In this document: positions 1-64,000 of the stretch, piece after piece
How the letters are laid out: each line of letters opens with the position of its first letter
How positions within the stretch are numbered: position 1 is the stretch's first letter
Assembly (NCBI RefSeq): GCF_019059575.1
Contig: NW_024881704.1
Span: forward strand, 744,001-808,000
Direction: 5' to 3'
Length of the DNA: 64,000 nt
DNA from: Amphibalanus amphitrite
Taxonomy: Eukaryota; Arthropoda; Thecostraca; Balanomorpha; Balanidae
Made by a program: the position numbers and the translations under genes
Notes under the pieces: model-generated
Told to the model about the DNA's origin: nothing
The model's database searches: none
Seen by the model: the letters and a program-made list of their open reading frames with translations, nothing else

Positions 1-467
1 TCAGGTCACCGTTAACCACTACCCCAGCCCTCGATCACCAACAATCACTCCCCCTGCTCTCAAGTCATCTATAACCACTTCCCCAGCCCCCAGGTCACCA
101 ATAACTACTCCCCCCGGCCCCCAGGTCAGCAGTCTCGGCCTCGTCCGTCAGGTCACCAGTCTCGGCCTCGTCCGTCAGGTCACCACTCCGGGCTCCATCT
201 TCATAACGATATGCATCGCCAACAACAGCCGCGCGCCGCGGGCGCAGACATTGTTTCCGTAATAGCCATTTACATAATGACCGCGGCGCACATCACTCAT
301 CGGTTTCCGCCGAATCGACAGAACAATACCAGCGGCCAGTGCTCACGCAGAACCTCCCTGCAGGAACGAAAGTACCGGAAAACGGCCGACACTCGGGCCA
401 AACCGCGTCCTCTTCCCATTCGTACGGAACATTTCCAAAGGAAAGAAGCCCTCCCAGCGAGCATTAA
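1..467. other. Gene-free left edge with short tandem repeat
   Basis: No exon is recognisable. Positions 1-185 are built from degenerate copies of a GGTCACCA-containing unit. Between about 126 and 185 a roughly 27-bp unit containing TCTCGGCCTCGTCCGTCAGG is repeated twice almost perfectly. The remainder up to the TTAA at 464 is unremarkable unique-looking sequence. Confidence 0.5.
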
Positions 468-943
468 AGGGACACTCCCACCTTAACATTAGTTTTGAGT
501 TGAGATAGCCAAATTGGTGGCCATGGCCTGAAAATACCGGTTTGGGCATTCACAACATCGAAAAATGCTTTAATTCGGAGATATGGAATTTCAAACTTGC
601 AGTTTTCGGATTCTAAGGGGCTAATGCATTGGTATGCCCCCTTAGAATTTGTGACGTCAGCGGAGATCTAACGATTTTTAAATGTTTGACTAAAACGTTT
701 TGTAGCACGCGGTGGTATATGCTATTTGCGCGCAACAACTGCCGCAAACGCCGCACTTCTAAAATAAAGTCGCTAGAAACAGCGGAGATCCCAAAAAGTA
801 AACAAAAGTGAAAGTCTAATATCTTGAAAACCGGTGATTATTTTTCGATGAAATTTGGTAGATATTCATTTTTTCTCTTTCTGAACCGAGCGACATCACT
901 TTCATGCCAATTCATTAACTTTTTTGAAGGTGGGAGGGTCCCT
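468..943. mobile_element. TTAA-flanked MITE (piggyBac-type target site)
   Basis: A non-autonomous element with inverted ends. The left end reads AGGGACACTCCCACCTT just after TTAA (464-467). The right end is its near-perfect reverse complement, ending GGGTCCCT just before TTAA (944-947). A duplicated TTAA target with short inverted repeats is the hallmark of piggyBac-superfamily elements. No transposase ORF is present, so it would depend on a partner in trans. The 476-bp interior is AT-rich compared with its surroundings. Confidence 0.8.
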
Positions 944-2179
944 TTAAGCAGAGCGCAGAGGACGACCAGCGACCAGTGAGGACGAAACGGCTCCAATCCT
1001 TCTGGATACGCAGTTTGGTCGGCTGTAAAGCCGTTTCAGTGCAGGCGAATAGCGCTACTATCGCCGGCCACCGAAACGATACTGAGCCGGCGGCGCCCCT
1101 AATGTGCACGTGGGCCGGCCCGACGAGCGACGGCCCAGCGGCGGGCGAGACGGCCCGGCCGACGACCATCGTCCAAACCGATGCTGTCGTTGTCGAGCTA
1201 TCGGCGCTGAGAGTGCGTGCGGGCCGCCGCGAGCGTGCCATGCCGGCCGCAGAGCCGCAAAGAGAAGACCTCCTTGAGGTCGTCAGCGACTGTCTAGGGT
1301 GCTAACCACCGCTGTGGCGCAGACGGGGTCTGCCCACCGGTCACAAAAGCCGTCCCGTCGGGGATATATCTCCCCCGACTGCCGACAAAGCGGCGCGCCG
1401 TCCGCCGGATTTCGGCAGATTGGTGAGCGGAAGCCGCCGCCGGAATCCAAACGGGCCGGCTGACCGCCCCTGCTGTGAGCCGCCGCCGGCGCCGCCCAAC
1501 AGCGCGAGCGATCAGGATTAGCGTGCCAGCGTGGCTCTGCGGAGGAACTACGGCCAGTATCTGTGAGCCGGGACCATCATTGTAGACCGAGCCGGACAAA
1601 TGCAAACAAGCCTGGATAAGGTTTCCCATAAGTCAGAGTCATATCAGAGGACATATCTATGCAGAATGTTTTCGTGAACCATCACCAGACACCGTGGCAC
1701 CACAGCACCCTATCTTCTCTTAGCCATCGCCGCCAGCGCCGCCACCCCGGCGCCTGGCGACGTCTGGTCGCCGTCTGGTCTACGTAAGACGATGTTGGCC
1801 ACGACGCAACGACAGCGACGCAGCAGCAGCAGCAGCGCTTATTGTGGACCGACACGGCCGTCGATGGAGCCAACACATGACGACGTTATGGGCCGGCCTG
1901 TCGGTCCCTTCGAACCGCCGCGCCATGCCGTCTCGGCCAAAACCCACAGCCTGCCAAGGGCGCACCGTCGTACAGACAGCTCGGCGTGGGCCAGCGATCG
2001 GTCTTAGCCGGCGGCCGGAGCGGCTGATCCAGCCGTTCAGTCAACAGACTAGTGTCGGCGTAAAAACGGGCGTTTGTCGTCGGCGGCCTGTCGGCGGCGA
2101 CGGTCAGAGGAAGGCCGGCCGGCCGCGGTGGCCGGCCAACGAGCTGTGACGATAAACAGACACCGTCGGACACGACGGC

Positions 2180-2197
2180 AGAGAGAGAGAGAGAGAG

Positions 2198-2271
<74 letters not shown>

Positions 2272-2275
2272 AGAG
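2180..2275. repeat. (GA)n microsatellite
   Basis: An almost uninterrupted GA dinucleotide tract of about 95 bp, with one GGGG interruption near 2197 and an AAGA near 2267. It creates spurious RERERE and SLSLSL open frames on the two strands. Confidence 0.95.
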
Positions 2276-3267
2276 CGTGGCTGAAGGCAGAGGAGGTGGT
2301 CGTGGCCCGTGGGTAGGTTGACATTCGCTTCGAAGTTATACTGATAAAGGTGTCAAAGAAATGTCCCATTCGCTGTCTAACTGTCCATATCTGTGCCCGT
2401 TTCCACTGCTCGTGCCGGTGACGCCTGCCAAAGCCACGGCGGTGCGGAAGAAGCGGTGGCTGGGCGGCCGCAGCTACTGCTTCACGGGCCGAAGAGCGGG
2501 CAGGAGATGACCACGCGACGCTCTCTGGGCCGCGGCGGCTCGGTGGCTCGGTGGCACGGCGGGCGGCGGAGGAGGAGACAGGCGGCCGAGGAGGGGGCGG
2601 GAGACGACGCGGCGCCGTCGGCGTTGTTTGCCGAGGAGGCAGGGCAATCGGACACTAATGACGCGCGGTGAGAGGGGCTCCGTGGGCGGCGACCGGCGAC
2701 CGCGGCGAGACGAGCCGGCCACGCCTGGCCGCCTCGGAGTCACATAGACGCAGCCAGCGGGTAATACGCCACACACCACACACCGCGTGCTGGAGTGGCA
2801 TGTGTCAAAATGACGCATATACCGTCACCAATGACAGTGATGAGGACAATAAAGTGACAGAGAATGGCGCACGGATCAGGGTTGGCATGTTATAATGGAT
2901 GTTGTCACAACCCTAAAAAGCTCAAAAATATACAAAGTTGGATGCACGACACCGAAACAGACACCGAACTCGCCGACTTCTGCTGGATTAGAACACACGC
3001 AAGCCTTCAGGAACTAGCATTATCAAACAAAACAACAAATTTCTTCCGAGCCACAAAAACCAGCTGAGAAACACCTAAATGACCTGACTTCGACCTAGAT
3101 ATGATTGCATGCTGTTTCTAAGTTTCAGACGGTGTATGCTGGGCCTCAAACAGTCCAGAAAAGCAGTCATCTTCACCTCAAGCCATCGCAGCAGGCACGT
3201 CAGAATCGATAGGCGTCCCAATCTCTCCACAGCAGTTGACCTTATCACCTTTACGAGCGGCGGCACC

Positions 3268-3410
3268 GGAACACTATCCGCCAGTCTCTCCTGACCTCCT
3301 CCGACCTCCACCGGCCTCCGTCAGTCTCTACCAGTTTCCACCAGCCCCCACCAGTCTCCACCGACCTCACACAGCATCCGCCATCCTCTACCATTATCCA
3401 CCAGCCTACA
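3268..3410. repeat. Degenerate CACCAGTCTCCACCGACCTC minisatellite
   Basis: A run of imperfect pyrimidine-rich units containing CACCAGTCTC and CACCGACCTC with loosely kept spacing. Strand composition is strongly asymmetric: the plus strand has almost no G. It is one of several diverged short-unit arrays in this part of the window. Confidence 0.6.
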
Positions 3411-3639
3411 ACTCTAGCTCTACGGTCGCCAGTCCTGGGCACAGGGTCGTGGCGCAGGTGGCCGTCGCGGCCTGCCCGGCGGCTCACGCGCGCCAGGCTC
3501 GCGGCCGCCGACGGCACCAATCAGAGCAAATGAGGTTAGTGCCGCCGGCCGCATCGGTCGGCCCCGGCCGGCACCCTCTCCGGCACCTCCGCGATCCCCA
3601 ACGGCGCCCAGCACCCGCCCACGCATCGTGTCCGGCTCA

Positions 3640-3985
3640 GCACCCCGGGATAGTACCGGTTCGACACCAGCTCAGCACCCATTGTGTCCGTTCAGCAACA
3701 GCTGTGCACCAGCCTTGTGAGAACTCCACCAGCTAAGCGTCTGATTGACACCATCTCATAGTGCGTTCTAGTCCAGCAACAGCTCAGCCAATGCGACACC
3801 AGTCAGCGCCAGCTCAGCGTTCATATCGGCGCCAGTTCAGTGTCCATCAAGCACCAGCATAGCATCAGCTCACCACCAGTTCTCCATCAACTCTGCACAA
3901 CTCAGCGTTCAGCTCCGCATCACTTCGACATCAGCCCAGCAGCCAGTCCAGCATCAGTCCAGCATCAGTCCGGCAGCCGTCTCGG
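3640..3985. repeat. Degenerate CAGCACCAGCTCAG minisatellite
   Basis: Repeated imperfect copies of CAGCACCAGCTCAGC and CAGTCCAGCATCAG over about 345 bp. GTCCAGCATCA is tandem at 3947-3972. The open frames across it are repeat artefacts. Confidence 0.6.
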
Positions 3986-4639
3986 TTGAAACAGTCGCCC
4001 TGACTGGTCAAATTGAAGTCACACAGCGGCGACCGCCGGCAATCAGGACAAGCTGCGACTGCGGCGACCATACAGCGGCGGGGCGACACCACCAGCGCTG
4101 ACCAGGCTGGTGGTGGTGACGGTGACTTTAAAAAGCTACGATCAAATAATGTAAAGCTGAGCTCCATCGTTCGGCCGCCATTTTTAGGGCGGTGATGGTG
4201 ATGGCGATGAAAGCGGAGGCGTAGTTTCGACAATGGCAGCAAGATGGCGTTATTCTTGACGGCAATAAAAGCCAACATTTCAAAGACATTCCCAATGAAA
4301 TTATGGAATAGAACATAAAACACGAAAGTGCCGTTAGGAGCCCACAGACCCACTTTGAAAGAGAAATAGCCGCTATGTGCCACTTTCCATGAAATGGATT
4401 CAAATGTTTCGCCATACGTTGCAGTGTCGTCGCCATTTATCAGGGTTTCAGACGGACACCAGGCGGGTATTTTTACACAGGGCGCCATTCGGACACAACA
4501 GCGGTGGTGGACGGTGCTGCTGTGAGCGCTGCTACCGCCAGTGTCTGCCCGGTCTGCAGAGAGCCGAGGGCCAGGGAGGCTGCGATAGCCAGCACGCACT
4601 GCCGATCGCTTCAGTGGCCACTATGCTGAGCTCAAACGG

Positions 4640-5140
4640 GCAGCATTGAGTTCCTCTGAGCTCGCCTAGCCGTCCAGAGGTTCAGCCTGCGCACGGAGTC
4701 ACAAGTCAGAATACTTAACCACTGCTGAGAAACGATCTCGGCCGCTTAATGAATTATGCCAACATGTCAGCCAGTTGAGAGCTAACGCTGCCGGCATCCC
4801 ACCTGAGTGCTACGCTCTACGAGCGGAGCGATGAACGCTTTCCAAATGAGGGTCAAAGCCTGCCGCCGTACTAAGCCAGCTGAGGGCTCAACTCTTCTCG
4901 ACGAACCAGATGAGAACCGAACTCCGTCGACATCCTAGCTGAGTGCTGAACTATGCGCTGAGTTCTGAACTCAACCGATACTCTCGGTGAATGTTGAACT
5001 CTGTCAACTTTCTACATGAGTGCTGGACTCTGTCAACATTTTGGATGAGTGCTGGACTCAGTCGTCCTTCCATCTGAAGCCAACATTTCTGGACAGAGTG
5101 AGCGTTAAACCCCGCCGCCATAGCCGACCAGCTGAGTGCC
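4640..5140. repeat. Degenerate GAGTGCTGAACTC repeat array
   Basis: Diverged copies of a unit of about 30 bp around GAGTGCTGGACTCTGTCAAC recur across roughly 500 bp. They are clearest near 4990-5070, where two almost identical units follow one another. No coding potential is visible. Confidence 0.55.
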
Positions 5141-5186
5141 TAACCATGCCGGCAGCCCGTTCGGCCGCCGGCGGAAAGTGGGCCCC

Positions 5187-5219
5187 ATAAAAGGCAGGAT
5201 GTGGCTGGTGGTGACGTCA
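5187..5219 (+). promoter_or_regulatory. TATA-like box followed by palindromic CRE
   Basis: ATAAAAGG (5187-5194, preceded by GGGCCCC) is followed 17 bp later by TGACGTCA (5212-5219), a perfect cAMP-response-element palindrome. A similar pairing occurs near 54474-54544. No downstream coding exon could be identified, so promoter activity is conjecture. Confidence 0.3.
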
Positions 5220-7849
5220 CACTGCCGTAGTCACCGCCTTCCGGCCCGGCGGGCGGTGGGAGGTGGGCGGTGGGAGGTGGGCGGTGGGCGGCGGTGGCGG
5301 ATTTAGGCCAAAGGCGAGCCTGGTGACGCCCGATGGTAGTAGCCTCACTTCTCCCCACGCTGACAGTCCCCGACTCGGGCACGCTTCAAGATTATCCCGC
5401 TCCAAAGGGGCGCGCATTCAACACAGAGATGCACTCGCGCGCCATGGCGACTCAGAGATGAGACGCTGCCTCGTAAATCCTCGACTGAAAATACGGCTGC
5501 GGGCCAGCCGGTGGCAGAATCGAATCAGCCAGCCCGGAGGTGTCACCGGGTCCGACATACTCTGCCAGCAGAACAAAACAAACTGCCAGCAAAATACACT
5601 CCGTTCTGAGAGGTACAAAGACAATAAACCCCAAAACGGCGCTGCATTGGCAATTACCCCAGAATATCGCCGGATACTTTTACGAAAACAGCGGCGGCGC
5701 AGCAGAGAGCGATCCAATGCCAAGAGGTCGCCGGGTATGCCGCCGATGAGGCCATTCGCCGCCAATGAGTCAGCCGGCCGTACCAGGCCAGGCCATTGCC
5801 GCCAACCGGTTCAGGAGACGCAGCCATGAGTCAGCGACAGCGCAGCAAAGTTCGTCACCGCCGCCGGCTTCAGCGCCGTCTGCCACCGTTCCCTTTTAAC
5901 CTTCGAGCACGACCTCGACTTCGTCAGTGTCTCAGTCTCCATCTCAACCTTTGACTTTCTGGCAGTCTGAACCTCAACTCTGGGCTTCGTTTCCATCTTC
6001 GTTCGAGTCTCCTTTTCCCTTCCAGTCTCATACTCCGTCTCACTCAGTCATAGGCTCAGTCTCAATCAGTCACAGCCCCGAGTTCCACCTACGCCTGCTG
6101 GAACCAGTCGTCCGCCGCCACCGCAACATCCACCATTGCCAGAACATCGCCAAATGTCGACACTGAACCACCCACCGATAGTCGAACACAGGACGAAGGC
6201 AGAGCGCCACCGATCACCAGCTGACCAGCCAGCGACAGAAATCGAAAAAACCCTCTCATTTCCCGGAGTCCGCGCTACCGGCGTCCAGAACATTCCAGCA
6301 ACGTGGAGTTTCGAGGCGCGTCCGAGTCCGTTGGCGCCCGCCCGGCCGGCTGCTGCTCGGTCGGCGCTGAGCCCAGCAGCGCCGGGAGCAGTCGGAGCCA
6401 CGCCCGAGGAGTAGCCGGCAGCGGCAGCCGGGTCCCGCGGGAGGCCGGGATACGGTCCGGTCGGGCCGGCGGCCGGCCGATCGACCCCCGTATCGGTTCT
6501 GGGAACGTCCAACACTGCCGGCCGTGTGGTAACCCGGGGCGGTGACCGGTCGACACGGAACGGGGTCAGAGAGGGCCACCAGCTGGTACCCTACCCCACC
6601 CACCCCCGCCGGGATCGGGAACCTACCTCCCCACCCCACCAACCTCCCACCCCGCCCCACCCCGTCCCTATCCCCACACACCACACCCTGTCACCACTCG
6701 TCACCAGTTCGCGCGCGCGTCGCTCACGACACCACCGCGTCCCGCCGCGAGCGACACCGTCGGCGCCCCCACCAGCCACGTGACGACGACTGAGGCGGCC
6801 ACCGACGGGGCGGCGGCGTCGGAGCCGACGAGGCGTCGCTATCGACGCGGCGGTCACGGCCGGGGCGCACCTGACCCGCGCCGAGGTGGCCGGCCGGCCG
6901 CCGGCGGCTCCGGGCGGGCGGGCGGGGAGACCGCGCAAGGGGAGGGAATGGCACGACACTGGCCGGGCAGGGAGGGGCAGCTGTCATGCGGGCGCATGGA
7001 AATAGCAATATGGTAGGATGATATGCATGACAGGGTATAACAGACTATATGCAGAGCCTGTGTCTGTGTCAGTCCCGATGTCAGCGGTAATATCGGCCCA
7101 CCCTGCATATTCACGATGACGGCAGCGCTCGAACGGCCGTCACCCGTCCCAGTGAGCGTTACGCCGGCACGGGGACTGTCGCGATTCATGTGCCGCGTGT
7201 AACGGCTAGGTATCGACAGCGCAGAGTGATCTGTCGGAGCGGTCAGGCCGGTACCGGAGCGGGGCGGGGTGCAGGGTGCTGTGATAGGGGTGCAGGATCG
7301 GCCGAGGGATGGATCGCTAGGGGTCCGCCGCGACAGGGTGGGGTCTGTGAGTGGGTGGATTGGACAGCTTATATACGGTTCATGGAGAATCGGGAGTGAA
7401 AACGGGGGTGAACGATAGCCTCTGGGGGGTTAGGGGCGCGCCGACTGCGAGGTCATTTTGCAGATAGCCTTTGGAAAGGAACGGGGGAAATATCAGGACC
7501 TTGAAAAAGGATGAGAATGAAAGAGAGAATATGATGTGGCAGAAGGGATAAGCCTGAGAGTTCGTAACAAAACTACCACGTTTCCTTATGGACCAAACGG
7601 CGGTGACCCGGTTGGCCTTCCCAGCAGTCTGCCGCAGTAATCGTAACACTGCGGCGGAGCCGGCGCCAGACGCGGCCCGCAGTCCCACGCGAATTCGGCC
7701 GGCCGACGGCCACTACAGTGAGGGAGGTTCCAAATTGTCGCCGCCACTTGGGACTGCCGTCTGCCGCAGAGCCGGACAGAGACATTGGCTGGTCTGAGGT
7801 TCAGTTTGACGGCCGTGGAGGGGACCGGCGGGCGCCAATGGCCACTGGG

Positions 7850-8140
7850 CAGCACGGATGGGAGAGGACACGGATGGGAGACGACACGGAAGGGAGAGGA
7901 CACGGATGGTTACACGACTGGTTACTCGACTGATGAGGGACACGGATGGTTCAAAGCACCGGTGGTTAAGGATACGGATGGTTCAGGACATGGGTGCTTC
8001 AGGACAACGATGATTCGGGGCAAATATGGTTTCACAACTGGTCCAGGAAACAGGAACGGTTAGGGCTAAGCTAGTTAAGGACATTGATGGTTCAAGATAC
8101 GAATGGTCACATAGCTGGTTCAGGAGACGGCTGGTTGGGA
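7850..8140. repeat. GACACGGATGGTTCA-type minisatellite
   Basis: About 290 bp of imperfect 15-17 bp units based on GGACACGGATGGTTCA. Units decay from near-identical at the left to strongly diverged at the right. Confidence 0.7.
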
Positions 8141-8355
8141 ACACCAGTCGACAGATACGGACGACCGATGGCACAGCTGGCTGAGGCCACGGCTGGTCGC
8201 CCCGCTTGGTCACGACACCGGCCTGTCGTCACCAATGGACGCCCACCCGCCCACACAGCCAGAGGAGACGTCAGGGCAGCCAGAAAATTGGCCCAGACAG
8301 CGCGAATCGAGAGATGGTGGGAGCGTTGGAAACGGGCCGCGGTCACACAGCTCGC

Positions 8356-8833
8356 CAGGGGGCGGATCCAGAAAATCTCCAAGGGAGGGGCCATTAGAAA
8401 CCAGGAGGCCCCCCCCCCATAATCCCACCTGTTGGAGGCCCCATCTTCCCACTTGTTGGCCCCCCCCCAAAAAAAAACTGCGTCTATTGAGCTTATCTAG
8501 CTGTTCAGGCAGCATCTCAACATCTGTGCAGGCTTGGAGGCCCTCTGTGCAGGTTAGGAGGCCCTGTAAAAGTGGTCATCTCTGTGAGTATAAGAGACCT
8601 CCAAGTTATGAAAAGCTTTACCAATCTTCTAACAAAGAAGTCTTCTCAGCTAGTCTTCTAAGAAATAACTAAGTGGGTAGGTTAAAAAAAAAACTCATCG
8701 GATTTCCGCCACTTTATTTTCAGGAGGCCCCCTTTTCAGCTTTTTAACTTTTTAACTTTTTATTTTATTTTTGAAAAAAAAATCGGCCAAGGGGGGGCCA
8801 TGACCCCCATGGCCCCCCTTGTATCCGCGCCTG
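8356..8833. mobile_element. hAT-like non-autonomous element with 8-bp TSD
   Basis: The inverted ends are CAGGGGGCGGATCC at left and, in reverse complement, CAGGCGCGGATAC at right. They are flanked by a perfect 8-bp direct repeat, CAGCTCGC (8348-8355 and 8834-8841). Ends starting with CAG plus an 8-bp target duplication fit the hAT superfamily. The 478-bp interior is C- and A-tract rich with no transposase frame. Confidence 0.85.
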
Positions 8834-9429
8834 CAGCTCGCTGAGGTCCCAGCGAGCGGAGAACGCGCGTCGACCTTCGTGAACCCTCGGCGGTCGACGC
8901 TGCCGCGACCTGATTAAGACAGTGATCACAACAAGACGAAGCTGAAGAAGAGAGCTGGACGGGGGACTCTGATGAGGAGGGATTGAATACGATGAATGGT
9001 TTCTCCAGAGCCATAAAAGACGAACCATCCCGAACACAAAAAATGCCTTGCTCTTTTTCCAGGTTGTGCTACAAAAGGCACAAAATTGGATAGGAATGAA
9101 AGCCTCCCGTACGGTTTTCGTAGAGGGAGCGAAACTGAATGGAAGAAACCATGTAGCGAGGCTGCGCTGAAAAGAAATAAAATAGCAAATACGTCCAGTG
9201 AACGTCAGCACAGACCAGCAGCGAATGCTTAACGAGACGACCGACCTCCACAAATCAATCTATTCCTGGAGGTAGAGGCGGCCGCTTCATCGCAAACACC
9301 TCCCAAACTGCGCCGCACTGCATGGGGCTGTAATAGCCGCGGCCTCGTCAGACCACATAAACACAGCTGTAAAACAAAGTAATGGCACGGCGCCGGCTGC
9401 GCCGACACTCAGGGCCACCGTCGACGGCC

Positions 9430-9560
9430 GGCTCCTGGGTGGTCGGTCCGTCGATCCGTCGGTCCGCTGGTCCATTGGTTCGTCGGTCCATCGGTCCGTC
9501 GGTCCATTAGTTCGTCGGTCCATCGGTCCGTCGGTCCGTCGGTCTGCTGGTCGTACAGTC
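9430..9560. repeat. GGTCCGTCGGTCCATC minisatellite
   Basis: Tandem 8-bp units of the form GGTCCGTC, GGTCCATC and GGTTCGTC over about 130 bp. The minus-strand frame reads as a D/R/T/P-rich repeat and is not a gene. Confidence 0.85.
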
Positions 9561-12183
9561 CGTCAGTTGGTCCAAGATTGCTTAACTGCTAGGTCGGTCC
9601 ACCTATGGATCCACCGCGCTGGTCGGACTCTTAGAAATATCCAAACGTGGCTAATTTCATTTTTGCCATGGACCGATACGATATGTGACCACGAGCGATT
9701 GGCTCAGCTTTTCCGTGGCGGCGGGGGATAGGCGGGGGATTCAGATTTCACGGAAGGATAGTCTATTTTCATTGACCAAGTTTACACGGCTACTTGACAC
9801 CCGAATATCTGAAATTATGTCATGCAAATATTCTCCATCGTGCAAAACATTTATGTGGATGGATGGACTTTACATTATCCATGTAAAGCCCTTATCTCTA
9901 TTTCAATGCATACAACATGCAGCTTTCCTGACCGGCTAAACTACTTTCATTTATCTGATCAACAGGCAACAAGTGTCATGGATATAGTCATTCCGAAAAA
10001 AATCGTTTGTCAAACAATGATCTCGTACTGGTCTTACATTTGCAGTGCATTTTAATCCAAGATCAATAGAAATTGGACCCTATGACCATTCGCAGAGAAG
10101 TCATTTGGCCAGACATTGTCAAAAATACTGCTATGCGTACGAAATTCAGACGACCCAGCTGCTTCAAACGGCCAGCCAAGCCGCCTTGTGTCGTTCCGTC
10201 ACCCACCAGCTGTCCATTTTCCATTCTTGTCGCGTCTCAATTTGACCATTTTCGGTCCGCGCCGGGCGGCGGGGAATATCGTCACCAGTCAGCATATGAC
10301 GCCGGCGGCGACAGACGGACGAACCGCGGGACGAGGCCCGTCCCCGTCAGCCAGATTACAGAGCTAGCTAGCCGGCGCCGAGACACCGCAGAGCGGGGGC
10401 CGTACGACGGATGTGCGCCATCCATACAAATATCGGAGATAGATGGACCATCAGCCGCCCTCACGCAAAGCCGATGCAATTTTATGCATTATGAAGATAT
10501 ATGTGGCATCGGCAAGTCAAACGCTGAAAACGCTTTGAATGCAAACTTTTAGTAAGAAATAAATAACAAAATAGTGAAGAAAGTAATGATGACAGGACAT
10601 TGTCAGGGGACCTGTGAAGGTTTACGAGGCTGAAATACTACGGCAGAATAGTGAGGCCATCGGCAATTCAGCAGACACACGTGTCACGGCTCAAATAAGC
10701 ATTACAAAACCCACTAACACGAGTCCGTGATTTGTTTCGATGGCATGCACTATTTTCTGATCTTAGGTAGAAGCAAGTCAGCTCATACAGTTTCTCATTT
10801 ACATGCATGAAGTGCCTTCTTTGATAGCCCATGCCCATCTATACGTTTTTGTTCTTTATCTAGCAACCAAGCCAAAACGCGAAATTTGCATCTTTCTTAT
10901 TCGACTTCATTATTCAGTGCGAGTTACGGCCGTGCGCCCTAAAAACTTTCCCATGTGACCTATGAATTTGCACTTGCATAGACGGCAGTCATTTTACCTC
11001 AACTACCCCGTTCAACCCACCAGCCCTTCCAGCGAGTTCAAAAGGTGGCACTCCGACGAACATCTGACCATGTTTACCCGTACATGCCCGTACGTTAGAC
11101 AAGTTTCGAAGATCGACATGCGCCAAATATTACCGGAACTCATTTCCCGCCCTCAGATACCATGCCGGTGTTTATAGCGCTCGTGCGAAAAGGTCTTAGA
11201 CGATCGGTGGGAGGCCATGCGAACAGGGGCGAGACGCTCGCCTAAACGCCTGAGGCTTAGAACCTCACGTCAATGTTAGAGGATAGTTGAAGCATGGCAA
11301 TGCTAAATGCCGAACCTCACTGAGCTGGGTGTGACCTGTCCCCCGCAGCAGAGAGACACACCTCGGTAACATCCGGATAATGAACTATCGTAACAAAACG
11401 CGCTGCCACGGGCGTCTAGGTGAACGGAGTGGACGCTCGCCTCCGGAGGATGACCAAGCACGTAAGGACGAAAATGGTGGTAAGGCCGCACACGGATTCG
11501 CCTTTACGCAGCCAGCATAAACTCCAGATGGTTCAACTTTCACAAAGTTTCCAGCTAGCTAAGCCGGCGGATCATTTCGTTTTGAGACATTTTTACAAGA
11601 ACCGAACAAACTTTGCACTTATCTAGAGTTCAGGTAGCTGAAGTGAACGACAAATTAGCAAAGTTTATTTCGCTTAAGTATTACATCGAGGCAACATAAT
11701 AGCGTCCCCCAGGCATGGAGCACCTATGCAGAAAATAGAAGTTACCAAGCATTAAATAAATACCATACCACGATACCATTCCAACTAAAAATGTAGGAGA
11801 TACTGAATATCAGCAGCTGGTCTCTGAAAAAATCAACAAGGTTTAAATAATTTCTCTAATTTCCAAACAAGAACCAGCAGCATGCATCCACCTACCAAAC
11901 TACCACCACTTCAAGCCCTCGCAAAAAAAAACACCTCCTCTAAGGCTACAGACCATCACGATATCAGCCCACCAAACCAGCCCGGATCTTTCCGACCACA
12001 AAAGTTCCAAATCCAATACTACACCACCGAGCGACACGTGCCGCGCTGAGAATACCGCCTCGTCAGCGGAGACGGCCGCGCTCGTCTGGCCCGTCGCGCC
12101 CGACGCCCTCCGTCGGCAACTCGTCAACGTCGAGGTCGACGGGCGCGGCGGCAGCGTCTCCGGAGCAGGGGAACGGCGCTGAG

Positions 12184-12219
12184 TGACGTCAGAGGCCGGT
12201 GACGTCGGGTGACGTCGGG
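12184..12219. promoter_or_regulatory. Tandem TGACGTC (CRE-like) motifs
   Basis: TGACGTCA at 12184-12191 is followed by two more TGACGTC motifs in a short GGGTGACGTC direct repeat. It could be a CREB/ATF-type site cluster or simply a short tandem repeat; no adjacent exon helps decide. Confidence 0.3.
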
Positions 12220-12522
12220 TGACGGTGAGGTCAGTGGATGTCAGACTGCTCAGTGCTCCGGGTTTGTGGGAGAAAGGCAGTGAAAGGTGATGGGGACGGA
12301 AGAACACAGATCTGAAGAGGTGGCGAGGAAGGAAGGGAAAACAGAGGTGGTGAAAAGGAGATGAGAGAGGAATAAAAATCAGAAGGAACTACAATATCGT
12401 GTTATTAGCCATAGATCGCATGAATATATGTATAAACCATATTGGATAATGATGTAAATAATAAACCAATTAATACAAATCAAATATATTCAAAATACAC
12501 AAAGCTTTCGGCTTAAACAGCC

Positions 12523-12771
12523 GAAAGCGACGCGATAAAAAGCGATAAAAGCGACGTAAAATTCCATCGTACTTCAAACGCGATAGTGCTACACATAGAA
12601 CAATGCAACCACTTACCTGATTGGGAAAATACGAAAATATTAGAAAAGAACATGAAGAAATCTACGAGAAAGATCCTGGAAGCGGCTCATATTATCACAC
12701 GGGACACATTCAACAGTAGAAACGGATTCATTACTTGGTCATCGATGGCAGCAAAATCGGCAGTTGGCTAG
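12523..12771 (+). pseudogene. Penelope-like GIY-YIG endonuclease C-terminal fragment
   Basis: An open frame of about 82 codons ending TAG at 12769-12771, with no natural start. It reads ...KFHRTSNAIVLHIEQCNHL, then PDWENTKILE, then a LEAAHI segment and NSRNGF. The order H-I-E-x-C-N-H, PDWENTKIL, LEAAHI, N-x-R-x-GF is what I recognise from the C-terminal end of the GIY-YIG nuclease domain in Penelope-like elements. The GIY and YIG motifs themselves, and the whole reverse transcriptase, are missing. It lies between the inverted arms of the element at 12443-12975. Confidence 0.75.
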
Positions 12772-12865
12772 TAAAACAAGAAACACGCGATTCATTATTT
12801 TCAAGAATTCTTAGACGGTTACTGTGAATATTTGTGTTGTACCGATTATACATTGTCACAACTCA

Positions 12866-12900
12866 CAGTGATCAAGGCTGTTTAAGCCGAAAGCTTTGTG
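12866..12900 (+). ncRNA. Possible hammerhead-like motif in Penelope-type repeat
   Basis: CAGTGATCAA precedes a 4-bp stem (GGCT 12876-12879 with AGCC 12885-12888), then GAAAGCTTTGT. The order TGA-N-rich box, stem, GAAA resembles the hammerhead core (CUGANGA, stem II, GAAA) known in Penelope-like elements. The usual C3 and G8 are G and C here and one extra A sits before the stem, so catalysis is uncertain. The same motif with a different stem sequence recurs at 27580-27614. Confidence 0.35.
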
Positions 12901-12986
12901 TATTTTGAATATATTTGATTTGTATTAATTGGTTTATTATTTACATCATTATCCAATCTGTCATGGATACTCAACATAAACCATAT

Positions 12987-15809
12987 ATTCATGTTTATGT
13001 ATAAGCTAATGATTATAACCTATTATCTAAATTATAATCTAATGGTTAATAATTAACTGCTATAAAAACAGTTTAGCTAAGCACCTTAATAAAATCGGAG
13101 AGGAAAAGAACGCGAAAATGGATGGTAGACGGACATAACCAGCAGGGTTGTAAATCACCATTATCACCTGACATCAGAATCGGTTTTCACATGTTCAGTT
13201 ACAAAAAGTACTATAGAGTCCCCAGGAAGCCACTGGAGTGGTCGCCTGTCACAGACCCCCAAGAGGTAAAACGATGTCGCGCACAGAGGCGCGTTTAGTG
13301 GACGTAAATAACCGAAGGTTTGTTGTCAATAGTTAAAACACTATTCTTTAGAATTGTGTTTTTCTATTGAAAAACAAATCTGAGTTCCCTGACAATTTGG
13401 CAAAAGCTGCCTGAGATCAGTACTAATGCATGTAAATCAAACACTGGTATGCATATGTGGGCTGGACGTGTTGATTCTCAGGAATGGTCATCAACAACTG
13501 GGTGAGACGACAGTTGTGACGTAAGGTCACCAGAGTGGCATGTCCAGTAAGTGCACTATCTCGAACCGTACTATAAAGCACAAACTCTGTGTGTACTTCG
13601 ATCGTGAACTATGAACTATGGAGTACATACATAAACCAATCATTGGTTTGAACGTATGAGCCATAGCTCGCTGTTTCGAAAGCGAAATCATGTTGTCACA
13701 CATCAACACTCAGTCAAAACTAAGTTATGGCTTGCTGTTGTGGAAGAATGAATGTTTGGCTTACGAGTAGACTAGCCCCAATGGACATGTGACAGCGCAC
13801 TGTTCGAGTAGTCTTACAGTCAGTTTGCCAATCAGCTGGATTGTTGTCAGCGGTTTTGTCCCTGTTCCTTCATCCACGAGTGGCAACAAGCCATCAGAGA
13901 CAAGTGTTTCGAGACAGTCTTCTGATAAAAACAGGACACCGCGATTGGAAAAGCAATGAAATATAAGTCAACCGACCGCACCAAAAGCATTATGCCTGTA
14001 AGAGGTCCTGTTCAGTATCCTGAGTATATTCCATCTTAGATCAGAGTAAACCTATCAAATCTAAAGCAAACTCGTTAAATTCTACTGCACCATTGCATGC
14101 AATAAAAAACCTCAGCAATGATATCCGCAGAAAACACTCCACCCGGGGTGCCGCACCACTCAGGCGACTTCAGAGGTAGGCACTTTCCCTGTTTTTCACA
14201 CAATAATCTCCCAGTTCATAGGTTTTCGTAGCGAACCAACGAGATTGGTTTGGCAGTCTGGGCGAGTGGTGCGAGTCAATAGTGACCAGAGTGTGGCGCA
14301 CTCAATAACGCGACAGGCTGCCTCGGGACGCGGCGCCCGGGCACATATGGCCGGCCTTAGAACAGCTGGTTATACAACGGGGAGAGTAATGAAGGCACAA
14401 CGGGGACACGCCTGCTAAAAAAAAAACTCTGTGGATTGTCTGTAAGAGCGACTGACGTGCCACACTGTCGCAGTGTGATTTCCGAAGAGACAAGTAACTA
14501 GTCACTAAGGAGCATGGACAGTGTCCTGCTTACTGTGTGAAGTAGGTGCACGCTTCACATTGCTAACTCCAACCTCGTCCTATACGGGTGTCCGGGAGAA
14601 ACAGAACAGACTAGTCGGATTCCATCCTCCCTCCCTCCCGTCGCAACGTCCTACAGCGCCCAGTCTTGTCAGCGGCCTGTTTTTCGACCGTCCCGTATTA
14701 GTTTGCAGAGTCAACAGAACATTTGCATAAAGGCGGACTTAGGTGGCGCGACCGCACAGTCGATAGTTAGCGGCCTGGAAACGCACTTGGCGTATCCATT
14801 TCCTGGACGCTTTTCAGGGCAGAAAAAGATGCCGTCGCGGCAGTGTTGGTCGCTTCTTTCCGCGCCGGCGATAGAGTACGCTGACGCTGAGCAGTTCTGT
14901 CGGCCTATTTCCAGAAACGGTCCGCGGAAACTGTCTGCAGGGACGCCGCCGCCCCGGTGGGAATGGAGCAACCCAGGCCAGTCGAAGGAAGACGGAGCGT
15001 TCACAGCCTCGGCGTGGCCGCGATAAACATCCACACACCGGAGAGAACTCGGCGGAGACCAGCGGCTACCTGAGGCGTCCCGAAGAGACCGCAAACCACT
15101 TCACTCCAGAAATTCTGGACGGAATGGAAATCAGGGGGATGATAGGGAGAATCTCTCTTCAAATTATCAATGCCATCGGATAGGCTGTGGTGTGTGAAGA
15201 CATCAAAAGCAGACACTCAATATCTGATCGGTCGACCGCGACGGCCCTACTAACCCGCTTTCACACTCTCAAATGACGAATGCCTAATCGCGCCGAAAAG
15301 GCCAGTCCCTAATCACACTCTCCGATAACCAATCTCCTCATCAAGAACCAAACCAAAGCGTTCCACAACTTCTCTGGTTACTCCTACAAATGACAGCAGC
15401 ATGCAACAATTCCTGCTCAGCATATCGATCGCACATCCAACCAGTCAATGTGATATAGTTAACCCAGTCAATGTGACTCAAGGCCTATATATGGCCTTGA
15501 GTTAACCACTCGATCAACAAACTGCGATGATGACTGGACAGTGGAACAGAGCGCACAGAATGTTTTGATGCCAAGCCCATGGCTTGGCACTGGCAAAGTG
15601 ATGGAAATATCAGGTGAAAAAGTCTAACCGCGGAGATGTGAGGCACGTTTTCGCTTCGACGATAAATCAATGCAACGTCTGAGTAAAAAAAAAAACTCAA
15701 CTATTCAATTGATAACTGTATTGCCATGTGACTTTCTCCAAAACACTTTCAAAGGCACATGCGACAGCGTCGCCCAGTCAATATCACGCTGTCCCATCAT
15801 AATTTTATG
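12987..15809. other. Gene-free stretch
   Basis: No exon, domain or repeat array was recognised. Composition is moderately AT-rich to 14.1 kb and more GC-rich around 14.7-15.1 kb, where the open frames on both strands resemble no protein family. Confidence 0.4.
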
Positions 15810-15813
15810 TTAA

Positions 15814-17570
15814 AGGTAGTGTGCCAGCTTTCTTGGACCGTATGGAGTTAATGGCCCAGATAAGGAGAACCGGATTTTTAGAACTTATCCATACCTTCAA
15901 AACTCATGGAAACGTCTTAAATTCTTCAAATTTTGAGTAGGGGAGAGTGGGGCAAAGCGGCCACCCGGGGCAAAGCGGCCACCCATCGTTTTAGCCCTTC
16001 ATAGCTGGCGTCAGTTCAAATTTATGGTTTCCAATTATGCTTCTCTTCACGGTCGTTCGAATGAGCCAGACCGGGGTTTCAGGCCCATCACCATTGTTCT
16101 GTGAAACACGGAAAAGCATTTCTTGCCAGGTTACCAACTATGTTTACAATTTTTAAATGTTATGTTATTCCACAACCGTTTGGAATTTTTATAAGCGTTC
16201 TTGTCCGTGCATTGCATGGTTATCGTACATGTATTCTACCAATTTTAATGTCTTTTACCCCACCAATAGCTAAGCTGGAATATTTTTGTCTCGGACGGTA
16301 TGCGCGGGGCAAAGTGGCCGGGGCAAAGTGGCCACCCCCCAATTGGCCATAAGTTGCTTCCATCTGGATAAAAAACATTATTGATCTTCAAATGTGTCGT
16401 CATGCATTCATCTTGGCCACTTTTCAGTTGCATGAGTTACCAAATAATGCAATTAAATGTTTATTTTCATGAAAATCCTTTCTTTGTTTACCTACAGGTG
16501 GAAGATGATAAAGTAAGCATCCATCCTCGCTTAACCTTATCACCATCAAATACCCTAGTCGTACACGAGGCAACTATTTTGTTTCTCATATCGGGACTTG
16601 AGAAAACGCCGGTGGCCGCTTTGCCCCAGGGTATGGGGCAAAGTGGCCAATATGCATAGGTTTAAAGTTTTGTCAATATCTTTCATATGTGAACGCCTTT
16701 GGAAATAAAACGCAGTTGAAATAAAAGGCAACTTAATAGGGATCACATTGGTATAGAAAGAATCTTTCCAAGTTTAAAAATCAAGCGTTGGCATCGTGAG
16801 AAGCGTTAGGGTGGCCGCTTTGCCCCACTCTCCCCTACCCCAGTGCGAAATTCGCCCCGACGGGTTGTCGGTCGTACCCCAACCACATTTCACACCACTA
16901 TGAACAATAAATGCACACACTGAAATCGCTATTACCGATATGCTCATCCAATCAAGTTTCGATAAACCCGTTCATCATCATCTCCTGCGGTTTCGAACAC
17001 GCCTGTTAGGTGGCTTCTGATGCTCGTCGAGGTCGGAATTTCCAAATACGCGTGGTGCGTCGGGCCGCGCGCTCTGACTTCGGCCAAGAAAAATGCGTCA
17101 GCTGATCATTGTCATTTCTGCCACTTGCGTGTGGTGAAATGGGGTCATAACTTATAAGACGGCTTTTTCATATCAATTATTTTACATAAAATCATATTTC
17201 AAACCATAAATAATGTTCGACAGCCAAATAAAAGAAACAATACCAATACGGGCTTACAGTTTAAGGCTCGACATTGTGTTGTCTACGATTAGACAGCTGA
17301 TAACTCATTCCCGTACGTCGTATGGTCGTAACGCTATAATGACCTTTGCTTATTGTCACAAGTGCGCCGCAATCGCGATTGTTGCCCGACGCCTGTTTGC
17401 AGGTGAGCCCACTACAGTTGTTATACATATCTAAAAACCGAAAAACTTTTAGGCGAAAAAGGCACTATTCCAGGCCCATTTTTGATTTTTTTGCGATATT
17501 AGGTAAAAACAGAAGCTTCTTATCCTAGGAAAAATAAAATGGGAAATCTTTCAAAGGTGGCACACTACCT
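15814..17570. mobile_element. TTAA-flanked element hosting a nested insertion
   Basis: The left end AGGTAGTGTGCCAGCTTTC follows TTAA (15810-15813). The right end, the reverse complement of AGGTAGTGTGCCACCTTTG, precedes TTAA (17571-17574). A duplicated TTAA and AGG-type termini indicate a piggyBac-type non-autonomous element. Of its 1757 bp, about 900 belong to a separate TA-flanked element (15940-16835) inserted into it, so the original element was about 860 bp. No transposase is seen. Confidence 0.8.
15940..16835. mobile_element. TA-flanked MITE with perfect 27-bp terminal inverted repeats
   Basis: Both ends are the same 27-bp sequence in inverted orientation, beginning GGGGAGAGTGGGGCAAAGCG, flanked by TA dinucleotides (15938-15939 and 16836-16837). 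The motif GGGGCAAAGCGGCCACC is duplicated at the left edge and reappears inside at about 16305-16340 and 16622-16648. A TA target suggests the Tc1/mariner/IS630 group. No transposase frame is present. It lies wholly inside the TTAA element 15814-17570, so it inserted later. Confidence 0.8.
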
Positions 17571-17574
17571 TTAA

Positions 17575-20500
17575 ATTAACTGCCATGATATACTGGAACT
17601 TATGATGGTTTCCTTGACCGTCGCGCGCCCCGCCGCTATTTTACTTTCAGCTGTCGCCCACCACACATCTGGCGAAGATTCTGGTGGGCCGAGGGATGTG
17701 CTCCGGAAAGGCGAAGGGGCGGGCCCTGCCGTTCCAGTGACCCGCTCAGCGTCGGCGTGCATTCATACAGCGCGCGGTGGGACGGGCCGTCGGTCGGTAA
17801 CAGCTCCCCTGCCAGCCATCCATTGGGGCTGGGCGTGCCGGCGTGCACCACCGGACCGAGGGGCAGCTTGGGAGGAGCCGAGGGGTAGCGCCCAGGAGGA
17901 GCCGAGGGTCAGCGGCTTGGGGACTTGGGAGGAGTCGGTGGTCACTGGTCAGGAGCTGAGCGACTGGGGCCGAGGGGCAGCAGTTGAGGCGGTACACCAC
18001 TGGCTGACCCGAAGAGACGAGGGACAGCAGCAGAGGGGGCTGAAAAGGAGCAAGGAGGCAGGAGCTGTGGGGCTTGGAGGGAGCCGAGGGCCAGGAGCAG
18101 GAAAGGTAGCAGGGGCATGACACCTGAGCAGGACAGTAGTAAAACACTGACTGGCGGAGAGGACAGGGGCTGGGACGGCGGTACAACACCCACTGCCAGC
18201 ACCACCTCGAGAGTCGCTGACAGGCCGCACAGCGATTGGCCATTGGTGACCGATCAAAGAAGGCTGCTGCCTGCTGTGATAAACATTGGCCGGCGGTCAA
18301 CCTGCTGCAGGTATTTGTCAGCACCGTTATTGCTCGCTTGGAAATGGGATAAGGCTTTGTCAACACTGAAAACAAGCGGTGTGTTCTTAAGGGGGGGAGG
18401 GGGTGGGCGCTCATGTAGGGTATCAAGCGTCCGACAACAGACTGTCACAGAGTGTTTTGTCGCTGGTCGATGTCGGGCGGCTCGATTCCGTGTAACTTCC
18501 TTGATACCAATTTCTCTGGTTCATAGCTACCAGTCACGGACTCAGGGGATTCAAAAAGAATAGCAGCACACACCGCAAACCCAGGCCACACCAGCGCGCT
18601 TCATGGTCCAGCCGCACACGAGCGCTGCTTCAACTGAAATCCCGGCGAGATTTCTATCTTCAGCAAAATCATGGAGCTATATCTGGGGTGTTCCAAAGAG
18701 AACCACGGCCAGAGGATATCTCCGGCCCAAAATAGCCTCCAAAGCTAGGGCGCAGCGCGCACGGGGACTCGGGACTCAATTAAACCCCGGGCACCGGTGC
18801 AGGTAGCAATTCCAGCCGGTCCGATTGCGGCAATATTCCGCTGCCGGCCGCTGTGTTTGTCATTTTACGACCGACTGATTAATTTATGCCCTGATCAACC
18901 CGATTCGGAACGGCTGACTAGGGTAGACGAGACGCGTTTCTACTCCATGGACCGGTATCCGGTGCTGTGGGTGGTATTCCGGCAGCACGGCAGGCCGAGC
19001 CAGCTCTGGACCGACGCGAGTCGTCAGACACACCGACGCGGAGTCGATCGCATTAAGATGCAAATTAGCTAATCTGTTCAGTTAGGACCTGCTGGGCGCG
19101 GCGCGGCGGAGGATCTGCGCCGCTCGCGGCCCGGGAGCCGCAGCGCGTGTGCGCGCCGCGGGACGAGCAGAATTCGTTCGGCAAAACGGCACCAACTTTC
19201 CGCAGAATTAGGCGCAGTAGAGCCAAGTCATTTCTGAAGGTGAAATGCATCGGCTCATGCAGGGTCTGCAAGCGGGAAATGCAGATTAAAGCGCATCTGC
19301 ATATCTCACCGCATTTGAAATTCAGGCTCTGAAAGCATGGATTTGCACATCGGACCTAATTTAACATTCTAGCTTAAGATCTGAAATTAAAAATGCGCTG
19401 GCAAATCATTGTGAAGTCAAGGCGAATGTTGGGCACTGATCTCACAGTAGAGATCCATGATACATGGTTCGAGTTGAAGAAATGGATCATTGGACTGCGA
19501 ATTTATAGCAGCGGCCGTCAGATCAAATTGCAAAACGAGCAGTCTAAAAAAACATGCAATATAGAATATATGGTATCAATCATTTCTGCCGAGTGGTTTG
19601 AACACTAATTTTTTTTTTTTTTTTTTTTGATAATCACACAAGCAATGGACATAGGCAGGAAAACTTCTATAAAGCTTACCAGATTAAATGTGGTTAGTAT
19701 ATCAAGCGTATGTACTAAATGCTTAACAACTAGCGATATCACTGATAAAAATACGATGACATTAAGTTCCAAACAGCTTCAAAAGTAGCATCTAAGCACG
19801 ACTTTCAGTCAGGCGCCCACATCTCGCCAAATATCAGGCTCTGTCGACCACTGACAACTGGTCCCTACCGCACATTTTAGTCAGTTCCACCCCGCACATA
19901 TTGGTTGGGACCACCGACCCATTCGGCGCTCCGTATCCGAGAACTACGGCCGGCTTTTTCAGCCACCTTCAGCTGTGCGTTCCCCCACAGTTCTCGCTCC
20001 TTTCCAGCCTGTAATTTCCAGCTGGCGGGCCTATCAGCAGCTCACAAATTACCCCCCTGTCCGGGCCAGTGTTCAGGCCACGGCACGCATAGTGGCCGGC
20101 CTTTCTGCACGATTATTTTCCGATGACCGCGCCGTAAATTTTCAGCGCGCTAACCGAGCGTGAGCGAGGAAATAAGCAGTTCAAACGCACTGTCAGAAAG
20201 GTTTACTGAGCTCGCAACCAGCGAGACGACAAAACCGACATAGACGACCGAAACTGTGCACTTCAATTGCCATTATCCTAAGAGGAAATCAGGAGAATGT
20301 CTGGTTATATTCGAAACTGATTGACCATTGATGGCTCAACAAAATAGAAAATAGCCTCCTTGATGCTGCCATTTTGAAACATTAATGTTGAACACGACTT
20401 TTCACGATTTCTATGCAGGTAATTCGCGCTACTCCATGAGTCTGAAGTTAAAAAGATCAACATTTAAACAATTTCCAATGCGTATCCACAAATATGAAGT

Positions 20501-23500
20501 TAACGGCCACTGAGTCGTGGAGCAGGTCGGATCTCCCACGCCATCTCAGAATTGCCCAGACCAGCTCGGCGGGAAGCCCGCTGGAGATGAATTTGGACCC
20601 CATTATGTGCAGTCCAAAGGAGAACAGACCGCATCGCGAATCGATTCCAATCGGACAAACGCGGTGGGGTTCCGGCGCGGCGCCATTTGAAAACACGCCT
20701 CACTGACGGAGAGAGAGGGGGCAGAGGGAGGGAGGCGGGGAGGCGTCAGGACATGGATGGATAGAACTGGCTCAGTTGGCGAGACCAAACGATCAGCGGA
20801 ACTGGACCACCGCCGATATAAGCGGTGGTCTGGAACAGCTGCTAACGCCGAAAATGAACATCACATAGGCGCAATGCGACGAGAGAGGAGAAATATCCAG
20901 ACTGTCACCCATCCCAATAAAATAACGTAACATAGCAGACCGGCCAGTTGGCTCATTGGAAGGCCCTTCATTATGGCGAAATTGTGTTCCGCAGTACTCA
21001 CAGATTGTGTAGGGTCTCAGCACTGCATGGGTTCTCAGCTGGAACTGGATCCAGCCGGCCAGTCTGGGAACGGCCCCGGGTCCGTACGGGCGGTACGTCC
21101 CGACCGCTGAGCTGTCCGACTCCATACGGGCGGATTGGACGTCTAGATGTGACTAGAGCAGGAGAAGGCGCTGTATTTTTTAGATCCGGCGTCAGATTGA
21201 AAAGGTATCACCAATTGACGGTAGACGCAGCTTTGAAAAGTTCGGTAATAGCAGCTTGGATAGCAATACCGTCGGTCAACTTGTATCACATTCAGGCACC
21301 AACTAACCACAACTTTTCACTAAAATTGGTACTACACGGCTGCCGGGCAGTTCACCATTTTCTTCTTATTTTTATGCCTACGTATGATCCTTCTTCAGTT
21401 ACGAATTCCTCATCACCCACACACCACAGCCCTTTTATGACCACCTCTAATCATCACACCTCGATCACTGGCTCCATCACCACGTCTCACCAATCACCCA
21501 CTACTCCATCACTCACCCACCCACTCAAGCACTCGCGCTGTGTGCGTGTGCTCGCACCCCGCAGCGTCCGGCGCGGGTGGCAGTGTCGACACCTCGCCTG
21601 TCGCCGCAGGGCAAACGGTGACGGTCACGTACCGCCACCCCCCCCCCCCCCCCCGGCCGACAGGAGGCGTAACCGAGGCCTGTGATACGATACGGCGCGA
21701 CCGACCGAGTTAGAAACGGGCAAGCTGTGCTCAAAGCTGGGTCCGGTGCTGGTTTTCGATGAAGCGATCATACCCTCGCCACCACTGTTCTACGATGCAA
21801 TATTCATGATTCATCCCGGCCCAGTTGCTAAAAAAATTATGAAGTAGCAAGCACCGATCTATTTTAAAGATAACTGCACAAAACTGGTGCGCTCGAGAGC
21901 GAATCACAAGTCCAAGCTTAACAGCTGCATTATCACCCGGACCGGTCGATAAATTAGACTGCAGTAACTCGGCAGGACAAGTAGACGATCAGCGTTACCC
22001 CTACTCGTCGTCGTGCCACCGCCGTCTCTGTCGCCTCTAATGAGCCGCCGAGTCCCGTCTCCGCCGAGCCCACACGCAGCGCACCCATTCCAGGGACACT
22101 TGGGCCGCCCTCGGCTAACTATGCCGAGTAAATCACAGCAGCCAATTAACTTTACGGCTCCCGACGACTTAAATGTGAATAAAGTGACGCTATTTTCAGC
22201 CGGCCGGCCGCAAGAAGAGGGCTTCGTGATGAAGTTTGAAACGGGATATGGCGGTGAGGTTTGATTGTGGTGGCGGTCGGTGCCAGGCCGCGCTATGGTT
22301 ACCTGGTAGGAAACTTATACGGACCCAACACCTACACCTGCGGCGCGATTGGTCGTTTGCAACTGGGGATGTGGGCTGTAGGCGTATGCATGAAGCTAAG
22401 CGCCATAAAGACGTGCTTGTGTCAGCTGAGTAGCATATGGGTAAAAAATATGGCGTTCCAGACCATAGGTAATACACGGAGCCATTTCCATATAAATACC
22501 TGAGGGCAATCGTACTCCAGGGACGTGGTTACGCTACCATTACTGCAAAGCACAGCGTGTTGAGCTCTGATTAGCGTAAAGCCCTGCAACGCTGCAACCC
22601 TGCTACATTGACTACAAGCGGAACATCCGCACACATTTCAGAGCTCGTCGCATTCAAACATGTTTATTGTTTACAGTCCACTTCGGGGGAGAATATTCTG
22701 CCCTGACAATCCCGGATGGCTGATGGGCGTTCACAGCGAGTGGCACAGGCGGAGTCGCTCACAGCCCAGTGCCGAGGTGTTTGTGACCACACCAGCACCC
22801 CCCCCCCACCCCCCCAGCGCGCGACACCCGACCTGTGGCCGGCCCGCGGCGGAAATAGCCCTCCAGCAGACGGCTGCCGCAATTTCGCCCAGCGCCGGCC
22901 CACCGTCTGACTGCCTTTTCTGAGCGAGCGCTATTAAATAGCCGAATAGCGCAACACTCAAATTTAACTACGGCAGAATTGTGCCGCGCCATTCTAAAGG
23001 CTCGGGGCAAGTCAATGCCGGTCATAACGGCCTCACAATGTCACGTGGTGGGCTAATAAGCGAGTCGCGCAGTCGCTAAACCGGCGGCTTTATTTCACAA
23101 ACAAATGAACCTCCTGAATTCGGGAGCGAAGGACAATGGCGCGGCCGTTTCAATTCAACGGCCGCTGCTAGTATAATATACGACATGGAAGTGAGGTTTG
23201 CTCTCTGGTAAAAGCTGCTCTCTGCAGCTTAGATTCAGGCAATGCCGGCTGTCCAGTTTCTCCAAGTATATCTGGACTATCATATACAAGAAATCAAATA
23301 AGAAGCCACGTCAGAGCTGTACGACTGTTACTAGTAGGTATGTCAATCCGGAGGCACGCATGCAATTCCAGAAATATCTTTCCTCGGTGCAGTAATTCAA
23401 CAACCACCAATATTCCTGTTGGAAAAAAAGGGCAGTGTCGCTGTCCGTGCACCTACTGCGGCCGGCAGCGGTGTGATCGGGACCGGTCTGGTTGCCCAGC

Positions 23501-23569
23501 CCCGGGCCGAGCACCCCTCCACCAGCCATGCCACCAGTCTCAGACGGTCAGCCGCCGAGCGGCACTCAC
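17575..23569. other. No recognisable exon; presumed aPKC intron or downstream DNA
   Basis: The aPKC transcription unit continues in this direction past its third coding exon. I searched for the C1 domain and the start of the kinase domain and saw neither. There is a degenerate GAGGAGCCGAGGG minisatellite at 17860-18110. An 18-bp T run lies at about 19611-19628, a C run at 21640-21655, and a CCCCCCCACCCCCC tract near 22800. Confidence 0.4.
17860..18110. repeat. GGAGGAGCCGAGGGGCAGC minisatellite
   Basis: Imperfect purine-rich units containing GGGAGGAGCCGAGGG and GGGGCAGC, about 250 bp in all and strongly G-biased on the plus strand. Confidence 0.6.
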
Positions 23570-25068
23570 CGTGAATGGTGATCTCCGAGTCCTTGTTGAC
23601 CTCGTACAGTCGGATGGCCTCCTGGAGCTCCTCCTGGGTGGACAATGTGCACGGGTCCCCTGCCGAGGCGGCCATGGGTGACGTTAGCATGGTAGCGTCG
23701 TCAGGTCAGAATAGTGGTGTGGCACTGTCTGACGTCAAAAGAGTCCTTACAGACTACGACATGCAAACGACCACGGAAATAGAGATTTGAAGCGGTGACA
23801 ATACGTCAACAGGAAAGCTTAGTGTGCATTAAAAAGGTGACTCATTCGTCCCTTCCCGCGCACACGTATACGTAAAACCAAGCTGTTTCACCGTCCTTGT
23901 GGTGAGTCAGCCCAAAAGCGATGATAAGGTAATCTGATATAGATGTCGCTTGTTATCCATCGTTCGCCCGATAGCTACAACGTCTTTACGGGGGGACTGC
24001 CGCGAGCTACCTTTACTTAAAACGATAACCAGCATCCTTATCCCCGGAGCAACTCTTTAACCTTCCTCAGGTCAACCCACCCTTCAGGGCGCTTGATAGC
24101 CTACCTTACCTAGCTGTATCGCCCACCCAAAAGCTCAGACAACACACACAACCCTCCCTTTCACAAACCAACCCTTCACGCATTTCGTCTCCGAAGCGAT
24201 TCTTCTTCCCGGCCGCTGAGACGGAAAACCCACATCTCCCACTGAAAAAGAGACACACTATCTCCAGCCCTCAGGCCTCCCTCTATCCTCCTGGAGCATG
24301 TCTCTCACCTGCCTCGCTTCTCTCACCTCCCTCGCTTCTCTCACCTCTCTCGCTTCTCCCACCTCCCTCGCTTCTCTCACCTTCCTCGTCGACCCATTTG
24401 ACGGTGAACCGTGCGTCGGGCGGGAACCGGCACGTGTCCTTAATCTCGCCCACCAGCGCCTCGAACTTCATGTCGGGGCTGATGTAGGTGATGTAGAACT
24501 CGCTGTAGAAGAAGAGGAGGTCAGCCGGAGGAATATAAAAACGGAGGTCGGTGGTGACTGGTGAGTGTCGGTTGCTTTTGACGAGAGCCGACTACAGTGT
24601 GAAAACAAGAGAAAAGAACAGAGCTTGGTTCTAGTTCAAGATGTTTGACACCAAGAGAGCAATGGTTCACTGTTCTTAATTTCGTTCACCAACAAACGTT
24701 CAACATACAAAGCAGAAGACAGACATGTAATAGAAGATCCATGCACAAAAATGAGTTAGTTTTCATGGACATACTCGTAATAATTGAAAAAGACACATAC
24801 CTACCCTTCTCAACAAAATGGTACAAAACATGGTCAAGAGAGACTAGAGAGCTGCTTACTACTGCATCACTCAGGGCAGATATTCACATAGTTAGGTGTC
24901 AGAGTGAGCAATGTCAGACAGCCCACTAAATTCCTCATGACTGTCAGAACTCAGATGTGCCAGCCACACAACCCAGCAGCAGACTGGTACTCCATGGTTC
25001 AGCTCGGCCACTCACCCTTTGAAGGCAGTTTTGACCTTGATCTCATCTGGCACCTGGTCCTGGGTCAT
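23570..25068 (-). CDS. aPKC: Atypical protein kinase C, 5' coding exons (partial)
   Basis: Three minus-strand exons encode the N-terminus of atypical PKC, the polarity kinase that works with Par6 and Par3 at the apical cortex. Exon 1 is 25068-25016 (ATG at 25068-25066), exon 2 is 24502-24381 and exon 3 is 23659-23570; all junctions are GT-AG and the phases join correctly. The 88 complete codons carry the PB1 domain from about residue 9: an IKVKTAFKG first strand, [14 protein letters not shown], then the acidic OPCA stretch KWVDEEGDPCT (53-63) and [17 protein letters not shown]. Exon 3 stops after codon position 1, where the family continues V-F-P. The C1 and kinase exons are not recognisable further left and probably lie outside the window. 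CAG just before TCACAATG looks like a splice acceptor, so a 5' UTR exon is likely. The exon 2 donor is tandemly repeated. Confidence 0.88.
24307..24380 (-). repeat. Tandemly repeated 5' splice site of aPKC exon 2
   Basis: On the minus strand the donor AAG|GTGAGA at 24380-24379 is followed by four more potential donors at exact 18-bp steps, with GT at 24362, 24344, 24326 and 24308. The unit is GGTGAGAGAAGCGAGGGA with minor changes; the second has GTGGGA. Because 18 is a multiple of three and the frame stays open to 24283, each donor preserves the same phase. Use of a later donor would insert 6, 12, 18 or 24 residues of a G-E-R-S-E-G type repeat after residue 58. Confidence 0.85.
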
Positions 25069-27341
<2,273 letters not shown>

Positions 27342-27402
27342 CCGGTGCATGCCATTGTTTTGTAGCATTAGCGTCAATAATGTCGACAAGATCATTCCAT
27401 GT

Positions 27403-27673
27403 AAAATGACGATAATAACTCAAGTTTATTGTACAAGACAAAGCTTTCGATACATAAAGTATCTTGATCACTGTCAATGAGATGTAGAATATTTGATGAT
27501 CAAACTCATTATGCATTGATTGATGACTCATTGATTGATGACTCATTATGCATTGATCAAATATTCTACATCTCATTGACAGTGATCAAGATACTTTATG
27601 TATCGAAAGCTTTGTCTTGTACAATAAACTTGAGTTATTATCGTCATTTTACATCTGTCATGGATTCGTTACA
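27403..27673. mobile_element. Palindromic Penelope-type terminal-repeat element
   Basis: A 271-bp insertion flanked by a perfect 15-bp direct repeat, AAGATCATTCCATGT (27388-27402 and 27674-27688). It consists almost entirely of two inverted arms of about 110 bp that meet at a short centre with repeated TTGATTGATGACTCA units. As in the element at 12443-12975, the right arm is followed by a non-inverted tail starting CTGTCATGGAT. Both carry the CAGTGATCAA...GAAAGCTTTGT motif. There is no coding content, so this looks like a solo inverted pair of pLTR-like repeats from the same family. Confidence 0.75.
27580..27614 (+). ncRNA. Second copy of the hammerhead-like motif
   Basis: CAGTGATCAA is followed by a 5-bp stem (GATAC 27590-27594 with GTATC 27600-27604) around a TTTAT loop, then GAAAGCTTTGT. 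The single-stranded boxes match those at 12866-12900, while the stem sequence has changed on both sides and still pairs. An inverted copy of the motif lies in the left arm. Ribozyme activity is unproven. Confidence 0.35.
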
Positions 27674-27688
27674 AAGATCATTCCATGT

Positions 27689-30131
27689 TCTAATAATGTT
27701 CGTAAATAGCTCCATCCGCAAGTGACGGTTTGTGAAACATTTGCATTATATAATTATGATTCGAATTTCGAACTCATTCATTTTTTTATCAGATGAACTA
27801 ATTTCATGAATAACGAGGCTATTTACTGAATCTCATGGCACTGCAATGAGGCACTATGTCATTTAATTGTTATGAATGTTAATTGTTAATAACTCGACAG
27901 TCGACTCATCATTATGCATTGCCTGGTGAGTGGTGATTGGCTTACACAATCCAGCTTTACAATCGCTTACGATGCGTTTGAACAAAATTCCTGCTTTCTT
28001 GTCTCTTCGGTTGTTTGTGAGTGACGTCTCTGTTTCAATTTTGTTTTGTTTTTATAAAAAAAAAAATCAGAGGTAAGGGGACAGAGGAGAGGATAATATC
28101 ATAAATATGGCAAAGTGCATGGTTTGCATGTGGGCAGACTCGAGGGGGGCAGACTGAAACGGGGACTGAAACGGTAATGAACTTTGCATGCTTGGGAGCA
28201 AAAGTTGTGGCCGGGGCCGGTGCTGCGTTTGCGCGCGCGTGTCTGCCCCTGCGTGGAGGTCAAACGAAGGAGGAATGGGGTTATAGGGGATGGGCATTGA
28301 CACCGGTCACCGGGCACTACGAGGCTCAGCTCCACACTGACACTGGTGCATTGAGATAAGAGGCTCAAGATTTTTATAGGTGTTCAGTCAAGTGAAATTA
28401 AGGACCTCAAAGTAAGGCTTTTTTCATTATGAACCAAGCTGAAGCAGACAAGATAGAGAAAAGAGGCATTTGCTTTCTTACACCTTGATTGATGCTTTTG
28501 GTGGAAGTTTTATGCATGACGTAAAATGTGTTGGTGATGTAGATGTGTTTTGACATGCTCGTGCCTTGTGGTCCATGAAGAATAACATTTGCAGTTTCAG
28601 AAGCGTGATATCAAGGATCCAGGATGCTATGCGCATTGGGTTACGATGCACATGCCAATGTGCAAAATTTACCTGCATTACAAAGATTATCAAGTTTTTG
28701 CTTTTATTGTGCTCTGCATTTCAAGTTTAATTCTTAAAGTATGTACCCCTAGGTAGTGTAAATTTCCTTTGCATAAGTAAGGACTCTTTTTGATCATCTT
28801 AGACTCCAGAATGTGGATCCCAGGGATCCTCATCCTATGAGGATGGTCATATGATTGTAATTAGTAGATATAATGGACATTAAAGGATCTACCTTGTATG
28901 TCTGTTGTGCCCTGGATATGAGGTAACTTTTACTGGTGGCTTTGAGTTCCAGAGAAGGCTGCTGAAGCACAAACATATTGGATGGTTTGATTTACTGTAG
29001 AAGAGTTTCCAGCACCGCAGTCCGCATACCCTGTCAGCTTGTGGTCATAGGAGTCTGTGGTGGTTGGAGTACCTACTGCTCTGAAACGGGGTCTGACTCA
29101 TAGGTCGAAATCTGATTAGTTGACATCTGGATCTGATAGTCTAGGTTACTGAGACCAGAAACATGCCTCGTCCAATGTCTACAGACCAATTCCAGGAAGC
29201 ATAAGCTATCCACATTCCACATACCCGATGTGCCGTGCCACACGCAAGAACAGTTCACCATCAAAGGCCCTACAGGCGTGCTGAAGAATGTCATCATAAA
29301 TCCTGGGAACCGTGAAACAGTATGTTTAAACAAATTGGTTTAAATCTACATTGGCTCATTGGCGTTTGAACTACATATCTTAAACCTGAAAAACCAATGA
29401 TGTTAGGTAAAACACAAATAGGGCATAGGGGCATAGGCGATAGGGTAGGTAAGGTGTCTAGTCTCCCCATACCTCAATATATTGAATTGATAACTTTTGA
29501 GTCGCTTTTTTTCGCCGGAAATTTTCCGGACTCCAAATCTGGCCGCTTCACCCTGGTCAGTGGGGATTAGTATGGACTCTGACCCCATCTCGTGTTTATT
29601 ATTGCCGGGTTTGTTTATTATTGCTGGAGTGAGCGGCGAGAATGATCTCGATTTTCAGGGAATCGGTCGCAGACGCGGACTTGCGCTTGCGTAGCCCGCA
29701 TAAAAGCGCTGGCTGAGTGGTACTGTTGTGGTTTGCCGGTGGTGGTGCGTGCGGCTGTGTCGAGTGGACTGCTATAAATGATAGCGTGTAGTCATCATTG
29801 GGATCATTCGCAGCGTTGTAAGTATTCAATGATAGAGAATACCTTATGTACATATAATGTGGTGTTAAAGAGATGGTATGTTTTGACGATCAACCTCTTC
29901 CCACCTTTCTTCTCCTTACCCGATTCATAATCCATTTTTTACCACCGATACCAGAATCCCTGGGTTCATTCAATCAGTACCCTGTACTGTATCCAGTATC
30001 CACCATCCATTCTAACCTCTTTCTATCCCAAGGACATGAAATCTACCCCGACTTAGCACGACATGCCGACTGGATGTTGTTATGACATTGTTATGACATG
30101 TTTTTCTCACTATCTGGAAGGTCGCTAGCTG
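27689..30131. other. Gene-free region upstream of the HDAC gene
   Basis: No exon is recognised. The sequence is AT-rich to about 29.4 kb. Nearer the HDAC gene there is an ATAAAAG box at about 29700 that could be a distal core promoter, but no mRNA evidence is available. Confidence 0.35.
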
Positions 30132-30171
30132 TCAGTCTACTCATCCAGTCCAGTTAGTGAGGGCGGCCGCC
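30132..30171 (+). promoter_or_regulatory. Candidate initiator and Kozak context of the HDAC gene
   Basis: TCAGTC (30132-30137) matches the arthropod initiator consensus TCAGTY and would give a 5' UTR of about 40 nt. The start codon at 30172 lies in GCCGCCATGG, an ideal Kozak context. No TATA box is found 30 bp upstream of the initiator. Confidence 0.45.
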
Positions 30172-33100
30172 ATGGATGACCTGTTCCCGGCGGTGCGCTC
30201 TGTCGCCACGGGCCTGCTCTACGATGAGGAGCTGATGCTGCAGCACCGCTGTCTCTGGGACCCCGAGTTCGAGGAGTGTCCCGAGCGGCTCCGATCTGTC
30301 CTGGAAAGGTGAGGAATGGATATCGGGGAGTGTGGGCTTTGTACAGGATCACTGTACTATTACTTTGTATTGAGGTTTCAGGTTTATGCGTATTTTGGTC
30401 ACACTTCATTGTGAGCTTGTACATGCATTACTATATTACATATCTATCAGTATGTCTTATATTTTAGATTTAATCGACTGGGCCGCTGATCTGTGCTATA
30501 TCTCGATGTCAGGTGTCGTGAAATGTAACGTAGCGTGTAGCCATGTAACGTGTTAGTCGCAGCAGGTCATGCGCCGTGGGATGACCCTGACCTGACCATT
30601 TACCGACCTCAGATGTCGGGAGCTCGGTCTGATGGAGCGCTGTGAGCGCCTGCCGTGCCGGCCGGCCACAGAGGCCGAGCTGCTCATGTTTCACACGCAG
30701 AGCCATCTGTCGACGGCCGCCGGAACCAGTGGCTGTCGCGATGTCGAGGCGCTGCAGCAGCTCTCGTCCAAATACGACACCGTCTTTTTTCACCCGGTGA
30801 GTGCATTGGAACGCTGGACGGTGTCTACTTAGTACTTAGAGCAGGTGTGAGACATGCAGAGTGTCGTTTAGAGTGCAGTGTTTCTGCCTTTAGCAGTGTC
30901 CCTCGTCATTCTCCCCCGCCCTATCGGCTAACTAACCCCCCGCCCTCCCCCGCGTGTGCCCCGTCGCCGCACCCCAGTCCACGTACAAGGCTGCGCTGCT
31001 GTCTGCCGGCTCCACACTGAGTCTGGTGGATGCCGTCATTGACGGCACAGTCAGAAACGGAATGGCGATTATCAGGTGAGGAGGAGGAACGGGAAGCTTT
31101 AACCTAGGGATGGGATAGCACTGGGCCGAGCACAGGATCATGGGCGGGACACAGCACGGTGCGGGGATTTTTTTCTGATGTGATCGCGAGACTGACGTTG
31201 ATGAGAGGGGGTGGGTCTATGGTCGGACACGGCATTGGGCTAAATCTGGGATTAGTAGGAAGCCGAGTCGCCGGGATTTTGGTATGGATATGGCTGATTC
31301 GGTAAAAAGGTGGGGATGGAGTTCCGGTGAGTTGGAGAGGTGTTTGTTGGTTCTAGACGATAGACAACGGTATACTAATCATTTTGCTTATGCATAATTG
31401 TGTCTTTTCGGAGCATGTCCTTGCCAGACTCCTGCCACACAAGATGCGTAGTATGTCCCAAATCAACAGATAACTGGATTTATCATCTCCCTACGATACC
31501 CTCGCCCATCCCCAGCTCTACTGCCCTCCCGATCTCCAATCCCCATGCTGTCTAATGTCTAACCCACCCCACCCTCCGCTGGTTCTCAGGCCGCCGGGAC
31601 ACCACGCCGGGCCCTCAGAGTTCAACGGCTACTGCTACTTCAACAACGTGGCGCTGGCAGCACTGCGCGCCGCCCAGCGTCGGCTCAAGGTGCTCATTGT
31701 GGACTGGGACGTCCACCACGGCCAGGGCACCCAGCGTGCCTTCTATGACGACGACAGGTCGGTCGGGGCTGACGGTGGCTTTTTGGGGGAGCGAATTATT
31801 ATAATCGGTTGTAAAAAAGTATTTTGCCTGCGGAGCTCTGCAGTCACACTCTTCTGTAATGATTTGGAGAAATTTATAACCCTTATAACTACGTTGTTAT
31901 ACAAGCCGAACATTGGAGGTAGGGACTATAAACATCAATCGACTAGATGTCGACTAGACGCACATCAATCGACTAGATGTGCGTGTACCAACAGCTAAGA
32001 CTGACATCGCCTCTTCTCGCGCCACCCTCCATATCTCTGCCAGGGTGATGTACTTTTCCGTGCACCGATACGAGCACGGTGAGTTCTGGCCCGGCCTGCG
32101 CGAGGGCGAGTACGACTGCGTGGGCGACGGGCCCGGCCTGGGACTCAACTGGAACGTGCCCCTCAACGGTACCGGCATGGAGGACCAAGACTATCTGGCG
32201 ATATGGCACCGGCTGCTGCTGCCCGCCGCTTATGAGGTGAGGAGGGGAGGGGAAGGGTGGAGAAAGGGGATAGAGCCTGTATAGGTATGTGTGTTATGTG
32301 ATTGTAGCCTTTGCTCTGCAGTTGGCACATGATGACAGAGTCTGAACCGCTGTCTACCCCGTCGTGTTTCAGTTTGCGCCGGATGTCGTGCTGGTCTCGG
32401 CCGGGTACGATGCTGCGCTCGGATGTCCCCAGGTGAGGCTATGAAAAAAAAACTAGCTGACTTTTTGTGGCGCTGATGACGGGATCGTTGACGTTTTGCT
32501 TACACTGCATACAATTACTACCAATTTAAATGATTAACCCGGGAAGAACTCTCCGATGGACGCTTGAACTGCTGACCTTCAATTTGGTTAATATCTGATT
32601 CGCCGCTTTTGCGTCTATCCATCAAGTTTTCTACTTATATATGAGAGCTTTTGTATTCATTACCTGACATTAATGCATCACTTTGGGCTCTGTACTACCG
32701 CTTGTATCTCTTCCACCGCCCTGTTGACTTCCAACCGTTCCCCTCCCGTTCGGTACCCCCAGGGTGAGATGCGGGTATCGCCGGCGTGTTTCGCGCACCT
32801 GACTCACTCTCTGATGAGCCTGGCGTCGGGCCGGCTGGCCGTCGTTCTGGAGGGCGGCTACTGCCTGTCTTCGCTGGCCGAGTCGGCCGCGCTCACCCTG
32901 CGCGCGCTGCTGGGCGACCCGCCGCCGCCGCTGCCGGCCCTGCTGCCGCCCTGCGACAGGTCAGACTGGGAACCGCTGTATGTCCGTTCGATAGGTGGAA
33001 CATTGAGAGGCAGTCGATCAGCTGAGAAACGCTGGTGTGAGAGATGTGATGGATTGTATCAAGCGGCTAGGGCTGAGGGAAATGCTGACCCATTTACTTG

Positions 33101-36100
33101 GAATTGGTGGTCGGCTTGTGTAAGGTGTGTAAGGGGGGGGGGGAGGTGGCCGGGGGGAGGAGGAGCCCTCCTGTAAATGGGAATATATGAGCCCGTTGGA
33201 GGGAGGCCTGAATAAAAAAAATATAGGGCAACACCTGGGATGATGCGAGGGAAAAAAAGTCGAAGGCTTATCCATACGACTTGTTAACAACCACCGTCGC
33301 ATGATGTGTCAGTTTTTCCGATGTCATGTTTTGACTCGTCTAAATAATGTATTGGCGAGAAGCCCCCTCCGTTGTGTCTGTCTTGTCTAATCTCTCATTC
33401 TGTATCCACATTTCAGTGTGGAGGAGACCATTCTGAACGTGGTGTCTTCCCAGCGGCGCAGCTGGGGCTTCCTGACGCTGTACGACACGTACCACCCGGC
33501 CCCGGGCGGGGGCGGCGGCGGGGGCGGCGCGGCGGCGGCCCCCGACCAGCACATCCCAGTGGTGGAGTACCGCGGCGACCCGCCGCCCGCCGACGCCACC
33601 TACCCCACGATCGGCGCGTGTCCCGTACAGAGCGAGGAGGAGAAGGAGCGCTACCGACGGGAGCTCGACCAGCTCAGAGAGGGTGCGTGAGGGAGACAGG
33701 GAGGGGTGTCAGTGGCTACTGACTAGTGGCTGGGTATGTGTGCCTCATTCGCGCCCTGGGTCGTAGCTGTCGGTACCCCCTGAGTAAAGTGAAGATACCT
33801 TTTGAAGTCCATTTAGAATATGTTTTCGGCTGTTCTTCAAAAAGATATCAAGCCTTCTCCCGTAGTTTTGTATGGTGTCAAAGCTGCAATTGGGAACTGG
33901 GTTAACGTTCATTGAAGAGAAATTTTTGAAAGGTTGCAGCATTCTTCCGTGAACTTAGGTGAACAGTGTAGGCATGAGCTCAGCTGACGTTTCGGATAAT
34001 ATAAAAGCTCGATAGCCATTAGGCGATGTGTGCCGCGTCTCTGCTGCTCTCCTGATTTTTGTTCCGCTCCTCAGATACAGACCTGTCTGTTGTGCCATGT
34101 CATCTGCTAGTGTCTCAATGCCCGACAGTGACAGTTGCTCTGTTCCGCAGACACCGATCTTACTGTGGCCCCGTGTCGTCTGGTGGTGGCCAAAACACAC
34201 CACCACCATCCCAACCCCATGAACGGGTGAGTGGTACAGCGCGACGCCCTTTTAGGTCACCGTGCTTTGAATTGCCACGTTTGTACAGTGTGCATTAGTA
34301 AACATAATTGAGTTCATCTTGAATGTTTGCTTTGAATACGTATACAATTAATTGTGTAGATGTTGGTGGGCTAAGTCGTGTATATTTCCCCTATCTGTAC
34401 GACACTCCGCTGACGCCTACCCTGTACCGTACCGTACTACAGGTACAGGGTGATTCGTTCAGTCTGTGGCGGCGCTGATGCAGGGCTGTCTGGAGGGGAG
34501 GGACAGTACAATATCCCATCTAACCCTCCCCTGCTCTACAGGGTGATTCGCTCCGAGTCTGTGGCCGCGCTGATGCAGGGCTGCCTGGAGGTGGGCGGCG
34601 GAGCAGACGCATGTCAGGAGGACGGAATCACAGAGGTCAGACGGAGGGAACAGATGGACTCGGACAGACCTGAACGTTCAAACGTTACTGATTTATTTTA
34701 TAGAAATATTTATGATTTGTTTATGATTTATGATAAAAACTTGGAATCAGTTGAGGAGTTGGTGTGACTGTCGTGCTTCTCAGCCCTGTTTAAAATTGCT
34801 TTCTGCCCACCCCTCGGCTTACCTCAGCCGCTCTCTCCCCTTCCCTCCGCCCTGTGTATCACTCCCACCCTCAGGACCTCTGATAACCAGCCCCCGTGCC
34901 GCTCACCCTCAGGCCATTGACGCCGTGCTGGAGGACCGGGCCGTGGCCGGTTTCTGCGCCTGTATAGAGCCGGACGGACCGGCCGCGGCGCGACACGCGC
35001 TCTCCCGCTGCCAGCGCCTCCTGGTGGTCGACTGGAGAGACTCGCCACTCTGCGGTCAGTCGCGGGAGGGCGGCCTGGCGCCGGGGACTGGTCGGTGGTT
35101 AGGGCAAGCTTCTGTCTCCTCGTGCGTTACATACACCCTCTTCATCAACACCCTCTTCAGTGGCGCTGATAGTGGCTGATAGTGTCCCCACCTTTCCACT
35201 CCATCGCCAGCGACTCCAGAGGGCTGTTCACGGGCCCTGTGTGCGGTCGGACCGCACACAGCCTCCAAGCTCCGCCCACTGCGTCCGTCACCGCACACCA
35301 GTGGCGCGGGAACCGGGGGGGCTAGGGGGGGGGGGCTGAGCCCCCCAGCTTTTCGGCTGGGGGGGCTCGTAATGTATTTGAGCCCTCCCAGCTGGAGGAA
35401 TCGAAATCGGAAATCTACCAACATAATTTCATAGATTCATACATAGGCGTGGGAACCGGGGGAGGGGGCAGTGGGGGAAGCTTGCCCCCACAACTCTGCG
35501 GCCGTGGGGGCGGTGCCCCACAACGTTTCATGAGGCCAGGAACCGTCGGGCAGCTTGTCCTCCCCAAATTAGGGGTTGTGGGTCACAAAGGAAGAAAGCA
35601 TGTAAGTGAAAAATCCATCTATTTCACTGGCTCGGCAACTCATTTGGCAGATTAAAACCTTTACTCCAGGTTGCCAAAACGGTAGTTTGTTCACTCAGCT
35701 GAGACGGAATACCTCACTTTTTGAAAATATTTTCTTTTTTTTGTTGTTGTTGGAAAGGCCAAGGTCTGAAAAATAAGTGGCCTAAAACCGGTGAGAAAAC
35801 TAGATTTGGGGGTACCCTAGGTTGATTTCTATTATGGTTCAGCCCCCCAGTCTGGAAGAAGTTCCCGCGCCACTGCCGCACACAGCGACCGCTGTGGCCG
35901 GCCGGGACTGGCCACAGCGGACCGTCCACCGCACGCAGCCGTGACGTCAGAGCCGCCTACCCATCCCCTACCCCCACGCCTGCTGAACGCACCGCACACA
36001 CCGCACGCAGCAGTGTGCGGTGCTCGTGAACACCCCTCTGACTGGTGTCTTGTGTTGCCCTGTCCCTGAGCTGTGTCCCCTGACCTCTATCTCTCCTCTC

Positions 36101-37462
36101 AGTCATCAGTGGCTCCCGACCGGGTTCTGATGGCGCCCGGACCCTGACCTCTGTATGTGACCTCTGTATGTGACCTCTGTATGTGACCTCTGTCCCTCCC
36201 CAGTGGCTCCCGACCGGGTTCTGATGGTGCCCCGCCCCTGACCTTTGTATGTGACCTATATGTCTTCCTTGTAGTGGCTCTCGACTGGGGTCTAATGCCG
36301 GCGTCTTGTTTCTGACCACTGTGTGACCTCTGTATGTGACCTCTATCCCTCCCCCCAGTGGCTCCTGACTGGGATCTGATGGTGCCCTGTCCCTGACCTC
36401 TGACTGTAACCTATCCCCCCAGTGGCTCCCGACTGGGGTCTGATGGTGCCCTGTCCCTGACCTCTGACTGTAACCTATCCCCCCAGTGGCTCCCGACTGG
36501 GGTCTGAGGGTTCCCTGCCCCTGACCTCAGTATGACCCCCCTCTCGCCGCAGTGGCTCCTGACTGGGGTCTGATGGTGCCCTGTCTCTGACCTCTGACCT
36601 GACCCCCCCCCCCGCAGTGGCTCCCGACTGGGGTCTGATGGTGCCCTGTCCCTCGGACGCCGAGGCCGTGGTTCTGACCATCTCTGGCGGCGGCTGCGAG
36701 GTGGTGAACCTGCACCACGACCAGAAGACCACCGCCGAGCTGTCGCCGACCGTCGAGCCGCTGGTGAGTAATCGCGGAGTCTTTTGTCCTGTGATTGCCA
36801 ACCCCAACTGGCTGCGGAAGCTGCAGCTGCTGCCCTCTCTTCCATGCATACAACCTGCTAAACTGGGTCATCCTCCATTATTTCTTTGTTTTGATGACTC
36901 CTTCGCTGACCCAGTGCCCTTTCTTTGGGCTCTGTCTCGAATCACCTTAGTGTGCTGTGTGTAGTTCGGCGGCCCGCCAGCTAACCGTGCCTCTCCGCGC
37001 CTCTCTCAGCTCTCGTGGGCGGGCGCGGACCGGATCCGCACGCCGCTGATGCTCGAGTCGCCGTCCCCGGACGTCAGCTGGGAGTCCGGCGAGGCGGTGG
37101 CGCTGCTGACGCAGCTGCTGCTGCCGCTGGCGTACCAGCTCTGCCCGCAGCTGGTGCTGCTGCTGGCCCCGGCCGTGCCGCCCGAGTCGGCCGCGCTGGC
37201 GGAGCACGTCACCCACCATCTGCGCGCGCTGGCCGGCGGCCGGCTGGTGGTGATCGGCTCGGACGCCTGTCTGCCGCCGCTGCTGGGCCGGCCGCCGCGG
37301 CCGCTGCCGCCGCTCGGCGCGCCATCTCTCGCCGCGTTGGCGAACCTGCGCCGCGCGCTGCGCCGCCAGGGGCAGCACTGGCCGGCACTGGCCGAGATGA
37401 AGAGGGTGCCCGAGACAGCGCTGGAGGGAAGGAAGCCCTCCACCTACGAGCCCTTCCACTGA
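30172..37462 (+). CDS. HDAC10: Class IIb histone deacetylase, HDAC10-like (13 exons)
   Basis: Zinc-dependent deacetylase of 737 aa. Exons: 30172-30308, 30613-30796, 30978-31075, 31590-31757, 32044-32236, 32373-32432, 32763-32959, 33417-33682, 34151-34226, 34542-34635, 34913-35054, 36618-36763, 37010-37462; all GT-AG with matching phases, stop TGA at 37460. Residues 14-345 form an intact catalytic domain: RPPGHH (140-145, catalytic His pair), VDWDVHHG with zinc ligands D180 and H182, third ligand D273 in SAGYDA, catalytic Tyr 313 in LEGGY. A Gly/Ala-rich linker (about 373-388) leads to a degenerate second domain (about 465-737) lacking these residues, as in HDAC10. There is no ubiquitin-binding zinc finger, which argues against HDAC6. 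Human HDAC10 is 669 aa. Oddities: the HDAC10 gatekeeper Glu aligns with Gln 280, and the N-terminal loop reads PEFE rather than PECE and is two residues shorter. HDAC6-like or polyamine substrate preference therefore cannot be assigned. Confidence 0.92.
31900..31990. repeat. Short imperfect repeats in HDAC intron 4
   Basis: CATCAATCGACTAGATGT occurs twice within about 50 bp and is itself partly palindromic (ACATC...GATGT), separated by CGACTAGACGCA. It sits about 60 bp upstream of the exon 5 acceptor and could fold in the pre-mRNA. No function is known. Confidence 0.6.
34440..34498 (+). pseudogene. Decayed tandem duplicate of HDAC exon 10
   Basis: ACAG|GGTGATTCG...TCTGTGGCGGCGCTGATGCAGG...CTGGAGG is an imperfect copy of the true exon 10 start (34542 onward), about 98 bp upstream. 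It keeps the acceptor-like CTACAG context but lacks 2 nt after GATTCG relative to the real exon, which shifts the frame, and it has no donor equivalent to that of exon 10. It is best read as a partial exon duplication that has decayed. Confidence 0.8.
35217..36040. mobile_element. Element with CAGAGGG terminal inverted repeats in HDAC intron 11
   Basis: The left end CAGAGGGCTGTTCACG and the right end (reverse complement CAGAGGGGTGTTCACG) match at 15 of 16 bases. Both are followed inward by GTGTGCGG-rich sequence. The CAG termini suggest hAT, but no clear 8-bp target duplication is visible, so the limits are less certain than for the inner element. It contains the separate hAT-like insertion 35299-35875. 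Confidence 0.6.
35299..35875. mobile_element. hAT-like non-autonomous element nested in HDAC intron 11
   Basis: Perfect 15-bp inverted ends CAGTGGCGCGGGAAC are flanked by a perfect 8-bp target duplication, CCGCACAC (35291-35298 and 35876-35883). G-runs follow the left end. The right interior (AAGTGGCC, then GAGAAA, then GATTTGGGGGTA) resembles the right interior of the large element ending at 63154, so the two belong to one family. No transposase is encoded. Confidence 0.88.
36110..36617 (+). repeat. Tandem array of decoy 3' splice sites before HDAC exon 12
   Basis: The exon 12 acceptor and its first 35-40 nt (CAG|TGGCTCCCGACTGGGGTCTG...) are repeated seven times upstream. Exon-like starts lie at 36110, 36204, 36275, 36359, 36423, 36487 and 36553, before the real one at 36618. 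The last spacings are 64-66 bp. Each unit includes a pyrimidine tract and AG. Read in the phase of exon 11, every decoy keeps the start of the exon (V-A-P-D-W-G-L-M or close) but hits TGA after 12-13 codons; only the last copy continues into coding sequence. Confidence 0.9.
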
Positions 37463-40400
37463 GCTCCAGCAGAGCGATGGGCAGCGGCTGACGGTTTCGA
37501 GGCGTGCTGATCATACTGTCAACCTTGTGCCGCGTGCCGGGGAGAGCGGAAAATAACTTGCCATATTTCCTTTTGATATTATATACTGCATGGTAAATAT
37601 TAACTCGAGCAGTTCCGATGCAATGCAATATGTTTTGTTCCGATTCTCCATGCATTTGTCTCGTCAACTATGTGCTTTCAATGTTTGGACCAATATGGAT
37701 GTATGCTTGCTAAAAAGTTGCGATGTGGCATGCGCGGATCAATAATGGCAGACAAATAATTACGCCAATCACGCGCAAGTACTTAAAACCATTGCGGGTA
37801 TTGTATGTAATTTGTAAGCGAATGGTAGCGTTGTTGTAATATCGATGTGCTGGTAGTTATAAGAATGGCATGCTTAGGCGCCATTCGATTTATAGGCGCC
37901 AGTAGGATTAATGCTAATGCTAATGCTAACATTTGCTTTTGTAGAGCTTGAGTTGTGTACTAAGGCTGTGCGGTTTTGGGTTGTTGGATTCCTTTGCGAA
38001 CGAGTGTGCATCGTTTTAAGGAAGTTTATTGAAGTGTTCGTCCCGGTAATTCTATTCCCGGTAAGTGCCGTTTCCCTTTAACGTTCCTACGCCCAGTCGT
38101 ATCACACTGTGTTCATAGGATAACGTAGTCTAGTCTGTAAAAAGACAGCCTCTCCCAAAAGACAAGTTTCTATGCTATGCTAATGCTCCTTTTGCGTGCC
38201 TATCGGATTATTTTCATGAGTATTTCAAATGTTTGATACCGTAAGGTGGGGCTATTTGAGACAGTGGGGCTATTTGAGACAGTATTTAAAATTGCTATAA
38301 AATAAAAACCACTTAAGATTCATGCTTAATTTTTTGCTCAGGCGATTTACTGCTCGATTCCACACCTCCCTGTGCAAAAATATCACACAAAAATCAAACG
38401 ATCGTCATTTTATAGCGGTTTTAAATACTGTCTCAAATAGCCCCACTGTCTCAAATAGCCCCACTTTACGGTAATGTTTTGTTGAGTCCCGTCATGCTGG
38501 TATTTTTACGTCTACCCTCATTGGGCATTATGTTCCTCGGGTTATTGAGTGGACGTTTTTGATAGATTGTGATGTAACTAGAAAGACAGAATAGCGATTC
38601 TTTCCCACGACAATCGTGCCTCGGCTTTCCTTTTACACTTGATTTGTATCCGATATATTGCATGTTTCCGATGGCCAATGTTCCCAGTTTCAGCTGCAAT
38701 CAGAGCGAACGATAATCAAACGAAGCCGCTCAAATATTGAACCCCGCCGAAGTTTTCCTGATAATGTACATACGCGTGTTTATCGTTCCTATGCTGCAGA
38801 CATTTGTCTCCGCGTCAATGTCTTCAGAATTCAGCTTCGTCACATGTCATCTTGTCACGTACTGCAGAGTCCCGAGCCCAGAGTGCGATGCATTTTGTTG
38901 ACATTTGTTACTCCAATGTATATCTACCGCTGAATGGTATTCCACGTAGCGAGTTTTGGCAAGTCCGATGAGTCTATGATCATCAGATGCCAGATGGGCG
39001 CAAACTGGTGTGCCAGTGAGACGCCAGTCGCCGGCTTGATGTGCCATTGTTGACGTCAATTTCGAAATACACAGCAAGCTGCTTTATGACTTTTTTGTTG
39101 GGTAGGCTAAAGTTTGGGATCGCAGATGGTTTAGCTTTGTACGGTTGCTGGCGAGTGTAGCGCCAGAGGTGCCGCTGTTTTGGCTGTAATTTTGTTTTCA
39201 GCATTTGTTTATTTGTCAATGACTAAACACGGCATCCTCAACAGCCCACCTCAACAAATTGCCAGCCGCTGTACTTTGTTCTTCTGCAAACGGATCCATC
39301 CGTGTATGACATCGCGATCGCTGATTAGATGAGCAACGAACGGCGAAAAAAAAAAATAACGGGATTGTTCATTGCTGCAGATCGTGAACAAACCAAGCAA
39401 TCAAATACCCATTTCTGTAGGTAGAAATGAAAAGGCCGTATACCAATGGTCTGCCGAAAGCCACAGTACAGTGTCCGAATTCATTACGCTATCGAGAAAA
39501 ATGGGAAACTGGCCGGGGGACGCCGCAGGTGTTCCCTATTGTCCAACGCCGAGTGGCCAATAGACATAGACTCACCGCTTGATTGAAGTGGTATGTCTTG
39601 CGATATGATTTTCAAACAAAGCTGATAGCGTTCTTTTTGTCATCCTGCTGCACACTGTGCACGGTACTTCAGAGCGGCTGAGTCCATCAAAGTATCACCG
39701 CTCAGCTGGCCAGGCGAGTGAGCCGTCAAACCCTGACAGACTGTCAGTGCGGAGACTGATCTGGCAGATGTGGCAGCTCGTCAGGCCGTCAACGGGCGAC
39801 TGACAGGCCGGCCCACTGTCAGTGATAGTGTGATTTGTGAGGAGGACAGGCGACTTTTTAGAAAATTTACGGTCAACCCAATTACGATTTTAGTGGATGT
39901 GATCATAAAAAATGGCTACGTGTTCGTGGTCATACGAAATTAGCACTGAAATGAAATCAGGGGTTGAAATCATGGGAGAAATTGTCAGAGCTTGCTCAGT
40001 CACCGTTGAACTTCCAATACAACAATGCGTTTATTCATCATGGTGAAAGGAATTGCCTTTATCTAGCAAGGTTGAATCATGATTGTTCTACTTCTAATCT
40101 CAAGCTTTGGAGCATGACTTCTGCCGTCTTCACATAGTCTTCTAGTCTTCACATGAATTTTGAGACTGCTTGGAGCTGCTAAATCTAACTGGCCCCCTTT
40201 CAAGAAAGAATACAACTGGCCCGGCTGGTTCCGTAAGGACGGGAAGCATCAGTACGGCTTCTATCCGGTCTCGGCCGGGATCTGACCCGGTTGGAGTCCT
40301 GATCCATCTATTTCCGGTTTTAATGACTACAACCCCTAGGCTATCCTTGTCTGCCGCTGTCATTTATATAAATAAGACATTGCACACTCCTGAGCCACTG

Positions 40401-42813
40401 CATGGTGGTGCAGAGTGCAGAGGCATGCCGGAGGAGCCACATTCAGGGCTCAGGGCTCCATATTGCCCGGCTGACGTTGCGTGACCCGTGAGGCGGTACT
40501 GGAGCGGCCCACCAGAAATGGACGGAGCTGCCGGTTCCGCCCAGCTGGTCTCCTCTGGGTCAGGAGATGCACACAGGAAACGCCGCGGAAACGAAATTCG
40601 GCCGCGAAATTTCCACTGAAAGCGAGGAGCTGGTGGTGCAATGCGGCGGACTCCGGCCCGGTCAGGAGCACGAGGTCCACATGTGATATGATGACCTGGA
40701 AGTTTCAGCTGGAAAAGCTCGGTTATCGTGATGGCCCACGTAATAGGAGAAAATAAATGTTCCTTGCTCATGAGGGTGTCACCATGCAGGACAGCACATA
40801 TGGACAATTTGCAGTGACATAGCACGGCATATGTTATGCAACCAGAACATATCCGGGCACTCGGCGAAAATCAGTGAGGATATCTTGCTTTGATATTTGC
40901 TTACAGAGGATGCGATAGCTACAGCGAACACGGATTATGTGAATATCACGATGCATTGCCAACGCTAATCGCCCATTGAATGATGAACTGTACCTATTAT
41001 TTACCCGTCAGCTTTCCCATTTAGGCACTAGTAGGTGTGACGTGTCAGGCGTACTTATGCCCTCAGCCCTTTATTGGCTTTCTCTGGGCCCTGCCGTCTA
41101 AATGTTTGTGAGTGTGTAGGGATTCAGCTCATTACCCGCCTCTATGCTGGTTGAGCATTTAATGAATGAGTTTACTAATTTCAGTCATTTTTAAATAACG
41201 CTGCTTTTCGATACCGGCCGGTTATGGTGTTTCAAACTGTGCTACAGCCTTCGCTTTGTGCTTGATTTATGCCAGCCACTCGCTCCGTTTTGTTTCTTTT
41301 TCGATGTGAGTACCTAGGTACTATTTTGTTATTTCAATTCTGTTTCATACGCATTAACGTAGGTATGTAACCGGTATTGATATGGTTGATTATAATTTAT
41401 AAGCATTTTGCGTACAGTCGAAAATCACGAGTTTCTAGAAACGCGTAGGTGCCTAAACCATGCAACTAGGAACCTGTGCCCTATTTAGGTTTTATTCACG
41501 GATTGTTGGAAGCTCTCTATAAGCGTGGGCCATGGCGTGGGCAAAGCATTTATTCCCCACCAATAGTCAATACCTAAAGCGATTTCACTGTAACTCGGAT
41601 ATCGGAAGTCCGAACCCGTATCCTATACATCATTGTAAAATTTTATTGCGATGCGCAGCACTCAGCAGTTAAGCTGTTTTCACTGTTTACGTAGCCTCCA
41701 ATTAAAATAGGGTGGTCTATTGATTTCAAATCACCCCTCAGATTTCATCATTTCATGAAGTTCTTAGTCTGGCAAAAAAAAGTTCCTTTTAGCTCACAAG
41801 TATTTAGAATTCAGAATTCCATAGGGCGGTACCTTCACGTTAGGCTCGATGTTAATGTTAAATGTTACGGTAACATCGCCTTGCTGTTGTTTATTGTGGA
41901 TTCAGGGCGCGACGACTATAAAGCTCATTTTGTGCCCAACTCTTGCTGTTGCAGTTGCATCGGATAATTCACGCTCTCGCGCTGTCTCTTGCTAGTATCA
42001 TAAAGGTAAGGTATGTACTCCTTCAGCGAAAATATCCGTGATTGTTGCCGGTATTCGACGGACGGTCCTTCCTGGGTATTGGTTCAGGTTATGCGCCTAG
42101 GGAAGGGAGCTCGTCTTGTCAACCAGTATAGTTATTAGTTATGGTTGATTTCGGTACGCACTACGCGACGTTATCTCGTTACCGCGTTTTAGCAGAGAAT
42201 CGGGAATAATGTTTTGCGTAATTATCTAATGGCGCACAATCGGATCTCTCAATTTAACCTGTGATAGTCCTGAATGCGACTGCCCCCCCCCCCCGTGCCG
42301 TGTTGATGTAATGCACGTGTTGTTTATAAACTCCTTCCTTAACTTTGATAAGCATTATTCCATTCCGGGCTGGTGGCCCGTCCGTCGGCTGCGTGTTAAT
42401 TGACAATTATTCCTCCCATGGTGCAACATTTTTTTTTTGTACCTATCGGCCTACGTTAGCCTTCTGCTGCGGTCACGCCCTCGAACAGTTGTTGTATCGG
42501 TGTGTGATCTTGCAGCTCTGTATACGCTTCAGCAGGAGTACCGTTATATTCGTTAAAGGACCGTGTTCTTATTGCACCCTTTAGTTACCCTCGAGCTTAA
42601 AAAGCATGATCATATAACACACATCGTAAGGTGTATTGTACAGCCTTGAATGAAACTGAACGTCACCTGTGCACAAACAACATGACTACAAACAAAGCAC
42701 ACAAAAAGCAAACACTTATCACAGCGGCCCAATATCACAGCACGCCCGTCTCGGCCCCCGTGGCCGGGCAGTCTCTGAAAGCCCTCCGGCAGCGCCGAGC
42801 TGCGACAGCCCGT
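37463..42813. other. Region between the convergent HDAC and HES genes
   Basis: HDAC and HES point towards each other, so both 3' UTRs should lie here. I see no unambiguous AATAAA close to either stop codon. Apart from the TA-flanked MITE at 38238-38471, there is no recognisable gene or repeat. A small C run lies at 42283-42294. Confidence 0.4.
38238..38471. mobile_element. TA-flanked MITE with about 50-bp inverted repeats
   Basis: A 234-bp foldback element. The arms begin CCGTAAGGTGGGGCTATTTG (left) and CCGTAAAGTGGGGCTATTTG (right, reverse complement). Each contains GTGGGGCTATTTGAGACA twice in tandem, then reads inward to GTATTTAAAA. The flanking TA dinucleotides (38236-38237 and 38472-38473) point to a Tc1/mariner-type target. 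It has no coding capacity. Confidence 0.85.
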
Positions 42814-43701
42814 TCACCATGGCCGCCACATGCCCTCGTCGCCCAGCTTCAGGTTCAGCGGGCTGGGGCTGCACTGGGAGGAGGCCGGCGCGCGCGGGGC
42901 CGCAGACACCGGCGTCACCACGGTGAGGAGACCGCTGTCGGCGCCGCTTGAGTAGCCCGAGCTGCAGCTGTCGGCCGGGCTGGCCGGGCACGCCGTCACC
43001 GGCACCCGGGTGCGGAACTGGGGCACCTCCACCGTCAGCGGCGCAGACAGCCGGCGCTGGTCGAGCGCGCGGAACGAGCTGCCCAGGTGCTGCATCACGC
43101 GGGTGCCCAGCTCCACATCCACGCCAGGGGTGAAGGCCAGGGCCCGGCTGACCACGGTGGCGGCGGCGGAGAACCCGGCGCGGTACCGATCCAGCTCGGT
43201 CTGCGGACTGGCGGCCGGCGCGGCCGGGGCAGCGGGGGCGGCGGCGCGCCGCTGCGCCTGCAGCTTCTGAAGGTGACGTACAGCCAGCTCCAGGACGTCG
43301 GCCTTCTCCAGCTTGGCGGCGCTGTCGCCCTCCATGGACAGCGCGTCCACCATCAGGTCGCGCATCTGGTCCAGGCAGCGGTTGATGCGCGCCCGACGCC
43401 GACGCTCCAGCAGAGGTTTCAGAACCTGAGGAACAGCGGAGAGAGGCCGTCAAGACCTTGTCCAATGTGCTAACAGTGACAGCAGGCAATGGGCGAGAAC
43501 AATTCCATGTGACTAATGTTGAAAATATAAACGTTGAAACGTAAAAGGAGAACTACAATGCACTGAACTCAGAAGATTTTTAAAGTACAAATCGTAATAA
43601 GTTGATTTTAAGATGCTGTAATAAAAACTGAAGCCGATGCTCACCTTTTTGTAATCGCTGGGGCTCGCCGACTCCGAAGGGATCACTTGGCAGGGTGCCA
43701 T
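42814..43701 (-). CDS. HES: Hairy/E(spl)/HES bHLH-Orange transcriptional repressor
   Basis: Nuclear repressor, typically a Notch target acting through Groucho. Two minus-strand exons: 43701-43645 (19 codons, MAPCQVIPSESASPSDYKK) and 43425-42814 (stop TGA 42816-42814), giving 222 aa. The bHLH spans about residues 20-77, with the family-typical proline (P23) in the basic region (KPLLERRRRARIN) and LEKADVLELAVRHL in helix 2. An Ala/Pro-rich linker follows, then the Orange domain (about 95-137, DRYRAGF...VMQHLGSSFR), a Ser-rich segment (SSGYSSGADSG) and the C-terminal WRPW that recruits Groucho/TLE. The single intron lies just before the basic region, where vertebrate HES1 also has its first intron; the two introns inside the HES1 bHLH are absent. 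Length is close to Drosophila E(spl) proteins. Ordinary HES versus E(spl) orthology cannot be settled from one window. Confidence 0.95.
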
Positions 43702-44030
43702 CTCGACTCTGTTCGTTTCACCGCTCGTCAACACGTGTCTCGCTCACTGAAATCGCCTCTCTCTCTGGAGCTCCTCACTGCTCGCCGGCTCAGACCGTAA
43801 TGCCGACCGCAGCGGCGGCGGCCGGTTTTAAACAGCGGCCGCCAGGTGCGCGCGGCGCCCGGCGCGCGGGGGGCGGCCGCCGCGGCGTGGGAACGCAGAC
43901 ATTCCCACAGCGCGCGAGGCGCGACGCACCTGGCGCCCAGATGCCGCCGCCGCCGCCGCCGGCCGCGCGTAGTGGGGGCGCCGTATAGTGGGGCGGGGTG
44001 AGGGGAGGGGGAGGGCGCACGTGCAGTGCT
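43702..44030 (-). promoter_or_regulatory. HES promoter: paired Su(H) sites, E-boxes, TATA-like box
   Basis: Upstream of the HES start are two perfect Su(H)/CSL sites in inverted arrangement: CGTGGGAA (43886-43893) and TTCCCACA (43902-43909), separated by 8 bp. This resembles the Su(H)-paired site of Notch targets, though those usually have 15-17 bp spacers. A CACCTG E-box lies at 43927-43932. CACGTG boxes, possible sites for HES itself or other bHLH factors, lie at 43732-43737 and 44018-44023. TTTTAAA (43826-43832) may act as the TATA element, placing a start near 43800. The region is very CpG-rich. Confidence 0.65.
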
Positions 44031-47000
44031 CGCGCAGCGGGCGGCCGGCCCGAGACGGAGACTGAAGACGGAGGGACGCGGCGCGGCGCTGTCCCGAAGA
44101 CGGCGGGAAAAAGCGCCGGCCGCGCGCTCGGCCGGCTCCGATGACTGCTGACGCGGGCTGCCGGGAGGGGGGAGATGAGGGCGCAGGGTCGCTGCTGAAG
44201 ACAGCGGCACCACTGACAGACAGCACAAGGACAGGCGCTGGATTAGCGGGGCCATGTGTGGTGTTTGCGTGGAGCCATCTTAGCTATGGAGGAAAGATTC
44301 CTCATTGACCTCGGCCATGTGGCATCCGCGCATGGCAGCGCAGTGAAAATAAAATAAGAATAGAAATATCCATGAATCCTATGCCGGCAAGACTATCTCT
44401 AAATAACAATCATATTGAGTTCGGCAATCGGCAGGTCCCACGTATTTTTAATAAATTCTGACCACGGGCTTCTGTAGGACACGGACACAGTGGGCCATCT
44501 CAAACGCCTACGATGCCAATATACCTACGATGGGCCGTCTCAAATGCAAGGAACTCAGAATTGCAGTAATTTGGCAAAACACGTGTCTGGGTGCTGGCAA
44601 ATGGTCACTGAGTGCCCACTGCCTGCTAACTTTTTTCGCTTTGTACGTTTATTTTTCCATTGAATTGCAAGCTTTCACGCTCAAAATAAGCCAATGACGT
44701 TTTTGCACTACCGAACATAATAATCGGACAGCACGGCCTACAACTTACATCACATATCATCGTTCTTGAAGAAAGTAAGCATATCATTGGACAGTGTGGG
44801 GACACGGCGGTATTTGACAAATGACAAATGATTTCGCTGATCGGATGCAGGGTCGGGCTAGCTGAATAATAGATAGCCGTTCATGTCTCGATGTATGGCG
44901 TTTGCCGCTCGTCGCTAACCATTATGCTGCTATCTTGTCTCTTGCAGATTATGCTAAGCGGCCACCAATACCGTCCATCAATTTGGCTTGGAATGACAAC
45001 ACTGAATGGGCCACTGAAAGCACTGAGCAAATGATGTAAGCATTCACCGAAATGCAGGCTAGGTTAGTCGTGTTGCTCTTCCTTTTTAACACTGAATATC
45101 ACATATAAGTCGCACGCTTTTTCAGAGAACGGGAGAACCAAATGTCACAATTTTGCGGTTTCACCTTGAATCAGTCATTTACATTATAGAATACCATACC
45201 TTACCATACGAGCACCCGCTAAGTCTGTATGACACATCCCATACGTGCACAAAAAGTTTGACTTCACATCACCGTCTGTAAAAAAGCTCATGAATCTCGT
45301 TCACAGTAATTTGCCGCGATGTTTTGCGGTGCTTTATTCCACCTGACAGTACAATGGAGCCACAAGCAGCCGCGGCGAATACCAAACGTCCAAACGCAAT
45401 TTGTCAAACGGCCGTTTCGATTGCCCTTTCGTGTTGCGATCTAGTTCGGTCCGAGTCATCCGACGCATTGTGCGGCTGACCAACTATTCGCTGTCCCTTC
45501 TAATTATGACCACTCAAGTAACGGCCCGCTTACATGTGTATCAGTCGTAAATCGACCCAATTTCACGCCATAAAAGTCGATCTCACACGACAGGAAATAC
45601 CCTGTGGACCTGGCTCGCGCAGCGCCCAACGCCTGCCTTATCCGATCTCCCAATTTTCTACCTTTCTCCGCCCACCGCTCTGGCTAGTCGCCGCATACCT
45701 GGCTGCGCGCTCCATTGTGTAGCGTCCGGTAATTTACATAACTCGAGCAAGAGGAGGTGCCTCACGACTCGTGCGTGGCAGCTGGAGAGTAAGACACTTT
45801 TTACCGCCGCCTCGGGCTCCATCAGGCCGCCCACCAGCCGTCTGACACAGTTTTGGGCCGCGCAGCCTTGGGGCACGCCTCATGGTGCTCATATTGACAC
45901 CGGTGCCTGCGCTGGCCATCCGCGTTCACCGTACCGCACCTCCACAGCTGCCGCTGTCCGTTTCGACACCGACGCCGACGCCGACGTTTGCACGCGTGAA
46001 TTCCAGAGCACCGACGGCCGTCTGTCGCGTGCATTCCGACGCGCCCACGGCGTCGGCCGGACCGCATTCCGACAGGTGTGGTCCCCTGCGTCGGAATGCG
46101 GGCCGCCGCCGCGCGCCCCGCGGGCCGGCTGCCGCCCGGGGCGCCGGGACGCCCGGGGCGCCGGCTCCCCTGGCCCGGCCCGCGGCGTTCCACCGGGTCA
46201 GGTGCTGCGCCCGGTGCTTCAATGCTCCGGAATGCGAGCGGCACGTGCGCCCGTGTCGGCGCCATTGAGCGCTTTAAAGGCCGGTTCCCACGCGCGTGCC
46301 GATGGGCCCGGTGGTGGAGCAGTGATATCGATCGGCTGGCAAGGCCGCGTGCCTGCGTCGACCGGCCACCGGGACACCGGGATCTGCAGGGGTCGGCGGC
46401 CCCAGGTCTGGGAACTAGAGCGGCAGGGTACCAGAGGAAACTGCGGGAGCTGATAGGGAAGGAAACAGTGCATGTATTTATCGAGTCTCCTGGAATCGAG
46501 AGGAGCGGCGCAAAGCTTCGGGGGCAGTGTCTTCCCCACCGGAAAAGAGCGCTGCCTGGTGTGACACGCAAGTGATGGCGCCCATTTACCCAAAAAGATT
46601 CATACCATCTGATTCAGAGTAAATCTCGGAGAACGAATGCAGTAAAGTGGATGATAAAATCAAGGGCGGTCAATCTGGTTTCTAATGCAATGCGTCTTCA
46701 TTAAGTGTGCTTACCTATGTGATATATCTATAGTTTCGCACTCTAAGAGCTAGTGCAAAAAAAAAAATGCAGCGATCGCAATTTGCGCCCTCTAGTCTGT
46801 ACGTGATAGGTCATAGGAGTGGCTTACGTTCACACACGCATTGACTCATGCTCACAAATCCGCATAATGTGATGCTAAAATGCATCTGTTCTGGCGTCGT
46901 TCAAGCATTCTCGGCCTCAGCCACGTCACAATAATCGGCTGGTCGTGGAAAGCAGAGAACTATCGCGTTTACCAGGACCGAGCCACGCCGAGTATCGGTT

Positions 47001-49911
47001 CTGATTGAGACGCGCGGCGCACACTGCACAAACTTCACTCACAGGCCAGTCGAGGTATGCTATTTGATCACTGATCAGCTACTCGTACGTAGGCCTAAGT
47101 AAATTTCGGAGGGACCGCTCCAGTCAATATTTGCCAGATTACACCCAAAGTACCCCGGCTTTGAGAGCGTGGTTGTGAATGCCGTTACTTGGGCTTAGGT
47201 TTGTGATAAGGTATAATTTACGGTGGCCACAAGAGGCGTGATATCGGTGCCACCTGCATCTCAACGGTGATGTGGTCGAAAAAAGACCACCACGCTAGTC
47301 AAAACGGGGGAGGATCAATCCAAGCTGTAGTGGCTTGCGGTCCGGTGTTTCATACATACAAATACGAAACTTAATTAAAAAAAAACATAGCTTTCAAATC
47401 ACAATATGCAAGCCAGTCGACGCAAGTAAGGGAGGAAGAGTGAAGACACATCAGTCCTGAGACACGTGAGCAATATCTATCAATAGATAATTTACATAGT
47501 TGCACAAGGCCAGATGCGTTAAATGAAGGCATCTCACGCCGACTACTGCAATAATGCTGCAAAAATTATGCAATAGTTTAGCTCAATGCTAAAAATACGG
47601 AGTTCCGAGACGGCGTTCAGCCTGTACCTAAGTTATCACTGACAAAGAGCCCAAACACATGCGTTTTGATATATTGAGACGGTTCCTTCATAAAGCCAAA
47701 ACTCATGATAAACAGATATTTGTTTGATTATTCAATGCAAGAAATAGATAACAGAATAGGAATAAAAGGTAATGAATAAGTAATTATAGTATTGTCTAAG
47801 GTTTATGGCAAATCCTCGGAGTTTCTCATCCTTTGAACAAATGTTATCAATTTTCCAAAAACAGCTTTATTTACACGTAGATGTTTGGAGTCCAAGAACA
47901 TTTTTAATAAAGTGTGTAATAAATTTTTCATATTTATTGTTTAGCCTAAAAGCACATGCTGCATACCGCATAGTTAGTTTTCGTAACGAATCATTTCGCT
48001 GGCACGAATGTCATCAATGGGCCGGCCGTTTTGTGACTCATGTCCAGCTGTCGCTGAATTAATCATTAAACGGCTCCAACAACTCTTCAGCGAAGTCGCA
48101 CATTCCACTGTCTGTACCAACGGATATGTATAAACAAAGGGGAGTGTCCTGACAAGCAGAATCCTGCCTATATTTGATCTTGGATCGGATTGGATTGACC
48201 TGCTAAATGGGTTGGTGACGGCCTTAATCCCCAGTGCATGGCTAAATACGTAACTATGCAAGGCACAACTTCAAATGAACAATCGTTTTCTGTGCAGCTT
48301 GGGAGATTATAGAGGACGTTGATATATACGTGACACGATTAGCCGCACTCGGCACGCAAAAGTATTTACGCGTGTAACACCATTAGGTGAATGATGGATT
48401 ATGTAAGTACCGACTTAAAAAGGAACCTTGACTGGACACCTAGTGCGTGATCTGTGGATTATTTTCCATGTGCAGCCACGCTTAAAATATTGCATGCTAC
48501 AATATTTTGGGAATAATTGCAATGTTCTAAGCCGAGCCAAGTTTGGATGAAGAAGGCTATATTGTGCTTGATGTGTTGCAAAACATCATTTGCCCTCAAT
48601 TCTCATATTTTTTAAATGTGGTTAGGACTGTTGAAATCTTTCGGGACCTGGATGATATCGTAAATATTCTTTTAGCATCGATCGGTCTGGAGGACATTAC
48701 CATGTTTTAAACTGACATTCTCAGCGAAAGTCTTTTATCGTGCCTACCATGGTTCTTTGGAGTCGCAAACTATTTATTCGGATTTTTTTTTTTCACAAGA
48801 AAACACCGTTATAAAACGCAGTTAAAATTAAAACGCAGGAATGTACATAATCAACACACCTTTGACGACAAATGTAGCGTCTCAGCCAGCCGTACGAAGT
48901 TATAATATGCAATATGGCACAGTACCTACAGCTGGCGTTCATATTTCCCCTAAAAGCAGCAATGTAGCGTGCAAATTGTGAAAAATGTCGCTTCTCGCCT
49001 GTCGACGTATATGACGACTGGCGCAATGAATCAGCTGGCATTTGGTCGTGTCCTAGAGTTAAATGCCACATTATATGCTGATATATTTTGCAGAAAACAG
49101 CACTGAACATTGTCAGATGAATGGCAGGCTGTAAGCAGGACTAATGTCCGGCGGTTTTGCAATGGGACAGGTGGCGTAAGGTAACACAAGACCACATTAT
49201 CCTTCAGCCCATCGCAATGAATGGGCGGAGGTGAGGCTTCCTTACCAACTTTGGACGAGCAGCTGGTTCTTCAGGGTAGGGGGCCGTTCAAAACTTGGAG
49301 CCGCTCATTTCTATGATATATGATGGGACTGTTGATGATCAGTATTCGTTACAGGAATACTTTGGTTATTTTCTTAATTTTTCTAATTTTATTAATTGGT
49401 AAGGAAATATTTTCAGCCGTGAATAGTTATCAGCCAAATAGCGCCAACACAACGTTCTAAGACGGCTGTCATTGGCAAAAAGAATCAATTTGTGGCTAAC
49501 GTTTTCCACAATCGTGTTTTCACTTTACCGCCTCACTAATAACTGTTTCACCTTGTAACCGTTCAGATTTAACACCACTTTCATCGATCGAGAGCTTCTT
49601 ATCTATCAAACAAACGCAATTATCTGCTACGCCGCTCACTCCCCACACAAACAGCCCCAATCCGCGCCATCCCAGCTGGTTCCTCGTCCTCCACCCGTCC
49701 TTCAGCTGAGCGGGGCCGTCCATCATCGGTGACAACCCTCTCGGGCGAGTTCATCAATCCGGCGGCCTCTCAATCAGGCTCCGATCTGGCCCGGCACGCC
49801 GCCGGCGACGGTGACCGGCCGGGCGCGCCCGCACAGCGTCTTGATCCACCCGTAATCGGTGTAATCCGGAGCAGCATCACGGGCGCGATTACGGCCGCGG
49901 CGCGGCAACAC
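44031..49911. other. Gene-free DNA upstream of HES
   Basis: No exon or domain is recognised on either strand. A CpG-rich block at about 45.8-46.4 kb holds long open frames on both strands that resemble no family. It contains repeated GCATTCCGAC motifs in both orientations at about 46030-46090. The remainder is AT-rich and unremarkable. Confidence 0.4.
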
Positions 49912-50069
49912 CACCTGCCGCAGACTCCCACGGCCGCCACTGGGTCAGAGGCGGCGGCGCGGCGCCGGCGGGGGGCCGAGGAGGCCGCCGAGCAGCCGCG
50001 ACCGCCTCCACCTGCCGCCGGCTCCCACGGATCGGGCCTCCGCGGCGGCACCTGCCCGATTCTCCCACG
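49912..50069 (-). promoter_or_regulatory. Cluster of three Su(H)-N7-E-box composites
   Basis: On the minus strand, three copies of CGTGGGAG followed after exactly 7 bp by CAGGTG lie at 49932-49912, 50029-50009 and 50069-50049. In all three the E-box is GCAGGTG, the preferred form for Achaete-Scute-type activators. The Su(H)-like half ends in G instead of the consensus A, so it may be weaker. The surroundings are GC-rich and non-coding, 6.2-6.4 kb upstream of HES. Confidence 0.5.
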
Positions 50070-50934
50070 GAGCGAGCCGGTCGAGCATGCGGGCGCCGAG
50101 GGCCAACCGAGAGTGATTTGGGCGCCCCCGGAGGGTCCATATGGGTGGCTGCCGGGCGGCTCAGGAAGCCGGCCGACTGCAGACGCTGATGAGGTGGGGA
50201 CGGGAGGGGAGGGGGCTTCCACGGAGGCTCGGAGGGTGGCGTTATTGCTAAACGGTGGTGCACTGATGAGAGATACGGGACAGGGGGTGGGGAGTGAACG
50301 CTAAGGGTTATTTTAGATTGTTTTATTTCAGCCCGAAACAAAGAGGATGCGAGCTGCACTGCAGGAGTGATTGTCGGGCCTCCTGTCTTCCTGTCCATCA
50401 GCTGTCTTGTGGTAAAGCTGTTTGGACGGCCAGAGTTGCCAACAAGGCAGCGACAGGGCGTCGCGGAGACCAGGGGAAACCGAACCCGTGCCGACGTCTG
50501 CTGTCCGATCGACCGATACCGTTCGTAGACTGAGTGCGAGGGGCGGACCCGCTGGGTGGGAGGGCGGACCCGGACCGCCTGGGAGAGCCGCCGGGCCGCC
50601 TCTCCCACACCCATTACCGACTGCCCGAGCCGTCAATGACGGCCAATCATCCTTCTGTTCCTGCTGATCCACCACACCGGCCACCGACTTTCCTCACCAC
50701 CGCGGGAAAAGCTCCGATAAGCCGACACACGGCCGAGATATCATCCCACGCAGAGCTTTGCTCCCGTTCCCATGAAACCGACCCTCTCCGTCGGCGTCTG
50801 CAGGGGTGTCGGCGACGACGACGCTCCGTCGTCGCCGGCTGTCGTCGGCGCGTCGTCTCGGCTCGGCGGCGGCGGGCGGGACGCGCCCCCGGTCGGAGGA
50901 ATGCGCCGCGGGATCAGATAAGCGTCTGGCGGCC
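50070..50934. other. Gene-free GC-rich DNA between composite sites
   Basis: No exon is recognised; open frames on both strands resemble no family. One TGTGGGAG at about 50595 lacks an E-box at the 7-bp position. The sequence is otherwise unremarkable. Confidence 0.35.
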
Positions 50935-50955
50935 CACCTGCCGCTGGTTCCCACA
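50913..50955 (-). promoter_or_regulatory. Su(H)-N7-E-box composite with adjacent GATA site
   Basis: Minus strand: TGTGGGAA (50955-50948, perfect Su(H) consensus), 7 bp, CAGGTG (50940-50935). The 11-mer ATCAGATAAGC, with a GATA-factor core, lies 11 bp away at 50913-50923 and recurs exactly at 54419-54429 near another composite. Confidence 0.5.
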
Positions 50956-52349
50956 GTGAGCGCCCGCTGCAGCTTAGTATGCGGCCGAGCTGTGTCGTAA
51001 ACGGAGACGCGCCGCCGGCTGAGCAGCCCGTATCGGGCGGGCTGCCGAGGCCGGCAGACGGTCCCGAGCTGACGCAGCTCAGTCCCCGTCACCGCTCCTG
51101 TCCTCAGTGTCTACATACTGATGTGTACCCGAGGCTCCTCCAGTCAGTCCCAGCTCAGTACCTGATATTTCTGAATCCCTTCGGTGCTTCCGGGCTACCG
51201 AACATCAACCGGCGGTTTGTTGTCGTTTCTGGGCCAATGTTCATTTATTTTTATCGAAAAAAGGTTTGCGAACACATTCGGAGTATTTTTTTTTCAAAGA
51301 AGTTTTAAGGCAGAAAAAAGCGTTCGCTGTGAAGGAACAAAATCGACCTAGATTGAGTTGTTATTTATGATCGTTTTGCATCTGCATTCTGCATTTGCGC
51401 ACATTCAGCAACGCCACTTCTAGGGCTTATCTGTTATTTTCATGGCTTTGTGGAGCCAAAAAAGGTTAAGTACCTACTTTAAAACAATAAAAAAAAATGT
51501 TTTTGGCATAAGCCCTCAGGCTAGGAATAAAACTATCTGTACTGCATGATGAAATGCAGCATTAAGTCAGACCAGTGCAAATATGTTTGGTCAGAACACA
51601 CAGCAATGTTCCGTCTCTGTCTGACAGGCCGGCCATGCACAAACCGATCCGACGGGGATCGCCGTTGAGATGCGGGCGGATGTCTGGGGGCACGATCGCG
51701 TCAGATTCGCCACTCATGCGCCACGATTCACCTCCAATGCGCCACGACTTGCCACCGGTTCGTGCCTGCCGTGTGGCTGAACGGAGCAGTGATCGCACGC
51801 TTTACCAATCCTTCTGTCAGGGCCGGATTCAGCCGCTGAAAAACACAACACTTGAACCAGATTTGGCGAAAATATTGGCCTCTTCTGCTGGGTCGCGGCT
51901 CTGGATGGACCCAAACATGTCAGAGAGCAGCACTCAGCAGATGGGATAGAAGCGCCGGGCGACAAACCGCGCCGATTCTGCCGCGTCACGTCTGGCCGAT
52001 TTGCGCCGCGTCCGCCGTCATTCCGACCTCGCTGGTCGCCCCAGCTGCCGGTCTCCCCATTGAGAACCTGCGCTGGTGGCCGCGGACCAACCCCACCGCA
52101 ACGCTGCGCGCGCTAATCCGTCCGAGCACTCATCAATGACCGGCGCCGGCCCGCCCATCCGGCCCCCACTCCAAACCGCCGCGTCACAGCTCGCGCGCGA
52201 GGCCCACTCGCGGTCGGCGCGCCGCGTGCGTCCCACGCCCGCGCCGCGCCGCGCGCAACCGTCATTCTGAAAAAGGGCCGCCGGCCGCATCCCATTGCGA
52301 TCACGTCGCGGTGAATGGGCTCCAGCGCTGGTAATGACTGCCCGCTGCA
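50956..52349. other. Gene-free stretch between composite sites
   Basis: No exon is recognised. The sequence is AT-rich from 51.2 to 51.6 kb and GC-rich from 51.9 kb. Nothing else stands out. Confidence 0.35.
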
Positions 52350-52468
52350 CACCTGCCACCGGTTCCCACGGCTCGGCCGGGCGGCGGCGGCGGCGGGGGC
52401 GGCGGGTGGCGAGCACGTGACGTCCCGCGTGACCGTGACGCGGGCGGGGCGCGTCACGGAAGCACGTG
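52350..52468. promoter_or_regulatory. Su(H)-N7-E-box composite plus two CACGTG boxes
   Basis: Minus strand: CGTGGGAA (52370-52363, perfect Su(H) consensus), 7 bp, CAGGTG (52355-52350). Two identical AGCACGTGACG boxes follow, with CACGTG at 52414-52419 and 52463-52468, 49 bp apart. They could bind bHLH-Orange repressors or other class B bHLH proteins. Confidence 0.5.
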
Positions 52469-52599
52469 ACGCTCCACCCGCGCCGCCGATCTCAATGGAT
52501 GACGCCGCGCAATTGAAACAAAATCGATGACTCCGCTTCCGGACTCGTCGGCTGTATCTCAATGGCGGCGCAATCGAAATCGCTGATTTGCGTGCGAGG

Positions 52600-54260
52600 G
52601 CGCACTGATATGAATTTCACGGACGGTGCTGAATTTGAGTTTCGACCCATCGAAATGGGGTGGTGGCATTAACACCGAGTTACGACTACTGTTTGATGAC
52701 GCCATTCAGAGAGAGCAGTCATTGTGGATGTAGCCACAGCCAGGGTTACATAATGGAAACGGAGGGTGTGGTACTCCAAATGGTGATTGGATTTTGTCAG
52801 TGGACGAATTGCAAGTCATTGGCTGTTCGTGTTCATGAAGTTTCCTAGTTTGATGAAAAGTAGTGCAAAAGCGCACCTGGACATGCTTGCACATAGGTAT
52901 TTATTTCTGCTATGTACTTACACATACGAAGCAGATAAATAAAATAAGGCAACCGACAACCGTGAAAAACATCTCATGCCCTATATCATCACAGCATTGT
53001 TAAGAGAAGTGCATAAATGTATCTTATTGTTTGCATCACCATTTATTCGTGCATGCTGTCGCTTTGTAGTAGGTACAGGATTCTTATGCAAATGTATCCC
53101 CTATTAAAGCAAGCACTTGGACAGCGCAAAAACATAATAATTTCAGTCTTATTTGTTGCAATGTCATTTGCTCAGGTGGACGTCACTTGATAATAACGAA
53201 GTGCTGCAGTAATTGTACAATTTCCTCTAGCTGTCATGTTCTCGGAACGTGTTAACTCCTTGTGCAAGTCCCCACTTGCCCTCGCCGACATTTGTCACAG
53301 TGCTGATAGCACCAACACGTGTTCGTACAAGTCGCTGCTCATGGGGCAAAAATGACGCTAATTATCCACACATGCGGTGGAGATAGCCGAAAACGTGAGC
53401 CCGAGCCTGTCCATAACCCGTCGTGGGTGCGATGAGAAACCTGACCTGCCGAACATCTGCAGTGATCCGTCAGGCCCTCGTCGCTATTCCTGAAATGTCA
53501 TATGTTCAAGCATGTCCCTGTTTCGGAAACGTCAACCGTCCTGTACTGGGAATGAGGTAAGAGAGAATGGAAAAATTGCCATCAGATAGGATGTAGACGA
53601 TTCGACCAGACATAAATAAACGAATAGATAACCCGAGGTAATGTGCAGTGGGACATCTAACGGGGAAGGCAAAGGAACATTAGGTACCAAGAATAAAAGG
53701 GCTTCAAATGTCAGAACTAGCGCATCGTGGAGTGACACAACGCCTGCGACGTGATCGGGCCAAAAACATCTTTCGGGGCTTTAATTTTGACTCACGTGCG
53801 AGCGGTTTTTTTCATTAGATTATCTGTTCAGACGTGTAAAAACCAGCCGCCTGATGAAACTATTACAAGACGGATGGCGTGGAACAAAGGGCTTAGTCGC
53901 GCAGTGGAGATGTTCCATATTCATTTGAGGTTGAGTTAATACTCATCTCAGCTTCTAAATTTCAAGTAGATGGGATTAAGTCACAAAGACATTCCGCAGT
54001 ACATACCTAACCGGCGCGGTGGTTACTTGCCAGTGGTTCCTGATGATCATTATTCTTACTCACTAGTCAGTTCCATACGCGGCCATTCAAACATTTTTTT
54101 ATTTAAAATGTTGATAAGGCGGTTCCTAGACGGCCATTTCAGATGAAATCAGAGCTTCACCAAAATCCGCTGTCGATTTTGGGCTGTAGAACGTGATATG
54201 TACCAGCTTCCTCCGTCTCGTCGGCCCGCCGCCGCGATCCGTCCGACCGGTCCCGGCGTC
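52600..54260. other. Gene-free AT-rich stretch
   Basis: No exon, domain or clear repeat is seen. It separates two GC-rich blocks that each contain composite Su(H)/E-box sites. Confidence 0.4.
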
Positions 54261-54263
54261 TAA

Positions 54264-54544
54264 CACGTGTCCGCTGTCCGTGCACGGCGCACGTGCCCGT
54301 GCAAGACGCACGTGAGTCACGCGCGCTCGCCAGCTGCAGCGCGCCGCGCCACCGCCGCCGCCGCGCCAGTATCGCCTGCATATCGCTCCGCAGCGCTGTT
54401 TACCATTCTGAGGGCGGCATCAGATAAGCAGCGCCGGCGGCCGGCGGAGGCCAATGATGCAGCCGATTGGGCCCATAAAAGGGTGGTGCGGCCGGCTAGC
54501 CACCACCTGTCCGATTTTCTCACGGATCTGCCGTGGTGACGTCA
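54264..54544. promoter_or_regulatory. Dense regulatory cluster: CACGTG x3, GATA, CCAAT/TATA, Su(H)-N7-E-box, CRE
   Basis: Three CACGTG boxes (54264-54269, 54290-54295, 54309-54314) are followed by ATCAGATAAGC (54419-54429), CCAAT motifs on both strands (about 54450-54470) and CATAAAAGG (about 54473-54481). A perfect composite (TTCTCACG 54517-54524, 7 bp from CACCTG 54504-54509) and a palindromic TGACGTCA (54537-54544) complete it. The CCAAT, TATA-like and downstream arrangement looks like a core promoter, but no exon follows. It is about 10.7 kb upstream of HES. Confidence 0.5.
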
Positions 54545-56220
54545 CCGCCGGCGCGCCGGATTTGAACGCGGCGCGCCGCCACCGCCGCCGCGAAAGTGTA
54601 ACAATGGCTGGCAGATGGTGAGCGGAGGAGACTAGGAGAATTTCCTGAGCGAGGGGGCCCCGGTTCCGGAGGGCGCCTCCGGAGCTGGACGTAAACGGAA
54701 GCTGAGCGCGTCTTTGTTCGCTGAGGCGACTCAACTTGGAGGAATCAGCACAGCTCGGGCGTGAAAAGTGAAGGCGAGGGTCCGAGGGGACAGGAAGTTC
54801 CCAGAAACTCGCACGCGCAGCTGCAGATTCCTAAACAGTGTGTCAGACTTTGACTACATAATGTGTTATTACTCATTCTACGGTCAACGAAAGGCATAAT
54901 GAAGGGAACAACGGTTTACCTTCGTTTAATGAGCGGCAGAAACGTCTAGGCATTTCCTGCCTTTTTCTGAAATAACAGTCGTTCAAGACCACACAAGTGC
55001 CTTCGCTTTTTATGACAATTATATCAATATTCTTGATAAGACTAAAATAGCGGTTTTATGCAAGTCAAACTATCTGGCCGAGAAGTGACAGACGGCGTCG
55101 AGTATTGCGTTAAAAAGGTCCTCAAGTGCGTTGATATATTACTAATGAATAAGCCGACGCCTTTATCTATCTTACACCGGATCATAATTGCAGTTTTCTG
55201 CCAGGCCTCCTTTCTCTCAGACAAGTCAGCAAGAAAGAGCACTTCCGGGGGAATTATCTTCCATTTAAACGCTACACTGTGCATCTGTGTGGTCCCTAAC
55301 GACTGCAAGTTAGCGCAACACAGGCCGTAATGACGCCCACCTGGCCTGCTATGGCGATAACAGGCTAACCATAACACAGATTTGTCTTCTGCGGTCGCCG
55401 CTACAGCTGGGACGGGCGCTGCGTCTCAATTTCCAGCGAGTAGTTGGGAACGCCGGGCAGATAATTATCGACGGACGTTAAAGTTGAGTGCTGCTGTCGT
55501 GGTCGTATGTGATGACTTTCTGGGAAAATGTCATCACAGTGAAATGTGGACAGGGAACGCCAGCTATAATACACGTGGGCGATGTCTCGGCATCTGACTG
55601 ACACGCGTGGGCTTTTATGGCCGCAGCTTTGTCATTTTATGTGCGCATTAGAAACCTCTCATCGTGACATATAAATCTATTATATGACACAGGTTATATA
55701 CTGTGGAAGATAAAAAATCGCTTAAGTTCAGTTGAGATATAGGTATGGGCTGAGCTGCTAGTTGGAAATACCTCATTCAAAGACGTCGCCGCATTTATCA
55801 ACAATGCCACGTTCATGATTCAGCGTTCACTTGCTTGTTTCAAAGAAAACAAAAAGTTTTGATTTTACACGTATGTCACTTACGTAGTTGTTAGGGTTTG
55901 TTTTCGTTTTAATTCGCAATAACAGCTCAGAATGAATCGGATATCACGAAAACATTACGACATGACCCTCTAAGGTCACCGCGGTGAAGACCCTTCTGAT
56001 ATCAGCGGGACCTCTCTGTTACCAGCAGAGGACCCTCTGACACCAGCAGATCACTCTGACCTCTAACGTTAGCGGGACCCCTCTGACCATGAAGCCCCCT
56101 CTAACATCAGCGAAGACCCCTCTGACACCAGAGGAGGACTTCTCAGTTCTCTCTTACATCAGCGGTCAGCGGGACAGCCCCTCTTACATCAGCGGTCAGC
56201 GGGCCGACCCCTCTGACATC
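54545..56220. other. Mostly gene-free, with a GACCCCTCTGACATCAGCGG minisatellite at its end
   Basis: No exon is recognised between 54.55 and 55.96 kb. From about 55970 to 56225 there are imperfect 20-25 bp units based on GACCCCTCTGACATCAGCGG, clearest at 56150-56225, where TCTTACATCAGCGGTCAGCG is tandemly duplicated. Confidence 0.6.
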
Positions 56221-56274
56221 AGCGCGGGCTCAGCGGCCGGCCCCACCGGTCGTGCCAGTCGATCTCGTGCCGGC

Positions 56275-56447
56275 CACGCGCCATCTCCAGCCGCCGCTCG
56301 CTGTAAGCCGCCGCTGCAATGCAACCGCGCCGTGTAAGCCCTCCAAAGCCGTCACCGTAAACCGAGCTGAGCCGGCCGCAGGCAGCCGTCGCGCCGCCCG
56401 CCCGCCCGCCGCCAAATCAGCCGATCCGTGGGAAAAAGAGGCAGGTG
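56275..56447 (+). promoter_or_regulatory. Su(H)-N7-E-box composite (plus strand) with nearby CACGCG
   Basis: Plus strand: CGTGGGAA (56427-56434, perfect Su(H) consensus), 7 bp, CAGGTG (56442-56447). It is the only one of seven in this orientation. A CACGCG class-C box, the preferred site of Hairy-type repressors, lies at 56275-56280. The flank GATCCGTG is shared with the composites at 50009-50029 and 54504-54524. Confidence 0.5.
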
Positions 56448-57282
56448 TTGAGCTGACCGGGCCGGCCGCGCTTAAGAAGGTGATTGTGGTGGCGACACGG
56501 CGCCGGGCAGCCCGGCGGCACGATTAGCGATAAATCTACGGCCGGCGCGGTGACGCCGGGTCCGGTCGGACCGCTCGCCAGGGACAAAACACAATTAGCC
56601 GGGCCGGTTAATTGGTCTGAGGCGGGTCCGTGTGCCGATAGTGGCCGGGGTAGGGACCGAGGGTCGGTCGGGCGCGTCGACTGCGCTGTTTTCGGGGCGG
56701 AGGGAGGGTGGTGTTTGTTTGGTGAGAGGCTGTCCGGCCGTGTCGGCTCCGATGGGGCCCAGGGTATTAGTTTGGCGCCTGCTGGTGACAGGGACGCCCA
56801 TCGATAACGACCTTAACGAGCGTCCCTGCACCAAAGGGGTGATTTTACGCCCCAGTCCAGTCCAAAACTGCCGGTGTCTACCGACTCTGTTTTCCTTCCA
56901 ATTTAATTGGAGGGCGCCCTTAATCACAAATGGTGTGTGAAACACATATTATCCACTTGGAATACCTACAGACGCCCCATCGTCCGTGAAAACAGTCCTA
57001 TTTAAGTGCTTGTAATGTTTAACCAATCGTTCTTTGTCCAGAGATTGGCAAGGCAAGGGAAACCTCACCTGAAATTGGATATGTGTGATGTGCATTGTGC
57101 ACTGTGCAGCGTCAGTAAAACATAGACGTGCTGTAGCCTTTGCTATGGTGCTAACTTTAAATAATCGGAGTTTTTACCGATTTCAAGTAATCTACAGGTC
57201 TCATTTTTTAGCAAATAAAATAAAAGAAAAGGTTTTCTTACTGAGCAATTGAATGTCTTATTTTCAGTACTTATTTTGTTAA
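56448..57282. other. Gene-free stretch
   Basis: GC-rich to about 56.85 kb, then AT-rich. No exon or repeat is recognised. Confidence 0.35.
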
Positions 57283-57724
57283 AGGAAACAGTTCACTTTC
57301 CTGAAATCAGTATTTTGCTATTGATTTATGATTTATTTATGCTCAAAATGATCATGAAATAAAATAAAACCTTTTTGTAAAAACAATTTTTTCTATATTT
57401 TAATATAGGACGAACTATATTCTATGTAAAATAATGTTTGACGCGGAAGCTTATTACGCGTTGACCAATCATATCGCGTAGTTCAAACCTACGCATACTG
57501 CATTGGCTGTAAGCAGCATGCTGATTGGCTGACGATGACGTGGCTGTATTCCTGTGCAAGGCACACATTCCTCTGCAAGGCACTCTTTTCGGAACGAGAA
57601 TTGGAATATCTTCGTCTAGGGTGATCATTGAGCCGTAAAAGCTCCTGATTTGTGCTAGTCTCAGCTCAAGCTACGAAACTGCTATTCCAGTTCAAAACCC
57701 CATGTTAAAAGTGAACTATTTCCT
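57283..57724. mobile_element. TTAA-flanked MITE
   Basis: The left end AGGAAACAGTTCACTTT follows TTAA (57279-57282). The right end, reverse complement AGGAAATAGTTCACTTT, precedes TTAA (57725-57728). It is a third TTAA element of the AGG-terminus type, 442 bp, AT-rich, without a transposase. Confidence 0.82.
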
Positions 57725-59611
57725 TTAAGTTAAAGGCTTACGCGATGTAGATACCGTATATAGTCACATAGGCGTAGGAACAGGGGGGGCCGGGGGGGCC
57801 ATGGCCCCCCCACTTTCGGAGGTGGGGGGGCCAGCAATGTTAACTGGCCCCCCCACTTTTTGCTGACTTAAGTGTCTGTCTGTACCTAACCTACCACCCG
57901 GTAACTTGACAACTATTCAGCTTGCCCTTTAATGAGGATTCCTTTTTGTTTCTACAGCGTTATTGACCGCAATTTCCTTCACTCAATGAAGGAAACCATA
58001 TCAGAGACAAGACTGTGAGTCCAGGTGACAGCATTTTGTTGAATACGAGGCGCGGGACAGCGAGCACTAAAAAGGTATAGGCAATACTAAGACAATACTA
58101 GCACGGTGCAGGAGAATGCGTATACAAACGACCAACGCTTGACCTTATCTGCTTGGGGTCGGCATAGTTCGTCAAAGGCGTACTAGCTGGGGGCCAGGGT
58201 GACCGTGCCTCAGCCTCGGTTCAAACAGGCTGGGGGCCAGCAATGTCTGTTTCTGCCCCTCCCCCTTCCACTTTCAGTGCAGTGGCGGTCGCAGAGGGGG
58301 ATCAGGGCCATGCCCTTCCCCCCTCCAAAGGCCAATCAGGGGGCCATCATATCATTTGGCCCCCCCAAACAACCAATGGGCCCCCATGGGCGTATGGGGC
58401 TCTGGCCCTTATTCGATTGTCACGAGACTCAAGAATCCCACGCTAGCTATTAACAGCTCCCAAACCAGTCTTTGAGGGTCCTACACTGATCTCGGAGGGC
58501 CCTTCAGTGGCGGTCAAGCGCCCACATTGACCTCTGAGAACCCACATTGACCTCATTTGAGGGCCCCTAAACCGGCCTCAAGGGCCCAGCCGGCGTCTGA
58601 GGGCCTCACACCGGCCTCTGGTGGCCTCATTTCTGTCTCTGGGGTCCCAAGACTAGCCTTTAGGTGCCTTTGAGGGCCCCGCACTGAATTCTGAAGACCC
58701 GATGCCGGCCTCTAAGGGTCCGCATCGGCCTCTGAGGGTCCACCTTGGCCTGAGGGGTCCAACGCCGGCCCATGCCGGTCTTTTAGGGCCCCACACTGAC
58801 CTCTAAGGGCCCATGCTGACCTGTAAGGACCCACATTAGCCTATGAGGCCTTGCACGGGATTCTGAAGACCTGATGCCGGCCTCTGAGGCCCATCTTGGT
58901 TTTTGAGGGCCTTCTGCTGGTCTCTGGGTTCCAACACCGGCCCATGCCGGTATTTTAGGGTCCCACATTGACCTCTAAGGGCCCGCACTGGATTCCGGAG
59001 ATCCAGCCGGTCTCCAAGGGTCCGCATCGGCCTCTGATGGCCCACCTTGGCCTATGAGGGCCCTCCGCTGGTCTCTAGGTTCCAAGTCCCGCCCATGCCG
59101 GTCTGTTACGGCCCCACACTGACCTCTAAGGGCCCATGCTGGCCTGTAAGGACACGCATTAGTCTCTGAGGGCCTTGCACTGGATTCTGAAGACCCGATG
59201 CTGGCCTCTGAGGCCCATCTTGGTTTTTGAGGGTCTTCTGCTGGCCTCTGGGGTCCAACACCGGCTCATGCCGGCATTTTAGGGTCTCACACTGACCTCT
59301 GAGGGCCCATACTGGCCTGTAAGGACCCACATTAGCCTCTGATGGCCCAAGTCGGCATCTTAACCCTATTAGTGGCAGGGGGGGGGGTGTTTTTATCCAC
59401 CCCTCAGGTTTTTCGGGAATATCTCCGAAACCGCTGAAGCTACGATGCTGAAATTTTGACTTTTCCTAAAACTAAATTGGGCACATTCCCTGAAAATTTC
59501 AAGTTCATACCTTTACCAGGGGCGGCTCCAGAGCACTGGGAATTGGGGGGTCCTATTCGTGAAGCGAGTCATTTGGGGCGAAGATCACGATGCTGATGTA
59601 TTATAACTGTA

Positions 59612-60583
59612 GGGTAGACCGGGGCAAGTCGCCCCGCCGAGGTAAAACGCCTCACCGATGTTTCTCGGAACTGGCAGGGTTCTGGGGAAACATCATCTCT
59701 TCTATAAAACGTGCACTATATGATCATTATATGAGCAGACTGGAAAGAAATTGTGATGACTCTTTCGGGAGATATAGCCAAAAATGTGTTTTTTGAGTGA
59801 TTTTTATGTTTTGTTGTCAGATTATGAATATTGGCGTTCTTTTATGGTCCTTATTAGGTTAACGACTTTTATGTATTTTGAACAACTATTGTCTAACGCT
59901 TATCATGCCGGGTTGGTTCGTGCTAAATTATGTCTTACTGGTGTGCAAGGCGTTGTTCTCTGACCGAACTACGTGATGGGGTAAAACGCCCCAGTAGGTC
60001 GCGGGGCAAAAAGCCCCTGGGGCGTTTTACCTCTTGTGTTGTTGGGGCTACCCACTTTCTAATGTTCGGTAGCTGGCGAACAGTGAGTTTCTATGCCTTT
60101 ATGTGTATTTTTCTCAGCAACTGGATGGCAAAGGAAGTATTTTGTTAACATTTGCATTGCAATAATTTATTATTTGGTCTTATGAGGTAGGTGAAAAACC
60201 TGCTCATACAACAGTGTCGTATGCTGAGCACCTGACAGGATGGAATGTGCTAACTTCAGTGCCGTGCCTCCAGAGGTCTAACGGACCTCTCACATAAGAT
60301 TTAGCCAACTACCATGTTAAATCTTTAATCTAAGGTATGGGGCTACTTGCCCCAGGCCGTGGGGCGTTTTGCCCTGGGGTTGGGGCAAAATGCCCCATTT
60401 GCAGTTGCTTCACAAATCACTTCCTAGCTTGGAGTCCGATCATAAGTGAATCAATTTGAGGGGTGCAATTTAAAGTAAAATGTCCAAAGAACGCATTGAG
60501 CACAAATTTGGCCTTTCAGGTGATGTGGGACAAAATTTATGTAGCAAAATAAATTATCTGGGGCGTCTTGCCCCAGGCTACCC
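59612..60583. mobile_element. TA-flanked MITE, GGGGCAAG family
   Basis: The left end GGGTAGACCGGGGCAAGTCG and right end (reverse complement GGGTAGCCTGGGGCAAGACG) are flanked by TA (59610-59611 and 60584-60585). Internal GGGGCGTTTTGCCCC and GGGGCAAAATGCCCC motifs resemble repeats of the terminal box, as in the element at 15940-16835. It is nested inside the TTAA element 59364-61231. Confidence 0.78.
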
Positions 60584-60670
60584 TATACACCAGTTTTACG
60601 AACATTGAATGAAAGGTATCATGTGATAACATATACAAAGTTAATGTGCATCCTCTTTTGACACGTTTTT

Positions 60671-60898
60671 GCTATAATAGGCGGATCCAGGCGTCCAAAA
60701 AGGGGGTTATGTTTTACCTCCCAACATAGGTGCCCTGACACCGCCTATGCATGACCAATACAATTGTAGTCGTTTTCTCATAAGAAAATTGTAACATAAC
60801 AAGACCATTGCCACCCTTTTTAGAAACAGTACCAACAAAAACCTTATTTACTATACTTTTTGTGTACCCCCAATCTCAATTATCTGTATCCGCCTATG
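60671..60898. mobile_element. Small inverted-repeat element with AGGCGGAT ends
   Basis: ATAGGCGGATCCAG at left is matched in inverted orientation by CTGTATCCGCCTAT at right. The ends resemble the hAT-like CATAGGCG and GGCGGATCC termini found elsewhere in the window. No target duplication was found, so limits and class are tentative. Confidence 0.5.
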
Positions 60899-61285
60899 AT
60901 TTTTGAAAATGCATATTTTTAGGATCCATGTGAATTCCTGGTTCATTCTCTATCGATCGGCAAAAGTTGCGTTAAGATTGGTTCAGAAACCTGGCCGTGA
61001 TAAACAGTCTAAAATGTATCTGCAATTTGCCCGTTTTTACCCCCCTCTACCCCCCATTGACATTTTTTAATTTTTATTTTTTAGAAATGTAGATCACGTT
61101 GAGCGAAATCGAATGCCGTTTGAATTTTGAAAATCGGCCCGTTAGATCTCGAGATATCAAGGGGGGGGGGGGTCGTAAACAGCCCCCCCCTGCCACTAAT
61201 AGGGGTAGCCAGGAACCTGCCACTAATAGGGTTAAGGTCTCATCCTGCCCTTTGCAGGCCCTGTACTGGTCTCTGAGGGCCTTAA

Positions 61286-62669
61286 CCCTCGCCGGCCGGG
61301 GGGGGGGGCGGGTGCCGCCCCTCTATAGTTTTTTTTTTTCGCGATAGCTCCGAACACGCCGGCGATAGAGAGCTGAAGCTTGGCATACCTGACCTTTGAA
61401 TCAAACGGGATCTTTTGACACCAACCGCATTTTCGGGTCAGATCAGGTCACTGACCCATGTGGTCATAAGTGAACCTCTGCACGGTCTTCAGATGTCGCA
61501 ACTTCGCAACGCCCTCACTGCCAGAGGAGATTTCACAGGGAAATGAACCTTGGATGACCTAGTATCCAATAGGAGTCTCTCAACTTGTATAATGTATATC
61601 TCGGATTTTTCCTAAAGTTCATATGAGGTCAGGTCATTTTCGTGACCTCACCATTTGGTATAAGTCAATGGGGATAAACTGAAAACTTTTTCTGGCGCCG
61701 GGAACGATCGATCTCCAACTATCTCAAGCACACCGAATCGTGATTTCATGCACTCCTTGCAAGGTTCGATGCGTCACTTTTGCAATGTTGACCTTGCGCG
61801 ACGTCATTTATGAAGTTATAAGGGTCTTATTAGTTTTTCGTCAATAACTAGGTACCGATCAAATTGAGCTAGCGAGTCGGGAAAGCCACCTATGGACTCA
61901 AGAAGACCTGCCGAATCGAATGATATGCGACATGACCTCCTTCGACCAATTTCGTGACCTGGGGACGCCGACCTGACCGTGACCCGAGGTCAACACCCTA
62001 AGTTTACCTCACCCAAACAAAAAGTATATCATTCGACGCGCCTGAGAGAGGCGAACACGATGCTGGCAAAATCGCGGCTCTGCGGCCATTTTTTGCGAAG
62101 TTATTCACCAAAAACGGAACCGTGCCTTGAGGCACTTGACCTGACCTCAGAGGTCACCGGTTTTTGTTTGTTTTGTTGGGTTAGGCCCTTTCGGTCCAAT
62201 AGACCATTTCAGAGCCGGAAGGATGATAGGATATAGGGGGATACATTGGTCTGGGCAGGCACCCTAGTGAGTCGCCGGGGCTGAGCCCGTCCAGAGGACA
62301 GGCCACCCAGCCCCAAGGCACTCACTGCACCCGGCTACGGGGTGCGCTCCCTCGGGAGCAGCGGTGCCGCTCCAAGGGAGCAGCCCGCATGAGATAAAGT
62401 TGCCTGTCCAGCCTGGAGGGGGTTGCGGTGTGGAGGAGAAGGATTTCAGTATCCTGAGGATAGAAGCACGGAACGGTGTCAGAGGTCACCGGTTGACCTA
62501 GGACCATAAAATCGGGTATCGATCTCTGCGTCTCGTAACGGCGCACACGCTCGTTTTACCGCGACGCGCTAGCTCCACCTGGGGCGAAACGGCGAGGGGG
62601 GTCGTACCCGCCCCCCGCCCCCTCGGCCAGCGCGTATGTAGAAAACCTATAGGACCGGGCCGTGGAGGG
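61286..62669. mobile_element. Second TTAA-flanked element inserted in the satellite
   Basis: CCCTCGCCGGCCGGGGGG follows TTAA (61282-61285). The inverted end (reverse complement CCCTCCACGGCCCGG) precedes TTAA (62670-62673). Satellite units lie directly on both sides. The interior of about 1.38 kb has no transposase frame and contains many TGACCT motifs. Confidence 0.72.
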
Positions 62670-63162
62670 TTAAACTGGCCTCTGAAGGCCCAGACCGTCT
62701 AAAAGTCCCACACCGGCCTCTGATAAGTGATAGTCAATCAGCCCAGTTGCAGTGGTCGCTGATATAAAACCTCTTAAAAACGTTATAGGCCTGGCTGAGC
62801 CTAGCTGGGCCGTTCATGCTGATTTTTATAGGTATATTGAAAAGACTCGCTTTGCAAGTTTCACGCTTGCTCGTAATGAAAAAGTTGCTGGATGCCTCTG
62901 GAATTTGCATGGGTGCCAACGGCTGCGGAGGACAGGGGAACGCGTCCATCAGTTTGAGTTTATGGACGGGAGTCTCCCTGAAATTTCAACCAATTTTTTT
63001 TCTTTTTTTGTCTCGATTTTTTTTTTACCTCTGAGCATGTTTGCGAAAACAAAGTGGCCGAAATCCGAGGAGAAATCGGATTTTGGGGGTAGGTTAGGTT
63101 TTGGACCTCTGGGACCCTGGCCCCCCCACTTTCGAAAACGTTCCTACGCCTATGTATAGTCA

Positions 63163-64000
63163 CAACGAAAATATATTGCAACAAAAGTCACTTTCCACAC
63201 TTCAGCCATTTTGCGCTCTCCTTATACCAATGCTAATCACCTATGGATCACGAAACAATATGATACGAAATATTTCAGAACCATAAAAAACAAGCTGTCG
63301 TAAATTCTACAAAGATTAGAAATGATTCCTCGGTCTACGTCCCACATATGACATGAATTGTACGATATCCACGCTGCTTTGTATACTTTGCTTTTCACGG
63401 ACAGTACGGCACTATCACTAAGTAAGTAATACATAAATGTACAACGTACATACAACCACTTATCAGTCAAAAGGAGGATAGAAATACACATACCACTCAT
63501 AGATCAGTCAATAGTAAAAAATGATCTCACGGTCACACACCTACAAATAAAGCGCAGTGCATAAAAGCACAATCGTTAAAATTTGTGCAGCCTCACGACA
63601 TGGTCTCGCCACCTTCCCGCCACAGTCCCTCCCCCATTTCCCCTGCCATGAAGGCACCCTCCGGCCACAGGCCAATGGCCATCCCACTCTGACCACAGGC
63701 TCATTAGGGGGCAGCTTACCTCAGACAATCGGGCGGCTCCCACGGTCGGGCGCCCTCTGTGCCCTGATTGACGGTACCACAGTTGGGACAGGTCACACCG
63801 ACTGCACTCCGACCCCTCGAAATTGCCCTCATCCCCCGGCACTCAGTCTGGAGAAGATTGGCCCGTCGGTAATAGTTTTCTGAAGCAGTAGCCACTCCGT
63901 ACCACGTGGAACCGCTCAGGACTCAGACAAGGCTCAGTGCAATTATAGGTCGTGTTAGTTTCGAGGTTGTAAAGCCAACAAGGGGGTAATTTTGGGGTTT
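63163..64000. other. Gene-free right edge
   Basis: AT-rich to about 63.58 kb, then GC-rich. The opposing open frames near 63557-63883 resemble no protein family, and no splice-bounded exon is evident. Confidence 0.4.

Follow-up and report, generated by a model that had tools for sequence, protein, structure and literature searches.

Array of Su(H) and E-box composites upstream of a HES gene

The window, by which we mean the whole analysed stretch of 64,000 nucleotides, contains an E(spl)-like HES gene on the minus strand. Its exon 2 open frame (42814..43449) encodes a bHLH domain (PF00010, 4.4e-13), an Orange domain (PF07527, 5.6e-10) and a C-terminal WRPW, as expected for the E(spl)/HES family, and a probable exon 1 (43645..43701, minus strand), assigned by reading of the sequence, consists of MAPCQVIPSESASPSDYKK followed by a GT splice donor. 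An inverted pair of Su(H) sites (43886..43909; CGTGGGAA and TTCCCACA with 8 bp between them) precedes the probable ATG by 185 bp. It is flanked by two CAGGTG E-boxes, one on the plus strand (43843..43848) and one on the minus strand (43927..43932, CACCTG on the plus strand), both with C as the preceding base. Thereby, a HES gene with features of a Notch target, which an earlier note on this DNA had placed here, was recovered.

Upstream of this gene, at a distance of 6.2–12.7 kb, seven 21-bp composites form an array spanning 6.5 kb, each with a Su(H) site (YGTGRGAR) and a CAGGTG E-box separated by seven bases. Six of them are on the minus strand. The first three share the Su(H) site CGTGGGAG and have the spacers tctgcgg (49912..49932), ccggcgg (50009..50029) and aatcggg (50049..50069); they are followed by TGTGGGAA with ccagcgg (50935..50955), CGTGGGAA with ccggtgg (52350..52370), and CGTGAGAA with aatcgga (54504..54524), while the seventh, CGTGGGAA with aaagagg (56427..56447), is on the plus strand. 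Composite 6 is part of a 46-bp stretch together with the palindromic, CRE-like word TGACGTCA (54537..54544), which is found 12 bp before its Su(H) site. All seven places given in the earlier note match YGTGRGAR-N7-CAGGTG exactly, and also its count of four perfect Su(H) sites (ending in GAA) and three ending in G (GAG) was correct. In its written form, YGTGRGAR-N7-RCAGGTG, the 7-bp spacing holds, but the R must not be counted outside the seven bases, so that the form with R written out is N6-RCAGGTG.

The Su(H) half varies only at the degenerate Y, R and last base (R), and the E-box core is invariant. Since all seven composites also have C directly 5′ of the Su(H) site and G two bases ahead of CAGGTG, their consensus is CYGTGRGAR-NNNNNGR-CAGGTG. 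Between 49.5 and 57 kb, seven of the eight Su(H)-like words belong to composites.

Spacing and E-box core in the window and genome-wide

With the same order and orientation, 43 gaps from −2 to 40 were scanned in the window, resulting in seven exact matches at gap 7 and none at the other 42 gaps; the three other arrangements gave four exact matches altogether for the same gaps. By chance, 0.004–0.007 copies would be expected at gap 7 in the window, in agreement with the approximately 0.004 estimated previously. Likewise in accordance with the earlier note, the window has no further exact copy. At gap 7, one-mismatch copies were absent, and two-mismatch copies were found twice. When pairs of 6-mers were counted without bias at each fixed gap from 2 to 20, the highest copy number was six, reached by two families only, namely a tandem array at 36.1–36.6 kb and the composite. 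When all CANNTG cores were allowed at gaps of 0–24, perfect YGTGRGAR was found in the window in these seven composites only, and CAGCTG at gap 7 from YGTGRGAR was absent from it.

Genome-wide, the extended pattern was found at 80 places, compared to 41 for a reversed-pattern control. Gap 7 accounted for 19 of these places, while gaps 5, 6, 8, and 9 accounted for 2, 3, 2, and 1, respectively; counted as distinct strings, there were 11 at gap 7 vs 1–5 at 19 other gaps. However, 14 of the 19 gap-7 places come from the window itself or from its counterpart on C470, which was taken as the second haplotype. Dropping the last flank base gave about 12 outside loci at gap 7 vs 11 distinct strings at gap 6, and 31 matches vs 30 in the reversed-pattern control. 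Because most of the genome-wide surplus comes from the window locus and gap 7 is about as frequent as gap 6 outside it, there is no general gap-7 excess elsewhere. The comparison of spacings N5 to N9 proposed earlier thus confirmed a gap-7 peak for the extended pattern, but not outside the window locus. With CANNTG left open at gap 7, the extended pattern matched 41 places (control 14). Among these, CACCTG was present at 11 loci, seven of them inside the window, and other cores at one or two loci each, one repeat excepted; CAGCTG was represented by one haplotype pair in the genome.

Copies at other loci, spacer sequence, and the second haplotype

A second, unlinked HES gene (C417) has one composite within 46 bp that are 85% identical to the stretch of composite 6 (E 5e-7). 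There, TGACGTCA is also present, 10 bp before the composite, and the gene has an inverted Su(H) pair of the same kind. The genome-wide pattern scans showed no composite at two further HES-like genes (C94/C130), and no gene was recognised beside the copies at C377, where the 21-mer of composite 2 recurs (C377:169292), and at C636/C717. Because the distance is fixed sevenfold and a copy is located by a second HES gene, the Su(H) site and the partner site are probably read as one unit.

At three of the approximately 12 outside loci, the spacer is identical to a window spacer, whereas 0.08 would be expected under a simple model; apart from the second HES gene, exact window spacers recur at two loci. 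As exact spacers recur at unlinked loci, the spacer seems to be constrained, too, and not free sequence. Spacers of the AATCGGR type were found genome-wide at eight places (four loci) with 0–1 mismatch and at two places with two mismatches (control 1). For the CCRGYGG type there were seven places with 0–1 mismatch, and only these are informative, because at two mismatches the control exceeds the matches (16 vs 12).

Comparison of the window with C470 revealed agreement of 98 of 98 bases in the composite cores. Composite 1 is identical on C470, and composite 5 has the spacer ccggcgg there. For random stretches, the chance of zero core differences was 0.018–0.037. The adjacent 10 bp differ at 9 of 136 bases (Fisher 0.011 against 0 of 98), while compared with the 100-bp flanks, which differ at 16 of 1091 bases, the absence of core differences is unremarkable (Fisher 0.64). 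This agreement lends modest support to the reading of the composites as one regulatory element.

It is very improbable that the composites go back to a short dispersed element or to local duplication and have no regulatory role, even though two spacer types recur and all seven copies are in GC-rich stretches. For 18 of the 21 composite pairs (three were too close), 150-bp flanks were aligned, and the mean score of 16.3 barely exceeded the 14.4 obtained with shuffles of the same flanks. Against random nearby positions, which were not GC-matched, 23 of 36 flank scores were above the 95% point, an excess that the GC content of the flanks (66–82%) would explain. The 20-bp flanks next to the Su(H) site are slightly alike (7.5 vs 6.25 of 20 identical, about 1 in 300 shuffles), which would fit a repeat origin, but diverged copies of the AATCGGR type are almost absent genome-wide, and of four outside loci compared, only the second HES gene showed homology extending past about 27 bp. 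In contrast, the flanks of a true repeat, TGTGGGAATGTCATGCAGGTG, are almost identical among the copies retrieved (12 of 12). Dispersed repeats typically share homology outside the motif and comprise copies of graded divergence; neither was seen for the composites, so that the argument of the earlier note from the flanks holds.

Candidate proteins binding the composites

The seven copies probably represent one composite cis-regulatory element, a joint site for Su(H) and a bHLH/E-protein upstream of the HES gene. Su(H)/CSL would bind YGTGRGAR and a bHLH/E-protein heterodimer CAGGTG, and both would touch across about one helical turn, which would therefore fix order, orientation, and spacing. Most likely, the array would serve as enhancer cores driving the HES gene in cells expressing the bHLH partner. 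The ordinary Notch input would come through the inverted Su(H) pair of the promoter. That Su(H) and a bHLH activator bind together, as suggested in the earlier note, is the natural reading of the fixed geometry; a proneural (Ascl/Ac-Sc) partner would be one of several candidates. If it is a joint site, the partner could well be Ptf1a/Fer1 in a PTF1-like trimer, possibly an Ac/Sc-type proneural protein, and with lower probability another factor. How strict the spacing between sites for the Notch factor and for bHLH proteins has to be in enhancers is a long-argued question. It could readily be tested on these seven natural copies with equal spacing and the one near the other HES gene; the features they have in common (spacing, E-box core, and spacer) hint at what is kept by selection.

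A rigid CSL-bHLH module, of which none was known to the earlier note, has been described in vertebrates: according to excerpts on PTF1, this complex of Ptf1a, an E protein, and RBPJ has as targets composites of an E-box and a TC-box (CSL site) with critical spacing (PMC2586380, PMC5576485), amounting to one or two helical turns (PMC2586380, PMC4880809). All seven composites contain CACCTG and the CSL consensus YTCYCAC, but the strict TC-box TTTCCC is present in only one (56427), the hexamers of the other six being TTTCTC, GTTCCC (2), ACTCCC, GCTCCC, and TCTCCC. Measured by the TC-box convention, the centres of the two sites lie 12 bp apart, which exceeds one turn of 10.5 bp by about 1.5 bp. 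The sites of PTF1, whose CSL subunit can be RBPJ or RBPJL, have the same order of E-box and CSL site as the composites, their one- and two-turn spacings correspond to gaps 6 and 16–17, and other E-box cores are tolerated. The genome contains a Ptf1a/Fer1-like gene (C1740/C772) with 83–87% identity over the first bHLH exon. It retains the tail GHSLSW...LWHPEDPR (tail exon 50% identity, E 1.9e-4), which presumably resembles the CSL-binding tail of mouse Ptf1a, so that a putative Ptf1a ortholog with the CSL-binding C-terminal motif is present.

That this ortholog is the partner exactly as in PTF1, joining Su(H) and an E protein in a stable trimer independent of Notch, is conceivable but doubtful. 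The constrained spacing of about one turn, the order of the sites, and the retained tail are in favour, whereas the centre distance exceeds one turn, and no genome-wide excess of the extended pattern was found at gaps 6 and 16–17. Also, the composites have almost exclusively CACCTG, a constrained spacer, and TTTCCC just once, and they are arrayed upstream of an E(spl)-like HES gene and confined to few loci, while a general code would be expected at many genes. As a tentative alternative within the joint-site interpretation, an arthropod unit of Su(H), bHLH, and E protein could be PTF1-like but distinct, with a 12-bp geometry and a spacer that is read. Through its multi-copy array, E(spl)-type HES genes would be coupled directly to a bHLH factor, and this independently of the Notch-driven pair at the promoter, for which the lineage would have a short 8-bp geometry of its own. 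Should Ptf1a/Fer1 be the partner, an arthropod would have a PTF1-type complex acting upstream of its HES genes.

Somewhat unlikely is an 'S + A' input of Su(H) and proneural Ac/Sc-Da made rigid by contact of the class II bHLH protein with Su(H) or NICD. GCAGGTGK, the preference of Drosophila Scute, fits five of the seven composites; we know of no direct contact between Su(H) and proneural proteins, which would be suggested if the partner were proneural. E(spl) genes are classic examples of joint targeting by Su(H) and proneural proteins, and, in the portions available to us, the fly A box (RCAGSTG) is found at varying distances from the Su(H) pair (PMC3261227), contrary to the fixed gap here. 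Similarities to this architecture are the combination of Su(H) and CAGGTG at an E(spl)-like gene and the two CAGGTG boxes flanking the promoter pair. The composites, however, have a single Su(H) site each, whose distance and orientation relative to the E-box are fixed, and only 8 bp separate the two sites of the promoter pair instead of the 15–17 bp given for the SPS in part of PMC8494340, with C instead of R before both E-boxes (43843 and 43927). In the E(spl)m-alpha proneural-cluster enhancer of Drosophila, a single E box has a conserved position 14 bp away from a Su(H) site, and its relocation causes a severe loss of activity (PMC3390367); this enhancer, however, combines the one E box with five Su(H) sites and is not a repeated rigid unit. 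RCAGSTG would also allow CAGCTG, which at gap 7 is restricted to the single haplotype pair outside the window.

Improbable, finally, is a zinc finger of the Snail/Escargot/Zeb type on the second half (a switch of Su(H) plus repressor), or one long zinc-finger protein on the whole 21–23 bp. CAGGTG preceded by R is an Escargot/Snail site, the strict core also fits Snail-family zinc fingers, and a constrained spacer would suit a many-fingered protein. Yet we know of no rigid CSL-Snail unit, the bases that vary are those left degenerate in the Su(H) consensus, and the element is found at two HES genes which both bear inverted Su(H) pairs.

Seven composites in the window

All seven composites of the form YGTGRGAR-7 bp-CAGGTG that the earlier note had claimed, each consisting of a Su(H)-like site and an E-box, were confirmed position for position, six on the minus strand and one on the plus strand. 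Exact matches in the same order and orientation were obtained seven times at a gap of 7 and not at all at 42 of the 43 gaps tested in the window (−2 to 40); imperfect gap-7 copies were restricted to two with two mismatches and none with one mismatch. As background models gave an expectation of 0.004–0.007 for the window, a chance origin was rejected, and the composites are real and beyond chance. Also, combining the perfect Su(H) word with any CANNTG core at gaps of 0 to 24 yielded only these seven composites in the window. A coding function of the region was rejected, since 79 open reading frames of at least 70 aa between 44.3 and 64 kb, selected after exclusion of low-complexity frames and searched against Pfam, gave just two weak matches (FAM47, 0.0018; PurT_C, 0.0042).

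Origin from a dispersed repeat is thought unlikely, in agreement with the earlier argument that the flanks mostly cannot be aligned. Alignments of the composite flanks scored close to shuffled flanks, but higher than random positions in the vicinity, whose GC content is lower, and the latter comparison favoured a repeat until GC content was considered.

Contig C470 matches the window with 91.8–94.9% identity across three main segments, and from this identity (92–95%) it is probably the second haplotype rather than a duplicate. Between 47,951 and 57,282, 6.9% of the bases outside the composites differ from C470, while inside them 0 of 98 core and 1 of 49 spacer positions do. Random draws gave zero core differences with a frequency of 1.8% when gaps were counted and 3.7% in the ungapped comparison. 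In the 10 bp adjacent to the composites 9 of 136 bases differ (Fisher 0.011), but in the 100-bp flanks just 16 of 1091 (Fisher 0.64), so that the composites sit within generally conserved blocks and the support from the haplotypes is modest.

Spacing, core and spacer across the genome

Genome-wide scans covered the 807.55-Mb assembly with 2644 contigs, in which the window corresponds to C207:744001–808000, with the pattern read backwards as control. The loose motif was found at 148 places, about 100 of them among the matches listed (control 83), a count inflated by the unrelated repeat TGTGGGAATGTCATGCAGGTG. Members of this family occur genome-wide, and all 12 copies fetched (e.g. in stretches L002, L005 and L006) have near-identical flanks.

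The extended pattern CACCTGYC-gap-YTCYCACRG, written for the other strand, gave a complete list of 80 places (control 41). Gap 7 contributed 19 places with 11 distinct strings, and each of the 19 other occurring gaps (2 to 22) contributed 1–8 places with 1–5 distinct strings. Seven of the gap-7 places lie in the window and seven on C470, the others on contigs C375, C377, C417 and its partner C1054, and C952. Omission of the final flank base from the pattern gave 31 places at gap 7 (control 30) and 13 at gap 6 (control 7). When the 14 places of C470 and the window contig C207 were subtracted and apparent haplotype pairs merged, one of which differs by a base, about 12 loci remained at gap 7, similar to the 11 distinct strings at gap 6. 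The excess is thus confined to the window locus and a few relatives and does not represent a genome-wide code, which counts against a general code like that of PTF1, the vertebrate complex of Ptf1a, an E protein and RBPJ. The spacing check proposed in the earlier note therefore held for the extended pattern, which peaks at gap 7, but not outside the window locus and C470. The genome-wide spacing counts contained no excess at the one-turn PTF1 spacing.

When the core was left open as CANNTG, 41 gap-7 places were found genome-wide (control 14), 11 of which belong to repeat CAGATGTCCTTG. With this repeat and haplotype pairs set aside, CACCTG accounted for 11 loci, the window supplying seven; CAGGTG was found at two loci, six further cores at one each, and CAGATG at one outside the repeat. 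The E-box core is nearly strict and asymmetric.

The spacer sequence, too, is apparently not free. At three of the approximately 12 outside loci the spacer exactly repeats a window spacer, compared with 0.08 predicted by a simple independent-base model: CCGGCGG (C377:169292), AATCGGG (C417) and AATCGGA (C636:86969, with C717:194091); a further composite at C198:157709 is one base off. The AATCGGR type, with up to two mismatches, was present at 10 places (control 1), namely four loci at 0–1 mismatch on two contigs each and one pair (C580/C965) at two mismatches. Of 12 places found for the CCRGYGG type, seven were at 0–1 mismatch; they comprise three sites of the window, the counterparts of these on C470, and C377. 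The other five, at two mismatches, include composite 1 and its C470 counterpart; given the control of 16, two-mismatch places carry no meaning by themselves.

HES genes and neighbouring features

The HES open frame (42,814–43,449, minus strand) comprises bHLH (4.4e-13) and Orange (5.6e-10) domains and a WRPW end, and its probable exon 1 was placed from the sequence at 43,645–43,701 (minus strand). At 43886–43909, 185 bp upstream of the probable exon-1 ATG, lies the inverted Su(H)-type pair CGTGGGAA-8 bp-TTCCCACA, with CAGGTG boxes on either side at 43,843 and 43,927. The composites are located 6.2–12.7 kb upstream of the gene. Further features of the window are histone deacetylase gene exons (PF00850) near the HES gene (31474–33176, plus strand), a weak PB1 match below the cut-off (24283–24591, minus strand; E 0.0033) resembling an atypical PKC exon by eye, a long GA/CT microsatellite (26900–27400), and a tandem array whose repeat unit measures several tens of bases (36100–36660).

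A second HES gene on C417/C1054 shows 52% identity over the bHLH-Orange query and a WRPW end. Its promoter contains TGTGGGAA-8 bp-TTCCCACG (C417:78056; positions 3256–3279 of the fetched stretch L034), and one composite lies about 0.6 kb beyond its stop codon, within 46 bp matching window composite 6 at 85%, TGACGTCA included. Both promoters share the 8-bp inner spacer, whereas the described SPS, the inverted Su(H) pair of Drosophila E(spl) genes, has 15–17 bp. Genome-wide, GTGGGAA-N{4,20}-TTCCCAC occurred at 60 places (control 59), and among the 50 listed, four had gap 8: one at each HES gene and one at each second copy (C470, C1054).

Among 14 HES-like places, two further genes on C94/C130 had no composite in the complete lists for the extended pattern and for its shortened gap-7 form, and the 98 HLH matches listed included none on C377, C636 or C717. 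Beside the C377 and C717 composites, 58 of 81 open frames from stretches L033 and L036 were searched (at least 75 aa, low-complexity excluded; the remaining 23, from L033, were set aside for repetitiveness or overlap), giving one weak match (He_PIG, 0.006). Frames of L071 and L072 were judged by eye, and those of L035 were taken from an open-frame listing. No adjoining gene could be recognised at the C377 and C636/C717 composites. The sequence downstream of the C636 composite contains a retroelement-like open frame of 1159 aa (L035:5739–9218, minus strand), within a portion that lacks alignment to the C717 stretch.

Candidate binding proteins

The arrangement suggests a rigid CSL-bHLH-type composite with its own spacing and its own spacer, repeated upstream of a putative target HES gene. 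Joint binding of Su(H) and a bHLH protein, as proposed before, is plausible for the composites and gains support; the accompanying statement that no comparable rigid module had been described fails, as PTF1 is such a CSL-bHLH composite. Literature searches retrieved no description of this particular 7-bp Su(H)/E-box unit, which does not prove its absence. In PTF1 sites, one or two helical turns separate the E-box from the TC-box, and this spacing is critical (PMC2586380, PMC5576485, PMC4880809); the literature consulted gives the distance in turns and no base number.

The E-box-then-CSL order and the tight spacing of the composites are reminiscent of PTF1, but their centre distance is 12 bp by the TC-box convention, compared with one or two turns, and the strict TC-box TTTCCC is present in one of seven. 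Alternatively, the partner may be a proneural factor: such factors are expected at E(spl)-type genes (PMC3261227), and Drosophila m-alpha provides a case in which it can matter where the E box lies with respect to Su(H) (PMC3390367). A PTF1-like reading is weakened by the nearly strict CAGGTG core and by the absent genome-wide signal. It is nevertheless slightly preferred over a proneural partner, because the rigidity would require direct contact, which to our knowledge is known for Ptf1a only.

None of 9 PDB matches to the Ptf1a bHLH domain was a solved PTF1 complex. A Ptf1a/Fer1-like gene is present in this genome (C1740:71712–79055, minus strand; C772:201578–215757, plus strand), its first bHLH exon having 83–87% identity to mouse Ptf1a. 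A later, C-terminal exon with 50% identity (E 1.9e-4), read on C1740 as GHSLSWSHERPLTNNNSQVTTKLWHPEDPR, has kept GHSLSW...W.PEDPR, whose two tryptophan motifs correspond to the RBPJ-binding region of mouse Ptf1a.
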